Of a DNA stretch of 64,000 nucleotides, positions 1 through 64,000 are shown one piece after another. The notes beneath the pieces were generated by a model. It was not told where the DNA came from. It did no database searches and saw nothing but the letters and a program-made list of their open reading frames with translations. A program made the position numbers and the translations under genes. This DNA comes from Neorhizobium galegae (GTDB lineage Bacteria; Pseudomonadota; Alphaproteobacteria; Rhizobiales; Rhizobiaceae): positions 62,001 through 126,000 of the forward strand of contig NZ_JAGIPH010000006.1 in NCBI RefSeq assembly GCF_017877135.1. Direction: 5' to 3'. The first letter of the stretch is position 1; every line of letters starts with the position of its first letter.

Positions 1-960
1 AGCAGTTCGCTTTTCGTGCAGGTGGCCGATTCGCTCGATCATCGCCAGGAGGCGGCGCTGGAAGGCATGACCGCGCTTCTCATGCCGATCCTGGTGCTGC
101 TGCCGATCAGCATCGCGGCGATCTGGTGGATCGTCCGGCGCGCCCTTTTGCCGGTCGACCGGCTGCGGGCGGAAATTGCCATGAAGGACAGCGGCAACCT
201 CTCCCCTGTCGAACTCGACGACCTGCCGCAGGAAATCCAGCCGATCAGCCAGTCTGTCAACGTGCTTCTGCAACGTCTGACGTCGGCGCTCGAGGCGGAA
301 CGGGAACTGACGGCCAACAGCGCCCACGAGCTTCGCACGCCGATTGCCGGCGCGCGGGCGCAGGTGGAAGTGCTGCTCGAAGAATTGCCGGAAGGCAGCG
401 CCCGCGAGCATGCCAAGCGCGCCGATGGTGCGCTTCGCCGGCTGGCGGCGCTCAATGAAAAGCTGCTGCAGCTGTCACGCGCCGAGGCCGGCATCGGCGC
501 CGGCCGCGAAACCAACGATCTCGTGCCGATCGTCGACATGATGGTCGATGAGTTCAACCGCTCCGGGCCGCTGAAGGGCCGCATCCGCTACCACCGCGGC
601 ACGGACGACCATCTGCACTGGCCGGCGGATCCGGACGCCTTTGCCATCGTGCTGCGTAATCTCATCGAAAATGCCGGCCTGCACGGGCTTGGCGAGGCGC
701 CCATCGACGTCTTTGTCGAGGACGGCCAATCGGTGCGCGTCAGCAACGCCTCGCCGGCACTCTCCGATGCCGAGCTTTCGCAGCTTCGCCAGCGCTTTGC
801 CCGCGGCAATGACCGCGCCCCCGGCTCCGGCCTCGGCCTTGCGATCGCCGACCGGCTGGTGACGCAGATGGGCGCAAGCCTCGTCCTGTCCTGCAGGAGC
901 CGCAATGGCCGCGACCACGTATTTCACGCGACCGTGCAATTTGGCGAACCGGCCGCCTGA
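1..960 (+). CDS. Sensor histidine kinase, C-terminal part (5' end outside window)
   Basis: The reading frame is open from base 1, so the true start lies upstream. A membrane segment (about nt 70-140) is followed by a short linker and the dimerisation domain, with the H box SAHELRTP (phospho-accepting His codon at 325-327). The N box NLIENAGLHG (near nt 658) and the G box GSGLGLAIA (near nt 823) form the ATP-binding domain. The order TM, HisKA, HATPase is that of a QseC/TctE-like two-component kinase. The partner response regulator is probably upstream, outside the window. The signal sensed cannot be inferred. The gene is convergent with the allophanate hydrolase that follows. Confidence 0.9.
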   Translation, partial: SSSLFVQVADSLDHRQEAALEGMTALLMPILVLLPISIAAIWWIVRRALLPVDRLRAEIAMKDSGNLSPVELDDLPQEIQPISQSVNVLLQRLTSALEAERELTANSAHELRTPIAGARAQVEVLLEELPEGSAREHAKRADGALRRLAALNEKLLQLSRAEAGIGAGRETNDLVPIVDMMVDEFNRSGPLKGRIRYHRGTDDHLHWPADPDAFAIVLRNLIENAGLHGLGEAPIDVFVEDGQSVRVSNASPALSDAELSQLRQRFARGNDRAPGSGLGLAIADRLVTQMGASLVLSCRSRNGRDHVFHATVQFGEPAA

Positions 961-1013
961 GACAATGAGAGCAAGGGGCGGGCCTGATTATGCCAGCCTC
1001 CAGTCTTTTGCCG

Positions 1014-2819
1014 CTAGGAGGATTTGCGCGACGCGATATAGGCGCGCCAGCCGCCAAGCGCCGTCACCTCCTGCGCACCTTGAATGGCATAGGGTTCGCA
1101 GAGGAAGCCGGACACCTGGCTGCCATCCTCCAGCGTCACCTTGCCGATGCCAAGCGGCGCCGGAATGTTCTGCACGAAGCGCCCGAAGGCGGCGGGCGTC
1201 ACTTTCCAGACCTCGACCTCGAGCCCTTGCCCCTTAAAACCGGGGTCGCGGATGAGGCCGGGCTTCGGCGGCGTGGTGTTGGGCAGCACGTAAAGCCGGT
1301 AATCCCCGGAGGTGCGGCAGGTTTTGAACAGCGTGCCGCCGGGCCCGGTCAGTTCGTGGTTGAGCGGCATGCCCGTCAGATGCGCGCCGACCACCATGAT
1401 GGTGACGAGGCCGTCATCGGCTGCGGCCACTTTCGAGGCCTCCGGCAGGACTGCCACCTTGTCCTTGCCCATGCCGCAGGAGGCGGCGCGGTGGAGGGCA
1501 TCGGCAAACGGCGCCAGCGCATCGTCGGAAAAGGAGGGACCGAAAAGGGTCACGCCGCTTGGCAGGCCATCCGCGCCAAAACCGCCGGGAACGGCAATGG
1601 CCGCATAGCCGAAGAGGTTGGCAAAGTTGGTATAACGGCCGAAATGGCTGTTCCTGACGATCGGATCGGCCAGCATCGCCTCCACCGTATAGGTGGTGGG
1701 CGACGTCGGCAGCATCAGCAGGTCGAGCTTTTCCCATTCGGCAAGCGCTTTCTGGCGCAGGTGCCCGAGCCTATACTGTCCCTCGAAGGCATCGACGGCA
1801 TCGTAGGCCTTCGCGCCCTCGATGATCTTGCGCACCGTCGGGTCGACATCATCGGCGTTCGTCCCGAAGAAATCCTTGACCGCCGCCAGACGCTCAGCAA
1901 CCCAGGGGCCATTGTAGAGCAGTTCGGCCGCCTGACGAAACGGCGCATAATCGAAGGGCACGATGGTGGCGCCCAGGGATTTCGCCCGGGCGATTGCCGC
2001 ATCATAGAGCGCCTCGACGGCGACATTGCCGAAGAACTCGCGCTCCGCCCCGTCCAGCACGCCGATGCGCAGGCCGCTTGTCGGAAGTGCAACGGGCGTG
2101 GGTTTGCGGGAATAGGGATCGCCCGCGTCATAGCCCTCCATTACCTTGCGGATGGCTGCGCCATCGCCGACGGTCGCGGCAAAGACGGTCACCACATCGA
2201 CGCTGCGGCAGGCCGGCACGACGCCGACATTCGGCACCAGCCCCGGCGTCGGCTTGATGCCGACAAGATTGTTGAAGGCGGCCGGCACGCGGCCGGAGCC
2301 TGCCGTATCCGTGCCGAGCGCAAAGCTTGCAAGACCCGACGCCACCGCAACGGCCGAGCCGGAGGAAGAGCCGCCCGACACATAGGCCTTGTCGAAGACC
2401 GAGCGCGGCGCGCCATAGGGCGAGCGGGTGCCGTTGAGGCCCGTTGCGAACTGGTCGAGATTGGTCTTGCCGATCACGAGGGCGCCCGCGGCTCTCAGGC
2501 GCGCCACGACGGTCGCATCCTGTTGTGCCGCGTAGGCAAAAGCCGGGCAGGCCGCCGTCGTCGGCAGGCCCGCCACATCGATATTGTCCTTTACCGCAAA
2601 CGGAATACCCCAAAGCGGCAGGCTGTTTGGTTGCGGGTGGGAGACGAGCAGATCGCACGCTGCGCCACGCAGATCCTCATCCGGCGTCTCGGTGATGAAC
2701 ACGGCCGGATCGTCCGAGGCCTTGCGGCGGGCAATCACCTCTTCCACGAGATCGAGCGGAGACAATCCTTCGGCATAAAGCGCCTTCAGCGCAGCAAGAT
2801 CGAGAATGGCGGGGATCAT
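1014..2819 (-). CDS. atzF: Allophanate hydrolase (active-site complete)
   Basis: This 601-residue protein should hydrolyse allophanate (N-carboxyurea) to ammonia and CO2, the last step of urea-carboxylase, biuret and cyanurate breakdown. The N-terminal amidase-signature domain has Lys77 (FAVKDN), cis-Ser151 (GGSSSGS) and nucleophile Ser175 (DTAGSGR). The 74- and 24-residue spacings match Lys91/Ser165/Ser189 of Pseudomonas AtzF. The C-terminal AtzF domain (about 480-601, including GDYRLY and WRAYIAS) is complete. The start at 2819 is chosen because GGAGG lies 7 bases upstream; a longer frame to 2936 has no such site. A sigma-54-type promoter and an ATTGCATACAAT palindrome precede it. It stands alone, with no urea carboxylase next to it. 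A second, altered copy lies at 29620. Confidence 0.93.
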   Translation of the reverse strand: MIPAILDLAALKALYAEGLSPLDLVEEVIARRKASDDPAVFITETPDEDLRGAACDLLVSHPQPNSLPLWGIPFAVKDNIDVAGLPTTAACPAFAYAAQQDATVVARLRAAGALVIGKTNLDQFATGLNGTRSPYGAPRSVFDKAYVSGGSSSGSAVAVASGLASFALGTDTAGSGRVPAAFNNLVGIKPTPGLVPNVGVVPACRSVDVVTVFAATVGDGAAIRKVMEGYDAGDPYSRKPTPVALPTSGLRIGVLDGAEREFFGNVAVEALYDAAIARAKSLGATIVPFDYAPFRQAAELLYNGPWVAERLAAVKDFFGTNADDVDPTVRKIIEGAKAYDAVDAFEGQYRLGHLRQKALAEWEKLDLLMLPTSPTTYTVEAMLADPIVRNSHFGRYTNFANLFGYAAIAVPGGFGADGLPSGVTLFGPSFSDDALAPFADALHRAASCGMGKDKVAVLPEASKVAAADDGLVTIMVVGAHLTGMPLNHELTGPGGTLFKTCRTSGDYRLYVLPNTTPPKPGLIRDPGFKGQGLEVEVWKVTPAAFGRFVQNIPAPLGIGKVTLEDGSQVSGFLCEPYAIQGAQEVTALGGWRAYIASRKSS

Positions 2820-2861
2820 CTCATTTCCTCCAGAACAGAAAGCTTCATTCAAAACCTTCGC

Positions 2862-2878
2862 AGCAATCGACATGCCAA
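2862..2878 (-). promoter_or_regulatory. Sigma-54 promoter of atzF
   Basis: On the minus strand the sequence reads TTGGCATGTCGATTGCT. Compared with the RpoN consensus YTGGCACGrNNNTTGCW it has one change (C to T in the -24 block) and correct spacing. Transcription would start near 2850, about 30 bases before the atzF start codon and upstream of its Shine-Dalgarno. This fits control by nitrogen status. Confidence 0.6.
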
Positions 2879-2925
2879 CCCGAAATGCCGCAATTGCGGG
2901 ACATCGACACTGACAGACAGCGCCT

Positions 2926-2937
2926 ATTGCATACAAT
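2926..2937. promoter_or_regulatory. ATTGCATACAAT palindrome, candidate operator or enhancer
   Basis: The site is an inverted repeat (ATTG-CATA-CAAT) lying about 50 bases upstream of the -24 element of atzF and about 160 bases upstream of the divergent gene at 3099. Eleven of its bases recur at 39968 upstream of the BMP operon. The shape resembles FCD-type GntR operators (ATTG...CAAT), so the GntR regulator at 31372 is a candidate binder. A role as a sigma-54 activator site is also possible. Confidence 0.5.
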
Positions 2938-3098
2938 CACCCTCACAATGCCTATTTTTTAATCTTTTTTTGCTGAGTCGCAAGAGCCTCCGATTTCTTA
3001 CCCGTAAGCAATCACTGAAACGTGCCCGCAAATCCCATAGCCGTCCTTTACCGCTGTGCTAGACTTCGACACTGACGCCCGGTTGTGACGAGGTTGCG

Positions 3099-3956
3099 AT
3101 GCTTGCCACACTTGCCATGCTTCTGACCCTAAGTGCAGGTGCGCCGCCGGCGGACCTGCCAGACAAAAATCCAACGGCCACGCCTGTTGCCGCGACCGCG
3201 CCGGGCCTTCACGCAGCCGGAACAGCCCCTGGCGCAGGCGGCGGAGATGTCGATGTGGAACTGGTGCTGGCCGTCGATACCTCCCGCTCGATGGATTACG
3301 ACGAGATGCGCGTCCAGCGCGAGGGCTATATCAGCGCCCTCCAGCACGGCGAATTCATCACCGCGGTGCGCGGCGGCCTCCTCGGCAGGATTGCCATTTC
3401 CTATTTCGAATGGGCCGGAGAGGTCGATCCGTCTTCGGTCATCGACTGGCAGGTGATCGAAACGCCGGAAGATGCGGCAGCCTTTGCGGCAAAGCTTGCC
3501 GCCCGGCCGATTGCCACGCAGCGGCGCACCTCGATCTCCGCCGCCATTGCCTATGGCACGACAAGCCTCGTCTCCAACCGCTATCGCGGCATGCGCCAGG
3601 TGATCGACGTGTCCGGCGACGGGCCGAACAATATCGGGGAGCCGGTGGCGCCGATGCGCGACAAGGCGGTGGAGGCCGGCGTCATCATCAACGGGCTCGC
3701 CATCATGCTGCGCCCCTCCGCCACCATGGGCGGTCTCGACAAATATTATGGCGACTGCGTCATCGGCGGGCCCGGCTCCTTCGTGCTGCCGGTCCACAAC
3801 GCAGAGGATTTTGCCGTTGCCATCCGCCGCAAGCTGGTGATGGAAGTAAGCGGCCTCACGCCCGCCAAAGTTCACCGCATCGCAACCGCCGCCCGCCCCG
3901 CAACGACCGATTGTCTGTTGGGCGAGCAGCAATGGCGCGAGTTTTTCGATCCGTAA
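3099..3956 (+). CDS. DUF1194 von Willebrand factor A domain protein, probably exported
   Basis: This is a 285-residue protein whose N-terminus is hydrophobic (MLATLAMLLTLSAGA), probably a signal peptide, followed by a Pro/Ala-rich linker. A vWA-like domain starts near residue 50, with the MIDAS metal-binding motif DTSRSMD and later DVSGDGPNN. These features and the length match DUF1194, a family common in Rhizobiales whose function is not known. vWA domains usually mediate metal-dependent protein binding. It is divergent from atzF and convergent with the SDR gene (11-base gap). No operon partner is visible, and the gene's role cannot be inferred. Confidence 0.8.
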   Translation: MLATLAMLLTLSAGAPPADLPDKNPTATPVAATAPGLHAAGTAPGAGGGDVDVELVLAVDTSRSMDYDEMRVQREGYISALQHGEFITAVRGGLLGRIAISYFEWAGEVDPSSVIDWQVIETPEDAAAFAAKLAARPIATQRRTSISAAIAYGTTSLVSNRYRGMRQVIDVSGDGPNNIGEPVAPMRDKAVEAGVIINGLAIMLRPSATMGGLDKYYGDCVIGGPGSFVLPVHNAEDFAVAIRRKLVMEVSGLTPAKVHRIATAARPATTDCLLGEQQWREFFDP

Positions 3957-3967
3957 GGCGGACGCCC

Positions 3968-4747
3968 CTAGCGCAGGAGCCCCTGCCCGCCATCCACATA
4001 GATCTCCGTGCCGGTCACATGGCGCGAGGCGTCCGAGGCGAGGAAGACGATGACTTCGGCAACATCGGCGCTCGCACCGGGTTTGCCGTCGCGCAGGGGA
4101 ATCTCGCCGGCCGGGAATTCAGCCGGGATCTTCGTTTCCTCGACATGGCGCTTGTCGGTGTTGTCGTCGATCTGCGTCTCGATCTGGCCGGGGCAGACGG
4201 CGTTGACACGGATGTGGTGGCGGCCGAGTTCCAGCGCCAGCTGCTTGACGATCGCCACCTGCGCCGCTTTCGTCGCCGTATAGGCGGTGGCACCGGGCGA
4301 GGTGAAGGTGCGGTTGCCGTTGATGGACGAGACGACGACAATGGCGCCGCCCTGTTTCTTCAGATGCGGCACGGCATGATGCAGCGTGAGATAGGTGCCG
4401 CGCAGGTTGACCGCAATCGTCTTGTCGAACTCCTCCGGCTTCAGGTCATCGATCGGTGCCCAGACGCCGTTGATCCCGGCATTCGCCACCACCAGGTCGA
4501 GACGGCCGTAATGGTCGATCAGCATCTGCAGGGCCGCCTTCATCTCGATGTCGCTTGAGACGTCGGCGGTAATGGTCAGCGCATCGCCACCCTCGGCGCG
4601 CAGCGCGTCTGCGGCTTTTTTGAGTTCGCTTTCCGTATGGCCGAGAAGCGCCACCTTGGCACCCTGCCCTGCCAGCAAACGCGCAGCCGCATGGCCAATG
4701 CCGGACCCAGCGCCGGTGACGAGAGCAACTTTCGATGTGAGGTCCAT
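3968..4747 (-). CDS. SDR-family oxidoreductase
   Basis: This 259-residue protein is a classical short-chain dehydrogenase. It has the NAD(P) loop TGAGSGIG (about 11-18), NAG (about 88-90), catalytic Ser in VVSSING and the YxxxK pair in YTATK. The C-terminal VTGTEIYVDGG segment is typical of the FabG/glucose-dehydrogenase-like group. Substrate cannot be told from sequence. The gene is monocistronic and divergent from the MarR gene, sharing the 4748-4953 intergenic region, so it could be under the same MarR control. Confidence 0.88.
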   Translation of the reverse strand: MDLTSKVALVTGAGSGIGHAAARLLAGQGAKVALLGHTESELKKAADALRAEGGDALTITADVSSDIEMKAALQMLIDHYGRLDLVVANAGINGVWAPIDDLKPEEFDKTIAVNLRGTYLTLHHAVPHLKKQGGAIVVVSSINGNRTFTSPGATAYTATKAAQVAIVKQLALELGRHHIRVNAVCPGQIETQIDDNTDKRHVEETKIPAEFPAGEIPLRDGKPGASADVAEVIVFLASDASRHVTGTEIYVDGGQGLLR

Positions 4748-4906
4748 GAACCTGTCCTTTCTCTATCCGTCCCTGCGGTCTGGCGGGCGAACGGGAAGAC
4801 GCCGCAAATGGTTCCTGATCGAGGCAGCGCTGCACCCGTATCCGACCGCGCGGGGATGAGATGCGGTTTCCTCGGACAGGAGCGCGAGGGGTCTTGAAAA
4901 GAAAGG

Positions 4907-4940
4907 TTAGCGCACTATCTATTTTTCATTAGCATACTAA
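4907..4940. promoter_or_regulatory. Candidate MarR operator pair
   Basis: Two related sites, TTAGCGCACTA (4907-4917) and the palindrome TTAGCATACTAA (4929-4940), are spaced 22 bases apart, two helical turns. They are bracketed by GGTTAG and CTAACC. The position, 14-47 bases upstream of the MarR start codon, fits autoregulation by a MarR dimer. Confidence 0.5.
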
Positions 4941-4953
4941 CCTTAAGTGCCCC

Positions 4954-5412
4954 ATGGAAAATGACCGCAAGCTGACCGCCGACTTTCTTGAATCGCTGAC
5001 CAAGGCCAGCCGCAAGATCCGCACTGCCTTCAACCAGCAGGTGACGGCCAATGGCCTGACCTATCCGCGCGCTCGCGCACTGCTTCGGCTGTCGCGGCGC
5101 GAATGCATGACGCAGAGCGAACTGGCGCTGGAACTGGAACTGGAACAGGCGACACTCGTTCGCCTTCTCGATCGCATGGAAGAAAACGGCATCATCGAGC
5201 GGCGACCGGATCTCTCCGACCGCCGCGTCAAGCAGGTGGCGCTGACGGCCCATGGGCGCGAACAGGCAGCCTTCGTGCAAGCCATCGGCGAGCGTCTGCG
5301 CGAGCGGATTTTCGAAGGTCTCGACCCTGAGCAACTCAGCACGTCGATCAACGTTCTGGAACTGCTTTCCGAGCGTGTGGCCGATCTGGAGATTTTTGAT
5401 GTCGCACCCTAA
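4954..5412 (+). CDS. MarR-family transcriptional regulator of efflux operon
   Basis: This 152-residue protein has the MarR winged helix: recognition helix region LALELELEQATLVRLLDRME, then wing residues RRPDLSDRRVKQVALT. It heads an operon with MFS and HlyD genes and overlaps the MFS gene by 14 bases. The layout matches emrR-emrB-emrA-type drug efflux operons, in which the MarR protein represses the pump until a phenolic or other toxic ligand binds. Palindromic sites just upstream suggest autoregulation. The ligand is unknown. Confidence 0.88.
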   Translation: MENDRKLTADFLESLTKASRKIRTAFNQQVTANGLTYPRARALLRLSRRECMTQSELALELELEQATLVRLLDRMEENGIIERRPDLSDRRVKQVALTAHGREQAAFVQAIGERLRERIFEGLDPEQLSTSINVLELLSERVADLEIFDVAP

Positions 5413-7081
5413 TGACGAGCCTGATCAAAAGCCTCTGCGGCAAGACGTGCAAAAGCGCCCCGGCCAGGAACCGATGCCGGCGCCGGCACCGTTTCAGCCG
5501 CGCCCGCCGGCGCTGATGGCAGCCTATATGCTGGCCGCCACGCTGATTGCGCTGACGCAGGGGCTTGGGCTTAGCCTTCTGTCCAACAATATCCAGCAGG
5601 TGGCGGGCCCGCTTGAAGTCACGCAGGTGGAAGCCACCTGGCTGATTGCCGCCTACATGATCCCCAATGCCAGCCTGACGCTGATGCTGTTCAAGCTGAG
5701 GGCCCAGTTCGGCCTGCGCAAATTTGCCGAAATTTCCATCGTGACCTATGCCGTCATCAGTCTTGGTCATCTCTGGGCCGGAAGTTTTGAAAGCGCGCTG
5801 GTGCTGCGCTTCTTTGCCGGGGCGGCCGCCGCGCCCATGTCGTCGCTTGCCTTCCTCTACATGCTGGAAACCGTGCCGCCGGCGCGCAAGTTGAACCTTG
5901 GCCTGTGTCTGGCGCTGACGGCGCTTGCCCTGCCGACGCCGGTTGCCGGTCTTCTGTCGCCGACGCTGCTCGATCTCGGCGGCTGGCATGCCTTTTACCT
6001 GCTCGAACTCGGGCTGGCGCTCGTCTGCCTTGCCTTCATCTACCGGCTGCCGCTGAACTCCCCGCCGCGCGCCAAGGTGATCAGTCTTCTCGATGTCGTA
6101 AGCTACGGATTTCTGGCCATCGGGCTTGGCACTGTAGCCGTCGTGCTCACCGTCGGGCGGCTCTACTGGTGGATGGAAGCGCCGTGGATCGGCTGGCTGC
6201 TGGTTATCGGCTTTGCAAGCCTGACCGTGATGGCCCTGATCGAGCTCAACCGCCGCAACCAGCTTCTCGACATCCGCTGGCTGACTTCACGCGAGATCGT
6301 GCATTTCACCGGCGTGCTGCTCGTCTTCCGGCTGATCCTCTCGGAACAGTCGAGCGGGGCGATCGGCATGTTCCGCACCATGGGCCTGCTCAGCGACCAG
6401 ATGCAGGGCCTATACCTCGTCATTCTTGCCGCAAGCGTCGTCTCGGGCCTTCTCTGCGCTCTCTTGATGAAGCCCGGCCGCGAGCCCGCCATCCATGCCG
6501 CAGCGCTGATCATGCTGGCCATCGGCAGCTACATGGACAGCGGATCGACCGTGCTCACACGACCGGAACAGGTCTATGTCAGCCAGATGCTGATCAGCTT
6601 TGCGAGCGGGCTTTTCCTGCCGCCGGCCTTGGCAATCGGCTTTTCGGCGGCGTTGAAGCGCGGGCCGAACTATATCCTCAGCTTCATCATCGTTTTCCTC
6701 ACCACCCAGAAGGTCGGCGGTTATCTCGGCAGCGCGCTTTACGGAACCTTCGTGCAATGGCGCGAACAGTTTCACTCGTTCCGCATTGTGTCCCGGCTTG
6801 CCGGCTCCGATCCGCTGGTGGCCGCCCGACTGCAGCAATATGTCGGCGCCTATGCGCGGGTCACGACCGATCCCGTGTTGCGCAATGCGCAGGGCGCAAG
6901 CCTGTTTTCCAAGCAAGTGCAGCAGCAGGCCTATGTGCTCGCCTATAACGACGCCTTCCTGATGACGGCCCTGCTTTCGTGCGCCGCCCTCGTCGTTCTC
7001 GTTCTCCATCTCCTCATTCGCCACAGAGATCGGTGGCTGCCCGGCCGGCCGGCTGAGGCCCCAGCCGACGCCACGGCCTGA
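5399..7081 (+). CDS. MFS efflux transporter, DHA2/EmrB type
   Basis: The start at 5399 (protein begins MSHPNDEPDQ) is preceded by GGAG 7 bases upstream and overlaps the MarR gene by 14 bases. The 560-residue protein has a hydrophilic N-terminus of about 45 residues. Many hydrophobic segments follow, compatible with the 14-helix DHA2 topology (for example MLAATLIALTQGLGLSLL, AVVLTVGRLYWWM, FLMTALLSCAALVVLVLHLL). Its HlyD partner follows, so it probably drives drug or metabolite export through a tripartite pump. No outer-membrane TolC gene is adjacent. Confidence 0.87.
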   Translation: MSHPNDEPDQKPLRQDVQKRPGQEPMPAPAPFQPRPPALMAAYMLAATLIALTQGLGLSLLSNNIQQVAGPLEVTQVEATWLIAAYMIPNASLTLMLFKLRAQFGLRKFAEISIVTYAVISLGHLWAGSFESALVLRFFAGAAAAPMSSLAFLYMLETVPPARKLNLGLCLALTALALPTPVAGLLSPTLLDLGGWHAFYLLELGLALVCLAFIYRLPLNSPPRAKVISLLDVVSYGFLAIGLGTVAVVLTVGRLYWWMEAPWIGWLLVIGFASLTVMALIELNRRNQLLDIRWLTSREIVHFTGVLLVFRLILSEQSSGAIGMFRTMGLLSDQMQGLYLVILAASVVSGLLCALLMKPGREPAIHAAALIMLAIGSYMDSGSTVLTRPEQVYVSQMLISFASGLFLPPALAIGFSAALKRGPNYILSFIIVFLTTQKVGGYLGSALYGTFVQWREQFHSFRIVSRLAGSDPLVAARLQQYVGAYARVTTDPVLRNAQGASLFSKQVQQQAYVLAYNDAFLMTALLSCAALVVLVLHLLIRHRDRWLPGRPAEAPADATA

Positions 7082-7122
7082 TCTCTCGTTTGCCCCCTTT
7101 GCCCCCTTCGGAACAACCTGCC

Positions 7123-8190
7123 ATGACCCAGTTCTTTCGCTCCATCGCCACCTATGTCGCGCTTGCCATTGGCGCCGCCGGCGTGATCATCGTCCTTTTC
7201 GTCTTCAACCTGCCGCCCTTCCACGGCAGTGTCGAAACCACCAATGATGCCTATGTGCGCGGCCAGGTGACGCTGATCAGCCCGCAGCTTGCCGGCTATG
7301 TGGTGGATGTGCCGCGCAAGGACTATCAAACCGTCAAGACCGGTGACCTGATCGCGCAGATCGACGACCGCATCTACGTGCAGAAGCTTGCCCAGGCCAA
7401 GGCGGCACTTGCCAAGGAGGAGGCAGCGCTTGCCAATTCCGAGCAGGCGCGCAAATCCAACGAGGCCAAGATCGTCTCGGCCAAGGCCGCCATCGAAAGC
7501 GCCAATGCGAGCCTCACGGCGGCGCGCACCACCTATGAGCGCACGCAGGCGCTTCTCGAGCGCAATATTTCAACCCAGAGCGAATCGGAGAAGAACCGCG
7601 CCGCACTCGATCAGGCGCAGGCAGCGCTCCATCAGGCGGAAGCGGCCGAACTGGTGGCCGAACAGGACCTGAACACCACCATCGTCTCGCGCCGGTCGCT
7701 GGAAGCCGCCGTCGACAGCGCCCGCGCCGCCGTGGCACTTGCCGAAATCGACCTGCAGAACACCCGCATCACCGCGCCGCAGGATGGCACGCTCGGCGAA
7801 ATATCGGCTCGCATCGGCCAGTATGTCTCGATTGGCACGCAGATCGCCTCTCTCGTGCCGGAGCGGATCTGGGTCGTCGCCAATTTCAAGGAAACCCAGC
7901 TTGCCGGCATGCAGGCCGGCCAGGCGGTGACCTTTACCGTGGACGCGCTCGGCCACCAGACGCTCAAGGGCCGCATCGAGCGCTTTGCGCCGGCCACGGG
8001 CTCGGAATTCAGCGTCATCAAGTCGGATAACGCGACGGGCAATTTTACCAAGATCGCCCAGCGCATTCCCGTGCGCATCGCCATCGATCCGGACCAGCCG
8101 TTGAAGGACCGGCTGGTGCCCGGCATGTCGGTCGTTGCCCGCATCGATCTGGCGCAGGCGCAACCGGCAGAAGCGGTTGCGGCCCGCTGA
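7123..8190 (+). CDS. HlyD/EmrA-family membrane-fusion protein
   Basis: This 355-residue protein has one N-terminal membrane helix (about 6-28). It then has the barrel/lipoyl half-motif (TTNDAYVRGQVTLISPQLAG), a long Ala/Glu-rich coiled coil (about 90-200) and the second lipoyl/barrel part (ITAPQDGTLGEISARIGQYV, then WVVANFKETQL). This is the EmrA pattern, linking an inner-membrane MFS pump to an outer-membrane channel. The ATG at 7123 is preferred; a TTG 33 bases earlier is possible but lacks a better ribosome site. It is the last gene of the MarR-MFS-HlyD operon. Confidence 0.9.
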   Translation: MTQFFRSIATYVALAIGAAGVIIVLFVFNLPPFHGSVETTNDAYVRGQVTLISPQLAGYVVDVPRKDYQTVKTGDLIAQIDDRIYVQKLAQAKAALAKEEAALANSEQARKSNEAKIVSAKAAIESANASLTAARTTYERTQALLERNISTQSESEKNRAALDQAQAALHQAEAAELVAEQDLNTTIVSRRSLEAAVDSARAAVALAEIDLQNTRITAPQDGTLGEISARIGQYVSIGTQIASLVPERIWVVANFKETQLAGMQAGQAVTFTVDALGHQTLKGRIERFAPATGSEFSVIKSDNATGNFTKIAQRIPVRIAIDPDQPLKDRLVPGMSVVARIDLAQAQPAEAVAAR

Positions 8191-8196
8191 GAACGC

Positions 8197-8997
8197 CTAG
8201 GCCGGCTGGCGCCGTTTCAGCAGCACATTGGCGAGCACCAGCCCGACGCAGAAGACCGACAGCAGGAAGATCGCGCCGGACATGGCATAGATGGTGGGCG
8301 ATGCGCCGGAATTCATCTTTCCAAACAGAACCACCGGCAGCGTGTTCTGCCGGCCGGCCAGATAGAAGGCGCGGGTAAACTCGTTGAGCGACAGAAGAAA
8401 CGAGAAGATGAAGGCGCTGACAAGGCCCGGGCGGATGAGCGGCAGGGTGACATCCCGGAACTGCTGCCAGCGGTTCGCCCCCAGATCAGCCGCCGCCATC
8501 AGATAGGACCGGCGCACCACGCCAAAGCTTGTGAGAATGACGATGAAGGCAAAAGGCAGCGCCCAGAGCAGGTGCCCGCCGATCACCGTCAGCAGGCCGG
8601 CCTTGACGCCGGCGCGCTGGAAGACGGCCGAGAGCGCCAGCCCCTGGATGACGCCCGGCACGAACATCGGCAACAGCACCGTCAGAAACCAGGCGGCGCG
8701 GCGCGCATGCAGTTCCACATAGGCAAGTGCGGCCATGAGGGAAAGGAGTGTTGCGGCAAAGGCCGTGGCGGCGGCAATCAGCAGCGATTGCTCGAGCGCT
8801 GCGATCAGCTGCTTTTCGCCCGCAAGCGCCAGATACCATTTCAGCGTCACGTCTGCGACATGCGGCAGCGCCGGCTGCAGAGCCGGGTTGAACGAGACCC
8901 CGAGGAGGTAGAGCGGCGGCGCGTAGATGACGGCAAGACCGAGACAGGTAATCGTCCAGATCAGCGCGCGCGACAGCGTGCCTTCGCCCCTCATCAT
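8197..8997 (-). CDS. ABC transporter permease, PotC-like
   Basis: This 266-residue inner-membrane protein has about six helices and the EAA loop AAADLGANRWQQF...LPLIRPG that contacts the ATPase. It is the last gene of the operon starting at hyuB. Its start overlaps the stop of the PotB-like gene by ATGA. The family imports polyamines and related compounds. Here the neighbouring hydantoinase subunits suggest a cyclic amide or similar substrate. Confidence 0.9.
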   Translation of the reverse strand: MMRGEGTLSRALIWTITCLGLAVIYAPPLYLLGVSFNPALQPALPHVADVTLKWYLALAGEKQLIAALEQSLLIAAATAFAATLLSLMAALAYVELHARRAAWFLTVLLPMFVPGVIQGLALSAVFQRAGVKAGLLTVIGGHLLWALPFAFIVILTSFGVVRRSYLMAAADLGANRWQQFRDVTLPLIRPGLVSAFIFSFLLSLNEFTRAFYLAGRQNTLPVVLFGKMNSGASPTIYAMSGAIFLLSVFCVGLVLANVLLKRRQPA

Positions 8998-9860
8998 GAC
9001 TGCCCCTCCCCGAACAGCCGGGCCAGCCCGAAGCGGGCATTGCCGGCAAGCACCACGGAAAAGATGACGAGAAGCACCACCGACGAGATGGCAAAGGCCA
9101 GCGGATAATTGGCCACCCGCATCACGTCGTTGATCATGACGGAGACGATGCTGGCGCCGGCGCCGCCCAGCATCTGCACCTCGGTGGAGGAGCCCACCAC
9201 CATGACGAAGACGAAGAGAAAGCCGGCAAAGATGCCGGGCATGGTCAGCGGCACAACAATCGTCGAAAGCCGTGTCCAGAAGCCGGCGCCCAGATCCTCT
9301 GCGGCAACCAAGAGCACCGGATCGACCCTGCGCATCGACAGCAGCAGCGGAAAGGTGGCAAAGGGCAGGCAGGAGGCGACAAGCCCGACGAGGACGGCAA
9401 AATTGGAAAACAACAGCCAGTCGAGCGGCGCCGATAGAAGGCCCAGATGGATCAAGAGGTCATTGACCACCCCGGTTCGCCCCAGCACCAGCCGCCACGA
9501 GAAGGAGCGGATGAGGTAGGAGGTAAAGAAGGGCACCGTCATCAGCGCCAGAAGGATAAGAGAGAGGCGCCGTCCGGCGAGAAAATGCACCGCATAGGCG
9601 GTGGGCCAGCCGATGAGAAGACAGATCAGCGCCGTCAGAAGCGCTTTTCCCAGCGTCGAGACGATCACCATCCAGCGCCCGGCTTCCAGGATCGCTGCGT
9701 AGGAGCCGAGGTTGAAATCCGGCCGGATCCAGTAGGTCAAGGGATCCCAGGTCCAGACACTCCACACCACCACCACCATCAGCGGCAGGAAGCCGAGCAC
9801 GAGAATGGCCAGAAGCGGCAGCGCCATGAGGGCAAAGGCTGGGGGGAGGCGGCGGTTCAT
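8994..9860 (-). CDS. ABC transporter permease, PotB-like
   Basis: This 288-residue protein has six predicted helices and the EAA motif (VAAEDLGAGFWTRLSTIVVPLTMPG). It pairs with the PotC-like protein, with which it overlaps by 4 bases. A 283-base gap carrying a large palindromic repeat separates it from the upstream binding-protein gene. Confidence 0.9.
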   Translation of the reverse strand: MNRRLPPAFALMALPLLAILVLGFLPLMVVVVWSVWTWDPLTYWIRPDFNLGSYAAILEAGRWMVIVSTLGKALLTALICLLIGWPTAYAVHFLAGRRLSLILLALMTVPFFTSYLIRSFSWRLVLGRTGVVNDLLIHLGLLSAPLDWLLFSNFAVLVGLVASCLPFATFPLLLSMRRVDPVLLVAAEDLGAGFWTRLSTIVVPLTMPGIFAGFLFVFVMVVGSSTEVQMLGGAGASIVSVMINDVMRVANYPLAFAISSVVLLVIFSVVLAGNARFGLARLFGEGQS

Positions 9861-9934
9861 GGGGTTCCCTGGGTTCGGCGGATGGGTTTCAGGCTGTCGG
9901 TTCTGCGGTGGTTAAGGCTGTGCCGTGGCTTTAT

Positions 9935-10100
9935 CCCCCTCTGGCCTGCCGGCCATCTCCCCCACAAGGGGGGAGATCAATCCTGTCTGGCCTCGCGCCA
10001 GTCTTTGCTGATGCACAAAGCTTTCCAGTCGGCTTGAGGGATTAACCGTTCTGCAGGTCTCCCCCCTTGTGGGGGAGATGGCCGGCAGGCCAGAGGGGGA
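9935..10100. repeat. Rhizobial intergenic palindromic repeat, inverted pair
   Basis: Two arms of about 40 bases, one starting CCCCCTCTGGCCTGCCGG near 9935 and its reverse complement ending near 10100, flank about 85 bases of spacer. Each arm has its own small hairpin (CCCCCACAAGGGGGG type). The same unit recurs near 38500, 58265-58710 and 60450. It resembles RIME-type mosaic elements of rhizobia; the exact family is not verified. It fills the 9861-10143 gap between the binding-protein and permease genes. Confidence 0.8.
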
Positions 10101-10143
10101 AGGCACGCACCACGCTTCCCTCAACCTCCCGAAAACCCGACAC

Positions 10144-11319
10144 TCACGCGTTGCGCAGCTTCTGCCACCATTCCTCGTAAAGCTGGAAATTGTCCGGGCG
10201 GCAGTTCTGCCAGTAGACCTTGCCGGCGAACTTGGCCTTGACGTGGTCGCCGAGCGCCTGGACCTCTTCCGGCTTGTATTCCGACGGGTTTTTCTTGGCA
10301 TAGGCGACATTGTTGTCGGTCGGAACCAGATAGCCGCGCGACTTGCCGAGTTCGCAGCCATAGAGCCCGGCCAGCAGACCGTTGACGAAGGTGTGGGCAG
10401 CGTCGGTGACGCCGCGATCGCCGGCGCCCTTGAGAAGCACCGTGTTGTTGCCCCAGCCCTCATAGCCTTCGACGGGCGCGGCATATTCCACCTGAAGCCC
10501 GCGCTTGCGGCCCTCGTAGACGATCGGTTCCCAGCCGGTCATGGCGTCGACTTCCTGATCCGCCACCAGCTGTACGCCCTGTTCCCAGCCGTTCCAGAAG
10601 GTGCGGAACTGGCCGTCCTTCTTGTGCTTGATGAGGAATTCCATGACGAGGCCAAGTTCGGATTCGGACAGGTTGCCGGGATCCTTGATCGGCTTGTTTT
10701 CCGATTCCTTCAGATACATGGCGGTGAAGATGGCGCTGTTGATCCAGGCATCTTCCATGGCGACCCGGCCCTTGAGCTTCTTGTCGAAGATCACGCCGTA
10801 GCTGTCGACCTTGCCGAGCTTGTCGGGGCGGTAGATGATCGAATCGGCGTTGACGACGGTCGGGATGCTGTATTGCTTGCCGTTCTGGCGCAGATAGGGA
10901 ATGTCCTTGGCCCACTGCCAGATGCTCTCGTAGTTGGGGATCTTGGAGAGATCCCAGGGGATGATGACGCCCTGGCGCGCCATTTCCTTTTCTGCACCGC
11001 CCTGAAAGCCGCCGACATCGAAAAGCTCGTTGGCATTGCCGGCGGCAAGGCGGGCAAGCACCGGCCCGACATCGTTGCCGTTATCGGTAAATTCGGGCGC
11101 AACGCCCACCTGGCTTGCAAACTGCGCCCATTTTTCCCCGATATCGAGCGTGGCGGTCGCCCAGAAGGCGACACTTGCCGGGCTTTGCGCCATCGCCCGC
11201 GGCATGGCGCCAAGGCCCGCCATGGAAAATGCCGCCCCGCCGCCTGCCATCAACTGCAACAACTGGCGGCGCTTGAAATTGCTCGCTGCGGCCGAAGCCG
11301 AGTGTCTGTCCCCTGTCAT
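10144..11319 (-). CDS. ABC transporter substrate-binding protein, PotD/spermidine-type
   Basis: This 391-residue protein has an N-terminal export signal with a twin-arginine-like stretch (FKRRQLLQLMAGGGA) ending near MPRAMA. It then has a family-1/PotD-type fold, including NADSIIYRPDKLGKV and TGWEPIVYEGRKRG. The start is supported by AGGGGA seven bases upstream. It lies between the ATPase and permease genes of the same operon. The ligand is unknown. Confidence 0.87.
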   Translation of the reverse strand: MTGDRHSASAAASNFKRRQLLQLMAGGGAAFSMAGLGAMPRAMAQSPASVAFWATATLDIGEKWAQFASQVGVAPEFTDNGNDVGPVLARLAAGNANELFDVGGFQGGAEKEMARQGVIIPWDLSKIPNYESIWQWAKDIPYLRQNGKQYSIPTVVNADSIIYRPDKLGKVDSYGVIFDKKLKGRVAMEDAWINSAIFTAMYLKESENKPIKDPGNLSESELGLVMEFLIKHKKDGQFRTFWNGWEQGVQLVADQEVDAMTGWEPIVYEGRKRGLQVEYAAPVEGYEGWGNNTVLLKGAGDRGVTDAAHTFVNGLLAGLYGCELGKSRGYLVPTDNNVAYAKKNPSEYKPEEVQALGDHVKAKFAGKVYWQNCRPDNFQLYEEWWQKLRNA

Positions 11320-11383
11320 GTCATCCCCTTTTCTTTTAAAAAACCTTGGTGAACACAGTCAGTCTTCAGTCATGCGGCGCCGA

Positions 11384-12469
11384 TCAGGGATCGGCGGTTG
11401 GAATAAGCATCGCGCCACCGGCTGCGATTGTCACGGCAACGGTTTGGCCCGGCTCCGGCACCGGGCGGTCAGCCGCCTGCGTGACCACGACCGTCTGCCC
11501 GTCGGCAAAGGCCAGCGTCACGTCGTGATGCAGGCCGCGAAAGCGGCTCTCCACCATGGTCAGCATCATCCGGCCGGCGTGTTCCTGTAAAGGGATTTCG
11601 TCCTGCGATTGCAAAAAGAGCCGGTCCGGGCGCAGCGCCACCACCGTTTGCGAGGGCGCCGCGGGTCCGCCGATCCGGACCGGCACTTTCTGTCCGCAGA
11701 TCAGGGCGTATGCGGCATCCCCATGCCCGGTAACACCCTGGTGTTTCAGTTGAATGTCGATCCCGACGAAGCGGGCGACGAAGGCATTGGCCGGTTGATC
11801 GAAAAAGAGCGCCGGCCGATCGATCTGCTGCAGTCTGCCCTGATGCATCACGGCCATGCGGTCAGAGAGGCTGAGCGCCTCGTCCTGATTGTGGGTGACG
11901 AGGATGAAGGTCGCGCCAGTGCGCTTGTGCAGCCGGGCAAATTCATCGCGCATCTGCTGGCGCAGCCGCTCGTCGAGCCCCGTCAGCGGCTCGTCGAGGA
12001 GAAGGATGCCGGGCTCCATCACCAGCGCACGCGCGAGCGCCACACGCTGCCGCTGGCCACCGGACAAGAGGTTCACGTCGCGCGGTCCGAAGCCCGAAAG
12101 CTCCACCAGATCAAGCGCATCCTCCACCTTGACGGCCAGCGCCTTGCCGGAGAGGCCGCGCAGGGAAAGCCCGTAGCCGACATTTTTCGCAACACTCATG
12201 TGCGGAAAAAGGCCGAGCCCCTGGAACACGGTATTGACCGGACGCCGGTTGGCCGGGATGCCCGCCATGTCGCGTCCATCAAATGTGATGCGGCCGGCGG
12301 TCGGCTGGTCGAAGCCGCCGATCAGCTTCAACAGCGTGCTTTTCCCGCAACCGGACGAGCCCAAGAGGGTGAAGAACTCGCCGGCCCCGATCGAGAGCGT
12401 CACATCGTCCACGGCCCGGACAGGGCCGAATTCACGCGTGACAGCCTCGATCCCGATCGCAATCGCCAT
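11384..12469 (-). CDS. ABC transporter ATP-binding protein, PotA-like
   Basis: This 361-residue protein has Walker A GSSGCGKST, signature [16 protein letters not shown], Walker B ILLLDEP and the H loop LVTHNQDEA. A TOBE domain near residues 280-350 is typical of PotA/CysA/MalK-type ATPases. It starts one base after the hyuA stop, so the two are co-transcribed. It energises the PotB/PotC-like permeases. Confidence 0.92.
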   Translation of the reverse strand: MAIAIGIEAVTREFGPVRAVDDVTLSIGAGEFFTLLGSSGCGKSTLLKLIGGFDQPTAGRITFDGRDMAGIPANRRPVNTVFQGLGLFPHMSVAKNVGYGLSLRGLSGKALAVKVEDALDLVELSGFGPRDVNLLSGGQRQRVALARALVMEPGILLLDEPLTGLDERLRQQMRDEFARLHKRTGATFILVTHNQDEALSLSDRMAVMHQGRLQQIDRPALFFDQPANAFVARFVGIDIQLKHQGVTGHGDAAYALICGQKVPVRIGGPAAPSQTVVALRPDRLFLQSQDEIPLQEHAGRMMLTMVESRFRGLHHDVTLAFADGQTVVVTQAADRPVPEPGQTVAVTIAAGGAMLIPTADP

Positions 12470-12470
12470 G

Positions 12471-14546
12471 CTAGCCTGCCTCGCCCGCCCGCTCTGCGGC
12501 CTGCTCGGTGATGATCATGATGCCCTCCTCAGTCAACGCCAGCTGCTGGCCGGCCAGCACAAGAGTTGTGGCCGTTGGCTCCTCGACAATCAATGGGCCG
12601 GAAAGCCTCATCTGCGGGCAAAGATTTGCCCGCTGGTAGACCGGGCAGGACAGCCAGCCTTCGTCCCCGCCGAAATAGACCTCGCGGTGGCCGCTGATCG
12701 CCGCCTCCTTCGACTGAAGATCGCCGTTCATCTTCGGAATGGCAATCACCGGGCCGCTCAGAATGGCTTCCAGATGCAGCATAGTAATCTCGATGGCCGA
12801 ATGCGGCAGGCGGAAGGAATAGGCCTTCTCATGGGCGGCATGGAACCGTTCGGCGAAATCCGCCTCGGTATCGGCGCGTTCGAAACGGGTGAAGACACCG
12901 TGTTCCTGACCACGGTAACGCGCCTCGATGCTGTAGGCGAAGCGGATCTCCACCTCGGCGCCCTTGGCAAAATACTCCACCGCGTCCTGTTCAAGAGCAG
13001 TAAAGCGCGTTGCTGCCGTGGCAAGCGCCTCCGGCGAGAGCGGCGAGAACCAGGTGGAGCGGAAATCGGCGCGGGGTTCGGCCGCCAGCATGCCCCAGGC
13101 GGAAAAAATGCCCGGATGCAGCGGCACGACGGTCGATTTGACGTTGAGATCACGCCCCAGCCGCGCCGCAAGCGCCGGGCCCGCGCCCCCGCTGATCACG
13201 AAGGCTGCATCGCGCGGATCATGGCCGCGCTGCACCGTGACGAGCTTCAGGGCGTTGATCATGTTGGCATGGGCAATGTCGATGACGGCAAGGGCCGCAT
13301 CCTCGATCGACATGCCGAGCGGCACGGCAATCGTTTCGATGGCGGCCCGCGCCTTATCAAGATGAAGCGGCATCGTGCCGTTGGCAAAGGTGTCGGGGTC
13401 GAAAATGCCGACTGTCAGCAGCGCGTCGGAGATCGTCGGTCGGCTGCCGCCGCGGCCATAGCACGCCGGTCCCGGCAGGGAGCCTGCGCTTTCCGGGCCG
13501 ACCGACAGCGTGCCGCGCTGATCGATGCGGGCAATCGAGCCGCCGCCGGCGCCGATTTCAACGATATCCACCACTGGCACCTGCACGGCGTAACCGGGGT
13601 TGATACGGCTGCGCTCCAACCGGTATTCGCTGTCGAGCGTCGGGCGGCTGTTCTTGATGAGCGAGCATTTGGCGGTGGTTCCGCCGACATCAAGCGACAG
13701 GACCTCGCTTTCGCACAGCAGCGCTCCGATGCGGGCTGCCCCCGCAACACCGCCGGCAGGGCCCGATTCCACCAGCGTCAGCGGACTTTTCACCACCTGA
13801 TCGAAGGTCGCGATGCCGCCGTTCGATTGCATGGCATAATAGGGGCAGGTGAGATCGGTTTCGGTGAGCGCCTCTTCCAGCCGTTCGAAATAATACTCGA
13901 TGATCGGCTGCACATAGGCGTTCAGCACCACCGTGTTGGAGCGCTCGTATTCGCGCCACTGGCGCGACACTTCATGGCTTGCGCAAATGGTGGCACAGGG
14001 CAGCGCATCGGCCAGGATATCGGCGCACAGCGCCTCGTGCTCGGCATTCGCATAGCTGTGCAGGAAGAGGATGGCGACCGCCTCGACACCTTCTGCCAGG
14101 CAGGTCTTGATGATCGGCTTCAGGTCGTCCAGCTCCAGCCGGGTCAGCACCTTGCCCCTGGCATCGATGCGCTCGCGCACTTCAAAGCGCAGATGGCGCG
14201 GCACGAAGGGCTCGGGGCTGTGGAATTGCAGATTGTAGAGATCCGGCCGGTTGCCTCGGCCGATTTCCAAGACGTCGCGAAAGCCGGCGGTGGTCACGAG
14301 TGCCGTCTTGACGCCCTTGCGCTCGGTAATGGCGTTGATCACCGTGGTGCCGCCATGGGCAAAAAACGTCACGTCGCGCCGGCGCAGACCGTCGCGGTCC
14401 TCGGCTTCGGCAATCGCCTGCAGCACGCCGCGCGACTGATCATCGACAGTGGTGAGGCTTTTGGCGGTGAAGACTTCGCCGGTCACTTCGTCATAGCCGA
14501 CAAGATCGGTAAACGTGCCACCGACATCGGTTGCAAGCCTGATCAT
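12471..14546 (-). CDS. Hydantoinase/oxoprolinase subunit A
   Basis: The 691-residue protein starts MIRLATDVGGTFTDLV, the HyuA phosphate-binding motif, and has a second ATPase motif LSLDVGGTTAKCSLI near residue 290. With subunit B it forms an ATP-dependent amidohydrolase acting on cyclic amides such as hydantoins or 5-oxoproline; acetone- and acetophenone-carboxylase-type enzymes are relatives. The start is fixed by the 4-base overlap with hyuB. Association with an ABC importer and a regulator points to catabolism of an imported compound. Confidence 0.88.
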   Translation of the reverse strand: MIRLATDVGGTFTDLVGYDEVTGEVFTAKSLTTVDDQSRGVLQAIAEAEDRDGLRRRDVTFFAHGGTTVINAITERKGVKTALVTTAGFRDVLEIGRGNRPDLYNLQFHSPEPFVPRHLRFEVRERIDARGKVLTRLELDDLKPIIKTCLAEGVEAVAILFLHSYANAEHEALCADILADALPCATICASHEVSRQWREYERSNTVVLNAYVQPIIEYYFERLEEALTETDLTCPYYAMQSNGGIATFDQVVKSPLTLVESGPAGGVAGAARIGALLCESEVLSLDVGGTTAKCSLIKNSRPTLDSEYRLERSRINPGYAVQVPVVDIVEIGAGGGSIARIDQRGTLSVGPESAGSLPGPACYGRGGSRPTISDALLTVGIFDPDTFANGTMPLHLDKARAAIETIAVPLGMSIEDAALAVIDIAHANMINALKLVTVQRGHDPRDAAFVISGGAGPALAARLGRDLNVKSTVVPLHPGIFSAWGMLAAEPRADFRSTWFSPLSPEALATAATRFTALEQDAVEYFAKGAEVEIRFAYSIEARYRGQEHGVFTRFERADTEADFAERFHAAHEKAYSFRLPHSAIEITMLHLEAILSGPVIAIPKMNGDLQSKEAAISGHREVYFGGDEGWLSCPVYQRANLCPQMRLSGPLIVEEPTATTLVLAGQQLALTEEGIMIITEQAAERAGEAG

Positions 14547-16237
14547 GGGTTGAGTTCCTTCTGGTATCCATAGGTGTCCCGCGCGGCCGCTTCGCTGAGC
14601 AGTCCGTCGGTCAGATCCTGTTCGATGAGATGTTTTTCGCGCTCGGTGGGCGTGCCCCAGCCACCACCGCCGCCGGTCACGATGCGCAACACGTCGCCGG
14701 GGGAAAGCGAGATATGCGGCGCGCGACCGAATTCCCGGGTGTGACCGCTGGCGCCGCAGCGAACCTGCAGGCTGTTTGCCGTGCCGGAAAGCCCTCCCGC
14801 CATGCCCCAGGGCATTGTCGCCGTGCGGCCGAAGCTGCAATAGGCTTCAGCACCCTCGGCGCGGATTTCATATTCGCGGATAATGCCAAAGCCGCCGCGC
14901 CGGCGCCCGGCGCCGACGCCGCCCTCGACGTTCAGCGCATAGCGCCTGACGATCAGCGGAAACCGTGCCTCGATCGCCTCGACGGAGTAGTTATAGGTAT
15001 CGCCGTCGGTGAGCGCGATCAGCGCATTGGCGCCGTCGCGCCCTTCGCTCGCACCCCATCCGCCATGCTGCGGCTCGATATGGATGAAGGGCGCGCCCTG
15101 ATCGTCACGTCCGGAAATATAGACGACGCAGAGGCTGGAATAGGAGCCGGCGGAAAAGCGTGCCGGCATCAGCGGTGCGAGCGCCTTCCACACCAGTTCC
15201 GAGGCATGCACGGAGCCTTCGTAATACCAGCCGGTCGGCGAGGGCTTTTCGGCGGTGAAGATCGTGCCGGGGGGCGCAACGACCGAGAGCGGCCGGAACC
15301 AGCCCTCGTTGGAGGGCGCCTGCGGCCCGACCAGCGCCTTGACGATGGTGCGCACGGCCGATTCCAATGCGCCGCGGGCGCAGTTGATCGGCCCGGCAAC
15401 GGCCGGCGGGCAACCGGTGAAATCGGCAGTGATGCGATCGCCATCGATGGTGACGGCAACCGTCACGGGGATGGCCGCGGCACTGACGCCATCGCCATCG
15501 ATCACGTCATCGGCGCGGTAGATGCCATCGGGAAGTGCGGCAATCGCCGCCCGGCTCAGCCGCTCGCTGGTCGACAGCAGCTGGGTAAAGGCGCCGCGTA
15601 CGGTTAAGGCGCCGTATTTTTCCGCAATCTCGCCCATGCGGCGAGCCGCCACCCGGACTGTTGCGACCTGCGCCGTGAGATCGCCCAGCGCCACATCCGG
15701 CAGGCGGACGTTTTCGCGGATGATGTGCAGGATATCGTCGCAGAAGGCGTCAGCGCGGGCGATTTTCACGCCCGGCAGGCGAAGCCCTTCCTGGAACACC
15801 GAGGTGGCATCCGGTGCAAGGCTTCCCGGAACGGAGCCGCCGACATCGAGATAATGGGCCACATTGATCGCATAGGCAAGGAGCACGCCCTCAAAGAAGA
15901 TCGGCTTGACGATGGCAAAATCGCACGCATGGGTGCCGCCGGCATAAGGATCGTTGGTCAGAAGAATATCGCCATCGGCAAGACTGTCGCCGAAACGGGC
16001 GATCAGCGCCTTCACCTGCGCGCCGAACGTGCCGGTAAACAGTGTGATGCCGTTCATCTGCGCCACCAGTTCGCCCTCGGCGGTCAGCACGCCGCAGGCA
16101 AAATCCAGAACCTCATAGATGACAGGGCTCATGCTGGTGCGGGCCATGACGATGCCCATCTCGTCAACGGTGGCCAGCAGCTTTCCCTCGATGATCTCCT
16201 GCGTGACGGCATCGATCCGACCACCGGCTGCCTGCAT
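14543..16237 (-). CDS. Hydantoinase/oxoprolinase subunit B
   Basis: This 564-residue HyuB-type protein contains the family segments GDILLTNDPYAGGTHACD and ADFTGCPPAVAGPINC and the glycine-rich TGGGGGWGTP near the C-terminus. It is the first gene of the operon hyuB-hyuA-potA-potD-potB-potC. GCAGG lies about 8 bases before the ATG. The promoter must lie in 16238-16357, which holds a repeated GGGTAGG motif. Confidence 0.88.
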   Translation of the reverse strand: MQAAGGRIDAVTQEIIEGKLLATVDEMGIVMARTSMSPVIYEVLDFACGVLTAEGELVAQMNGITLFTGTFGAQVKALIARFGDSLADGDILLTNDPYAGGTHACDFAIVKPIFFEGVLLAYAINVAHYLDVGGSVPGSLAPDATSVFQEGLRLPGVKIARADAFCDDILHIIRENVRLPDVALGDLTAQVATVRVAARRMGEIAEKYGALTVRGAFTQLLSTSERLSRAAIAALPDGIYRADDVIDGDGVSAAAIPVTVAVTIDGDRITADFTGCPPAVAGPINCARGALESAVRTIVKALVGPQAPSNEGWFRPLSVVAPPGTIFTAEKPSPTGWYYEGSVHASELVWKALAPLMPARFSAGSYSSLCVVYISGRDDQGAPFIHIEPQHGGWGASEGRDGANALIALTDGDTYNYSVEAIEARFPLIVRRYALNVEGGVGAGRRRGGFGIIREYEIRAEGAEAYCSFGRTATMPWGMAGGLSGTANSLQVRCGASGHTREFGRAPHISLSPGDVLRIVTGGGGGWGTPTEREKHLIEQDLTDGLLSEAAARDTYGYQKELNP

Positions 16238-16314
16238 GTCTTGACCTGCCCTCTGCCCGTTCCCTGACGGTTGAAGATATGGCGGGTCGCAAAAGGGCGA
16301 CAGCCTGCCAAAAG

Positions 16315-16355
16315 GGTAGGCAGGCAGGCGCGCGTACCTACCCGTTCGGGTAGGT
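16315..16355. promoter_or_regulatory. GGGTAGG repeats and hairpin between regulator gene and hyuB
   Basis: A perfect 8-base stem ACCTACCC/GGGTAGGT with a GTTC loop lies just after the LuxR-family stop codon. A third copy, GGGTAGG, lies about 20 bases away toward hyuB. There is no T-tract, so a simple terminator is less likely than binding sites for the adjacent MalT-like activator. Coordinates may be off by one base. Confidence 0.45.
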
Positions 16356-16357
16356 GC

Positions 16358-19048
16358 TCACCGCTGCAGCACGCCCTTGTCGCGGGCGGTCGTCACGGCG
16401 GCCGTGCGGGTCGAAACATTCAGCTTGGTGAAGATGTTGCGCAGGTGAAACTTGATCGTATTGTCGCTGAGATCAAGCCGGCGGCCGATCTCCTTGTTGC
16501 TGAGGCCGGCGCTCAGCAGGGAGAGTACGCTGCGCTCGCGCTCCGTGAGGTCCCCGCCGGGGGCGACCATCTCGGCAAGGGGTGCTACGTGTGCCAGATC
16601 TGCCGGGCGGACCCGATCGAGGCAGTGCAACAGCCGCTGGCGCGCCACGGCGGGAAACTGGCTGCAGGTGGACAGCTCCCGCAGGAGATCCGGAACATCG
16701 GCCGCTTCCAGCTGCAGCAGCGATGCGTAATCGGCAAGCGGCATCGTCATCAGCAGATCGCAGAGGCAAGCGGATGCCGCATCCTTGCGCCCCTCGGCCG
16801 CCAGAATGCGGATTTCCAGCAGTTGCAGCTCGAGAGAGCGCACGAGATGCGGCCGCTCCGACTGGCGCGTCATCAACCAGTCCAGCGTGTCGCGCGCGCG
16901 CTCCGCCTTGCCCTCAGCCAGAAAGATCCGCGTCCACAACAAGGCGGGCGTTGTGCCGCGCAGATGGGTCTGCAGCGTGTTAAGGCGGTCGGACTGGATG
17001 ACGCTGCGGCCAAAGCCCGACAGCTCCGCATGGCGGATGGCATGCTCGATATCGCCCGTCGAGATCAGCAGCCCGCAGCATTCGCCATCGATGAGCCGAA
17101 TCAGGCGATCAAAGCCGCGCCGCTTGGCGGTCGAGCGCACCCGGTCGATGGAGGCATGCGCACCGACGACATCGCCGCCCAGCCGCAGCACGCGCTGCTG
17201 GCCCATCACGCCCGCGGCCAGAAGATCAAACCAGGTATCATGGCGCTCCAGATGCGGCAGCGCCCAGGAGAGCGGTGCTGCCGCCGCAGAAAGATCGCCG
17301 CGCATCGACTGGAGTTCGGCCTTCAGCACCTGGCCCACGGCATCGAGATCGCTTCTCGGTCCGATATTGGCCTGCGCCTCGCTGATCAGGTGGTCATAGG
17401 CTTCCTCAGCGCCCGCCGCATCGCCGCTGAAGAAGGCCGCCTGACCGATATGGGTATAAAGGTGCATGGCGCCGAAATCCGCCCCGCCATCGCGGAAGGT
17501 GCGGATGGCCAGATGCCCGTAGTGGCGGGCGCGCTCCAGATCGCTGCGGATCAGGTAATTGTAGGAGAGCATGTTGAGCGCCAGCGCCCGGTGGATCAGC
17601 TCCATGCCCTCCGGCTTCAAAAGATCGTCTTCCAGCGCTGCCAGATCCGCGGATGTTGCCCAGTGATCGAGGTAGAGCGACAGCAGCACCTTCACCACGC
17701 GCAGATCCGCCGCATAGGCCTTCAAGGTGCCGACCGCCCGTTCGGCAATCGACAGGTAGTGATTGGCCGCTTCCAGCTGGCCGGCCTTGGCGCTCACCAC
17801 CGAAAGTCCAAGCGTCGTCAGTGGAAAACCATCGAGATCGATGCCGGCGGCGCGCGCGGAAATCATCTGGAACAGCATGGTGCCGCCGCGCGTGGTGGCA
17901 TAGACCCGCCGCCAGCCGCCGGCCCGTTCGACGATGCGGGCGGCCAGATCGGCGCTGCCGCCTGAGAGCGCGTGGCGCACTGCCTGGTCGAAATCGCCCT
18001 GCACCTCGAACCAGCGCGCTGCGCGCCTCACCGCCGACTGCGTATCGAACCCCTGGCGCAGCGCTTTCTGGCGCAAAAACGCATTGAAGACCGGGTGAGA
18101 GCGCATCCAGCCGCCCTCCCCCGCCAGCAGCGTGATCGGCAGCGCATGGTCGGCCAGGCGATCCATCAGAAGGGCGCTCGCCTCGCCCTCGAAGAGCGCG
18201 GCCACCAGATCGCGACTGAAGGCCGGCAGAGCCGCCGTCTTCAGGAGGAACTGCTGGATATCGTCCGGCAGCTGCGCAAACACCTGTTCCGACAGGTAAT
18301 TCCCCATTTCGACATTGCTGCCGTCGAACGAGGCCAGCACCGCCTCGCCGTGCGGATTGTCGTGAACCAGCAGCCGCACCATCTGCAGCGCAACGGCCCA
18401 GCCCTCCGTGCGCCGGTTGAGCGCGCCGATCTGCTCAGGGTTCAGCCCCAGCCTGTCGTCGGAGAAGAATTCCAGCGCCTCGTCATCGGAAAAGCCGAGA
18501 TCCGCCACGCCGATCTGCTTCAACTCGCCGTGCAGGCGTAGCGCCGACAGCGGGAAGCGCGGCGGGCTTCGCGAAATCAGCACCAGCTTCAGGTGATCGA
18601 GGCCACGATCGGCCAGAATTTTTGCCATCAGCGCCTCGGTCGCATCGGTCTGCGCCAGATGGTAATCATCGAGGAACAGGACCAGCGGCTGCTCGATGCG
18701 GCGCAGGCGCGTTGTCAGAATGGACAAAAGCGAAGCGACCGGCATGCTTGCCGCATCGAGACCGCCGGTGTCATCGGCCAGAAGCGGCTGCAAGGCATCG
18801 AGCAGGGTCAGCAGGAACTGCCGCTGGTCGCAATGCTCCTGTTCCAGCGATATCCAGAGGCAACGGACCTCATCGGCCACCAGCATTTCATGCCACTGCG
18901 CCGCAAGCGAGGTCTTGCCATAGCCGGCCGAACCGATGATCGTCGTCAGCCGGCGAAGACCGGAACGGTGCAGGCCAAGAAGCAGCCCGCGCCGCTTGAT
19001 CGGGCGCTGACCACTGATCGGTGGCGCATATCGGTTCTGATCGTTCAT
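16358..19048 (-). CDS. LuxR-family, MalT-like ATP-dependent regulator
   Basis: This 896-residue protein has a Walker A motif (GSAGYGKTS) near residue 40 and a Walker B region (LVLFLDDYHLA) near 135. A long alpha-helical repeat region follows, then a C-terminal LuxR helix-turn-helix (TERERSVLSLLSAGLSNKEI, then DNTIKFHLRNIFTKLNV). This is the MalT/STAND activator plan, in which ATP and an inducer promote oligomerisation. It lies directly upstream of hyuB in the same direction, so it is the likely activator of the hyu/pot operon. No clear ribosome site precedes the chosen start. Confidence 0.85.
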   Translation of the reverse strand: MNDQNRYAPPISGQRPIKRRGLLLGLHRSGLRRLTTIIGSAGYGKTSLAAQWHEMLVADEVRCLWISLEQEHCDQRQFLLTLLDALQPLLADDTGGLDAASMPVASLLSILTTRLRRIEQPLVLFLDDYHLAQTDATEALMAKILADRGLDHLKLVLISRSPPRFPLSALRLHGELKQIGVADLGFSDDEALEFFSDDRLGLNPEQIGALNRRTEGWAVALQMVRLLVHDNPHGEAVLASFDGSNVEMGNYLSEQVFAQLPDDIQQFLLKTAALPAFSRDLVAALFEGEASALLMDRLADHALPITLLAGEGGWMRSHPVFNAFLRQKALRQGFDTQSAVRRAARWFEVQGDFDQAVRHALSGGSADLAARIVERAGGWRRVYATTRGGTMLFQMISARAAGIDLDGFPLTTLGLSVVSAKAGQLEAANHYLSIAERAVGTLKAYAADLRVVKVLLSLYLDHWATSADLAALEDDLLKPEGMELIHRALALNMLSYNYLIRSDLERARHYGHLAIRTFRDGGADFGAMHLYTHIGQAAFFSGDAAGAEEAYDHLISEAQANIGPRSDLDAVGQVLKAELQSMRGDLSAAAAPLSWALPHLERHDTWFDLLAAGVMGQQRVLRLGGDVVGAHASIDRVRSTAKRRGFDRLIRLIDGECCGLLISTGDIEHAIRHAELSGFGRSVIQSDRLNTLQTHLRGTTPALLWTRIFLAEGKAERARDTLDWLMTRQSERPHLVRSLELQLLEIRILAAEGRKDAASACLCDLLMTMPLADYASLLQLEAADVPDLLRELSTCSQFPAVARQRLLHCLDRVRPADLAHVAPLAEMVAPGGDLTERERSVLSLLSAGLSNKEIGRRLDLSDNTIKFHLRNIFTKLNVSTRTAAVTTARDKGVLQR

Positions 19049-19272
19049 GGCGCCAGCTTGCTGAGTTGCGGCGCACTTGGCAAGTTCCCCCTGGCCACCA
19101 AACCCCGTAACGCCATGAAATCCATAAGATCTGATGGGGATTTTTGCCGAAAAACTTTGGCCGTTGCGCAAGCCCCGTCAGGAGGAGATGGCGCGATGCA
19201 GCAGCCGGTCGATTGCACCGCGAGCCGGCGTGATGAATAGCGCCGAGACAGGGGATCAAGGGGAGTAGCCGC

Positions 19273-19788
19273 TCAGCGACGGCCAGCGCGCTGCTTCATG
19301 TCCGCCGCCTGAACCTTATCGGTTGCCGGTGGCGTGTGGCAGCAATACAGCACGAGCGCGCCAAGACCGGCAGATCCGGTGATCGCCGCCGCCATGGCCA
19401 TGTCACCGGACAAAGCAAAGCCGAAGGAAGACCCGACCACGGTTGCGGCAGACAGCGTGGCAACCAGCAGAGGCAGGAAATCCACCGAGATCCTGCGGCC
19501 TGCCACCCGAACATGTCGATCGGAGAAGAGGTCCGTAGCGACCGGCATGGCATAGACGCCGTAACGCGCGTAGCGCTCCTCGACGGCTTTCAGGAGCCGC
19601 GGCGGCAGGGGCTCGCGGCCGGAGGACAGGAGGTCCCGGGCAAAAAACGCCAGAACGGCCCAGATCAGCAGACAGCCGAACAGGCCGATTTCCAGCGCAA
19701 GCGCATAATGCTCCGTGACAAGGGCCGTGGAGAGGCTGGCCTGCAGGATGGCCGCGATCAGAAGAAGTGCGGCCGTTCCTGGTTTCAT
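19273..19788 (-). CDS. Small integral membrane protein, unknown function
   Basis: This is a 171-residue protein with about four hydrophobic segments: two N-terminal (LLLIAAILQASLSTALV and IGLFGCLLIWAVLAFFA) and two after residue 105. A charged segment of about 50 residues separates the pairs. I recognise no family. It overlaps the EAL gene by ATGA, so the two are translationally coupled. It may be a membrane partner of that protein. Confidence 0.65.
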   Translation of the reverse strand: MKPGTAALLLIAAILQASLSTALVTEHYALALEIGLFGCLLIWAVLAFFARDLLSSGREPLPPRLLKAVEERYARYGVYAMPVATDLFSDRHVRVAGRRISVDFLPLLVATLSAATVVGSSFGFALSGDMAMAAAITGSAGLGALVLYCCHTPPATDKVQAADMKQRAGRR

Positions 19789-20930
19789 CGGGCGCCTCCG
19801 GCGCGGGCGGCGGGCCGGCGGGCATCCAGCGAGGCGACCTGCGCCTGACGGGCAAGCTGCGGGGCCAAGTTTTGCGGATGGCCGAACAGGAAGCCCTGAA
19901 CCCAGCGGGCGCCGGCGGCATGCGCAATCAGAAGGTCCGCCTCACTCTCAACCGACCCGACCACGACCTCGTTGGCGACGTGGCGGGCCAGTGAAATCAG
20001 ATGGCCGAGCAGCTGCGGTGCATCCGAGCCGCGCGTGCGGATGCGTCCGGCATCGATCTTGATGACGTCGAAGCGCGTGTGGCGGGCATAGCCGATGGAG
20101 CTGAAACCGGTGCCGAAATCGTCGAGCGCCACGCGGCAGCCGGCCTGCTGGATGTGCGAGACGAATTCCGCCACCGCTTCAAAACTGTAGGGACGCGCCG
20201 ATTCCGAAATCTCAATGACCATGCGCTGGCCGACACCGGCCTCGCGCACGAGACGGGGAAACACCAGCCGCCACCAGAGATCGACCGAGGCCGACAGCGC
20301 CGACATGTTGCAGCCCAGAACGACATCCGGGCGACGCACCAGCTCCTCGACCACCGACTGCGCAATGCGGCGATCAAACACCTGGGTGAGGCCAAGGCGT
20401 TCCAGCGCCGGCATGTAGACGCCGGGCATGACCACGCGGCCATCCTCATCCGACAGGCGAACGACGCATTCGCTGTAAAGAACCGACGCAGGCTCGGACG
20501 CACTGCAGACCGGCTGCTCGACCAGCGTGAAGCGGGCGTTGAACAGCGCCTCATAAGCCAGCGCCGCGGCGCTCATGTCGATGCGATAATCCTGTGCGCT
20601 GTTCTGCGAGGCGGTGTGGAGCCCTTGCGCGTCCGGCACGGTGTTGCGGCAGCTCAGCGACACGACGATGCGGTTATTGCCAACCGGGATCGGCAAAGCG
20701 GCTGCCGCACAAAGCGCCTCATCGACGCGCGACCAGACCGGCAGGCCATCCTCGAGCTGGAAGGGCGACGCCGCCACACCCCAGCTTTCAATGGTGAAGG
20801 GCACCTGCAGCGACCGCTCCAGCCGGCGGGCGACTTCCGCCAGGACGCGGCCGGCGACACCCTCGCCGAAATAGGTCGAAATATCTCCGAGATTATCGAT
20901 CGTAATGCACATGGCAGCCGTGGCATTCAT
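19785..20930 (-). CDS. EAL-domain protein with degenerate active site
   Basis: This 381-residue protein has an EAL fold over about residues 160-375. NMS, EISES, DDFGTG and the IKID lysine are conserved. The EAL signature itself reads ECV, and the later AEGVE segment reads VGSVE, losing a glutamate needed in active phosphodiesterases. The first 40 residues resemble the start of a GGDEF domain (ITIDNLGDISTYFG, EVARRLE) but no GGDEF motif follows. It is therefore probably a c-di-GMP binder or protein-interaction module rather than an active enzyme. It overlaps by 4 bases both a 71-codon ORF upstream and the membrane-protein gene downstream. Confidence 0.8.
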   Translation of the reverse strand: MNATAAMCITIDNLGDISTYFGEGVAGRVLAEVARRLERSLQVPFTIESWGVAASPFQLEDGLPVWSRVDEALCAAAALPIPVGNNRIVVSLSCRNTVPDAQGLHTASQNSAQDYRIDMSAAALAYEALFNARFTLVEQPVCSASEPASVLYSECVVRLSDEDGRVVMPGVYMPALERLGLTQVFDRRIAQSVVEELVRRPDVVLGCNMSALSASVDLWWRLVFPRLVREAGVGQRMVIEISESARPYSFEAVAEFVSHIQQAGCRVALDDFGTGFSSIGYARHTRFDVIKIDAGRIRTRGSDAPQLLGHLISLARHVANEVVVGSVESEADLLIAHAAGARWVQGFLFGHPQNLAPQLARQAQVASLDARRPAARAGGAR

Positions 20931-21142
20931 GACAGTGCTCCCCAGCTGATCATGTAGACGCGGCCCGCAACGCCGCCGGCATAACAGGATGCGCCGCCGG
21001 TCTCGTTGAGAAATGGTTTGAAGACACCGTTGGAAGAAACAACGAAATCGAGACCATCCCGAACCGACGAGCGAGCGGACGTGCAACCATCTGCTTCGCC
21101 ATACCCCGGTTCACAGCCATCATAGCTGATTTCACCCTGCAT
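20927..21142 (-). CDS. Small ORF coupled to the EAL gene, unknown function
   Basis: This 71-codon frame starts MQGEISYDGCEPGYGEADGC and contains three cysteines. Its stop overlaps the EAL gene start by ATGA, the same arrangement as the next gene pair, which is the main support for it being real. An AT-rich promoter-like region lies just upstream. No signal peptide or known domain is visible, and the ribosome site (AGGG about 10 bases upstream) is moderate. Confidence 0.5.
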   Translation of the reverse strand: MQGEISYDGCEPGYGEADGCTSARSSVRDGLDFVVSSNGVFKPFLNETGGASCYAGGVAGRVYMISWGALS

Positions 21143-22285
21143 GAAGGGAACCCTTTTTCCGACGGTGATTTGTACTAATAAGCCGTTAAAATTTTCAGTG
21201 CCTTACGGGCATTCAACCGAGTGAAATCAGAAACTTATTTTTACTCGGCTTCTCATCTTATTGTCAATAGTAACACTTTTAGTTCGCAGAAGCATTTTGC
21301 GCGCCCTTTGCGAAGCGGTCAGCGATTAGGTTAAGCTCTTCAAGTCGAAAAACAAGGCTTTTCAATCTTGAATCGTCCTGCCCACGTAAAACCCTATGCC
21401 GTCTGCGAATTTATCCTTCCGGAGAGTCGCCACCCGATCGCGCCTCGCCTTCTGGATCCGTCGCCATTGGTCCCGAGCCGTCTCACGACGGCTGAAGGAG
21501 GTTGTGCCGGATCCGCCGGCCGGAGCAGGCAAATCAATGCGAAAGGCCGTCTAGCGCACTGATCTGCAAATGAAAAGAAAATTCATTTATATTCGAAGCT
21601 GCGAATAAATATGCCTGAAACGACTGTTCAAGCCACACATCCGGGGCAGACAATCCTCAATGCGGCAGATGGCGCACCGGACCGACATTCCGCTACTGCC
21701 CGCGCAAAAACACGCCAAACGTGTATTTTTCAACCGCGTGAAGTCAAGCATTCGCCCCGAATGAGACGAGAAAAAGGCAAATTCGCTCCCAATTGGAAAA
21801 TAAGCGGGCGACGTCAGAGAATAACTCCGGGACGCGCCAGTATTATAGATCGCGGAACGCGCCAAAATGAAACGGACGATCAACCACCAGTGCCACCTGA
21901 GGACCGTTATGTGCCAAAATAGACAGGGATCTTTGGGTGAAATTCCCTCGCGCCCCATTCTGAGACGGTGAAACCGGCATCAGGCTGGCGCAGAAAATGG
22001 TGTGTCGCCGACGGCACCACACGACTGGAACCAGCCGCACATCCGGCGCTGGCCGATGCTCCAGCGAGCGCCGGACGTCAACGGCTGCGAAAAAGACGAA
22101 CACCAGCAGCGATCTTAACGCGCCCACCCTCGCTACCCGCGTACCGCAAAATCCGCCGGGGACGACTTTACAAACGGATTTTGCGATTCTAATTGTAATG
22201 ATATTACATAACGTACGACGACAGGATCTCTCGACCGCGGTCGCCTGCCTTGACGCGGTGCCGTTGCCCGGCTTAACTGGCGGTT
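21143..22285. other. Gene-poor intergenic region
   Basis: About 1.1 kb without a convincing gene. The first 250 bases are AT-rich and probably hold the promoter of the EAL operon. An inverted repeat ATTCG-AAGCTG-CGAAT sits at 21591-21606. Short frames such as 21368-21562 and 21611-21922 lack ribosome sites and recognisable products. The base composition and many stop codons suggest decayed or regulatory DNA. The last part holds the promoter for the cobalamin riboswitch transcript. Confidence 0.5.
22194..22208. promoter_or_regulatory. Palindrome upstream of the riboswitch
   Basis: TGTAAT-GAT-ATTACA is a perfect 6-base inverted repeat about 80 bases before the riboswitch. It overlaps a possible promoter (TTGCGA at 22181, spacer 17, TTACAT). 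The shape is like binding sites of Fur/Zur-type metal regulators or Crp/Fnr-type dimers. The identity of the binder is not known. Confidence 0.4.
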
Positions 22286-22497
22286 GATGGTTCCCCAAGC
22301 CGGTTCGCCGGAGAAGGGGATTAATAGGGAACACGGTGCGGAACCTCCATCAGGGTCCCAATGCCGTGGCTGCCCCCGCAACTGTAAGCGGATGCCAATC
22401 ATCCTCGTGGTGCCGACCAGGCACCATGCCACTGCACGAAATTTTGTGCGGGAAGGCAGATGAGAGGCGCCAACCGTGAGCCAGGAGACCTGCCATC
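22286..22497 (+). promoter_or_regulatory. Cobalamin (B12) riboswitch
   Basis: The region contains the conserved B12-box elements in order: AGGGAACACGGTGCGGAA, GCTGCCCCCGCAACTGTAAG, CCACTG, GGGAAGGC, and GTGAGCCAGGAGACCTGCC at the 3' end. The outer helix can form from GATGG (22286-22290) and CCATC (22493-22497). It lies upstream of the transporter operon at 22692, so adenosylcobalamin should repress that operon. Confidence 0.93.
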
Positions 22498-22546
22498 GCA
22501 CTGAAGTCCAACGTCACGGGCGGGGATGCCCGGAACAGGAGCTGAC

Positions 22547-22627
22547 ATGACTATTTCTCGCTTTGCGAGCACCGGTTGTCGAACCCTCAAGCGCCCCAAA
22601 CGCCTAACATCCGTCCATCAGGGCTGA
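22547..22627 (+). CDS. 26-residue leader ORF after the cobalamin riboswitch
   Basis: An ATG at 22547 with AGGAG six bases upstream opens a 26-codon frame ending in TGA at 22627. The peptide begins MTISRFASTGC and is basic. This is the ribosome site closest to the riboswitch, so translation control by the aptamer would act first on this ORF and only then, directly or by coupling, on the transporter gene 64 bases later. No known peptide family is recognised. Confidence 0.5.
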   Translation: MTISRFASTGCRTLKRPKRLTSVHQG

Positions 22628-22652
22628 TTGCAGCTGAGATGCCTTTATCGCA

Positions 22653-22668
22653 GGGGCCGAATGGCCCC
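22653..22668 (+). promoter_or_regulatory. Hairpin between leader ORF and transporter gene
   Basis: GGGGCC-GAAT-GGCCCC forms a 6-base stem with a tetraloop, lying 26 bases after the leader ORF stop and 23 bases before the transporter start. It could modulate translation or be part of the riboswitch expression platform. It is not followed by a T-tract. Confidence 0.35.
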
Positions 22669-22691
22669 CATAGCCACCAGGGTTCGACCAC

Positions 22692-23732
22692 ATGTTTATT
22701 CGTATGACGCACGCGTTGCGCCAGGCCGTTGCGGCCGGGGCGATTGTTGCCGGAGCAGTGCTTCCCGCTTCCGGTGCCTTTGCCGCAGAAACCACCTATC
22801 CGCTGACACTGCAGAATTGCGGACGCCAGATCACCTTCTCAAAGCCACCGCAGCGCGCGGTGTCCCTTGGCCAGAGCACGACGGAAATTCTTTATCTGCT
22901 CGGGCTTTCCAAGCAGGTCGTCGGCACCGCCGTCTGGATCGGCCCGGTGCTCAAGGGCTACGAGGAGTCCAATGCTTCCGTGCCGCGGCTTGCCGATAAC
23001 GATCCGAGCTTCGAGAGCGTCATCGCCACAAGGCCGGATATTGTGACCGTGCAATTCCAGTGGCATGTCGGCCCGAAAGGCACCGTCGGTACGATTGCCC
23101 AGTTCGAGGATCTCGGGGTTCCGGTCTATACCTCGCCGTCCGATTGCATCGGCAAGGACAATTCCTCCGGCGGCGACGGCGTGCGGGCAGAGGCCTTCAG
23201 CATGGACCTGATCTACGAGGAGATCCGTGATCTTGCCCGGATCTTCAATGTTCAGGATCGCGGCGAGCAGGTGGTGGCCGATCTCGTGGCGCGCGAAAAG
23301 GCCGCCCGCGCCAAGGTGGCCGGTGCAAAATCGACGCTGTCGGCCGTCTTCTGGTTTTCCAGCGCAACGCTTGCCGCCGATCCCTACGTGGCGGGCAGGA
23401 ATGGCGCGCCCGGCTATATCATGAAGGCGCTCGGCATCACGAATGTCATCGACAGCGACGAGGAATGGCCAACCGTCGGCTGGGAAACGATCGCGCGCGC
23501 CAACCCCTCGATCATCGTGGCCGCCCGCATGGAGCGCCGCCGCTATCCGGCCGATGACAGTGCCGTCAAGGCCGCCTTCCTTCAGAAGGATCCGGTCGTT
23601 AGCCTGATGCCGGCGGTGAAGGCCGGCCATGTGGTGGAGATGGATGCGCAGACGATGAACCCGACCATTCGCACCATCGACGGCATCGAACAGCTGGCGG
23701 ATGCGATTGAAAAGGCGGGCCTTTCGCGGTGA
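22692..23732 (+). CDS. ABC transporter substrate-binding protein, BtuF/FecB type
   Basis: This 346-residue protein has a signal peptide (about 1-31, ending SGAFAAE) and a class III periplasmic-binding fold: PPQRAVSLGQSTTEILYLLGL near residue 55 and the GAPGYIMKALGITNVID and WETIARANPSIIV segments. Control by a cobalamin riboswitch indicates transport of B12, a corrinoid or cobalt. The arrangement is like the cobalt-related cbtJKL system described in Sinorhizobium meliloti. It overlaps the permease gene by GTGA. Confidence 0.88.
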   Translation: MFIRMTHALRQAVAAGAIVAGAVLPASGAFAAETTYPLTLQNCGRQITFSKPPQRAVSLGQSTTEILYLLGLSKQVVGTAVWIGPVLKGYEESNASVPRLADNDPSFESVIATRPDIVTVQFQWHVGPKGTVGTIAQFEDLGVPVYTSPSDCIGKDNSSGGDGVRAEAFSMDLIYEEIRDLARIFNVQDRGEQVVADLVAREKAARAKVAGAKSTLSAVFWFSSATLAADPYVAGRNGAPGYIMKALGITNVIDSDEEWPTVGWETIARANPSIIVAARMERRRYPADDSAVKAAFLQKDPVVSLMPAVKAGHVVEMDAQTMNPTIRTIDGIEQLADAIEKAGLSR

Positions 23733-24754
23733 AACACAGCCGCATCCGTCTGGCGGCGGGGGCAGCCCTTGGCGCCCTTGCCGCCCTTCTGCTGGCGCTC
23801 TGGTTCGGCGCAGCGATCGGCGAAACCGCCATTCCCTTCGATGTGGTGGCAAAGACCGCCGCCAACCGCCTGTTTGGCGCGAGCTATCCCCTGGCGGCGA
23901 TCGACGAAGGCATCGTCTGGAGCTACCGGCTGTCGCGCGTCGTCGTTGCGGCCTGCTGCGGGGCGGCGCTGTCGCTGTCGGGCGTCGTGCTGCAGTCGCT
24001 CCTGCGCAATCCGCTGGCCGATCCTTACGTGCTCGGCATTTCCGCCGGCGCCTCCACCGGCGCGGTCTCGGTTGCGATCCTGGGCCTTGGCGGCGGCATG
24101 ATCGGCCTGCCGCTGGGCGCCTTTGCCGGCGCCGTCATCGCCTTCGTGCTGGTGAGCCTGCTTGCCCTGCGCGCCGGGCGCGGCTCGGCCGCGATCATTC
24201 TGGCCGGCGTTGCGGGCTCCCAGCTCTTTCATGCTCTCACCTCCTTTGTCGTCACGAAAGCCGCCAATGCCGAACAGGCGCGCGGCATCATGTTCTGGCT
24301 GCTCGGCAATCTGTCAGGCGTGCGCTGGCCGGATGTGACGCTGGCGCTGCCGGTGGCGCTCGTGGGCCTCGTCATCTGCCTTGCCCAGGCGCGCGCTCTC
24401 GATGCCTTTGCCTTCGGCAAGGAATCGGCCGCCTCGCTCGGCATTCCCGTGCGCCGGGTTATGGTCATCCTCATTGCCACGACGGCCATGATGACCGCCG
24501 TCATGGTGTCGCTTGTCGGCTCCATCGGCTTTGTCGGCCTGGTCATTCCCCATGCGACACGCATGCTGGTCGGCGTGCGTCACGGGGTTCTCCTGCCGGC
24601 CGCCGCCATTGTCGGCGCCATCTTCATGATTGCGGCGGATGTCCTGTCGCGTATTCTGGTCCCGGGACAGGTCCTGCCCATCGGCGTGGTAACGGCGCTC
24701 TTCGGTGCGCCCGCCTTTGCCCTGATCATGAGCCAGCGGAGGGCAAGTCTGTGA
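23729..24754 (+). CDS. ABC transporter permease, FecCD/BtuC family
   Basis: This 341-residue protein has about ten hydrophobic segments and the FecCD-family motifs SLSGVVLQSLLRNPLADPYV and GLVIPHATRMLVG. The GTG start overlaps the stop of the binding-protein gene, and its own stop overlaps the next start (GTGA twice). It is the channel of the riboswitch-controlled importer. Confidence 0.92.
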   Translation: MKHSRIRLAAGAALGALAALLLALWFGAAIGETAIPFDVVAKTAANRLFGASYPLAAIDEGIVWSYRLSRVVVAACCGAALSLSGVVLQSLLRNPLADPYVLGISAGASTGAVSVAILGLGGGMIGLPLGAFAGAVIAFVLVSLLALRAGRGSAAIILAGVAGSQLFHALTSFVVTKAANAEQARGIMFWLLGNLSGVRWPDVTLALPVALVGLVICLAQARALDAFAFGKESAASLGIPVRRVMVILIATTAMMTAVMVSLVGSIGFVGLVIPHATRMLVGVRHGVLLPAAAIVGAIFMIAADVLSRILVPGQVLPIGVVTALFGAPAFALIMSQRRASL

Positions 24755-25530
24755 GGGTGGACGCCGACAACCTGTCGCTTGCAAGCAGCGGCCACATGCT
24801 GGTGCGCGACGTCTCCTTCACGGTCGCATCCGGCGAATTCTTCGGCATTATCGGGCCGAACGGATCGGGCAAGACGAGCCTCATCTCCATGCTCTGCGGG
24901 TTGCGCAAGCCGCGCACGGGCACCGTTTCGCTGGATGGAGAGCCGCTTGCCGGCCTTGCCCGGCGCGCGCTCGCCCGCCGTCTGGCCCTGGTGGAGCAGC
25001 AGGCCGACACCTCCGAGCGCATGACGGCCCGCCAGGCGGTGGAGCTTGGCCGCACGCCCTATCTCGGGCTGTCTTCGCCCTGGTCAGGACTGGACGACGC
25101 CATCGTCGATGCGGCAATGGGAAATGTCGGCATGGCGCATCTTTCGGGGCGCCAGTGGCATACGCTGTCGGGCGGCGAGCGCCAGCGCCTGCATATCGCC
25201 CGGGCGCTTGCCCAGGCGCCGAAAGTGCTGGTGCTGGACGAACCGACGAACCATCTCGATATCGGCCACCAAATCGGCCTGCTCGATCTCGTGCGTCATC
25301 TGGATCTGACGGTGATCGCCGCCCTCCACGACCTCAACCATGCCGCCATGTTCTGCGACCGGATTGCCGTGATGAAGGCCGGCCGCCTTGTCGCCCTTGG
25401 CCGACCGGCCGAGGTGCTGACGACACGGCTCATCCGGGATGTGTTCGACGTGGAGGCGGTGGTGGACGCCGCAGAGGGCGGCACCTGCTCGATCCGCTTT
25501 GCACCGGCGCGGCGGATGGCGGCCGAATGA
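24751..25530 (+). CDS. ABC transporter ATP-binding protein, FecE/BtuD type
   Basis: The 259-residue protein starts at a GTG overlapping the permease stop. Walker A is GPNGSGKTS, the signature is LSGGERQRLHIARAL and Walker B is VLVLDEPTNHLD. It completes the SBP-permease-ATPase set. A longer frame extends upstream through the permease gene but is only the shadow frame. Confidence 0.92.
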   Translation: MRVDADNLSLASSGHMLVRDVSFTVASGEFFGIIGPNGSGKTSLISMLCGLRKPRTGTVSLDGEPLAGLARRALARRLALVEQQADTSERMTARQAVELGRTPYLGLSSPWSGLDDAIVDAAMGNVGMAHLSGRQWHTLSGGERQRLHIARALAQAPKVLVLDEPTNHLDIGHQIGLLDLVRHLDLTVIAALHDLNHAAMFCDRIAVMKAGRLVALGRPAEVLTTRLIRDVFDVEAVVDAAEGGTCSIRFAPARRMAAE

Positions 25531-25567
25531 GGCGCTGATCCAGCCTCATCAAGCGCTCATCTCAAGG

Positions 25568-25592
25568 CCGGGGCAGGTGTCCCCTCCCCCGG
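25568..25592. terminator. GC-rich hairpin between convergent genes
   Basis: CCGGGG and CCCCGG arms with a 13-base loop lie between the ends of the ABC operon and the peroxiredoxin gene. There is no U-tract, so this is at most a weak bidirectional terminator. Confidence 0.3.
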
Positions 25593-25608
25593 CATGTTCG
25601 CAATGTTA

Positions 25609-26268
25609 TCAGGCGGCCGGCTGCTTGGTCTTGCGCAGATAGGGCAGAACCGTATCGAAGGCGCCGAAGCGGGCAATCGCATCCTCGTTGGAAACGGCCG
25701 CCGTGATGATGACGTCTTCGCCCGGCTGCCAGTTGGCCGGCGTCGCCACCTGATGCTTGGCCGTCAGCTGGATGGAATCGATGGCGCGCAGGATCTCGTG
25801 GAAGTTGCGGCCGGTGGTCATCGGGTAGGTGAGGATCAGCTTGATCTTCTTGTCCGGGCCGATGACATAGACGGAACGCACGGTGGCATTGTCGGCCGGC
25901 GTGCGGCCTTCCGAGCTTTCGCCCGCACCCGCCGGCAGCATGTCGTAAAGCTTGGCGACCTTCAGGTCCTTGTCGCCGATCAGCGGATATTCCACGTCAT
26001 AGCCGGTTGCCGTGCGAATATCGTCCTTCCACTTGCCGTGGCTTTCGACCGGATCGACCGAAATGCCGATGATCTTGACGCCACGCTTCTGGAACTCGCC
26101 TTCAAGGCCGGCCATGGTGCCAAGCTCTGTGGTGCAGACGGGCGTGAAATTCTTCGGATGCGAGAAGAGAACCGCCCAGCCATTGCCGATCCATTCGTGG
26201 AAATTGAGCGGGCCAACCGTGGTCTCGGCGGTGAAGTCCGGGGCGATGTCGTTGATGCGCAGAGACAA
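25609..26268 (-). CDS. Peroxiredoxin, 1-Cys (Prx6) type
   Basis: This 219-residue thiol peroxidase reduces hydrogen peroxide and organic peroxides in the cytoplasm. The peroxidatic Cys is in NFTPVCTTELG near residue 46. The Prx6-type C-terminal part is present (GRNFHEILRAIDSIQL, then ATPANWQPGEDVI). No resolving Cys is evident. The frame continues upstream without an ATG in good context. A TTG start at 26268 fits, because GGAGG lies 7 bases before it and the protein then starts at the usual family position. It is divergent from a MarR gene. Confidence 0.9.
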   Translation of the reverse strand: MSLRINDIAPDFTAETTVGPLNFHEWIGNGWAVLFSHPKNFTPVCTTELGTMAGLEGEFQKRGVKIIGISVDPVESHGKWKDDIRTATGYDVEYPLIGDKDLKVAKLYDMLPAGAGESSEGRTPADNATVRSVYVIGPDKKIKLILTYPMTTGRNFHEILRAIDSIQLTAKHQVATPANWQPGEDVIITAAVSNEDAIARFGAFDTVLPYLRKTKQPAA

Positions 26269-26526
26269 GGGAAATCCTCCATGAGAGTGAAAACAGGTTG
26301 CGCTCAAGATAGGCTGATTTTTACGGCAGACGAGAGAGTCTGTTGCGGCAAAACGTCCAAGCTTGCAAATCCATTCTCTTTTTGCCGATAAATCCCCCGA
26401 CCCGCTGCAGCCTGCCACACGCGCCCTGTCTCGGCGGCTGCCGATCTTACGCCGGCAGACCTTTGACAATTAAAATACCTCTCCTTACAGCTTTTGGTCA
26501 CAGAAGCGCCGAGGGGACGCCTGCGC

Positions 26527-27033
26527 ATGACGGAACCGGATGATACCAGCATGGATCTTGAAATCACCACGCATGCCCGCTCCAAGCCGGAGACGCGGCT
26601 GTGGCTGCGCATGCTGTCCACGACCAAGCTGATCTCCACCGAAATCCGCAAGCGCCTGCGCGCCGAATTTGGCGCGACGCTGCCGCAGTTCGACCTCATG
26701 GCGCAGCTCTACCGCGAAAAGGAAGGCCTGCGGCTGGGCGAGCTGTCGCGCCGCACGATGGTGACCAACGGCAATATCACCGGCCTTGTTGAGCGGCTGG
26801 AAGCCGATGGCCTGGTGATCCGCGAAACCCCGACCGACGACCGGCGCGTCACCGTTGCCCGGCTGACCGAGGCCGGCATTTCAACCTTTTCCGCCATGGC
26901 CGAGGCGCATGAAGGCTGGCTGCGCGACCTGATGGGCGATGTCGACGAGGCGATGATCGCAGCCCTCTGGCAGGATATCGGCTGCGTCAAGACCTCTGCC
27001 GCAAACCACCTCTCGGGCCCTGCCGACCCTTGA
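26527..27033 (+). CDS. MarR-family transcriptional regulator
   Basis: This 168-residue protein has the winged helix: LGELSRRTMVTNGNITGLVE as the helix-turn-helix and RETPTDDRRVTVARLT as the wing. Start codons at 26527 and 26551 are both possible; 26527 is chosen for its upstream GAGGGG. It is divergent from the peroxiredoxin gene (258 bases), so it could respond to oxidants or aromatic compounds. One Cys lies near the C-terminus. The target is unproven. Confidence 0.82.
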   Translation: MTEPDDTSMDLEITTHARSKPETRLWLRMLSTTKLISTEIRKRLRAEFGATLPQFDLMAQLYREKEGLRLGELSRRTMVTNGNITGLVERLEADGLVIRETPTDDRRVTVARLTEAGISTFSAMAEAHEGWLRDLMGDVDEAMIAALWQDIGCVKTSAANHLSGPADP

Positions 27034-27179
27034 AGCGCGTCCATGCTGCACTTGCGAAGCAAGGGAGGATGGACAATACAGGATAAAGAGCCCATTGCCG
27101 CTGTCCCTGCCCGGCAGGTGATCGCTGCGCGATGCGCCGCGGACCCGTTCCAGACCATGCCCCAGGGAGACGCCAGACC

Positions 27180-28121
27180 GTGACGACCGACCTCCAGGCC
27201 ATCATCGAGGACATCCATAGAGCGCTTGTGCCGCGCACCGGCGAAGGCAAGGCGGCCGACTACATCCCCGAACTTGCCAATGTCGATCCGAAGAAATTCG
27301 GCATTGCCATCATCGACCTTGAGGGCCGCGTGTTCAAGGTGGGCGATTGCGACGAGGCCTTCTCCATCCAGAGCATATCCAAGGTGTTTACGCTGACGCT
27401 GGCGCTTGGCAAGCACGGCGAGACCACCTGGAACCGCGTCGGGCGCGAACCGTCCGGCTCGGCGTTCAACTCCATCGTCCAGCTCGAACACGAGAACGGC
27501 AAGCCGCGCAATCCCTTCATCAATGCCGGCGCCATTGCCATTTCCGACCTCGTGATGGCCGGTCATACGCCGCGCGAGGCGATCGGCGAGATCGTCCGCT
27601 TCGTGCAGTATCTCGCCGATGACACAACGATCGCCATCGATCCGGCCGTGGCGCGTTCGGAAGCCTCGACCGGCTTTCGCAACATCGCGCTTGCCAATTT
27701 CATGAAGTCCTTCGGCAAGCTCACCCATCCGGTCGATCATGTGCTCGGCGTCTATTTTCACCAGTGCGCGCTCGCCATGAGCTGCGTGCAGCTCGCCCGC
27801 GCCGGCCTGTTTCTGGCGGCAAACGGCAAGAACCCGCTCTCGGGCCACACGGTCGTGTCCAGCCAGCGGGCGCGGCGCATCAATGCGCTGATGCTGACCT
27901 GCGGCCATTATGACGGGTCCGGCGATTTCGCCTATCATGTCGGCCTGCCGGGAAAGAGCGGTGTCGGCGGCGGCATTCTGGCGGTCGCCCCCGGCCGCGC
28001 CTCGGTTGCCGTCTGGTCTCCGGGCCTGAATGGCAATGGAAATTCACTGATCGGGTCGCTGGCGCTCGAAATGCTGGCGACGAAAACCGGCTGGTCGGTG
28101 TTCGGGGCGCCGTCCTCCTGA
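27180..28121 (+). CDS. glsA: Glutaminase
   Basis: This 313-residue enzyme hydrolyses glutamine to glutamate and ammonia. It is of the beta-lactamase-like glutaminase family, with the Ser-x-x-Lys pair in SIQSISKVF near residue 67, NPFINAGAI, and [12 protein letters not shown] near 260. Length matches bacterial GlsA (about 308). The GTG start at 27180 is preceded by AGGGAG. It stands alone and adds to the nitrogen-release genes of the window. Confidence 0.93.
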
Positions 28122-28334
28122 CCCCGGGGCGGCACGGGAACGACCCTCGGCCAAAAATAATATTTTACAGTTGTTGCCTTTTGCGGCTTGTGACACACTT
28201 TCACTTTCAAGTGATTTTGAAGGTTGTGTGAGGCGTTGGACGATCGCGGTGGTCTGGTTTCAGACGCGCGCGCATGGCCTTGAATGCCTCGTTATTTTTG
28301 GAGATCATCCCCCTTCTCCCAGGGAGATGCGGCA

Positions 28335-28364
28335 ACGGGAGAGACGTTCCGGCGTCTCTCCCGT
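28335..28364 (+). terminator. Strong 12-bp hairpin in the glsA / ammonia-lyase gap
   Basis: A perfect 12-base stem (ACGGGAGAGACG with CGTCTCTCCCGT) and TTCCGG hexaloop is followed by ATTATTTT. It lies 214 bases after the glsA stop, far for a simple glsA terminator. It could end a small RNA transcribed from 28150-28330, where an AT-rich promoter-like stretch and the inverted repeat TCACTT-TC-AAGTGA (28201-28214) lie. The rest of the 400-base gap shows no gene. Confidence 0.55.
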
Positions 28365-28521
28365 ATTATTTTGCGCCACCCGCGCCGGCGCGGGCAGACT
28401 GCCGTCCTGCCTGCCCGCCATTTCGAGAACGATCCGCCTTGCCGAACGGTTCATCGGCCCGTAATCCTGCTGCGTCCGCCAAAGCGGGCAAGAGCTGAAT
28501 TCGCATCACGCAGGAACGGAC

Positions 28522-29502
28522 ATGACAGATATCACGATGATCGAGGCGGCACGGGCCCGCATCGGCAACCGCGCGCGCGCAACGCCGCTTCTCTCCTCGC
28601 CGTTCCTGGATGAGATCGCCGGACGAAAGGTCTTCGTGAAGCCGGAATGCCTGCAGCACACCGGGTCGTTCAAGTTCCGCGGCGCCTGGTCGGCCGTGTC
28701 TGCACTTGCGCCTGAGGTCCGCGCGCGCGGCGTCATCGCCTTTTCCTCCGGCAACCATGCGCAAGGGGTTGCCCTCGCCGCGCGCATGCACGGCACTGCC
28801 GCCGTCATCATCATGCCGGCGGATGCACCGAAATTGAAGATCGAGAACACACGCGCCTTCGGCGCCGAGGTGGTGCTTTATGATCGCGAAAACGAAGATC
28901 GCGACGAGATCGGCGCGCATCTGGCAACGACCCGCGGGCTGACGCTGATCCGGCCCTTCGACGACCCGCAGGTGATTGCCGGCCAGGGCACGGTCGGGCT
29001 GGAAATCGCCGCACAGGCAAGGCAGGAGGGCATCGAGAAGGCGGATGTCATCGTCTGCTGCGGCGGTGGCGGGCTGATCGCCGGCGTGGCGCTGGCGCTT
29101 GAGGCGCACGCCCCGGGTCTTCGAGCCCGCCCGGCCGAGCCCGAAGGTTTTGACGATACGGCCCGGTCGCTCCAAAGCGGCCGGATCGAGCGCAACGCGC
29201 GCCTCGGCGGTTCGGTCTGCGATGCGATCGTGACGCCGCAACCCGGCAACATCACCTTCCCGATCAATGCGCGCCTTTGCGGCCCCGGCCTTGCGGTCAG
29301 CGAGGAGGAAGCGCTGCAGGCCATGATCCTTGCCCATAACCGGCTGAAGATCGTGGTGGAGCCGGGTGGTGTCGTGGCGCTGGCGGCTGCTCTCTTTCGA
29401 AAGGAAGAGATCGAAGGCGACAGCGTGATTGCCGTCTGCACCGGCGGCAATGTCGATCCGGAGGTATTTTCCGCCGCCCTGTCGCGCTACAGCCATGTCT
29501 AG
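28522..29502 (+). CDS. Threonine/serine dehydratase-like PLP ammonia-lyase
   Basis: This 326-residue fold-type II PLP enzyme has the Schiff-base Lys in TGSFKFRGA (about residue 52), the substrate loop SSGNHAQG, the glycine loop CCGGGGLIAG and the C-terminal CTGGNVD. It lacks the regulatory ACT domain of biosynthetic IlvA, so it is a catabolic-type enzyme. Candidates are threonine/serine ammonia-lyase or 3-hydroxyaspartate ammonia-lyase, which give a 2-oxo acid and ammonia. AGGAA lies before the ATG. Confidence 0.87.
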   Translation: MTDITMIEAARARIGNRARATPLLSSPFLDEIAGRKVFVKPECLQHTGSFKFRGAWSAVSALAPEVRARGVIAFSSGNHAQGVALAARMHGTAAVIIMPADAPKLKIENTRAFGAEVVLYDRENEDRDEIGAHLATTRGLTLIRPFDDPQVIAGQGTVGLEIAAQARQEGIEKADVIVCCGGGGLIAGVALALEAHAPGLRARPAEPEGFDDTARSLQSGRIERNARLGGSVCDAIVTPQPGNITFPINARLCGPGLAVSEEEALQAMILAHNRLKIVVEPGGVVALAAALFRKEEIEGDSVIAVCTGGNVDPEVFSAALSRYSHV

Positions 29503-29538
29503 TTGAAGTATCAGCCGGCAAAAATCCGATGGAAACCG

Positions 29539-29597
29539 CTAAAATAACTGCAACTGTTTTAGGAATCCGCTAGGATCGGCCGCAAATCAGCATTTGC
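29539..29597. promoter_or_regulatory. Inverted repeats upstream of the AtzF-like gene
   Basis: Two inverted repeats, CTAAAA...TTTTAG (29539-29562) and GCAAAT-CAGC-ATTTGC (29582-29597), lie 23-81 bases before the start codon. No sigma-54 element is seen here, unlike atzF at 2819 and the BMP operon. They are candidate operators for the nearby GntR regulator or another factor. Confidence 0.35.
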
Positions 29598-29619
29598 CAG
29601 ATCTTAAACGGGATTATCC

Positions 29620-31353
29620 ATGCGTTTAGCCGTCCGGTCGTCGTATTTTGCCGTGAGCCAAGTCGTTGCCGGGTTTTACGATTCGCTGGAGGCGTTGCGG
29701 GACCGTTCCGTCTTCATCTCGCTGAAGAAGCGCGAAATGGCGCTTGCCGAAGCACAAAGCCTCGAAGACGGCGATGGCAGCAGCAAGCCGCTCTATGGCA
29801 TGCTGTTTGCCGTCAAGGACAATATCGACGTCGCCGGCATGCCGACGACGGCCGGCTGTTCCGCCTTCTCCTATGCGGCCAAGCGCTCGGCAACCGTGGT
29901 CGAACGGCTGGAGGCGGCCGGCGCCATTCTCGTCGGCAAGACGAACATGGACCAATTCGCCACCGGGCTCGTCGGTGTGCGCTCGCCCTTCGGCATTCCC
30001 CAGAATGCGCTGCGGGCCGACCTCATTCCGGGCGGTTCAAGCTCCGGCTCGGCGGTCGCCGTGGCACGCGGTTACGTCGATTTTGCGCTGGGAACGGACG
30101 CGGCGGGCGCTGGGCGCGTGCCGGCGGGCATGAATGGCATCGTCGGGCTGAAGCCCACGCTTGGCCTTTTGCCATCGACAGGCGTCGTGCCCGCCTGTCG
30201 GACGCTCGAAAGCATCTCCGTCTTTGCCCGCGACGTGGATCTGGCCTTTCAGGTGATGAGCGTCTGCGCCGGCTTCGACCCGCAGGACCCCTTCTCCAAG
30301 CGCCTGCCGGAGCCGTCCATCGGCGCGGTGCCGCCGCGCCCGCGCATCGGCGTGCCGATCACCGCGCAGCGGCAGTTTTTTGGCGATGAGGCCTCGGAGA
30401 AGGCTTATGAGGCGGATCTTGAAAGCCTGAAGGGTCTGGGCGCGGAGATTGTCGAGATCGATTTCGAGCCGTTTCATGCCGCAGCCCGCCTGCTCTACGA
30501 AGGCCCCTGGCTTGCCGAACGCTATGTGGCGATCAAGGACCTGATCGAGCAGAACCCTTCAGCGCTGCTGCCGGTCACCTTGAGCATCATCAGCCAGGCG
30601 CGCAATCTCGGCGCCATCGAAGCCTTTGAGGCCTTCTACCAGCTGGCAAATCTCAAGCGCCACAGCGAACTGGTGCTGGAGGGGCTCGATTGCCTGGCTG
30701 TGCCGACCATTCCGCGCTTCTATACCATGTCGGATCTTGCCCGCGAGCCGGTGGTGTTCAATTCCAACCTCGGCGTCTACACCAACTTCGTCAACCTTCT
30801 GGATCTGGCGGCGATCACCGTGCCGGTCGGCATGCGCGAGGACAACCTGCCCTCCAGCCTCACCTTCATCGGACCGGCCGGAAGCGACGGGGCGCTGGCC
30901 GCCCTGGCCCGCATGGCCGGCGCCCATCAGCGTCCCGCCCATCCACCGCGCGCCGTGCGTGGCCGCATCGAGATTGCCATCTTCGGCCCCCTCCTCTCCG
31001 GCCTGCCGCGCAATGCCGAACTGAAGGCTATGGGCGCGAATTTTCTGCGCGCGACGCGCACCCGAGCCGACTACCGGCTGTTTGCCATTCCCGGAACCGT
31101 GCCGCCGCGGCCCGGCCTGCTGCCGGTTGCGCCGGGGCAAGGGTTTGGGATCGAGGCCGAAGTCTGGTCGCTCGAGCCCGCGGCCTTCGGGGCCTTCTGC
31201 GCCAATCTGCCAAGACCCTGCACCATGGGCACCGTGGCATTGGCCGATGGCACGGAAGCCAAGGGCTGCCTTGTCGATGCCGCCGCCGTCGAAGCGGCAA
31301 CCGACATCAGCGAGCATGGCAGCTGGCGCGCCTATCTGTCCGCCCGCCGATAG
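29620..31353 (+). CDS. AtzF-like protein lacking the catalytic serine
   Basis: This is a 577-residue paralogue of the allophanate hydrolase at 1014-2819, with both the amidase and C-terminal AtzF domains (DYRLFAIPG, then WRAYLSARR). Lys66 (FAVKDN) and cis-Ser140 (GGSSSGS) are conserved. The nucleophile position, 24 residues on, is Ala164 (DAAGAGR, GCT at 30109-30111) instead of Ser. The protein is therefore predicted to lack amidase activity unless it uses another residue. It may be a regulatory or structural pseudoenzyme, or keep only the C-terminal activity. It is convergent with the GntR gene, 18 bases away, at the end of the biuret-type locus. No frame damage is seen. Confidence 0.88.
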   Translation: MRLAVRSSYFAVSQVVAGFYDSLEALRDRSVFISLKKREMALAEAQSLEDGDGSSKPLYGMLFAVKDNIDVAGMPTTAGCSAFSYAAKRSATVVERLEAAGAILVGKTNMDQFATGLVGVRSPFGIPQNALRADLIPGGSSSGSAVAVARGYVDFALGTDAAGAGRVPAGMNGIVGLKPTLGLLPSTGVVPACRTLESISVFARDVDLAFQVMSVCAGFDPQDPFSKRLPEPSIGAVPPRPRIGVPITAQRQFFGDEASEKAYEADLESLKGLGAEIVEIDFEPFHAAARLLYEGPWLAERYVAIKDLIEQNPSALLPVTLSIISQARNLGAIEAFEAFYQLANLKRHSELVLEGLDCLAVPTIPRFYTMSDLAREPVVFNSNLGVYTNFVNLLDLAAITVPVGMREDNLPSSLTFIGPAGSDGALAALARMAGAHQRPAHPPRAVRGRIEIAIFGPLLSGLPRNAELKAMGANFLRATRTRADYRLFAIPGTVPPRPGLLPVAPGQGFGIEAEVWSLEPAAFGAFCANLPRPCTMGTVALADGTEAKGCLVDAAAVEAATDISEHGSWRAYLSARR

Positions 31354-31371
31354 TCCCCACCCACCGCGCCG

Positions 31372-32022
31372 TCAGCCGCCGATCAGCCTGTGATAGGCAT
31401 CCTCCACCTTGGTGATATGCTGGCGCATCATCTCTTCGGCCTGCGCCTGATTGCCGCGCAGGATGGCCTCGGCGATCAGCCCGTGCTCGGCATGCGAGCG
31501 GGCAAGGCGCCCGAGTGTCGAGAACTGCGCACGGCGAAACGGCTGCAGGCGCTGGCGCGTCGAATGGGTGATCTCATCGAGATAGGGATTGTGGCTGCCG
31601 CGATAGATGGCACTGTGGAACCGCTCATTGGCATGGATATAAGCGACGCGATCGCCGGCCGAGACAATCAGGGCCATTTCGCCATGCATCACATCCAGTT
31701 GGTCGCGTTCGGCGGCCGTCATGCGCTGCGCACTCAAGCCGGCACAGAGCGCTTCCAGATGCCCCATCAGCTCGAACATGCCGGCAAGCTTCTCGTCATC
31801 GGGCCTTGCCACCACGGTGCGGGTATGCGGCCGCTGTTCCACAAGGCCGCTTGCCGCCAGAAGCTTCAGCGCCTCGCGCACCGGCGTGCGTGACACGGCA
31901 AATTCCGCCGCAAGCTGCGTTTCATCGAGCACGGTTCCGGGGGCAAGCTCGCTGGTGATGATCCGCTCGGCCAGCTGCCGGCGGATATCCTCGCTCGATG
32001 TGCGCGGTGTCTTTTCTAGCAC
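31372..32022 (-). CDS. GntR-family regulator, FCD type
   Basis: This 216-residue protein has an N-terminal GntR winged helix (LAAEFAVSRTPVREALKLLA, about residues 37-56) and an all-helical FCD ligand domain (NERFHSAIYRGSHNPYLDE and a C-terminal HITKVEDA). The start is GTG. It is the last gene of the BMP/biuret-type operon or separately transcribed from the 113-base gap. It is the natural candidate to bind the ATTGCATACAA sites at 2926 and 39968, with a pathway intermediate as ligand. Confidence 0.87.
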   Translation of the reverse strand: MLEKTPRTSSEDIRRQLAERIITSELAPGTVLDETQLAAEFAVSRTPVREALKLLAASGLVEQRPHTRTVVARPDDEKLAGMFELMGHLEALCAGLSAQRMTAAERDQLDVMHGEMALIVSAGDRVAYIHANERFHSAIYRGSHNPYLDEITHSTRQRLQPFRRAQFSTLGRLARSHAEHGLIAEAILRGNQAQAEEMMRQHITKVEDAYHRLIGG

Positions 32023-32135
32023 GGCCTGCTCACTATCCCCGTCATGTCCTGTCTTCTCTCGTCCTTGCGCTTGTGCCGGATTCGCGCGCGCAATGCAGCG
32101 GAAAAGCGGGACATCATGCCGATATCAATCCGGCA

Positions 32136-32513
32136 TCACGCGGGCATCATGCTGACATGCGCCGCCGCTACCTTCCAGCCGTGCGGCGTGCGCACCCAGG
32201 TCTGCATCTGCCGCCCGATCGCCCCTGGAAAATCCGGCCGGTGAAACAGCGTGGAGGCGGTGGCGAAATCCCGCCCGTAGGTGGTGATCACCGTGCGCTC
32301 CAGCTTTCGCGTGAACGGCGCCTGCACGGCGCGAAACCCCTTCACCTCCTCAAATCCGTGCTGCACTTCGGACACCCCATAGCGCACCGTCACGGGGCTA
32401 TCGAGAAACAGCGACAGCAGCGTCTCGTTGTCATTGGCGAGAAGCGCCGTCTCGTACCGGGCAAAGATCTCCTCTACCTCCGCCCGTGTTTCGGGATGGT
32501 TGATCTCCATCAT
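32136..32513 (-). CDS. AtzH-like protein (DUF3225, SnoaL/NTF2 fold)
   Basis: This 125-residue protein has the NTF2-like pattern: an N-terminal helix FARYETALLANDNETLLSLF, RYGVSEVQHGFEEVKGFR, then a strand ending in VRTPHGWKVAAAHVSMM. This matches the DUF3225 family of AtzH. In Pseudomonas ADP, AtzH is an amidohydrolase that prevents dead-end carboxylated intermediates in cyanurate breakdown. Its place in an operon with biuret-hydrolase-like genes supports the same job here. Its start overlaps the preceding stop (TGATG). Confidence 0.75.
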   Translation of the reverse strand: MMEINHPETRAEVEEIFARYETALLANDNETLLSLFLDSPVTVRYGVSEVQHGFEEVKGFRAVQAPFTRKLERTVITTYGRDFATASTLFHRPDFPGAIGRQMQTWVRTPHGWKVAAAHVSMMPA

Positions 32514-33292
32514 CAGGCCTTCCTGCTGTTCATCATGCGTGATTTCAATTCGGTGAGAAACGGAATGTTTTCAAACTGGTCCGGGCGCACCCGGTCCCAG
32601 TCGACACCTGGCGGACGCGGCTGGCGGTTGCCGGTGACGATCAGTTCGCCTTCCGTCGCCACCAGGTCGAGCGGGGAATCATGGCTTTCGATCACCACGT
32701 CTTTGGCCTCCACCAGCTGCACCGAATGCACGGTGGTTGCGAGCGGCGTCTCATCGCCGATAATGCCCATCTCGCGAAAGATGGCCGTTTCCAGATCGGC
32801 AAAGCCCGCCCCCTTGCCGGTGCGTCCGCCCTCGCGCGACACGGCAACGGAGCCAACGACGCAGAAATCCAGCGGCTCGATCTCCTCAAAGCCGATCCGC
32901 TCGCCATGCTCGACAAAGCCTTGCGACACCGCAGCCAATTCGAAGGAAATGCCCTTTTCCGTCAGCTTTTGCGGATCGAGCCGCAGATAGGGGAATTCCC
33001 GGGTGAGATAGGGCACCGGCGCATAGACCGTCTTGCCTTCATAGAGCGCGCGCAGCCGGATCGGGATCTGCGGCGCATCCGGATTGGTTTTCACCGTGCG
33101 CGCCGCCCGCCATGCCGGTGTCTGCGACAGGAGATAGGCGGCGCGATCGGCGCCGACGAAATTCGGGATCATGCTCCAGGCGGGGCCGATGGCGACGCCC
33201 CTTTCTTCAAGTGCGGCCCAGATGCGGTTGCGCACACGGTCTTTTCCCGTATTGCGTCCGGCCCATCGGCCGCGGCCTGCGACATCAGGCAT
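32513..33292 (-). CDS. 5-formyltetrahydrofolate cyclo-ligase-like (MTHFSD-type) protein
   Basis: This 259-residue protein has the 5-FCL fold with the motif [14 protein letters not shown], as in MTHFSD-type relatives, instead of the GYGGGYYDR of true 5-FCL. Early segments such as [16 protein letters not shown] and a basic N-terminus are also family-like. Its reaction is not established. It overlaps the hydrolase gene upstream by 8 bases and the AtzH-like gene downstream by 1, so it belongs to the nitrogen-compound pathway rather than to folate salvage. Confidence 0.75.
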
Positions 33293-33980
33293 GGATCGGC
33301 GCCTCTGCAAGGGCGGCCTCAAGTGCCACGGAGGGGGCAGCCCAGCCGACGATGCCGCCCTGCGCCACCATCATCTCGATGGCCGCCTGCTTGAAGGCGG
33401 GGAAATAGCTTTCCGTGCCATCTTCGATGAGCAGGCATTCATAGCCGCGATCATTGGCCTCGCGCATGGAAGTCTGCACGCAGACCTCGGTGGTGACGCC
33501 GGTGAAGAGCAGATGCGTGATGCCCTTGTTGTCGAGGATGGACTGGATGTCGGTGCCAAAGAACATGCCCTTGCCGGGCTTGTCGATGACCACTTCACCG
33601 GCCACCGGCTTTAAGGCCTCGATGATCTGGTTGCCCGGTTCTCCGCGCACCAGAAGCCGGCCCATCGATCCCGTCTCGCCGATTTTCAGCGGTGCGTTCC
33701 CCCGCGCGATCTTGGAGGGCGGGCAATCGGAAAGATCCGGCAGATGCGCCTCGCGCGTATGGATGACCGGCCAGCGCTTGCGGCGAAAGAGTTCAAGCAG
33801 CTTTGCAATGGTGGGCACGATCGCCTCCAGCCGCTGAACGTCATTGCCCAGCGCATCGCCAAAGCCGCCCTTCTCGATGAAATCGCGCTGCATGTCGATG
33901 ACGACAAGGGCTGTCCGGCCGGGAATGAACGGATAGGGGTAGGGCCGTGCGGGAACGGGGATCGTCGTCGGCGTGGTCAT
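33285..33980 (-). CDS. Isochorismatase-family amidohydrolase, BiuH/triuret-hydrolase-like
   Basis: This 231-residue cysteine hydrolase has the triad Asp29 (VVIDMQ), Lys134 (DKPGKGMF) and Cys167 (GVTTEVCV). The sequence following the Cys ([17 protein letters not shown]) is like BiuH. It is clearly a paralogue of the BiuH-like protein at 35532 but differs in the substrate loop ([20 protein letters not shown]) and lacks the N-terminal extension. Triuret hydrolase (TrtA) is a known BiuH relative and a good candidate. Other short ureido compounds are possible. Confidence 0.8.
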
Positions 33981-33993
33981 GATCGGTCTGCCC

Positions 33994-35535
33994 TCAATGT
34001 CCGGCCATGTGCTGGCCAATCGTGTTGCGGTCCGTCGCTTCGGTTGCGGCGATATAGGTGATCGTGCCGCCGGACATGACCGCGACCCGGTCTGCCAGTT
34101 CAAGGATTTCGTCGAGATCCTCCGAGACCAGCAGCACGGCCGCCCCGCGGTTGCGCGCTTCCATGATCTGGCTGCGGATATCGGCGACGGAGGCGAAATC
34201 GAGCCCGAAACAGGGATTGGCGACGATCAGCACATCGACATCGCCCGACAGTTCGCGCGCCAGAACCGCGCGCTGCACATTGCCGCCCGAGAGCGTTTCG
34301 ATCGGCGCATCCGGCGAGGTAGTTTTCACCCGGTAGCGGGCAATCAGGTCCTCGGCCTTGGCGCGCATCGGCGCTTTCGACATCCACCAGCCAAGGCTTG
34401 CGATTGGCGGCTTGTCGAAGGAGCGGAAGGCAATGTTTTCCGCCACGCTCATGCGTGGCACCGTGGCGTTCTTCAACGGCTCTTCGGGCAGGCCGAAGAC
34501 GCGAAACCGGTCGAAATTGCCGCGCTTGGGCGTAAACACCTCGCCGCGAATGGTCATCTCGCCATCGGTGAGCGGCCGCTGGCCGGCCAGCGCCTCCACC
34601 AGCGCGCTCTGCCCGTTGCCCGAGACGCCGGCGACGCCGACGATCTCACCGCCGCGGATCTTGAGGTTGACCCCCTGGATGGCGGGAAGCCCCGCATCGT
34701 CTTCGGCGCAGAGACCCGCAAGCTCCAGCACCATCGGCTGCTCGGGCAGAGCAGCGCGCGTGGCGCGCTCGCGCACCTGCGTGTCGCCGATCATCATGCG
34801 GCTCATCTCTTCGACGCTTGCCGTCTTGGCATCCCCCTCCCCCGTCAGGCGTCCGCGCCGGAGCACGGAGAAGCGGTCGCAGAAACTCTTCACCTCGCGG
34901 AATTTGTGGGAAATCATCAGCACGGTGATCTCGCCGCGGTCGCACATGCCGTGGAGAAGGCCGAGCATCTCGTCGGCCTCGCCCGGCGTCAGCACCGAGG
35001 TCGGCTCGTCGAGGATCATGAAGCGCTGGTCGAGATAGAGCAGTTTTAAAATTTCGAGCTTCTGCTTTTCACCGGCAGAGAGCGCGGAAACCTGCGCATC
35101 CAGCGGCACGCGGAACGGCATGGTTTCCATGAAGGCATCGAGCGCCCGGCGCTCCTTCGCCCAGTTGATGACGGAGGGAGTATCGGCGCGGGAAATGACG
35201 AGATTTTCCGCAGCCGTCAGGCAGGGCACAAGCGTAAAATGCTGATAGACCATGCCGATGCCATGGGCGCGCGCATCGCGCGGCGAGCGGATGGAAATCG
35301 CCTTGCCATCCAGTGTCACCTGCCCCTTGTCGGGCGAATAAAAGCCCATGATGCATTTGACGAGCGTCGACTTGCCGGCACCGTTTTCACCGAGCAGCGC
35401 GTGGAAGGAACCGGCCGCCACATCGATGGAGACGTCGCCGAGTGCCGTAAACGCGCCAAAGGTCTTCGTCATGCCATGGGCCGAGAGCGACGGCGCCATT
35501 TTGGCGGAGGGGGTTTCGAGAGGCAGTGCGCTCAT
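33994..35535 (-). CDS. ABC transporter ATP-binding protein, tandem ATPase (BMP/nucleoside type)
   Basis: This 513-residue protein carries two ATPase halves. The first has Walker [10 protein letters not shown] and Walker [11 protein letters not shown]. The second has the relaxed loop GVSGNGQSA and signature [16 protein letters not shown]. This is the RbsA/BMP-family plan. The start at 35535 is set by the ATGA overlap with the BiuH-like gene. It energises the two permeases at 36275 and 37204. Confidence 0.9.
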
Positions 35536-36266
35536 CCGCGTTCCTCCGGCAGCGCCGCGATGAAATCGGCCGAATTGGAGACGGCGCCGAACACGCCGCC
35601 CTGCATCTTGATCATGTCGATGGCAGCAAGATGGTTTTCGCGCTTGGTGGCAGCACAGCAATCCTCCAGCAACAGGCATTCATAGCCGCGGTCATTGGCA
35701 TCGCGCATGGTGGTGTGGACGCAGACATCGGTGGTTACACCGGTCAGCACGATATTGCGGATGCGCTTCGTCTGCAGCACCAGCTCAAGGTCGGTGGCCA
35801 GAAACGAGCCCTTGCCGGGCTTGTCGATGATCGCCTCGCCCGGTTCCGGCTGCAGTTCGGGAATGATTTCCCAGCCCGGTTCGCCGCGCACCAGAATGCG
35901 CCCGCACGGCCCCTGATCGCCGATGCCGGCGCCGATGCGCTGCGAGCGCCAGCGCTTGTTGGCGGGAAGATCCGACAGATCCGGCTTGTGGCCTTCCCGC
36001 GTGTGGATGATCGGATAGCCTTTTGCGCGAAGGGCAGTCAGCACGCGGGAAATCGGCTCGATCGGCGCCCGCGTCAGCGAGATGTCATAGCCCATGCTGT
36101 CGACATAGCCACCCGGCGCACAGAAATCGATCTGCATGTCGATGACGATCAGCGCCGTGTTGTGCGGCCCCCAGTCGCCGTCGAAGGGCCAGGGATAGGG
36201 GTCGGCCGCCAGCGTTTTTCCACCCGGCACCAGGGCCTTGGCAATGCGTTCGTCGAGCGTGTTCAT
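35532..36266 (-). CDS. biuH: Biuret hydrolase (isochorismatase family)
   Basis: This 244-residue cysteine hydrolase is predicted to convert biuret to allophanate and ammonia. The triad Asp43 (VIDMQIDF), Lys149 (DKPGKGSF) and Cys182 (TTDVCVHT) has the same spacings (106 and 33 residues) as Asp36/Lys142/Cys175 of Rhizobium leguminosarum BiuH. Characteristic segments such as [29 protein letters not shown] and [12 protein letters not shown] also agree. The ATG at 36266 has GAGG nearby; a GTG 12 bases earlier is less likely. Lying between permease and ATPase genes, it is co-expressed with the importer. Confidence 0.85.
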
Positions 36267-36274
36267 GGGGGACC

Positions 36275-37207
36275 TCACTTGGTAATCGAAAGTTCGCCCG
36301 GAGCCTCACGGGCGGCCGCCTTCGAGCGGGCGGACGCGACCATGATGAAGAGCGTGAGGATGTAGGGAGCGGCGTTGAAGAAATAATAGCCTTGCGAAAT
36401 GCCGACCGATTGCAGCGAGGGCCCTAGCGCGCCGGCGGCCCCGAAGAGAAGGGCTGCCAGAATGCAGCGCAGCGGCCCCCAGCGGGCAAAGATAACGAGA
36501 GCCACCGCCATCAGCCCCTGGCCGGACGACAGGCCCTGGTTCCATGAGCCCGGATAATAGAGCGACAGGAAGGCGCCGCCGATGCCGGCCAGAAAGCCGC
36601 CGACCGCCGTTGCGATGAAGCGCACCAGATCGACGGAGACACCCATGGCCTTGGCGGCGGCGGCGCTGTCGCCGGTCATGCGGATGATGAGGCCAAAGCG
36701 CGTGTTGCGAAATGCCCAGGCCATGAAAAGCGCAAGGCCGACGCCGACGAAGAACAGCGGGTTTACCTCCAGCGCCTGGGCAAGGCGCGGATCGCCCGTC
36801 CAGTCGCCGAGATGAATGGCCTCGAGCCGCGGCGCCTGCGGCTGGATATACGGTTTCCCGAAAAAGAAGGCGAGGCCGGTGCCGAAGCTCATGAAGGCAA
36901 TGCCGACGGCGATATCGTTGACCTTCGGCAGCTTGCAGATGAAGCCGTGCAGCGCGCCGAGCACGAGGCCGGCGCAGCCGGCAAAGAGCACGCCGGTCCA
37001 CGGGCTTCCGGTGAGATAGGAGGCGGCATAGGCCACCATGGCGCCGAGCACCAGGCTTCCCTCCAGCCCCAGATTGATGCGGCCCGACTTTTCCGTCAGA
37101 CATTCGCCGAGCGCCACGAACATGAAGGGCGTGGAGACGCGGATGGCGCCACCGAGCATGGCAATGAGGGCGGTCACCATTGCGCCGTCGCTGATGGTGG
37201 CATTCAT
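36275..37207 (-). CDS. ABC transporter permease (BMP-associated, second)
   Basis: This 310-residue membrane protein starts [18 protein letters not shown]. It contains the BPD_transp_2 motif [21 protein letters not shown] and a later [15 protein letters not shown] loop. The start is fixed by the ATGA overlap with the first permease. The pair forms the heterodimeric channel of a nucleoside-type importer. Substrate is inferred from the neighbours to be a ureido compound. Confidence 0.9.
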
Positions 37208-38328
37208 GTGCGGTCCTCCGCGCTTTTCGGCTGGAAAAAGGGAATGCGGCCGTAAAAGGTCTCGCTGGTCAGAAGCACCACGAAAATGAGGCCCTGCAGC
37301 ACCAGAACCGTGGCATCCGGCATGCCCATGCGCCGCTGGATGACGCCGCCCGCCGCCGCAAGCGCCCCGAAGAGAACCGCAACCGGCACCACCGCGAGCG
37401 GCACCTGGCGGGCGAGAAAGGCAACCAGAATGCCGGTGAAGCCATAGCCCGCGACCAGCGAGGCATTCGCCTGCCCATGAACCGCGGCGACCTCGTAGAA
37501 GCCGGCAAGACCGGCACAGCCGCCCGCCAGCATGCAGCAGATGACGATAAGTTTCCCGACCGGCAACCCCTGCGCCAGGGCGGCGCGCGCATTGCCGCCG
37601 GTGACGCGGGCGGCAAAACCGAAGGTGGTGCGCGTCATCGCCACATGCAGGATGACAGCCAGCAGAAGGCCGGCGGCCAGCCCCCAATGCACCTGCGTGC
37701 CCGGAATGGCACCGATGCGATAGGCATCGCCGATCGGCATGGTAGAGGGCTTGTTGGCCGAGGCCGGATCGCGCAGCGCCCCTTCCACGAAGAAATTCAT
37801 CGTGGCGATGGCGATATAGGAGAGGAGCAGCGAGGAAATGGTTTCGTTGACGCCGCGATAATAGCGCAGCCAGCCGGCAAAGCCGATCCAGACCCCGCCT
37901 GCAAGAATGGCGGCAAGCGCCATCACCGGCAGGGTGAGGAAAGGCGCCACGCCGGCGGAGACCAGCGGAATGGCGATGGCGGCGGCGGCAAGCCCGCCCA
38001 GCACCAGCGCCCCCTCGCCGCCGATCATGGTGAGCCCGATGCGGGCGGGAATGGCAAAGGCAAGGCCCGTGAGGATCAGCGGTGCGGCGCGCTGCAGCGA
38101 GTTCTGGAACGAGAAGCTCGATCCGAAACCGCCAACCCAGATCAGCTGAAAAAACATCAGCGGCGATTTGCCAAGGCATAGCAGGAAAATCGAAAACAGC
38201 GCCGCAGACACGATGAGCGCCGCCAGCGGTATGAAGATGGATTCGGCAAGTTTGAGCGTGCCGACGCTCGGACGGCGCTTCACCGCCGCCACCGAAAGAG
38301 GTTGAACCGTCATGTCTGCCACTTGCAT
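37204..38328 (-). CDS. ABC transporter permease (BMP-associated, first)
   Basis: This protein of about 374 residues has around nine hydrophobic segments and the motifs GLTMIGGEGALVLGGLAAA and FAARVTGGNARAALAQGLPV. The ATG at 38328 follows GAGAGGAG closely; an ATG at 38313 is an alternative. A 339-base gap with intergenic repeats separates it from the binding-protein gene. Confidence 0.88.
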   Translation of the reverse strand: MQVADMTVQPLSVAAVKRRPSVGTLKLAESIFIPLAALIVSAALFSIFLLCLGKSPLMFFQLIWVGGFGSSFSFQNSLQRAAPLILTGLAFAIPARIGLTMIGGEGALVLGGLAAAAIAIPLVSAGVAPFLTLPVMALAAILAGGVWIGFAGWLRYYRGVNETISSLLLSYIAIATMNFFVEGALRDPASANKPSTMPIGDAYRIGAIPGTQVHWGLAAGLLLAVILHVAMTRTTFGFAARVTGGNARAALAQGLPVGKLIVICCMLAGGCAGLAGFYEVAAVHGQANASLVAGYGFTGILVAFLARQVPLAVVPVAVLFGALAAAGGVIQRRMGMPDATVLVLQGLIFVVLLTSETFYGRIPFFQPKSAEDRT

Positions 38329-38498
38329 TCTCCTCTCACCGGAGATCTGCCCGGATGCTGGGCGAACCTGTCTTCCCGAAGGCCATTTCTGCTGGAGCGG
38401 CCGATGCCGCCGGGTGAACCTTTTGACCGGACGGATGCAGGCGACCATCGGCCGGAGGCGACGCTCCTATCCGTTGAACGAGGGTGCGTGCGTCGAAA

Positions 38499-38635
38499 CC
38501 CCCTCTGGCTTGCCAGCCATCTCCCCCACAAGGGGGGAGAAGACCTGCCGCGCCGTGTGCCCAGATGGGGCAGTCCCGTGTCGGCTGGGTTAGCCCCTCC
38601 CCCTTGTGGGGAGGGGTTGGGGAGGGGTGCTCCAC
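38499..38635. repeat. Rhizobial intergenic repeats between BMP and permease genes
   Basis: One unit CCCCCTCTGGCTTGCCAGCC...CCCCACAAGGGGGG (38499-38540) matches the repeat at 9935. A second type, CCCTCCCCCTTGTGGGGAGGGG followed by TTGGGGAGGGG (38593-38635), matches copies near 58590 and 60545. Each forms a GC-rich hairpin. The rest of the 38329-38667 gap shows no gene. Confidence 0.8.
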
Positions 38636-38667
38636 CGATAGTCGCCCGTGCCCGTCTCCAGGCGGCC

Positions 38668-39774
38668 TCAGGTGATCGAACCCTGCACGCCTTCCAGCAG
38701 CCAGTTCATGCCGTCGAGATAAGGGTCGTAATTGTCATAGGTCTTGTCGACCACGACCTTGCCCTGGTTGTCCTTCAGCGTGCCCTTGTAGATCGGCGCG
38801 CCACCTTTGAGGGCGGCGACGGCCGCATCGGCTGCCTTCTTGGCCGCATCGGTTGCGCCGGCGCCGTAAGGCGTGGAGCGCAGCATATCCTTGTCATAGC
38901 CGCCGACGAGGAAGTTCGGCAGGGTCTTCTTGGCGCCGATATCGGCAGCGAACGACTTGTAGATCGTCTCCCACTTGTATTCGGCGCCGGTGATGAAGCC
39001 CTTCGGCGCAAGCGGGGCCTGCGAGGCATTGTGGCCGAGCGATTTTACGCCGCGGGCTTCCGCCGTCTCGATCACCACTTTCGGGCTGTCGACATGGCAG
39101 GTGATGACATCGCAGCCGGCATCGACCAGCGCGTTTGCCGCTTCCGCCTCGCGCACCGGCAGCGACCAGTCGCCGGTGAAGATGACGCGGACAGTAGCGG
39201 CCGGATTGACCGAACGGGCGCCGAGCAGCACGGAGTTGATGTTGGACAGCACCGACGGAATAGGCTTTGCCGCGACAAAGCCGATCTTGCCCGTCGGCGA
39301 CGACAGGCCGGCCGCCACGCCGTTCACATAATGCGCCTGGTTGAGATAGGGAAAGTAGGAGCCGGCATTCTTCGGGTCCTTGTCCTTCGACCAGAGCGGC
39401 GCGGCATGGCGGAATTCGACGGCCGGATATTTCTTCGCCAGATCGACGACGAAGGGATTATAATAGCCGAAGGAGGTGGCGAGGATAAGGTTTGCGCCGT
39501 CGAGATTGATCATGGATTCGATCGACTTGGCGACCGCATCCGTTTCCGGCACGTTTTCCTCTTCGATGACGGTGACGCCCGACACCTGCTTCAGCGCGGC
39601 GGCGGCCACGGCATGAGCCTGGTTCCAGCCGAAATCATCACGCGGGCCGACATAGACGATGCCGACGGTCACGGCGCCCGTGGCGCTGGCAGATCGCATC
39701 GGCAGGGTAGTTGCAGCGGCACCGGCAAGGCCGGCCTTGATCAGCGCGCGGCGGGACAGTTCGTATCGAGACAT
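38668..39774 (-). CDS. BMP-family ABC transporter substrate-binding protein
   Basis: This 368-residue protein has a twin-arginine-type signal (MSRYELSRRALIKAG), then a BMP/PnrA-type domain: VGIVYVGPRDDFGWNQAH, the LILATSFGYYNP segment and GSYFPYLNQAHYVNGVAAG. BMP proteins usually bind nucleosides or related heterocycles. In this operon the ligand may be a ureido compound or a precursor. GGGGAG six bases before the ATG supports the start. It is the first gene of the nine-gene operon and is preceded by a sigma-54 promoter. Confidence 0.9.
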   Translation of the reverse strand: MSRYELSRRALIKAGLAGAAATTLPMRSASATGAVTVGIVYVGPRDDFGWNQAHAVAAAALKQVSGVTVIEEENVPETDAVAKSIESMINLDGANLILATSFGYYNPFVVDLAKKYPAVEFRHAAPLWSKDKDPKNAGSYFPYLNQAHYVNGVAAGLSSPTGKIGFVAAKPIPSVLSNINSVLLGARSVNPAATVRVIFTGDWSLPVREAEAANALVDAGCDVITCHVDSPKVVIETAEARGVKSLGHNASQAPLAPKGFITGAEYKWETIYKSFAADIGAKKTLPNFLVGGYDKDMLRSTPYGAGATDAAKKAADAAVAALKGGAPIYKGTLKDNQGKVVVDKTYDNYDPYLDGMNWLLEGVQGSIT

Positions 39775-39827
39775 TGGCACTCCCCTTGTTTTTGCTTCAA
39801 CCCCGTCCGGGTCTCCGCAAAGAACGA

Positions 39828-39844
39828 TGCAAAGGGCGTGCCAC
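39828..39844 (-). promoter_or_regulatory. Sigma-54 promoter of the BMP operon
   Basis: On the minus strand the sequence reads GTGGCACGCCCTTTGCA, containing TGGCACG-N4-TTGCA, an exact RpoN core with correct spacing. Transcription would start near 39817, about 43 bases before the BMP gene. This places the locus under nitrogen control, in keeping with its enzymes. Confidence 0.75.
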
Positions 39845-39967
39845 GCGCAATTGGGCAATCAAGTGCTTGAAATCCTTCGAAGCGGCGGATTAAGAGCGCT
39901 TTCCGCCATAAGGCTAAATATTCATCATAAATTTTAACATGATTATTTTATAGTCATCATGGTCGAC

Positions 39968-39979
39968 ATTGCATACAAC
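39968..39979. promoter_or_regulatory. ATTGCATACAAC, second copy of the shared motif
   Basis: Eleven bases (ATTGCATACAA) are identical to the site at 2926 upstream of atzF. It lies about 125 bases upstream of the -24 element, a normal distance for an enhancer-type site. The surrounding 39895-39965 is strongly AT-rich. Confidence 0.5.
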
Positions 39980-40064
39980 GAAAGCGGCCACTGACACACA
40001 GGTGCGGAGCACGGCAAAGGCCGAGATCGGCTTGCCGCGCCCTGCCAAAAGTCGGAAAATTCTG

Positions 40065-41741
40065 TTAGCCGCGCGTCAGCACCGCAAAAGATTCGTAAGG
40101 CTGCAGCGTCATTCTGCCCCGCACTTCGGACACCGGACTATAATTCCAGATGAGGGCCTCGCCTGCGGTCTGCAGTTCCCCCGGCAGTTCGAGCTCGAGC
40201 GGCGTGCCGCTGAAGCTTGCAATCACCGTCACCCGCTCACCCTCCAGCACGCGCGTATAGACGAAGACGTCGGGATGCTGGTCGAGGAAGGACTGGTAGC
40301 TGCCGTAGACGATGACATCGTGGCTCTTGCGCAGCGCAATGAGCTTGGCATGGTGGTGGAAGACCGAGTGTTCGTTCCGAACTGCCGCATCCGCGTTGAT
40401 CTGGCGATAATTCGGGTTCACCGCAATCCATGGCGTGCCGCTTGTAAACCCGGCCTGCGGAGCGGCCGACCACTGCATGGGCGTGCGCGCATTGTCGCGG
40501 CTGTTTTCATTGGCGCCCTTGATGAATGCGTCCTCAGCAAGCCCGGCCTCAAGGCTCAGCCGATGCATGTTCAGCGTCTCGATATCGCGGTATTCGCTGA
40601 TCCGCTCGAAGGGCACATTGGTCATGCCGATCTCCTCGCCCTGATAAATATAGGGCGTGCCCTTCATGAGATGCAGCACGGTTGCCAGCGTTTTTGCAGA
40701 TTGAACGGGAAAACGGCGATCGTCGCCGTAGCGGGAAACCGCCCGCGGCAGATCGTGATTGCCCCAGAACAGCGAATTCCATCCATCGGCGGCAAGCGCC
40801 TGCTGCCATTTGGTAAACGACGCCTTGAGCGCCACGAGATCGAACGGTTTCGAGCGCCATTTGCCAAAACTTTCGTCCCAGCGCTGCGTCACATGCTCGA
40901 ACTGGAAGATCATCGACAGCTCGCCGCGGTCGCGCCCGCAATAGAGAAGCGCCGAACCCGGCGTCGCGCTCCAGGTCTCCCCCACCGTCAGCACGTCGCG
41001 CGGACCAAAAGTTTCGCGGTGCATTTCCTGGAGATAGTCGTGCAGATGCGCGCCGTCGCTCAGAATGCCGGCATCCACCTGCTTGCCGATGAGGTCGATC
41101 ACATCCATGCGAAAACCGGCAATGCCGCGATCCAGCCACCAGTTCATCATGCGGTAAATCTCGGCGCGGACTTTCGGGTTTTCCCAGTTCAGATCCGGCT
41201 GGCGACGCGAAAACAGGTGCAGGTAATACTGGCCGGTGGCCGGATCGAGCGTCCAGGCCGGCCCGCCGAAATTGGATTGCAGCGCGCTTGGCACCCCGCC
41301 ATCCGGCGCCGGATCGCGCCAGATGTAGAAGTCGCGATAGGGATTGTCGCGGGAGGCGCGCGCCTCAACAAACCACGGATGTTCATCCGAGGTGTGGTTG
41401 ACGACAAGATCCAGAAGGATGCCGATGCCGCGATCCTTGGCGGCCCGCACCAGCCGGTCGAACTCTTCCAGCGTGCCGAATTCCGGAGCGATGTCCTGAT
41501 AATCGGAAATGTCGTAGCCGTTGTCGTCCATGGGCGAGCGAAAGATCGGCGACAGCCAGATCACGTCGATGCCGAGCTTTTCCAGATAATCGAGCTTGCC
41601 GATGATCCCACCAAGATCGCCGATCCCGTCACTATTGCTATCGGCAAAACTGCGCGGATAGATCTGGTAGACGGTGGCCGAGTGCCACCATTTGCGTGGT
41701 AAAACACCGGCTTGCGGCAAATGATGCGTCACATCCTGCAT
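40065..41741 (-). CDS. Alpha-glucosidase / oligo-glucosidase, GH13 family
   Basis: This 558-residue cytoplasmic glycoside hydrolase has all four GH13 regions: DLVVNHTSDEH, GFRMDVIDLI (nucleophile Asp), VGETW (acid Glu) and FWGNHDLPR. No signal peptide is present. The QIYPRSFADSNSDGIGDLGG start is typical of alpha-1,4 or alpha-1,6 glucosidases (AglA/MalL/trehalose-6-phosphate hydrolase group). No sugar transporter adjoins it. Exact substrate is not clear from sequence. Confidence 0.9.
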   Translation of the reverse strand: MQDVTHHLPQAGVLPRKWWHSATVYQIYPRSFADSNSDGIGDLGGIIGKLDYLEKLGIDVIWLSPIFRSPMDDNGYDISDYQDIAPEFGTLEEFDRLVRAAKDRGIGILLDLVVNHTSDEHPWFVEARASRDNPYRDFYIWRDPAPDGGVPSALQSNFGGPAWTLDPATGQYYLHLFSRRQPDLNWENPKVRAEIYRMMNWWLDRGIAGFRMDVIDLIGKQVDAGILSDGAHLHDYLQEMHRETFGPRDVLTVGETWSATPGSALLYCGRDRGELSMIFQFEHVTQRWDESFGKWRSKPFDLVALKASFTKWQQALAADGWNSLFWGNHDLPRAVSRYGDDRRFPVQSAKTLATVLHLMKGTPYIYQGEEIGMTNVPFERISEYRDIETLNMHRLSLEAGLAEDAFIKGANENSRDNARTPMQWSAAPQAGFTSGTPWIAVNPNYRQINADAAVRNEHSVFHHHAKLIALRKSHDVIVYGSYQSFLDQHPDVFVYTRVLEGERVTVIASFSGTPLELELPGELQTAGEALIWNYSPVSEVRGRMTLQPYESFAVLTRG

Positions 41742-41815
41742 GGGCTTCTCCTTCTGTGTCCTCCATTATTTAGAAGCAAGTTCCCGAACGTCATCCCCGA
41801 AAAACGGCAATCTGC

Positions 41816-43330
41816 CTATTCGGCGGCGGCGCGTGCCGCGGGCTTTCGCATGTCGCCGCTGTCGCGGCTTCGCAGGTGCCAGGAGAAAGCCTCCTCGAGC
41901 AGATGCGGCGTGTGACCGCCCCGGCTTGACGCGCGATCGAAGTAATCCTGAAGCGCATCCCGGTAGCTTGGGTGGGCGCAATGCGCAATCACCTTGGCCG
42001 CCCGCTCGCGCGGCGCAAGTTCGCGCAGGTCCGCCAGACCATTTTCGGTCACGATGATATCGACGTCGTGTTCGGTGTGATCGACATGTGCCACCATCGG
42101 CACGACGGAGGAGATCCGCCCGCCCTTGACCAGAGACTTCGTCACGAAGATCGACAGATAGGCGTTGCGGGCAAAATCGCCGGAACCGCCAATGCCGTTC
42201 ATCATGTGCGTGCCGTTGACATGGGTGGAGTTCACATTGCCGTAGATATCCACTTCCAGCGCCGTGTTGATGCCGATGACGCCGAGGCGGCGGATGACTT
42301 CCGGATGATTGCTGATTTCCTGCGGGCGCAGCACGAGCCGGTCCTTGTAGCGCTCGAAATCGCCATAGACGCGGGCGCTGCAGGCTGATGAGAGCGTGAT
42401 CGACGAGCCCGAGGCAAAGGAGAGCTTACCGGCATCGAAGAGATCGAAGGTGCTGTCCTGGAGCACTTCGCTATAGAGGCGAAGGTGGTGGAACGGCCCG
42501 TCGGAAAGACCCGCCAGCACGGAATTGGCAATCGTGCCGATGCCGGCCTGCAAGGGGTTCAGCGTCAGATCCAGCCGGCCAAGCGCAACCTCCTGCTCGA
42601 AGAAGCCGATCAGGTGATCGGCAATCGCCTGGGTTTCGGCATCGGCGGGCTCGATGGTGGAAAAGCTGTCCTGCTCCTTGGTGATGACGATGGCGGCGAT
42701 CTTGTCCGGGTCGATCGGGATATAGGGCAGACCTGCGCGCGTATCGCAGGCGATGACCGGAATGGCCTCGCGCGTCGGGCGCTTCGTCGGAATGTAGATG
42801 TCGTGCAGGCCCTCCAGGTCGAGCGACTGCGACAGGTTGATCTCAACGATCACCTTCTTGGCCAGAATGGCAAAGCTTGCCGAATTGCCGATCGAGGTGG
42901 AGGGAATGATGCCGCCATCCTCGCGGATCGCGGCGGCCTCGATGATCGCGTAATCGATCGGCCCGAGCTGGTTGGAGCGCAGGTGTTCCACCGTTTCCGA
43001 CAGGTGCTGGTCGATGAACATCACCTCGCCGCGATTGATGGCGGCGCGCAGGGTCGCATCCGTCTGGAAGGGCATGCGGCGGGCGAGCACATGCGCTTCC
43101 GTCAGCATGCGGTCGATATCGTGGCCCAGCGAGGCGCCGGTGAGAAGCGTGATCTGGAAGGGATCGGACTTGGCCCGCTCGGCCATCGCAATCGGCACCG
43201 CCTTAGCGTCACCGGCCCGTGTAAACCCGCTCATGCCGATGATCATGCCGTCACGGATCAGACCGGCGGCAGCCGCGGGGCTAACAATCTTGTCCATGAG
43301 GGAGGGGCGTCTGATACGGTCTTCAAGCAT
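41816..43330 (-). CDS. Acetyl-CoA hydrolase/transferase family protein
   Basis: This 504-residue protein is like succinyl-CoA:acetate CoA-transferase and Ach1. It has GMSGFTRAGDAKAVP at the N-terminus, GIGTIANSVLAGL, the glycine-rich GIGGSGDFARNAYLS and VTENGLADLR near the C-terminus. It moves CoA between acyl groups, for instance from succinyl-CoA to acetate. The start at 43330 is chosen for its AAGG site; the frame extends further upstream without family similarity. Monocistronic. Confidence 0.88.
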   Translation of the reverse strand: MLEDRIRRPSLMDKIVSPAAAAGLIRDGMIIGMSGFTRAGDAKAVPIAMAERAKSDPFQITLLTGASLGHDIDRMLTEAHVLARRMPFQTDATLRAAINRGEVMFIDQHLSETVEHLRSNQLGPIDYAIIEAAAIREDGGIIPSTSIGNSASFAILAKKVIVEINLSQSLDLEGLHDIYIPTKRPTREAIPVIACDTRAGLPYIPIDPDKIAAIVITKEQDSFSTIEPADAETQAIADHLIGFFEQEVALGRLDLTLNPLQAGIGTIANSVLAGLSDGPFHHLRLYSEVLQDSTFDLFDAGKLSFASGSSITLSSACSARVYGDFERYKDRLVLRPQEISNHPEVIRRLGVIGINTALEVDIYGNVNSTHVNGTHMMNGIGGSGDFARNAYLSIFVTKSLVKGGRISSVVPMVAHVDHTEHDVDIIVTENGLADLRELAPRERAAKVIAHCAHPSYRDALQDYFDRASSRGGHTPHLLEEAFSWHLRSRDSGDMRKPAARAAAE

Positions 43331-43544
43331 GGCCTTGCGTCCTGGCGTTTCATCAAAAGTCCTCCCGGGGCAAAACCTAGCGGGAGATGATGGCGATGCC
43401 TTGACCGAAATCAAGCCGCAGCACCGGTTCGCTGGTGCAACGACGTCTCTTCAAGCCGCGAAGTGGACGAAAATCCGCAGAACCTTGTGTGTTAAACCCT
43501 TGAAAAGGAGAGATGCTGCCGCATGTATCGCGTCGGACGACGTG

Positions 43545-43964
43545 ATGCAGAAAAGTGAATTTTGCGTGGATACGCCTTCTCGCCAAACTCGACCTTCCAT
43601 CCTGGTGCTGGAAGATGACATGCTTCTGGCCATGGATATGGAGGATCATCTCCTCGACCGTGGCCACCGGATCAGCGGTCCCTATAGCCGCGTCGCCCAG
43701 GCCCTTGCCGATATTCCCCGGCTTAACCTGATGGGTGCCATTGTCGATCTGAACCTCAATGGCGAGCTTTCCTTTCCGGTCATCGAATGTCTGAAGGAGC
43801 GGGCAATTCCGGTCATCGTCTGCAGCGGCTATGCCGAACTTCCGGAACTCAAGGCCCGCGTGGGCGATGTCCCGTTGATGCCGAAGCCATGGAACCCGGA
43901 CGCGCTGGATGCGCTGATTGTGCAGACGTTCCGGACGCAAGGCGCGACCCCTCCCGTCCGCTGA
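43545..43964 (+). CDS. Single-domain response regulator
   Basis: This 139-residue receiver domain has the acidic pair in VLEDDMLL, phospho-acceptor Asp in AIVDLNLNG, and the conserved Lys in LMPKPWNPD. There is no output domain. No kinase is adjacent, and the partner is unknown. The ribosome site is weak. Similar stand-alone receivers are common in rhizobia. Confidence 0.8.
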   Translation: MQKSEFCVDTPSRQTRPSILVLEDDMLLAMDMEDHLLDRGHRISGPYSRVAQALADIPRLNLMGAIVDLNLNGELSFPVIECLKERAIPVIVCSGYAELPELKARVGDVPLMPKPWNPDALDALIVQTFRTQGATPPVR

Positions 43965-44021
43965 GCCGATCCTCCGGTCGCCGCTCCAGCGACCGGGACG
44001 TGCGTGCGGCGTAACCGTCGC

Positions 44022-45752
44022 TTACGAAACCTGTTCTGCGCCGATATCCTGCCAGGCCTCATAGGCCGACAGCACCGTTTCCATCTGCGCCGTGTGGCCG
44101 GCGATGAAGGCCTCGCCATAGATGGTTTCGTCCGGATATTCGGTGATCAGCGTCATCGGCACGGTATGGCGGTCATCCACGGACGAAAGACAGGGAAAGC
44201 CGTTGATGATGCGAAAGCCGGTTTCGCCGGCATGGATCTCGTAAAGCGCGATCTGGCGGTCGTTATAGGCGAGCAGGCCGGGGATCTTGCCGAGATGGCG
44301 GGTGACGCGGTCAAGCAGCGCCTCCGCATGTCCCTCGAAATTCGGATGGTGGCGCATGATGAGGAAAAAGCCTTTCGGCAGCGTCCACATGCCAAAGCCG
44401 CGCGGCACATAGCCCGAAAGCGGGCGTGTCCATTCGTGGCTTGGATAACCGTGCAGGTTGATGTGCAGCTCTGCGCCGCTCAGCGTCTGCGCCGCAAGGC
44501 GGATCTCTTTCTCGTTGAGGTGGCTGCCGGCATTTTCCGCCGTGCGATATTCCAGATCATCGCCGAGCGCCGTGTAGCGGGCGGCGTGGTGCATGTGGCG
44601 GGGGTTGTCCCGGCGAAGACGCTGATGGATCGCATAGCCATCCGGATTTTCGAGCGGCGACACGGTGAAATGCGCGCCCTCCCGAGCCTTCAGGATCGTG
44701 GCTGCCCGAAGCGCGCCGACAATGCCGGTGGTTTCGTTCGGATGCTGGCCGCCGCTGATCATCACGGGCAAGTCCGTGCCGCGGACATAGCGGGCGGAGA
44801 GCACGCGGCCGGACCGCGCGCGCGCCTCGAAGGCCTCGCCGCCGATGCTGTCGAGGACCGCTGCGATCTCACGGGTCGCGATCGGCTCCCGCGCGGTATC
44901 GAGATCCTGGTCGGCGCCATCGAGAAAACCGGTCTCCAGCCCGCGCGTGGCGATGCGCACGGAAATCTCGCCCGTGCTTTTGACGATCTCCGGCACGATC
45001 TGGCCGGGCTTCAGCCCCCGGTCGCCGAGCGGACGGCCGGATTTCTTCTGGAAATACTCAAGCAGGGAGAAGTAGAAATCCTCGTGCAGCGCCTCGCGCA
45101 GGCTGACTACCTCGTCGCCCAGCGGCAGCGGCTCGTCTGCGGCGGGATGGTTCACATGGATGTTGAGTTCCTCGAAGTAAGGCTCCTCGGCTCCCCAGGC
45201 ATGGCCGGCAATGGCTGAAACGGCCGCGTCGAACAGCATCTCGTAATCGGTTTCAAGACGATCGCCCGCTTCCCCTGCCCGCTTGAGCCAGCCGGTGGGC
45301 GAGAGGTTCGTTTCGCCGACGGCATCCTGATGGACGCGGTTGGGCGCAAAAACCAGATGGGTTTCGCGCTTGCCGTTGCGACGAAGCGTCACCTCGTAGA
45401 ACATGGCGTCGTCGCTGCGCGCCAGAAAGGTGATGCGGGCGGGGGACACCAGGCCGGCGAGCGGATAGGCCTCCAGCCGGAAGCGGTTTTCGGGCGCTGC
45501 GGCATGCACCGGATAACGGATGTCGATACTCTCGACGCCGTTCAGATCCGCCTCCTCCAGGAAGAAGGAGAGAAGCGGCTTGTAGGCGCTGCGGATGCGG
45601 GCGGTGACACCCGTTTGCTTGAGCGCCTGTTCGGCCTCTTCGCGGCTTTTCCGGTCATCGAAGGTCCAGGCCTCGATGCTGTCTCCCGGCTTTGCGTCGG
45701 CCACCAGCCGATCCAGCGTGCGCTCGAAGGTTCTTGCGAAAATCTCAGTCAT
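44022..45752 (-). CDS. M14-family zinc carboxypeptidase-like protein
   Basis: This 576-residue protein has the M14 zinc motif GGQHPNETTG (His and Glu ligands) near residue 335, a third ligand in INLHGYPSH near 430, and a candidate catalytic Glu in LITEYPDE near 540. The first 300 residues show no domain I recognise. No signal peptide is seen, so it probably trims imported peptides in the cytoplasm. It is the last gene of the operon with the dipeptide-type ABC transporter, 4 bases after the permease stop. Confidence 0.83.
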   Translation of the reverse strand: MTEIFARTFERTLDRLVADAKPGDSIEAWTFDDRKSREEAEQALKQTGVTARIRSAYKPLLSFFLEEADLNGVESIDIRYPVHAAAPENRFRLEAYPLAGLVSPARITFLARSDDAMFYEVTLRRNGKRETHLVFAPNRVHQDAVGETNLSPTGWLKRAGEAGDRLETDYEMLFDAAVSAIAGHAWGAEEPYFEELNIHVNHPAADEPLPLGDEVVSLREALHEDFYFSLLEYFQKKSGRPLGDRGLKPGQIVPEIVKSTGEISVRIATRGLETGFLDGADQDLDTAREPIATREIAAVLDSIGGEAFEARARSGRVLSARYVRGTDLPVMISGGQHPNETTGIVGALRAATILKAREGAHFTVSPLENPDGYAIHQRLRRDNPRHMHHAARYTALGDDLEYRTAENAGSHLNEKEIRLAAQTLSGAELHINLHGYPSHEWTRPLSGYVPRGFGMWTLPKGFFLIMRHHPNFEGHAEALLDRVTRHLGKIPGLLAYNDRQIALYEIHAGETGFRIINGFPCLSSVDDRHTVPMTLITEYPDETIYGEAFIAGHTAQMETVLSAYEAWQDIGAEQVS

Positions 45753-45756
45753 GGGA

Positions 45757-46614
45757 TTACCTCGTGGTTCTGCCGGTCGGGTCGAGGCTGTCGCGCAACC
45801 AGTCGCCGAGAAGGTTGAGACCCAGCACCGTCAGGAGAATGGCAAGGCCGGGAAAGACGCTCACCCACCAGGCGGTCTGCAGATAGGTGCGGCCATCGGC
45901 CAGCATGCCGCCCCAGCTCGGAATGGTCGGATCGACGCCAAGACCCAGGAAGGTCAGGCTGCTTTCGAGAAGGATATTGTTGGCGACGTTGAGCGTCATC
46001 AGCACGATGACCGGGCCGATGAGGTTCGGCAGCAGGTGCTGGAGGATGATACGCCAGTCCGCAACGCCGATGGCACGCGCCGACAGGATGAACTCGCGTT
46101 CCCGTAGCGTCAGCACCGAGCCGCGCACGAGGCGGGCATACTGCACCCATTGCGACACGATCAGCAGGATGATGGTGTTGGTCAGGCTGCCACCAACGAT
46201 GGCGATAAAGGTGATGGCAAGCAGGATGAACGGCATGGCGAGCTGGATATCGGCAAAGCGCATCACCACCATATCCCAGAAGCCACGATAATATCCGGCG
46301 ATCAGCCCCATCAAGACGCCGAAGATCACGGCGCCGATCACCGAGGTGAAGCCGACGAGCAGCGAGATCTTGCCGCCGGCCACGACGCGGGCGAGCACAT
46401 CGCGCCCCAGCGGATCGGTGCCGAAGGGGTGGGCGGCGCTGGCGAACGGTTTTGCCAGTCGCGCCATCAGGTCAATCTTGTCGGCGCCGCCGGGAAACAG
46501 CACGTCGGAAAAGATGACGGCCAGGCAGATGACGGTGGTGAGCGTGGCGCCGAGGATGAATTCGAGGCTTGCAAAACGCGAGCGGCGTGTGGTCGTGGTG
46601 GCCATGTCTATCAC
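45757..46614 (-). CDS. Peptide-type ABC transporter permease, DppC-like
   Basis: This 285-residue protein has an N-terminal helix, the DppC-type segment HPFGTDPLGRDVLARVVAGG and the EAA loop SARAIGVADWRIILQHLLPN. It overlaps the DppB-like gene by ATGA. It is part of an importer for peptides or peptide-like compounds. Confidence 0.92.
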   Translation of the reverse strand: MIDMATTTTRRSRFASLEFILGATLTTVICLAVIFSDVLFPGGADKIDLMARLAKPFASAAHPFGTDPLGRDVLARVVAGGKISLLVGFTSVIGAVIFGVLMGLIAGYYRGFWDMVVMRFADIQLAMPFILLAITFIAIVGGSLTNTIILLIVSQWVQYARLVRGSVLTLREREFILSARAIGVADWRIILQHLLPNLIGPVIVLMTLNVANNILLESSLTFLGLGVDPTIPSWGGMLADGRTYLQTAWWVSVFPGLAILLTVLGLNLLGDWLRDSLDPTGRTTR

Positions 46615-47534
46615 TCCGTCCGGATACGCGGATCGACAAGCCCATAGGCGATATCGACCAGAAGATTGATGCCGACGATCATCAGCGACAAAACGGTGAT
46701 GACGGCCTGCAGAACGGGATAATCGCGGCCTGCCACCGCATCGAAGGCGAGCGAACCCATGCCCGGCCAGTTGAACACCCGCTCGATGACGACGATGCCG
46801 CCAAGAAGCCCGCCGAATTGCAGGCCGAAATAGGTGATGAGCGGAATGGCGCAGTTGCGCAGCGCATGCTTGTAGAGAACCTTGGTTTCGCTCAAACCCT
46901 TGGCGCGCGCCACCATCACATATTGCGACTGCAGCGTTTCCAGCATCGAGCTGCGCACGAGACGCACATTGGTAGCGGTCAGGATGATGCCCATGGTGAT
47001 CGCCGGCATCACGTAGCTTTCCGCGCCCGACATGCCGCTTGGCGGCAGCCAGCCGAGCGTGATGGCAAAGAGCAGCACCAGCATGGTCGCAAGCCAGAAA
47101 TTCGGGAAGGACAGGCCGACGAGGGAAAAGATGCGGATGGCCTGATCGGCGGCCTTGCCCTTGGCGGTGGCCGCCTTGATGCCAAGCGGAATGGAGAGAA
47201 CGATCGACACGGCCATGGAGATGAAGGCGAGCAGCAGCGTTGCCGGCAGCGCATTGCCGATCAGCAGCGAGACAGGCGTTCCACCGGTAAAGCTTTTGCC
47301 GAAATCGAGCGTCACCATGCCCTTGAGGAAATTCAGATACTGCACGATGAACGGCTGGTCGGTGCCAAGCGCCACGCGGATGCGCGCCAGATCCTCCTCC
47401 GTCATGCTGCCGCCGCCCTGGAACATCATCAGGGCCGGATCGCCGGTGAGGCGAATGGCAAACGAGACGACAAGGGTAATGGCAATGACGACGAAGATCG
47501 CTTGCAGCAATCGCTTGATGAGAAAACCGGCCAC
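46611..47534 (-). CDS. Peptide-type ABC transporter permease, DppB-like
   Basis: This 307-residue protein starts MAGFLIKRLLQAIFVVIAIT, typical of DppB. Its EAA loop is VARAKGLSETKVLYKHALRN. About six helices are visible. An 80-base gap with a strong hairpin separates it from the binding-protein gene upstream. Confidence 0.92.
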   Translation of the reverse strand: MAGFLIKRLLQAIFVVIAITLVVSFAIRLTGDPALMMFQGGGSMTEEDLARIRVALGTDQPFIVQYLNFLKGMVTLDFGKSFTGGTPVSLLIGNALPATLLLAFISMAVSIVLSIPLGIKAATAKGKAADQAIRIFSLVGLSFPNFWLATMLVLLFAITLGWLPPSGMSGAESYVMPAITMGIILTATNVRLVRSSMLETLQSQYVMVARAKGLSETKVLYKHALRNCAIPLITYFGLQFGGLLGGIVVIERVFNWPGMGSLAFDAVAGRDYPVLQAVITVLSLMIVGINLLVDIAYGLVDPRIRTE

Positions 47535-47574
47535 GTGTTGCAGTCCTTCAGGATCAGGCGGGATCGGAAAAAGC

Positions 47575-47602
47575 GGTGCCGCCGCACAAGGTCGGCGGCA
47601 CC
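47575..47602 (-). other. 10-bp hairpin between binding-protein and permease genes
   Basis: GGTGCCGCCG and CGGCGGCACC form a perfect 10-base stem with an 8-base loop, 13 bases after the binding-protein stop. On the transcribed minus strand it is not followed by a U-tract. Such hairpins often protect the binding-protein part of the mRNA or reduce read-through into the permease genes. Confidence 0.7.
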
Positions 47603-47614
47603 GGACGGGTCAGA

Positions 47615-49150
47615 TCACTCGACGGTGACGTCGGTCAGCTTCAGGCGGTTGTCGGGCGGTGCGACAAAGCCCTTCACGCGCTTGGAGATGCCGTAGATCG
47701 ACTTCGAATTGTAGAGCGGCAGTTCGAGAGCCCGGTCGGCTGCGTATTTGGCAACGTCCTTCAGGATCTTTTCGCGCTCTGCCCTGTCGGTCAGCGGGCG
47801 CTGCGATTCCAGAAGCTTGTCCAGCGTTTCGTCCTTGTCGTAGGGGTTCCACTTCTCGCCGGAGTGGTACATGGCATAGGCCGTGTTATCGAAATCGAAG
47901 GTCCAGCCGCCCCATTTCTGCTGGAACATCGCGCCGGTCTTGCCCTGCGGGATGATGTCGTTGAGGAGTACGTTGGTTTCGTACGGCTTGATGGTGGCGG
48001 TGAGGCCAACCATCTGCAGGTAGCTTGCGATGACCTGCGCCACTTCGTTCATCGTCGCATCATTGCCGCGGATATCGATCTGCAGCGTGGCGCCGGGCTT
48101 GACGCCGGCTTCCGCCAGCAGCTTCTTTGCGCCAGCCGGATCATAGGGCAGGCCCTTCAGGTCCTTGTCGTAGCCGAAGGACAGCGCGCCCTGAAAGCTG
48201 ACGATTTCGGTGGCCTGGCCGGCGAGGATCGACTTGACGATGGTGGCGCGATCGACGGCCATGATGATGGCCTTGCGCACCTTCGGATCGGCGGTCAGGC
48301 CATCGCGCGTGTTGAAGCGCAGCGCATCGACCGTCGGGCCGGGAACGCTGACGACGTCCAGCTTGCTGTCGCCCGCGATGACCGGGATCATGCCGATCGG
48401 AATGGTCGGCGGAATGACGAGATCGACGCGGCCAGCCTGCAGTTCGGCAACGGCGGTCGCAGGCTCGGAAATGAAGCGGTATTCCAGTTCCGACAGTTTT
48501 GGCGCGCCGCCCCAGTAATCGGCGTTGGCTTCCAGCTTGATTTTGACCTTCGGCTGGTAGGACACGAACTTAAACGGGCCGGTGCCAACCGGGTTCGTAT
48601 TGAAATTGTCCTCGCCCTTTTCCGTGATGTATTTCGGCGGAACGATCATGGCGCCATAACCGGCAAGCTTGGTCAAAAGCACCGGATCGGGCGCCTTCAG
48701 CTTCATGTCGACCGTGTAGTCGTCGATCACCTCGACGCTGTCGATGGCGGTATAGTTGGAACGCTGCGGGCCCTTGGCACCCTGTTCGCCGAGCAGGCGC
48801 TCGAAGGTGAACTTGACGGCGGCGGCATTGAAGGGCTCGCCATCATGGAACTTGACGTTCTGGCGCAGCTTGAAGCGGATGCGCTTGCCGCCATCCAGTT
48901 CTTCCCAGCTTTCGGCAAGGCCGGGCACGATCTTCAGGTCCGGGCCGCGATAGGTCAGGCCATCGAAGATGTTGGTGGCAACGGCGGCCCACTGCACGAG
49001 GAAGGTATCGATCGGATCCCAGCTGCCCGGGTCCTGCGGGGTCGAAATCGTCATCTTGCCGGCAGCCGCGGCGGGGCCGGCGTAAAAGGCCGTGCCCGAC
49101 AGGGCGAGCGCGAGGAAGCTTGCGGCAAGGCCGCGGGTGACACTGTGCAT
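47615..49150 (-). CDS. Peptide-type ABC transporter substrate-binding protein
   Basis: This 511-residue family-5 (DppA/OppA-like) protein has a signal peptide (about 1-30, GTAFYAGPAAAAG). Family segments include WDPIDTFLVQWAAVATNIFD, GTGPFKFVSYQPKVKI and YDPAGAKKLLAEAGV. It delivers the substrate to DppB/DppC-like permeases. The ligand may be a peptide or pyroglutamyl compound, judged from the operon partners. Confidence 0.92.
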   Translation of the reverse strand: MHSVTRGLAASFLALALSGTAFYAGPAAAAGKMTISTPQDPGSWDPIDTFLVQWAAVATNIFDGLTYRGPDLKIVPGLAESWEELDGGKRIRFKLRQNVKFHDGEPFNAAAVKFTFERLLGEQGAKGPQRSNYTAIDSVEVIDDYTVDMKLKAPDPVLLTKLAGYGAMIVPPKYITEKGEDNFNTNPVGTGPFKFVSYQPKVKIKLEANADYWGGAPKLSELEYRFISEPATAVAELQAGRVDLVIPPTIPIGMIPVIAGDSKLDVVSVPGPTVDALRFNTRDGLTADPKVRKAIIMAVDRATIVKSILAGQATEIVSFQGALSFGYDKDLKGLPYDPAGAKKLLAEAGVKPGATLQIDIRGNDATMNEVAQVIASYLQMVGLTATIKPYETNVLLNDIIPQGKTGAMFQQKWGGWTFDFDNTAYAMYHSGEKWNPYDKDETLDKLLESQRPLTDRAEREKILKDVAKYAADRALELPLYNSKSIYGISKRVKGFVAPPDNRLKLTDVTVE

Positions 49151-49194
49151 TCTGCTGTTCCTTTTCTTCAGGCTTTGCGATTGTCTCGCAGTGT

Positions 49195-51021
49195 TCAGGC
49201 GCGTCTTGCGACGAAATGGCCTGTCTCAATCTCCTCGTGAAGGAGAATGGCGGGTTCCTCGCCGACCTTGTGGACCGGGTTGGGAATGTCTCCTTCGATC
49301 AGCGCGCCGCGGCGTGCGCGGGTCGGATCGGCTACCGGCACGGCCGACAGAAGGCGGCGGGTATAGTCATGCTGCGGGGTTTCAAACACCTGGGCGCGGC
49401 TGCCCATTTCCATGATCTGTCCGAGATAAAGCACCGCCACCCGATGACTGATCTCTTCCACCACGGCCATGTCATGGCTGATGAACAGATAGGAGAGGCC
49501 GCGTTCGGCCTGCAGATCCATGAACAGCGCGATGATCTGCGCCTGGATCGAGACATCGAGCGCCGACAGCGCCTCGTCTGCGATGATCAGCTTCGGATCA
49601 CCGGCCAGTGCGCGGGCAATGGCAACGCGCTGGCGCTGGCCGCCGGAAAATTCGTGCGGGTAGCGGTCTGCATGGGCCGAGGTGAGGCCCACCCGCTCCA
49701 GAAGCTCATCAACACGGCGGCGCACGGCCTGGCCGGAGAGAATGTCATGGGTGTGGATCGGCTCGGCAATCGAAAAGCCCACGGTCTTTCGCGGATCGAG
49801 CGAGGCAAACGGATCCTGAAAGATGTATTGCACATCGCGGCGCAGGTGAAACCGTTCCGCCGCCGACATTTTCGACAAGAGCTTGCCCTGAAAGGCGATG
49901 TCGCCCGAACGGCTCGTCTGCAATTGCTGGATGGTGCGTCCGATCGTCGATTTGCCCGAGCCGCTTTCACCGACCAGCGCCAGCGTTTCGCCCGGATGGA
50001 TGTCGAAGCTCACCTTGGACACCGCGCTCAGCCGGTGCGTGACCGTGCCGAACAGCGTGCGGCGGATATCGAAGGTGACGGAGAGGTCCTTCACCGTGAG
50101 CAGCGGCTTTTGGTCGTAACGGGCCGTGTCCTGTACGCGCTCTTCGCCGACCAGAACCGGTGCGCCATCCTGGAGGACGGTGAGCGGCATGCGCTTGGGA
50201 AACGGCTCGCCCGCCATGCTGCCAAGGCGCGGCACGGCGGCCAGCAGCGTGCGCGTATAGGGATGCTGCGGATTGGCGAAGATCTCGGCGACAGGGCCTT
50301 CCTCGACCTTTTTGCCCTTCCACATGACAACGACGTCATCAGCCATTTCCGCCACCACACCCATGTCATGGGTGATGAAGATCATGCCCATGCCAAGCTC
50401 GGCCTGCAGATCGCGCAGGATGGTGAGGATCTGCGCCTGGATGGTGACGTCGAGCGCCGTCGTCGGCTCGTCGGCAATCAGCAGCTTTGGCCGGCAGGCG
50501 AGCGCCATGGCAATCATCACCCGCTGCCGCATGCCGCCGGACAACTGGTGCGGATAACGCTTCAGGAGTGCAGCGGAGTCCGGCAGGCGCACCATGTCGA
50601 GCAGGCGGCGCGCTTCGGCATCCGCCTCTGCCTTGCCGATGTTTTCATGCAGCAGCAGCACTTCGCAGATCTGGTCGCCGATGGTGAAGACCGGGTTGAG
50701 CGAGGTCATCGGCTCCTGGAAGATCATGGCGATCTCCTTGCCGCGAATGCTGCGCATGGCCTTTTGCGACAGTGTGAGCAGATCCTGTCCGCCAAACCGG
50801 ATGTGCCCTTGCGCAAATTTCGCCCCCATCATGTCGGCAAGCCGCATGATGGAAAGCGATGTGACGGACTTGCCCGAACCGGATTCGCCAACGACCGCCA
50901 CCGTGCGGCCGGGGGCCACGGAAAAGGAGAGATCTTCTACAACCCGGTTGCCGGAAAACTCGACGCTGAGGTTTTCGATGGCAATCAGCGGCAATGCACT
51001 CGTTTCGGTGATCGGTGTCAT
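49195..51021 (-). CDS. Peptide-type ABC transporter ATP-binding protein, DppD-DppF fusion
   Basis: This 608-residue protein has two complete ATPase domains: Walker [12 protein letters not shown] and [11 protein letters not shown]; signatures [15 protein letters not shown] and [15 protein letters not shown]; Walker [13 protein letters not shown] and [12 protein letters not shown]. The second Walker B has Ala in place of the usual Pro. It overlaps the biotin carboxylase gene upstream by ATGA. Confidence 0.92.
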
Positions 51022-52793
51022 GTCAGCGCCTCCGGCAAAACGTCAGCAACGGGGGTGGAAGAGGAAACAGGCCGGATATGGCCGAGAACGGCACCGGCCG
51101 GCTGGAAGGTGCCGGCTTGGGCGGTGATGGAGAGAATGCCGGCCTGCGTTGCGGTGACCGTGGTTTCCATCTTCATGGCGTCCATCATGGCAACCACGGT
51201 TCCCTTTTCCACCGCGTCACCATCAGAATGGGTCCAGTGGACGAGATTGCCGGGCACGGGGGCGAGAAGCGCCGTCTCGTCGGGCCGGGCCGCAGCAGGC
51301 TCTGCTGCCGTTGCAACACCCCCTCCCCCGAAGCGCGCAAGCAAGCTCTGAGGCAGGCGAAGCGCCACGCGCTTGCCGTCGATCTCGACATGCCCGGAGA
51401 GCATGTCTTCGCCGTCATCAGGTTCCGGCCGATGCTGCGTCTCAAGTTCACCGGCAAAATCGGTCTCGATCCAGCGGGTGTGAACGTTGAACGCGCTGCC
51501 GGCAAAATCCGGATGGGCAAGCACTGCGCGGTGGAAGGGCAGAACGGAGGGCACGCCGTCGATCTGAAACTCGGCCAGCGCCCGACGCGCACGCGCAATC
51601 GCCGTGGCGCGATCCGGCCCCCAGACGATGAGTTTTGCCACGAGCGAATCGAACATCGGCGCGACATCCGAGCCGCTTGTCACGCCCGCATCCAGCCGCA
51701 CGCCGGGGCCGGAGGGTGGAATAAACGCCTTGATCTTGCCGGCAAAGGGCAGGAAGCCGCGGGCGGGATCCTCGATATTGATGCGAAACTCGATGGCGTG
51801 GCCGCGCGGCTCCGGCATCTGCGTCGCCGTCAGCGGCTTACCCTCGGCAATGCGGAACTGCTCGATCACGAGATCGAGCCCCGTCGTTTCCTCGCTCACC
51901 GGATGCTCCACCTGCAGCCGCGTGTTGACTTCGAGGAAGGAGATGAGGCCATCGGCGCTCAAGAGGAATTCCACGGTGCCCGCGCCGACATAACCGGCGG
52001 CCTTGCAGATATCGTGCGCGGCATTGTGGATAAGGTGGCGCTGCTCCGGCGACAGGAAGGGTGCCGGCGCTTCTTCCACCAGTTTCTGGTTGCGCCGTTG
52101 CAGCGAGCAATCGCGCGTGCCGACGACCAGAACCGAACCGTGCCGGTCCGCCAGCACCTGCGCCTCGATATGGCGGGGACGGTCGAGGAACTGTTCGACA
52201 TAGCATTCGCCGCGCCCGAATGCGGTGAGCGCCTCGCGGGTAGCGGAGTTGAACAAGTCTTCCACCTCGTCCAGATGGCGGGCGATCTTCATGCCGCGCC
52301 CGCCGCCGCCATGGGCCGCCTTGATGGCAATCGGCAGGCCGAATTTTTTGGCAAAGGCCAAAGCGTCGGCTGAATTGGAGATCGCGCCATCGCTGCCGGC
52401 CACCAGCGGTGCGCCGACCTGGCGGGCAATCTCGCGCGCTTTCAGCTTGTCGCCGAGCGCTTCGATGACATCCGGGTCCGGTCCGATCCAGGTGAGGCCG
52501 GCGGCCATGACAGCGCTGGCAAATGCGGCATTTTCCGACAGGAACCCATAGCCCGGATGCACCGCATCGGCACCGGCGCGCTGGGCAACGGCAATCAGCT
52601 TGTCGATGGCAAGATAGCTGTCCTTCGGGCTTGAGCCTTGGAGGGCATAGGCCTCGTCGGCCATGGCAACGTACGGCGCGTCAACATCGGCATCGGCATA
52701 GACGGCAATGCTTGTCAGCCCGTAATCGCGGCAGGCCCGGATGATGCGCACGGCGATTTCACCGCGATTGGCAATCAGCACCTTTTTCATCAC
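51018..52793 (-). CDS. Biotin carboxylase with C-terminal biotin-carrier domain
   Basis: This 591-residue protein has an N-terminal biotin carboxylase (VLIANRGEIAVRIIRACR, ATP loop GGGGRGMK, EVNTRLQVEHPVSE) to about residue 445 and a C-terminal biotinyl domain with the lysine motif MDAMKMET near 555. It carboxylates biotin with ATP and bicarbonate. There is no acetyl-CoA carboxyltransferase nearby. The next gene product (KipI-KipA fusion) corresponds to the carboxyltransferase part of urea carboxylase, so the pair probably carboxylates an amide-type substrate. It is embedded by 4-base overlaps on both sides. Confidence 0.9.
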   Translation of the reverse strand: MMKKVLIANRGEIAVRIIRACRDYGLTSIAVYADADVDAPYVAMADEAYALQGSSPKDSYLAIDKLIAVAQRAGADAVHPGYGFLSENAAFASAVMAAGLTWIGPDPDVIEALGDKLKAREIARQVGAPLVAGSDGAISNSADALAFAKKFGLPIAIKAAHGGGGRGMKIARHLDEVEDLFNSATREALTAFGRGECYVEQFLDRPRHIEAQVLADRHGSVLVVGTRDCSLQRRNQKLVEEAPAPFLSPEQRHLIHNAAHDICKAAGYVGAGTVEFLLSADGLISFLEVNTRLQVEHPVSEETTGLDLVIEQFRIAEGKPLTATQMPEPRGHAIEFRINIEDPARGFLPFAGKIKAFIPPSGPGVRLDAGVTSGSDVAPMFDSLVAKLIVWGPDRATAIARARRALAEFQIDGVPSVLPFHRAVLAHPDFAGSAFNVHTRWIETDFAGELETQHRPEPDDGEDMLSGHVEIDGKRVALRLPQSLLARFGGGGVATAAEPAAARPDETALLAPVPGNLVHWTHSDGDAVEKGTVVAMMDAMKMETTVTATQAGILSITAQAGTFQPAGAVLGHIRPVSSSTPVADVLPEALT

Positions 52794-54445
52794 GGCTGTC
52801 CTTGCAGGAAATGGGGAGCAAAGGGGGCGGCAGCGCGAAAGCGGATGCGCGCGCCAGGCGGGATCTGGCCGGCAAGATCCAGATGATGGCTGGCCACATT
52901 GCCGATCACGGGATAGCCGCCGGTCAGCGGATGATCGACGAGGAAGAGCACCGGTTGGCCGCTCGCCGGCACCTGGATGGCGCCGCGCAGCGTTGCCTCG
53001 CTCGGCAGTTCGCCGGTCACCTTGCGCTCCAGCGCCTCGCCTTCAAGCCGGATGCCGACGCGGCTCGATTGCGCCGATACAGCCCATTCCTGCGACAGAA
53101 AGCGCGTAACAGAGGCTTCGGTGAACCAGTCGGTCCGTGGCCCGAACACGATATCGAGCGTGACCACCTCGCCCGCGCGCGGCATGACGAAGGCAGGGGT
53201 TTCGGCAAGGGCAACGGGGCTGCCGTGGGACGCATCGGCAATGCCGATCACCTCACCTGCCTTCAACGGTTCAGGGCCGATCTGCGCCAGCATGTCGGTC
53301 GATCGGCTGGTGAGAACCGGGGCGATATCAAAGCCGCCGCGCAGGGCAAGATAGGCGCGAAGGCCGGCGGTGGCGCTCGAGAGGGTGACGCTGTCGCCCT
53401 CCTCCAGCGCCACGGCGGCGTGATGCGGCGCTTTGATGACACCGCCGGCGGCCGTGGTGATGGTGATCTCCACCAGGGCGCCTGCAACGGCCATCACGCC
53501 CTGCCCGCGCATGCGGAAGGAAAAGCCGCCAAGCGTGATTTCGAGCGCCGCGGTCTCTGCCGGATTGCCGACGAGACGGTTGGCCGCCTTGAGGCTTTCC
53601 CGGTCGGCAGCGCCGGAGCGGCTGATGCCCTGGGCGACAAGCCCTGCGCGGCCAAGATCCTGAAACAGAACCGGAAGCCCGACGTGCAGAACCTCGATGG
53701 CATTCGCAGGCTGGGCACCCGGCGCTGTCGCGCGCTTCGAAAACGAGGTCTCGCGCCCGCCCCCCTGGACGGCGTAGGCGGCGTTCTTTGCCATATCGAC
53801 GAAACGCACCCGCTGGCCCGGCTGCAGGAGTGCCGCCGGCTGGCGGTCGATATCGAAGAGGGCAAGCGGCGTGGTGCCGATCAGCTGCCATCCGCCCGGG
53901 CTTGCCTTCGGATAGATGCCGCTGAAGGCACCGGCGAGCCCCACCGAGCCTGCCGGCACCAGCGTGCGCGGCGATTTCCGGCGCGGCACGACAAGACGCG
54001 GATCGCCCTCGGCGAGATAGGCAAAGCCCGGCGCAAAGCCTGTAAACGCCACCAGATAGTCATGGCCCGTATGCCGGCGCACGACCTCCTCGGGAGACAT
54101 GTTCAAAACTTCTGCGACGTCCGAGAGATCCTCGCCATCATAGCGCACGGGAATTTCGATGCAGGCGCCTGCTCCAGAATTGGTCTCGGCGATGTCGAGC
54201 CCGCGGAGGGTGGTTGCAAGGGCCTCAAGCGACAGCAGAGCCGGATCGAACTCGATCATCAGCGTTCGCGCAGCCGGAATGATCTCGCGGATGCCGGCCA
54301 GGTTTTCACGGCACAGCGCATCGTAAAGCGCAAGCGTCTGCTTCAGATCGGCAAGCTCCAGCAGCACCGAGCCATGGCGCATCGGCAAGATGCGCCACGC
54401 ACCCACGCTCTCCGCCGACGTTTCCAGGGCCGGACACACGCTCAT
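52790..54445 (-). CDS. KipI-KipA (PxpB-PxpC) fusion, carboxyltransferase/5-oxoprolinase subunit
   Basis: This 551-residue protein has a KipI/AHS1 domain (about 15-215, including [20 protein letters not shown] and [17 protein letters not shown]). A KipA/AHS2 domain follows (about 235-545, including [19 protein letters not shown] and GYPVIGNVA). The same two domains occur as PxpB and PxpC of 5-oxoprolinase and as part of urea carboxylase. The neighbouring biotin carboxylase and PxpA genes leave both readings open. Confidence 0.88.
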
Positions 54446-55209
54446 GCGGCATCCGCAAAGGCGGCAATGGCAAGACCTGCCTCGGTCAGACGAAGCCGAA
54501 GACGGCGCGCGATCTCGACCGCACCGGGGCTGTCGCCATGGACGCAGATGCTGTCGGCCGCAATAGTGGTCAGCGTTCCATCAACGGAGAGGATCGTGCC
54601 GTCGCGCACCAGAGCGATCATCCGTTCGGCCACCTCTTCGGGATCATGCAGCACGGCACCGGGCAGGCGACGCGACAGCAGCTGCCCGTCTGCCGTATAG
54701 GCGCGGTCGGCAAAGGCTTCGGCGACGACCCGAAGGCCGGCGGCGCGCGCCTGCTCGACGAGCGGCGAACCGGCAAGCGCCATCAGCACCAGATCCGGGT
54801 TGACTGCCTTGATGGCGGTGATCACGTCTTCCGCCTGACGGGCATCCACGGCAATGGTGTTGTAGAGCGCGCCATGCGGCTTCACATAGGTGACGCGGGT
54901 GCCGGCGGCGCGCGCAAGTCCCTGCAGCGCTCCGATCTGGTAGATCACGTCGCCGACCAGCTCTTCGCTTGAGGGATCCATGTTGCGGCGGCCAAAGCCT
55001 GCCAGATCCCGATAGCCGACATGGGCGCCGATGGCGACGTGGCGGGCGGCCGCTGCCTTCACGGTCTTCAGGATGCCGGCCGGATCGCCGGCGTGAAAGC
55101 CGCAGGCAATATTAGCGCTCGTCACCACGTCCAGCATGGCCGCATCGTCGCCCATCGTCCAGGCCCCGAAACTCTCGCCGAGATCGCTGTTGAGATCGAT
55201 TGTACGCAT
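54442..55209 (-). CDS. pxpA: LamB/YcsF family protein, 5-oxoprolinase subunit A
   Basis: This 255-residue protein starts [17 protein letters not shown], the classic LamB/YcsF opening, and continues with [12 protein letters not shown] and VKPHGALYN. PxpA with PxpB and PxpC cleaves 5-oxoproline to glutamate with ATP. GGGAG precedes the start. It is the first gene of the eight-gene operon and is divergent from the GntR gene. Confidence 0.92.
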
Positions 55210-55500
55210 GTGAAGCTCCCCCGGGCCAAGACCACAGAACGCTAGCAAAGGAGAACAATCATGTCCAGAGTGTTGAACAATATTTACACATTGCCCTACA
55301 TGTAATCAAATGCCATTCTGTTGTGCAGTGCATCACACTGCGCAGGCGCTTTCCTGTTGCTGTGGCCTCCCGTTCGCGCCTATGGCTGTGGAACATGCCG
55401 ATTCCAGCAGGGCGGAAGAGCCCGGCAGGGAGAGACGGGGACGGGGCAGTTGAAGACGGACCAGGGCAGCGCAAGTCGGGTCAGGGCGGATCGGGACGAG
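55210..55500. promoter_or_regulatory. Divergent promoter region pxpA / gntR
   Basis: About 290 bases between two divergent starts. The pxpA side (55255-55315) is AT-rich and probably holds both promoters and the GntR operator. I could not single out a convincing operator or a sigma-54 element. Nothing else is recognised. Confidence 0.5.
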
Positions 55501-56202
55501 ATGAAAATACTCAACGCGGCACACAACGCGGCAAATGAGGCGCAATCGACCATTGTCCAGACGCTTGCCGAAACGGTGGCGGACCGGATCCGTGAACAGG
55601 TGGTGTCCGGCCGCCTGACGCCCGGCAGCCACCTGTCGGAACTGGCGCTCAGCGAAGAAATGCAGGTGTCGCGCAACACGCTTCGCGAGGTGTTTCGCCT
55701 GCTGACCAAAGAGGGGCTTCTGCGCCACGAGGCCAATCGCGGCGTCTTCGTCGCCACCCCCAGCATGGCAACGATCATGGACATCTACCGGGTGCGCCGG
55801 ATGATCGAATGTCCGGCCCTTTCACAGGCGCATCCCAGCCACCCGAGCGCCAAGAAGATGCGCGCCGCTGTCGATGCGGCCCGAACCTGCCGCAGCACGC
55901 AAGACTGGCTCGGTGTCGGCAGCGCCGACATCGCCTTTCACGCCGCCGTGGTGGAACTCGCCGACAGCCCGCGCCTGTCGGCCTTCTTCTTCGAAGTCTC
56001 GCTGGAACTGCGCCTCGTCTTCGGCCTCTTGCGCGATCCCGAATTCCTGCACGCCCCCTTCATTGACCAGAACCTGAAGATCCTCACCGAATTCGAGGAG
56101 GGACAGGCGGCAAAGGCCGCAGACAGCATGGAGACCTATCTCAACCAGGCCGAACGGTTCATCCTCGGCGCCTATGGCAGGCTTGCGCCCCGCAGCAGCT
56201 GA
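55501..56202 (+). CDS. GntR-family regulator, FCD type
   Basis: This 233-residue protein has a GntR winged helix (LALSEEMQVSRNTLREVFRL, about residues 44-63) and an FCD domain (SADIAFHAAVVELADSPR, then AADSMETYLNQAERFI). The position, divergent from pxpA, makes it the likely regulator of the peptide/oxoproline operon. The ATG at 55501 is chosen because the upstream extension has no family similarity. Confidence 0.88.
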   Translation: MKILNAAHNAANEAQSTIVQTLAETVADRIREQVVSGRLTPGSHLSELALSEEMQVSRNTLREVFRLLTKEGLLRHEANRGVFVATPSMATIMDIYRVRRMIECPALSQAHPSHPSAKKMRAAVDAARTCRSTQDWLGVGSADIAFHAAVVELADSPRLSAFFFEVSLELRLVFGLLRDPEFLHAPFIDQNLKILTEFEEGQAAKAADSMETYLNQAERFILGAYGRLAPRSS

Positions 56203-56324
56203 GCAGCGGCCCCATTCGAACTCACAACGGACCATGAGCCGGCCCGCTCCACGACAGTGAGAGACCGCACCTTTTGCGAGGAAACAGGCTTGCCAAGCAT
56301 GCTGCGCTGCGGCATCACTTCTCT

Positions 56325-56912
56325 ATGCGAGCCCCCGACCTCACCATTCTTGTGATCGATGAAAATGCCGTGCGCGCGGCCATCATCGAGGAAGGCTTGC
56401 GCGAGGCGGGGCATCTGCGCGTCACCGTCGCCCACGAGATGACCGGCATTGCCCGCACCATCGAGACGCTGTCGCCCGATGTGATCATCATCGATATCGA
56501 AAACCCCAATCGCGACATGATGGAACACCTGTTCCAGCTGACGCGTACCGTCTCGCGCCCGATCGCCATGTTCGTCGATCGCTCCGATACGGCCTCCATC
56601 GAGGCGGCGGTGGATGCGGGCGTGTCTGCCTATATCGTCGACGGGCTGCGCAAGGAGCGGGTGAAGCCCATCCTCGACATGGCCGTCAGCCGTTTCAACG
56701 CCTTCAGCCGCCTGCAGCGGGAACTGGCCGAAGCGCGCAGCCAGCTTGGCGAGCGCAAGGTGATCGAGCGCGCCAAGGGTATCCTGATGAAGATGCGTGG
56801 CCTGTCGGAAGAAGAAGCATTTGCGCTTCTGCGCCAGACGGCGATGAACGAGAAGAAGAAACTGGCCGACATCGCCCAGAGCGTCGTGACGGCAGCGGGG
56901 TTGCTGCTGTGA
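56325..56912 (+). CDS. nasT: Nitrate-responsive antiterminator NasT (ANTAR)
   Basis: This 195-residue protein has a receiver-like domain (ILVIDENAVRAAIIEEGL, then IIIDIENP) and a C-terminal ANTAR RNA-binding domain (ERKVIERAKGILMKMRGLSE, AFALLRQTAM). NasT binds two-hairpin leaders and prevents termination when nitrate or nitrite releases it from NasS. The nasS gene overlaps it (GTGA). A matching leader lies at 58949-59082. Confidence 0.93.
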   Translation: MRAPDLTILVIDENAVRAAIIEEGLREAGHLRVTVAHEMTGIARTIETLSPDVIIIDIENPNRDMMEHLFQLTRTVSRPIAMFVDRSDTASIEAAVDAGVSAYIVDGLRKERVKPILDMAVSRFNAFSRLQRELAEARSQLGERKVIERAKGILMKMRGLSEEEAFALLRQTAMNEKKKLADIAQSVVTAAGLLL

Positions 56913-58219
56913 TTGAACGATCGGGACATGCGGGAGCGGGTGACATGGCAACGAAGGTGGAAGACATCGGCGCACCGGCTGGCCCGGCCATCCTTGCCGG
57001 GCGCGAGCAGCGCGTGCTGCGCGCCGGCTTCATTCCGCTGATGGATGCCTCGATCCTGATTGCCGCGCTCGAGGCCGGCTTTGCCGCGCGCGAGGGCCTG
57101 ACGCTGGATCTGGTGCGGGATGTCTCCTGGGCCAATGTGCGCGACAGGCTGGCCTTTCGCCAGTTCGATATCGCCCATATGCTCTCGCCCATGCCGGTTG
57201 CCTCCATGCTCGGCCTCGGCTCCAACCCCTCGCCCACCATCACGCCGTTTTCGCTGGGGCGCGGCGGCAATGCGATCACGCTCTCCACCCGGCTCTTTGC
57301 CCGCATGCAGGCGCTGACGGGGCTTGGCGAGCAGGCCTCGGCGCTCGAAAATGCGCGGGCGCTTTCCGCCGTCGTTCAGGATATGCGTGAGCGGCGCGAA
57401 CAGCCGCCGACACTTGGCATGACCTATCCCTTTTCCTCGCACAACTACGAATTCCGCTACTGGCTGGCGGCCGGCGGCATCGATCCGGATCGCGACGTGA
57501 AGCTGGTCGTGGTGCCCCCTCCCCTCACCTCCGATGCATTGGCGGCCGGCGCCATCGACGGCTTCTGCGTCGGCGCACCGTGGAACATGGTGGCCTGCGA
57601 GCGTGGTGTCGGGCGCATCGTCGCGGCCAAACAGGATATCTGGCCCTCGGCACCGGAAAAGGTCATCGGCATGCGGCCCGACTGGGCCGAGGCGAATGCA
57701 GACACTGTCTCGCGGCTGATCGTGGCGCTCGATGCCGCCGCACGCTGGTGCGACGATGCCGACAACCATGACACACTCGCCGACATGCTGGCGGGGCCGC
57801 GATATATTGCAGCCTCCAAGGACATCATCCGCCATGTGCTCGCCGGCGAGTTTAGCCTGGATGCCAAGGGCAACCGCCGGGTGATCCCCGATTACTTCCA
57901 GTTCCACCGGCAAAGTGCCAACCTGCCGCGCGAAAATCAGGCCCTGTGGATTTTCAGCCAGATGATCCGCTGGGGCCAGACCGGCTATGGCGAGCAAGCG
58001 CTTGCCAAGGCAAAAAGCGCGTTTCGCCCGGATCTCTATCGGTCGGCGCTCGGGGCTGACGCTGCGCCAGTCGATGGCGGCGAAGGTCTTGAGGGTGTCG
58101 CGGACAACGACCGTTTCATGGACGGCCATGTTTTCGATCCGGCGCGAATGCAGGAATACGTCGCGGGCTTTGCCGTCAGAAGCGGTGGGGCTGCGGGGAG
58201 TGATCAGCAGGATTTTTGA
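56909..58219 (+). CDS. nasS: Nitrate/nitrite sensor NasS (NrtA-like, no signal peptide)
   Basis: This 436-residue protein is homologous to NrtA (LRAGFIPLMDASILIAALEA, FRYWLAAGGIDPDRDVKLVV, FCVGAPWNM) but lacks an export signal, as expected for the cytoplasmic sensor that holds NasT. The GTG start overlaps the nasT stop; an ATG at 56945 is an alternative. Confidence 0.9.
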   Translation: MIERSGHAGAGDMATKVEDIGAPAGPAILAGREQRVLRAGFIPLMDASILIAALEAGFAAREGLTLDLVRDVSWANVRDRLAFRQFDIAHMLSPMPVASMLGLGSNPSPTITPFSLGRGGNAITLSTRLFARMQALTGLGEQASALENARALSAVVQDMRERREQPPTLGMTYPFSSHNYEFRYWLAAGGIDPDRDVKLVVVPPPLTSDALAAGAIDGFCVGAPWNMVACERGVGRIVAAKQDIWPSAPEKVIGMRPDWAEANADTVSRLIVALDAAARWCDDADNHDTLADMLAGPRYIAASKDIIRHVLAGEFSLDAKGNRRVIPDYFQFHRQSANLPRENQALWIFSQMIRWGQTGYGEQALAKAKSAFRPDLYRSALGADAAPVDGGEGLEGVADNDRFMDGHVFDPARMQEYVAGFAVRSGGAAGSDQQDF

Positions 58220-58261
58220 GCGCGTGACTGGTGAGCGTGACCGCTGACCTTGCGCTCGCGG

Positions 58262-58710
58262 TTCACCCCCCTCTGCCCTGCCGGGCATCTCCCCCTCAAG
58301 GGGGGAGATCAGCTGGAAACGGGGTCTCGATCCCCGGAAATCAAAGTGTCTGCCGAACAGGCACCAATCCGCGTTTTGGCGCCCGCCCGGCGGCGGCAAG
58401 ATGTGTACGTGGGACTGCGGCATGAACCCACGCTGATCTCCCCCCTTGAGGGGGAGATGTCCGGCAGGACAGAGGGGGGGGTAAGGCTAGATGCGGCGCC
58501 ACCCGACCAATTGTGACCGCGGCATGAACCTCGGGCTGATCTCCCCCGCGTGCAAGGGCTATCGCATATGGAGAAAGTCCCCTCCCAAACCCTCCCCACA
58601 AGGGGGAGGGCTTAACCCGGCCGCAGCTTCTGCTGCGGGAACGGGACGCTTGCCGCATCGTATCTCCCCCCTTGTGGGGGAGATGCCCGGCAGGGCAGAG
58701 GGGGTAAAAC
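58262..58710. repeat. Cluster of rhizobial intergenic repeats
   Basis: At least four units lie in 450 bases. CCCCCCTCTGCCCTGCCGGG (58265-58310) and its inverted partner near 58437-58490 enclose a 120-base spacer. A CCTCCCCACAAGGGGGAGGG type lies near 58590, and a further inverted unit ends in GGCAGGGCAGAGGGGG near 58705. They occupy the first half of the 58220-59116 gap between nasS and nrtA; no gene is seen there. Confidence 0.8.
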
Positions 58711-58804
58711 GGCAAATGTAACGTCACCAGCCCGCTCCACTAGGCCAAATCCATCTGCGCCGCCCCTCCCACTGCCCATTTCCCGTGCGGCATGTTTTAG
58801 GCAA

Positions 58805-58823
58805 TTGCAGCATATGCCCGCAA
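58805..58823. promoter_or_regulatory. Candidate enhancer site for the nrt promoter
   Basis: TTGCAGCATATGCCCGCAA is an imperfect 19-base palindrome centred on CATATG, about 100 bases upstream of the sigma-54 element. Position and symmetry fit an NtrC-type activator site, but the match to the GCAC-N-GTGC consensus is partial. Confidence 0.4.
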
Positions 58824-58919
58824 TTTATGCAGGCTTGACGCGAATGCTGCCGCGGATTAACGACGGATATTTTCCAGAAGAGCCAGTTCTTTCAGCCAGA
58901 TAGATAATTACCCATGCAA

Positions 58920-58936
58920 CTGGCACGGCCTTTGCA
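58920..58936 (+). promoter_or_regulatory. Sigma-54 promoter of the nrt-nir operon
   Basis: CTGGCACGGCCTTTGCA fits the RpoN consensus YTGGCACGrNNNTTGCW at every defined base. Transcription would start near 58947 and give a leader of about 170 bases before nrtA. Confidence 0.9.
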
Positions 58937-58948
58937 TTGATTAACGCA

Positions 58949-58994
58949 TCCGGTCAACGGCGACCGGAGACAAAGAACGCTCCAGACCGCGTTC
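58949..58994 (+). promoter_or_regulatory. ANTAR-type leader hairpins (NasT target)
   Basis: The first hairpin, CCGGTC-AACGGC-GACCGG (58950-58967), has a hexaloop with A at position 1 and G at position 4, the hallmark of ANTAR targets. A second, GAACGC...GCGTTC (58975-58994), has an 8-base loop and is less canonical. They lie between the sigma-54 start site and the leader terminator, as in nitrate-assimilation leaders controlled by NasT/NasR. Confidence 0.75.
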
Positions 58995-59007
58995 ACCAGA
59001 GACACCG

Positions 59008-59082
59008 ACGTCGCTTGGTTTTTGCAACCCATGGGATTTTGCCTGTGGCGCGCATCATACCGGGCGGCGTTTTTTTGTTTTT
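59008..59082 (+). terminator. Leader terminator (attenuator) of the nrt operon
   Basis: ACGTCGC (59008-59014) pairs with GCGGCGT (59064-59070), and the run TTTTTTTGTTTTT follows at once. The loop holds a smaller hairpin (GGTT...AACC). It lies 35 bases before the nrtA start. Together with the upstream hairpins it makes a switch opened by NasT. Confidence 0.7.
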
Positions 59083-59116
59083 CCGCATCTCCGTCACCGA
59101 AAAAGGGGAACAGCAT

Positions 59117-60415
59117 ATGACGAAGACGACAGGCAGAGCGTTGAGCCGCCGCGGAATTTTGAAGACGACCGCAGCCGCAGGCTTGATCGGCGCGGTCCGC
59201 ATGGCCTTTCCCTCAGGCGCCTTTGCCGCAGGAACCGGCCCGGAAGTGAAGGGCGTGAAGCTTGGCTTCATCGCGCTCACCGATGCCGCACCCTTGATCA
59301 TCGCGCAGGAGAAGGGCCTGTTTGCCAAGCATGGCATGCCGGACGTCGAAGTGCTGAAGCAGGCCTCCTGGGGGGCGACGCGCGACAATCTCGTGCTCGG
59401 CGGCGCTGCCAACGGCATCGATGGCGCCCATATCCTGACGCCGCTGCCCTATCTGATGTCGACCGGCAAGGTGACGCAAAACAATGTCGCCGTGCCGATG
59501 TCGATCCTCGCCCGCCTCAACCTCGACAGCCAGGGCATTTCGGTTGCGAAGGAATATGCATCGACCGGCGTGCAGCTGGATGCTTCCAAGCTGAAGGCGG
59601 CCTTTGCCGCCAAGAAGGCCGCCGGCAACGAAATCAAGGTCGCGATGACCTTCCCGGGCGGCACGCATGATCTGTGGATCCGCTACTGGCTCGCCGCCGG
59701 CGGCATCGATCCGGACAAGGACGTCTCCACCATCGTCGTGCCGCCGCCGCAGATGGTGGCGAACATGAAGGTCGGCAACATGGATGCCTTCTGTGTGGGC
59801 GAGCCGTGGAACGAGCAACTGGTCAACCAGGGCATCGGCTTTACCGCCTGTACCACCGGCGAGCTGTGGAAGGGCCATCCGGAAAAGGCGCTGGGGCTTC
59901 GCTCCGAATGGATCGAGAAGAACCCGAATGCCGCCCGCGCCCTGATGATGGCCGTGATGGAAGCCCAGATCTGGGCCGACAGCATGGACAACAAGGAAGA
60001 GATGGCCGCCATTTTGGGCAAGCGCCAGTGGTTCAACGTGCCGCCGAAGGATGTGGCCGGGCGCCTGAAGGGCACCATCAATTACGGCAATGACCGTGTG
60101 GTGGAAAAGTCCGGTCTCGAGATGAAGTTCTGGAAGGACCACGCCTCCTATCCCTTCAAGAGCCACGATGCCTGGTTCCTCACCGAAAACATCCGCTGGG
60201 GCAAGTTTGCGCCAGACACGGATATCAAGGCGCTGGTCGACAAGGTGAACCGCGAGGACATCTGGCGCGCTGCCGCCAAGGATCTCGGTGTCGCTGCTGC
60301 CGACATCCCGGCCAGTTCCTCGCGCGGAAAAGAGACCTTCTTCGACGGCAAGGTTTTCGATCCGGACAATCCGAAAGCCTATCTCGACAGCCTGACAATC
60401 AAGGCAAGCGCCTGA
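59117..60415 (+). CDS. nrtA: Nitrate ABC transporter substrate-binding protein
   Basis: This 432-residue protein has a twin-arginine signal (LSRRGILKTTAAAGL, cleavage near GAFAAG) and the NrtA segments GFIALTDAAPLIIAQEKGLF, NGIDGAHILTPLPYLMSTG and IRYWLAAGGIDPDKDVSTIV. It binds nitrate or nitrite in the periplasm. GGGGAAC precedes the ATG. It is the first gene after the attenuator. Confidence 0.93.
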   Translation: MTKTTGRALSRRGILKTTAAAGLIGAVRMAFPSGAFAAGTGPEVKGVKLGFIALTDAAPLIIAQEKGLFAKHGMPDVEVLKQASWGATRDNLVLGGAANGIDGAHILTPLPYLMSTGKVTQNNVAVPMSILARLNLDSQGISVAKEYASTGVQLDASKLKAAFAAKKAAGNEIKVAMTFPGGTHDLWIRYWLAAGGIDPDKDVSTIVVPPPQMVANMKVGNMDAFCVGEPWNEQLVNQGIGFTACTTGELWKGHPEKALGLRSEWIEKNPNAARALMMAVMEAQIWADSMDNKEEMAAILGKRQWFNVPPKDVAGRLKGTINYGNDRVVEKSGLEMKFWKDHASYPFKSHDAWFLTENIRWGKFAPDTDIKALVDKVNREDIWRAAAKDLGVAAADIPASSSRGKETFFDGKVFDPDNPKAYLDSLTIKASA

Positions 60416-60449
60416 GGCTGCCCCTCACCAGGCTGGCGCCCTTCTAAGG

Positions 60450-60635
60450 AGACCCCCTCTGGCCTGCCGGCCATCTCCCCCACAAGGAGGGAGACCCAAC
60501 GCGGCAGGTGTTCGGTTCCTGCCGTAGAGCGGGCGCCGGGTTAAGCCCTCCCCCTTGTGGGGAGGGTTTGGGAGGGGACTTTCTTCCATGCAAAACCCCT
60601 TCTCCCCCTTTGCGGGGAGAAGGGGCCAAGGGATC
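60450..60635. repeat. Intergenic repeats between nrtA and nrtB
   Basis: Three hairpin units are present: CCCCCTCTGGCCTGCCGGCC...CCCCACAAGGAGGG, then CCCTCCCCCTTGTGGGGAGGG with GGGAGGGG, then a perfect 12-base stem CCCCTTCTCCCC/GGGGAGAAGGGG (60596-60625). The units match those near 9935, 38500 and 58265. No gene lies in this 287-base gap. Confidence 0.8.
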
Positions 60636-60702
60636 GAGACAGCCCGAAACCACCCGATGACCTGTGACTGATCCTGATAACTGCGCCCGAGAGGACCACA
60701 TC

Positions 60703-61614
60703 ATGACCGCAACAGCCCGCAAGGCCGAGACCGAGATGACGGCCAAGACCATGGCAAAGGCAGCGGCCGGCACAAGCGGCACCGTCGTTGCGCTGTCGCG
60801 CCGTCCGGCGCCCAAACTCAACCTGAAGCCCGTGGCGATGGCGCTGCTGCGCAATGTCGTGCCGCCGCTCGTGGTGCTTCTGGCGCTGCTCGGCATCTGG
60901 CAGATTGCCTGTTCACATCCGGGCGCCAACCTGCCTGCCCCGTCGCAGGTGTGGAGCGAGAGCTATGACCTCATCGCCCATCCCTTTTTCAACAATGGCC
61001 CGCAGGATATCGGTCTTGCCTGGCGCGTGCTGATCTCGCTGGAGCGTGTGGCGATGGGCTTTGGCCTTGCCGCCGTGGCCGGTGTTTTCCTCGGCGCCGT
61101 CGTCGGACAATCCGTCTGGGCCATGCGCGGGCTTGACCCGATCTTCCAGGTGCTGCGCACGGTGCCGCCGCTTGCCTGGCTGCCGCTGTCCCTTGCCGCC
61201 TTCCAGAATTCCAACCCTTCGGCAATCTTCGTGATCTTCATCACCTCGATCTGGCCGGTCATCATCAACACCGCTGTCGGCGTGCGCAATATCCCGGACG
61301 ACTACCGCAACATCGCCCGCGTGCTGCGCCTCAATCCGCTGGAATTTTTTGTCCGCATCATGGTGCCGGCGGCCGCGCCTTACATCTTCACCGGTCTTCG
61401 CATCGGCGTTGGCCTGTCGTGGCTTGCCATCGTTGCCGCGGAAATGCTGACGGGCGGCGTCGGCATCGGCTTCTTCATCTGGGATGCGTGGAATTCCTCG
61501 CGCCTCACCGACATCATCGTGGCGCTCGCCTATATCGGCGTGACCGGCTTTGTCCTCGACAAACTGGTTGGCCTCGTCGGCTCGATCGTCACCCGCGGCA
61601 CGGCCAAGAATTAA
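60703..61614 (+). CDS. nrtB: Nitrate ABC transporter permease
   Basis: This 303-residue protein has a hydrophilic Ala/Lys-rich N-terminus of about 45 residues and then about six helices. It has the EAA-type loop RNIARVLRLNPLEFFVRIMV and the TGLRIGVGLSWLAIVAAEML segment typical of NrtB/SsuC/TauC. The ATG at 60703 has GAGG upstream. Confidence 0.92.
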   Translation: MTATARKAETEMTAKTMAKAAAGTSGTVVALSRRPAPKLNLKPVAMALLRNVVPPLVVLLALLGIWQIACSHPGANLPAPSQVWSESYDLIAHPFFNNGPQDIGLAWRVLISLERVAMGFGLAAVAGVFLGAVVGQSVWAMRGLDPIFQVLRTVPPLAWLPLSLAAFQNSNPSAIFVIFITSIWPVIINTAVGVRNIPDDYRNIARVLRLNPLEFFVRIMVPAAAPYIFTGLRIGVGLSWLAIVAAEMLTGGVGIGFFIWDAWNSSRLTDIIVALAYIGVTGFVLDKLVGLVGSIVTRGTAKN

Positions 61615-61627
61615 AGGAGACGACCCC

Positions 61628-62425
61628 ATGAGCGCCTACCTGAAAATCGATCACGTCGACAAGAATTTCGAACGCGCCGGTACGAAGACTGAAGTGCTGA
61701 AAGATATTTCGCTTACCATCGACAAGGGTGAGTTCGTCTCCATCATCGGCCATTCCGGCTGTGGCAAGTCCACGCTGTTGAACCTCATTGCCGGGCTCAC
61801 CCGCGTCTCGTCCGGCGCGGTGCTGCTTGACAATGCCGAGGTGAATGCACCCGGCCCGGAGCGCGCCGTGGTGTTCCAGAACCATTCCCTGCTGCCGTGG
61901 CTGACCGTTTATGAGAACGTCAATCTCGCCGTCTCCAAAGTCTTTGCCGGCAAGAAGACGCGCGCCGAAAAGCATGACTGGGTGATGCGCAATCTCGACC
62001 TCGTGCAGATGGCCCATGCCAAGGACAAGCGCCCGTCGGAAATTTCCGGCGGCATGAAGCAGCGCGTCGGCATTGCCCGGGCGCTGGCCATGGAGCCGAA
62101 GATCCTGCTGCTCGACGAGCCCTTTGGCGCGCTCGATGCGCTGACGCGCGCCCACCTTCAGGATGCGGTGATGGAAATTCACGCACGGCTCGGCAACACG
62201 ATGATCATGATCACCCATGATGTGGACGAGGCGGTGCTGCTCTCCGATCGCATCGTGATGATGACAAACGGGCCGGCGGCCAGGATCGGCGAAGTGCTGG
62301 AGGTGCCGATCCCGCGCGGGCGCGACCGCATCGCGCTTGCCTCCGACCGCACCTATCTCAAATCCCGCGAAGCCGTGCTGAAGTTCCTCTACGAACGCCA
62401 CCGCTTCGTCGAAGCCGCGGAGTAA
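61628..62425 (+). CDS. nrtD: Nitrate ABC transporter ATP-binding protein
   Basis: This 265-residue protein has Walker A GHSGCGKST, signature ISGGMKQRVGIARAL, Walker B ILLLDEPFGALD and H loop MITHDVDEAVLLSD. It has a strong AAGGAGA ribosome site, 13 bases after nrtB. There is no NrtA-like C-terminal extension, so it is the NrtD type rather than NrtC. Confidence 0.93.
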   Translation: MSAYLKIDHVDKNFERAGTKTEVLKDISLTIDKGEFVSIIGHSGCGKSTLLNLIAGLTRVSSGAVLLDNAEVNAPGPERAVVFQNHSLLPWLTVYENVNLAVSKVFAGKKTRAEKHDWVMRNLDLVQMAHAKDKRPSEISGGMKQRVGIARALAMEPKILLLDEPFGALDALTRAHLQDAVMEIHARLGNTMIMITHDVDEAVLLSDRIVMMTNGPAARIGEVLEVPIPRGRDRIALASDRTYLKSREAVLKFLYERHRFVEAAE

Positions 62426-62430
62426 CCGAC

Positions 62431-64000
62431 ATGGCGGAAAAACTCGTTATCATCGGCAATGGCATGGCGCCGGGGCGCATGCTGGAAGAGCTGTTTGAAA
62501 AGGCGCCCGGCCTTTACGACGTGACGATCTTCAACGCCGAACCGCGCGTCAACTATGACCGCATCATGCTCTCGCCGGTTCTCTCGGGCGAAAAGGCATA
62601 TAGTGACATCGTCATCCATGATGACGCCTGGTACGCCGCGCATGGCGTGACGCTGCACAAGGGCGCAAAAGTCACCGGCATCGACCGGCAGGCGAAAACC
62701 GTGACATCGGCAAACGGCATCTCGGCCGCTTACGACAAGCTTGTGATCGCCACCGGTTCCCTCCCCTTCATCATCCCGGTGCCCGGTCGCCAGTTGCCCG
62801 GCGTTCTCGCCTACCGCGATCTCGATGACGTGGACGCCATGCTGGAGATCGCCAAGGGCAAAGGCCGCGCCATCGTCATCGGTGCGGGCCTTCTCGGGCT
62901 TGAAGCGGCTTACGGACTGAAGCGACAGGGCATGGAGGTGACCGTCATTCACCTCAACCCGACCATCATGGACCGCCAGCTCGATCCGCCCGCCGCCTAT
63001 CTTCTCGAAAAGGCGCTGAACGAGCGCGGCATCGAGATCATCACCAAGGCCAATACCAAGCGGATTCTCGGCACGGAAAAGGTTGAAGGCATCGAGCTGG
63101 AAGACGGCCGGGTGATCTTCGGCGACATGGTGGTCATGGCCGTCGGTATTCGCCCGGCTGCAGGTCTTGCCAAAGAGGCGGGGCTTGCCGTCAACCGCGG
63201 CATCGTGGTGGACGATGGCATGATGACCTCGGATGCCTCGATCTTCGCGCTTGGCGAATGCGCCGAACATCGCGGCATCTGTTACGGGCTCGTTGCACCG
63301 CTTTACGAGAGCGCGCGCATTCTCGCCCACCGGCTGACCGGCGGCACCGCCGAGTATCAGGGCTCCGTCGTCAACACCAAGCTCAAGGTTACCGGCATCA
63401 ATCTCTTCTCCGCCGGCGATTTTGCCGAAGCGCCCGACCGCGAGGAAATCGTTCTGCGCGATGCCTCCGCCGGCATCTACAAGCGCCTTGTCCTGAAGGA
63501 AAACCGCATTATCGGCGCTGTGCTCTATGGCGAGACGGCGGATGGTTCCTGGTTCTTTGATCTTCTGAAGAAGGGCACTGATATCTCGCAAATGCGCGAT
63601 ACCCTGATTTTTGGCCAGTCCTACCAGGGGGGTGCCCCGCTGGACCCTATGGCGGCCGTTGCAGCCTTGCCGGATGATGCGGAAATCTGCGGCTGCAACG
63701 GCGTCTGCAAGGGCAAGATCACGGCGGCGATAACCGGCAAGGGCTTGACGACGCTGGACGGCGTGCGTGCCCACACGAAAGCTTCTGCCTCCTGCGGCAA
63801 TTGCACCGGTCTTGTCGAGCAATTGATGGCACTGACGCTGGGCGACGCCTACAACCCTGCCGCCGTCACGCCGATCTGCACCTGCACCGAGCTTGGCCAC
63901 GACGATGTGCGCCGCCTGATCAAGGCCAAGGGGCTGAAGACGATCCCGGCCGTGATGCAGGAACTGGAGTGGAAAACCTCCTGCGGCTGCGCCAAGTGCC
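62431..64000 (+). CDS. nirB: Nitrite reductase large subunit, N-terminal part (runs off window)
   Basis: The frame from ATG 62431 stays open to the window end (523 codons seen). It starts MAEKLVIIGNGMAPGRMLEE (FAD-binding motif) and has a second dinucleotide motif IVIGAGLLGLEAAYGL. The [2Fe-2S] BFD-like motifs are CGCNGVCKGK with CGNCTG, followed by CTCTELGHDDVRRL and CGCAKC. It reduces nitrite to ammonia with NAD(P)H; the siroheme part lies beyond the window. It starts 5 bases after nrtD. Confidence 0.93.
   Translation, partial: MAEKLVIIGNGMAPGRMLEELFEKAPGLYDVTIFNAEPRVNYDRIMLSPVLSGEKAYSDIVIHDDAWYAAHGVTLHKGAKVTGIDRQAKTVTSANGISAAYDKLVIATGSLPFIIPVPGRQLPGVLAYRDLDDVDAMLEIAKGKGRAIVIGAGLLGLEAAYGLKRQGMEVTVIHLNPTIMDRQLDPPAAYLLEKALNERGIEIITKANTKRILGTEKVEGIELEDGRVIFGDMVVMAVGIRPAAGLAKEAGLAVNRGIVVDDGMMTSDASIFALGECAEHRGICYGLVAPLYESARILAHRLTGGTAEYQGSVVNTKLKVTGINLFSAGDFAEAPDREEIVLRDASAGIYKRLVLKENRIIGAVLYGETADGSWFFDLLKKGTDISQMRDTLIFGQSYQGGAPLDPMAAVAALPDDAEICGCNGVCKGKITAAITGKGLTTLDGVRAHTKASASCGNCTGLVEQLMALTLGDAYNPAAVTPICTCTELGHDDVRRLIKAKGLKTIPAVMQELEWKTSCGCAKC

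Follow-up and report, generated by a model that had tools for sequence, protein, structure and literature searches.

In a 64-kb stretch of Neorhizobium galegae DNA (hereafter the window), nine same-strand genes running from a BMP-type importer to a gntR gene, together with a convergent atzF, probably (we estimate a probability of about 0.6 on the strength of sequence comparisons) make up a sigma-54-controlled system in which BMP-type import would be combined with breakdown by TrtA, BiuH, and AtzF, and in which an AtzH-family protein encoded without AtzE would act as a carboxybiuret decarboxylase. The pathway itself is already known, and its less ordinary part seems to be a putative carboxybiuret step with an altered AtzH. 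Triuret and biuret are impurities of urea fertiliser. In the proposed order of reactions, TrtA would convert triuret to carboxybiuret, the AtzH-family protein would decarboxylate carboxybiuret to biuret, BiuH would convert biuret, including that formed from carboxybiuret, to allophanate, and AtzF would finish the allophanate.

Gene order, enzymes, and a candidate sigma-54 promoter

The ten genes lie where an initial annotation of the window had placed them or a few codons away, and domain searches matched the families of the nine co-directional genes and the convergent AtzF-like gene that it described. On the minus strand these are the substrate-binding protein of the BMP-type importer (38668–39774; PF02608), the ABC permeases permB (37204–38328) and permA (36275–37207), which matched BPD_transp_2 in a domain search on longer readings from 38349 and 37228, respectively, the predicted biuret hydrolase gene biuH (35532–36266), an ABC ATPase with two nucleotide-binding domains (33994–35535; two ABC_tran stretches), the predicted triuret hydrolase gene trtA (33285–33980), a gene of uncertain start for an MTHFSD-like or 5-FCL-like protein (32513–33292; PF01812), the atzH-family gene (32136–32513; PF11533 and NF033625), and a GntR/FCD regulator (31372–32022; PF00392 and PF07729). 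The predicted allophanate hydrolase gene atzF (29620–31353) is on the plus strand and convergent with the operon. The description of the genes as mostly overlapping is approximately true, with overlaps at permB/permA, biuH/ATPase, trtA/MTHFSD-like, and MTHFSD-like/atzH; the remaining neighbors are 8 nt (permA/biuH), 13 nt (ATPase/trtA), 113 nt (atzH/gntR), and 339 nt (BMP/permB) apart.

An exact RpoN (sigma-54) −24/−12 core, TGGCACGCCCTTTGC, had been noted before the first gene, and we found it at 39829–39843 on the minus strand, its 5′ end lying 69 nt before the start codon of the BMP gene. It is one of two exact cores in the 64 kb, and matches with at most two mismatches were no commoner there (96) than in shuffles (86.5 ± 9.3). 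The core stands above chance because it is conserved: among 126 related trtA operons for which the full upstream stretch was available, 83 have it, with at most one mismatch, in the 350 nt preceding the BMP gene, compared to none of 126 equally long control stretches inside the BMP gene. Sigma-54 has a general role in nitrogen control, and the conserved site suggests that it probably turns the operon on.

Both products initially annotated as BiuH-family hydrolases have the isochorismatase fold, but diagnostic residues divide them into one BiuH and one TrtA. The biuH product scored 410.6 bits against NCBIfam NF050097 (cutoff 370) and 407 bits against R. leguminosarum BiuH (6azo), and its switch positions (TrtA numbering) carry the BiuH letters Y35, Y41, D160, T187, and V205. 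The trtA product fell below the BiuH cutoff (246.9 vs 370), had TrtA 6xix as its nearest solved chain (317 bits vs 206 for BiuH), and carries all of the TrtA letters (F35, N41, E160, Y187, and I205) as well as the Asp24-Lys129-Cys162 triad and Gln202; its position 134 is Met rather than Ala, and the available portion of PMC7948467 gives Ala134Ser as tolerated in TrtA. AtzF scored 703 bits against TIGR02713 (cutoff 511) and has an amidase domain and the C-terminal AH_C domain. The roles of TrtA, BiuH, and AtzF are thus predictions from homology and residues, with activities published for relatives. With these models and residues and the conserved RpoN site, the earlier reading of the locus as a system for biuret and triuret uptake and breakdown, probably under nitrogen control, holds up, and its predicted use in scavenging nitrogen from both compounds is well supported.

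The same annotation had regarded the combination of genes as undescribed, a view we reject, since the accessible parts of two papers report it: operons with TrtA, BiuH, and AtzF support growth on triuret (PMC7948467), and a BMP-type ‘nucleoside’ importer has been found beside trtA, biuH, trtB, and atzF (PMC12625717). Nor is the BMP importer the unusual partner it had been taken for, as in 137 of the 149 trtA-biuH loci that we collected the stretch examined contains a BMP importer at 45% identity or more.

AtzH and the carboxybiuret step

These 149 distinct loci were gathered partly via the MTHFSD-like protein (the best 80 of 188 relatives) and AtzH (40 places), and their proportions are not natural frequencies; 54 encode a cupin, 84 an AtzH, 11 neither, and none both, which looks as if cupin and AtzH were alternatives for one step. 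Deduplication was by AtzH core sequence (120 places reduced to 110) or by trtA DNA, and 40 further betaproteobacterial loci lie outside the counts. A Rhizobiaceae sample of 247 genomes yielded a trtA match in 49, namely N. galegae's own, 11 of the AtzH type, and 37 of the cupin type (38 loci). Over the whole stretch per locus, AtzE is present in 46 of the 84 AtzH loci and absent from 38, and all 46 AtzE loci also have AtzH; counted within 5 kb of trtA the split is 44 to 40, and two loci whose AtzE lies farther off (L186 and L220) keep Arg66.

The AtzH-family protein of N. galegae scored 155 bits against NF033625 (cutoff 135), a model named oxalurate catabolism protein HpxZ, and its predicted structure (pLDDT 96.8) aligned with AtzH 6bjt and with 2owp at a TM-score of 0.97 each by query length. 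It has the family, the fold, and the Tyr22 and Arg46 of AtzH acting on 1,3-dicarboxyurea; in place of the Leu53, Arg66, and AtzE partner of that type it has Gln53, Gln66, and no AtzE partner. Tyr22 and Arg46 are the pair thought to be catalytic. A profile search of the N. galegae genome found no AtzE above the curated cutoff, so this AtzH cannot clear an AtzE product. AtzE elsewhere in the genome was likewise not found in any of 32 AtzE-less genomes checked at the curated cutoff, and was found in four of four controls.

Residue 66 follows the presence of AtzE closely: all 51 distinct AtzH sequences from trtA operons with AtzE have Arg there, compared to 1 of 38 from operons without. Among loci added after the idea had been set down the corresponding figures were 19/19 and 0/11, and in three more operons on plasmids, each without AtzE in a stretch of ~18 kb, the residue is Cys, Cys, and Thr, respectively. 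Two kinds of exception were seen: L022 has Leu53 and Arg66 though a search of its genome finds no AtzE, and Leu53 is retained in L218 and on a P. luteola plasmid. In a tree built from five other operon proteins, all five independent pairs on supported branches agree (sign test p = 0.0625; p = 0.125 without three long rows), and on the AtzH tree a single pair is supported, which makes modest the case that the residue-66 changes arose independently across lineages. Solved structures divide likewise by sequence, 6bjt and 2rcd being Leu53/Arg66 and 2owp being Gln53/Cys66.

In AtzE operons AtzH removes one carboxyl group from 1,3-dicarboxyurea to give allophanate, and Arg66 is kept in the pocket. 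We propose that in AtzE-less operons the loss of Arg66, usually with Gln53, would mark a change of substrate to carboxybiuret, which has an amide at its far end where 1,3-dicarboxyurea has a carboxylate. The assay of the AtzH paper does not show Arg66 to be essential, since Arg66Ala and Arg66Lys were both constructed and neither appears among those variants that the available text of PMC6219798 reports as significantly impaired. A broader version, to which we give somewhat less than even odds, adds a third carboxybiuret route: where AtzGE is missing, AtzH would have been converted on several independent occasions by loss of Arg66, usually together with gain of Gln53, so that each trtA-biuH operon would use a cupin, or AtzGE with an Arg66-bearing AtzH, or an Arg66-less AtzH alone, and an importer-linked MTHFSD-like protein would act on the imported ureide.

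It could instead be argued that AtzH is a relic whose Arg66 drifted after the loss of AtzGE, the rest of the pathway being as published. Carboxybiuret decarboxylates spontaneously with a half-life of ~20 min according to the accessible part of PMC7948467, so that the step could proceed without an enzyme, cupin and AtzH are both missing from 11 of the 149 loci, and in AtzE-less AtzH residue 66 is replaced by many residues (Q, A, S, Y, F, L, C, and T), as drift would give. A relic would not, however, keep Tyr22, Arg46, Arg63, and Arg73 unchanged in 110 of 110 distinct AtzH sequences; moreover, the change at position 53 is uniform (Leu to Gln in 7 of 9 AtzE-less lineages), and AtzH is retained in the 38 AtzE-less loci. 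We regard a relic as unlikely.

Action on a different intermediate, be it on the dicarboxylated ammonia/allophanate side of the AtzF step or, as for HpxZ, an oxalurate-type compound, would fit the score above the HpxZ cutoff, the name hpxZ used in plasmid records, and the work of AtzH next to AtzF in AtzE operons. The AtzH of the AtzE route, however, passes the same family model, and its effect does not come through activation of AtzF, as far as the available text of PMC6219798 goes; the mutual exclusion of cupin and AtzH and the link between residue 66 and AtzE both point to the carboxybiuret node, leaving this alternative very improbable.

If AtzH is indeed a carboxybiuret decarboxylase in these operons, positions 53 and 66 would reveal a bacterium's carboxybiuret route from sequence alone, genes there named ‘oxalurate catabolism protein HpxZ’ would be corrected, and the lineages would serve as replicate natural experiments on substrate change in a small NTF2-fold pocket in the absence of the preceding enzyme.

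Importer and MTHFSD-like protein

The nearest solved chain to the BMP protein is AtzT (6pi5, 168 bits), which holds guanine through contact positions given in PMC6834077. The pocket letters are WSFHSNWHD in N. galegae and YSFTENWNN in AtzT, and the guanine contacts Glu165, Asn218, and Asn220 are replaced by Ser, His, and Asp. We infer that the compound taken up is a small planar ureide, and the importer, with its conserved, non-guanine pocket, is a candidate for triuret and biuret uptake. A B6 importer was rejected, the binding-protein model of the putative B6 ABC importer scoring 37 against a cutoff of 400.

The MTHFSD-like protein belongs to a family that we take to carry the COG0212 label and a link to thiamin. 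Its predicted structure (pLDDT 91.4) has 5-FCL 2jcb as best solved match at 18% identity, and it scored 19.4 bits against the 5-FCL model TIGR02727 (MTHFS_bact; cutoff 84.9); as modeled, it has a 5-FCL fold but is not 5-FCL by the curated model, and a role as ‘folate enzyme’ was set aside. The plant homologue is described, in the part of PMC3223725 available, as involved in thiamine salvage and not as a 5-FCL enzyme. The gene also occurs with several importer classes, including unrelated ones and the same BMP type without trtA or biuH, and is not specific to ureide breakdown. It is absent from all 54 cupin-type operons, though the importer is present, and from 16 of the 84 AtzH-type loci; given these 16 and its occurrence without trtA, replacement of the cupin by this protein was also set back. 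It would best be seen as an importer-linked accessory without an assigned reaction.

A different substrate would follow if the imported compound were mainly a larger purine-derived ureide or ring, with the MTHFSD-like protein catalysing an ATP-dependent first step and triuret and biuret as later products. The guanine bound by AtzT suits this, as does the occurrence of the same BMP pocket letters in all four compared loci that have the MTHFSD-like gene but neither trtA nor biuH, and a TrtA search of seven genomes and one plasmid record with MTHFSD-BMP loci, run without an internal positive control, gave none at E ≤ 1e-20. Set against these are the replaced guanine contacts and the importers that lack an MTHFSD-like neighbor in cupin-type and some AtzH-type operons, and we think the larger substrate quite unlikely.

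Comparison with known systems

The atzDGEHF cyanuric acid operon of Pseudomonas sp. ADP (PMC6219798, as far as its text was available) shares with N. galegae the AtzH family, AtzF, and eight of nine pocket residues; N. galegae lacks AtzD, AtzG, and AtzE and differs at AtzH pocket residues 53 and 66. COG0212 and 5-FCL-like proteins are alike in the 5-FCL fold, whereas the N. galegae member sits in a ureide operon and its kin with several importer classes. Nitrifier clusters of BMP importer, trtA, biuH, and atzF are alike in importer type and enzymes and also list gntR, but name a trtB, which is absent in comammox, and the portion of PMC12625717 available does not mention an MTHFSD-like protein. 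Cupin-type rhizobial operons, such as those on plasmids of Agrobacterium sp. RAC06 and Rhizobium indicum, have the same order importer-biuH-ATPase-trtA, but a small cupin follows trtA in place of AtzH, and their BMP protein is ~50% identical with a different pocket.

The protein family of TrtB was not given in the other papers found, and the Herbaspirillum TrtA as query had no match above 71% identity in 299 genomes; the AtzH-family protein may be the published TrtB or its replacement. Herbaspirillum sp. BH-1 and R. leguminosarum 3841, described with TrtA, TrtB, BiuH, and AtzF in the accessible part of PMC7948467, have TrtA, BiuH, and AtzF in common with N. galegae, as judged from shared diagnostic residues or curated models, whereas N. 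galegae carries the AtzH-family and MTHFSD-like genes after trtA.

Gene content and putative promoter of the operon

The window contains all ten genes named in the initial annotation, with the described order and orientation: a minus-strand operon of a BMP-type binding protein gene, two permease genes, biuH, an ATPase gene, trtA, an MTHFSD-like gene, an atzH-family gene and gntR, convergent with a plus-strand atzF. The hydrolase encoded at 35532-36266 scores above the curated BiuH model (410.6, cutoff 370), and that at 33285-33980 falls below it (246.9, cutoff 370); of the solved structures, closest to the latter is the TrtA triuret hydrolase crystal structure (317 bits vs 206 for BiuH). At the five diagnostic positions, which are those mutated between the two types in excerpts of PMC7948467, the window TrtA has the TrtA-type letters F35, N41, E160, Y187 and I205, and the window BiuH the BiuH-type letters Y, Y, D, T and V; the Asp-Lys-Cys triad and Gln202 are present in both. 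The window TrtA differs from the published one in having Met rather than Ala at 134, a position at which Ala134Ser is tolerated (excerpts of PMC7948467). AtzF lies above its curated model and has its C-terminal domain. We consider the assignment of this operon to triuret and biuret very probable. A second allophanate hydrolase is encoded at 1014-2819 on the minus strand (TIGR02713, 781 bits, cutoff 511), sharing 47% identity with the AtzF described above.

An exact RpoN core starts 69 nt 5' of the start codon of the BMP gene. Taken alone it is weak evidence, since shuffled sequence yields matches with two mismatches as often as the window does. Among 126 related trtA operons, 83 have a core with at most one mismatch in the 350 nt preceding the BMP gene (median 79 nt), as against 0 of 126 control stretches of equal length within the BMP gene; the RpoN core is conserved among these operons. 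The long gap between the BMP gene and the first permease gene contains perfect, G-rich inverted arms of 13 nt, CCCCACAAGGGGG and CCCCCTTGTGGGG, 62 nt apart (38524-38611), which look like an intergenic repeat element or a processing or termination signal. The sole other exact RpoN core in the window (58921-58935, plus strand) belongs to a nitrate-uptake locus, in which the core is followed at about 110 nt by the gene for an NMT1_2-type binding protein (59045-60415) and then by a nitrate ABC permease gene (TIGR01183, 304 bits, cutoff 209); ahead of these lie genes for a second NMT1_2 protein and an ANTAR response regulator (56325-56912). The trt operon of a Rhizobium indicum plasmid likewise has a nitrate ABC permease as its neighbour.

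The carboxybiuret step and AtzH

Carboxybiuret, the product of TrtA, either decays to biuret, with a half-life of about 20 min, or is processed by TrtB or AtzE (excerpts of PMC7948467). We compared loci reached via the MTHFSD-like protein (the best 80 of 188 relatives), trtA loci from the 49 matching genomes of a 247-genome Rhizobiaceae sample, trtA or atzH loci from order, class and phylum samples (100 stretches), and seven plasmid loci. This survey is enriched by design for MTHFSD-like and AtzH loci, and its proportions are not natural frequencies: among 149 distinct loci in which trtA and biuH lie near each other, 54 had a small cupin without AtzH, 84 had AtzH without a cupin, none had both and 11 had neither. 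AtzE was encoded within the stretch examined in 46 of the 84 AtzH-type loci, leaving 38 without it, and none of the 149 had AtzE without AtzH. The AtzE calls are sound: the three put to the curated model reached 673-710 (cutoff 461), and in seven of seven loci inspected trtA and atzE are separated by a short AtzG-like frame. Of 32 genomes with AtzE-less loci, none encodes an AtzE over the curated cutoff, compared with four of four controls that do, and there is none in the window's genome (best 283 bits, cutoff 461). In close relatives (compared loci L008, L015, L018 and others) atzD, encoding cyanuric acid hydrolase, lies between biuH and the ATPase gene; the window has no atzD. A formamidase gene is common in related operons, one product passing the curated model (551 bits, cutoff 406), and a complete set of atzF, importer, formamidase, biuH, trtA and gntR without cupin or AtzH is found on an IncR plasmid of Enterobacter hormaechei (L013) and in similar plasmid records from Enterobacter, Klebsiella and Citrobacter, with an identical 65.8% TrtA match in many of the records listed.

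Nine residues line docked 1,3-dicarboxyurea in the AtzH of Pseudomonas ADP (excerpts of PMC6219798), of which the window AtzH keeps eight and replaces Arg66 with Gln. Arg66 was present in all 32 trtA operons with AtzE in the first set of loci and gone in nearly all of those without it; among loci collected after this idea had been noted, all 19 with AtzE had Arg and none of the 11 lacking AtzE did. The pooled counts are 51/51 and 1/38, the 38 including one operon (L216) whose atzH lies more than 5 kb from trtA. Three extra AtzE-less plasmid operons have Cys (Cupriavidus), Thr (Ideonella) and Cys (Pseudomonas luteola) at this position, and AtzH proteins without trtA within 5 kb have Arg66 in 21 of 21 cases (L216 excluded). 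In AtzE operons, 43 AtzH columns reach 95% conservation or more; of these, across nine AtzE-less lineages, position 66 was altered in eight and position 53 in seven, the change at 53 always being Leu to Gln.

We mapped AtzE presence and Arg66 on an 89-row tree built from five other proteins of the operon, on which the former changes at least six times and the latter seven times. All five independent pairs on supported branches agree (all branches give six pairs), the lowest p that a sign test can reach with five pairs being 0.0625; with three long rows removed, four of four agree (p 0.125), and the short AtzH tree yields only one pair on supported branches. Arg66 is replaced by Q, A, S, Y, F, L, C or T, a diversity that favours several origins of loss. 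The exception, L022, has Arg66 and Leu53 with no AtzE over the cutoff in its genome; its five nearest rows in the AtzH tree are all AtzE-type, a placement without branch support, and its AtzH may be a swapped-in gene.

We propose that the AtzE-less AtzH decarboxylates carboxybiuret. The substrate of the AtzE route, 1,3-dicarboxyurea, has carboxylates at both ends, and carboxybiuret has one carboxylate and an amide at the other end; on chemical reasoning, the Arg opposite the second carboxylate would become superfluous, and Gln could pair with the amide. Sequence shows the gene set, the residues and the absence of AtzE; the TrtA, BiuH and AtzF reactions and the part of AtzH in the AtzE route come from published work on relatives. 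Two observations count against this role: the AtzH variants reported as impaired do not include Arg66Ala or Arg66Lys (excerpts of PMC6219798), and carboxybiuret decays unaided (excerpts of PMC7948467). Given the pathway, we place the probability of this role at about 0.6, and hold pathway and step jointly at the same figure, which is on the generous side of the product of the two.

The importer and the MTHFSD-like protein

Among solved structures, the one nearest to the window BMP protein is AtzT, which holds guanine (excerpts of PMC6834077). Compared with AtzT, it keeps Ser97, Phe98 and the aromatic sandwich (Tyr45 being Trp), and has Ser, His and Asp for Glu165, Asn218 and Asn220. When BMP proteins with 45% identity or more are grouped by operon type, the pocket reads YSFQQNWHD in 53 of 53 proteins from cupin operons and WSFH[S/T]NWHD in 63 of 73 from AtzH operons. 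Judged by these residues, the ligand is likely planar and not guanine, and could be triuret or biuret.

The MTHFSD-like protein has a 5-FCL fold in its predicted model (pLDDT 91.4; best solved match 18% identical), and scores 19.4 on the curated 5-FCL model (cutoff 84.9), on which we rejected it as a 5-FCL enzyme. Its gene is present in 68 of the 84 AtzH-type and none of the 54 cupin-type loci, and accompanies a same-pocket BMP importer with no trtA or biuH near in four of four loci compared; a search at E <= 1e-20, run without an internal positive control, found no TrtA in seven genomes and a plasmid record that carry MTHFSD-BMP loci. In five loci (L086, L088, L091, L092 and L011) the MTHFSD-like gene, a LysR gene and a BMP importer that is 63-69% identical to that of the window make up a stand-alone set without trtA or biuH. 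Relatives also follow importers with another class of binding protein (two tested), and elsewhere in the window's genome (L177, contig C15, 9517-14315) an NMT1/THI5-type ABC importer is flanked by two further MTHFSD-like genes, 31 and 33% identical to the one described here. The protein looks importer-linked rather than triuret-linked.

Relation to described triuret systems

Both the pathway for triuret and operons that combine TrtA, BiuH and AtzF have already been published (excerpts of PMC7948467), as is a BMP-type ABC importer adjoining trtA, biuH, trtB and atzF in ammonia-oxidising bacteria (excerpts of PMC12625717). The initial annotation's core proposal, uptake and breakdown of biuret/triuret compounds, is well supported by the enzyme identities, and its claim of an undescribed combination fails against these two sources. 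We somewhat favour the reading that TrtB is itself an AtzH-family protein, of which the window carries a relative, since beta- and gammaproteobacterial plasmid operons have an hpxZ-named gene adjoining or near trtA, and the abstract of PMC12625717 lists "trtA, biuH, and atzH" where the text has trtB and atzF, although this wording may be a slip. Less favoured is that TrtB is a cupin or something else, with AtzH as its replacement. No paper listed in our searches of open-licence literature, a scope outside which the TrtB-defining paper falls, was seen to describe an AtzE-less AtzH type; relative to these systems, the pathway of the locus is known and this AtzH type appears to be its new part.
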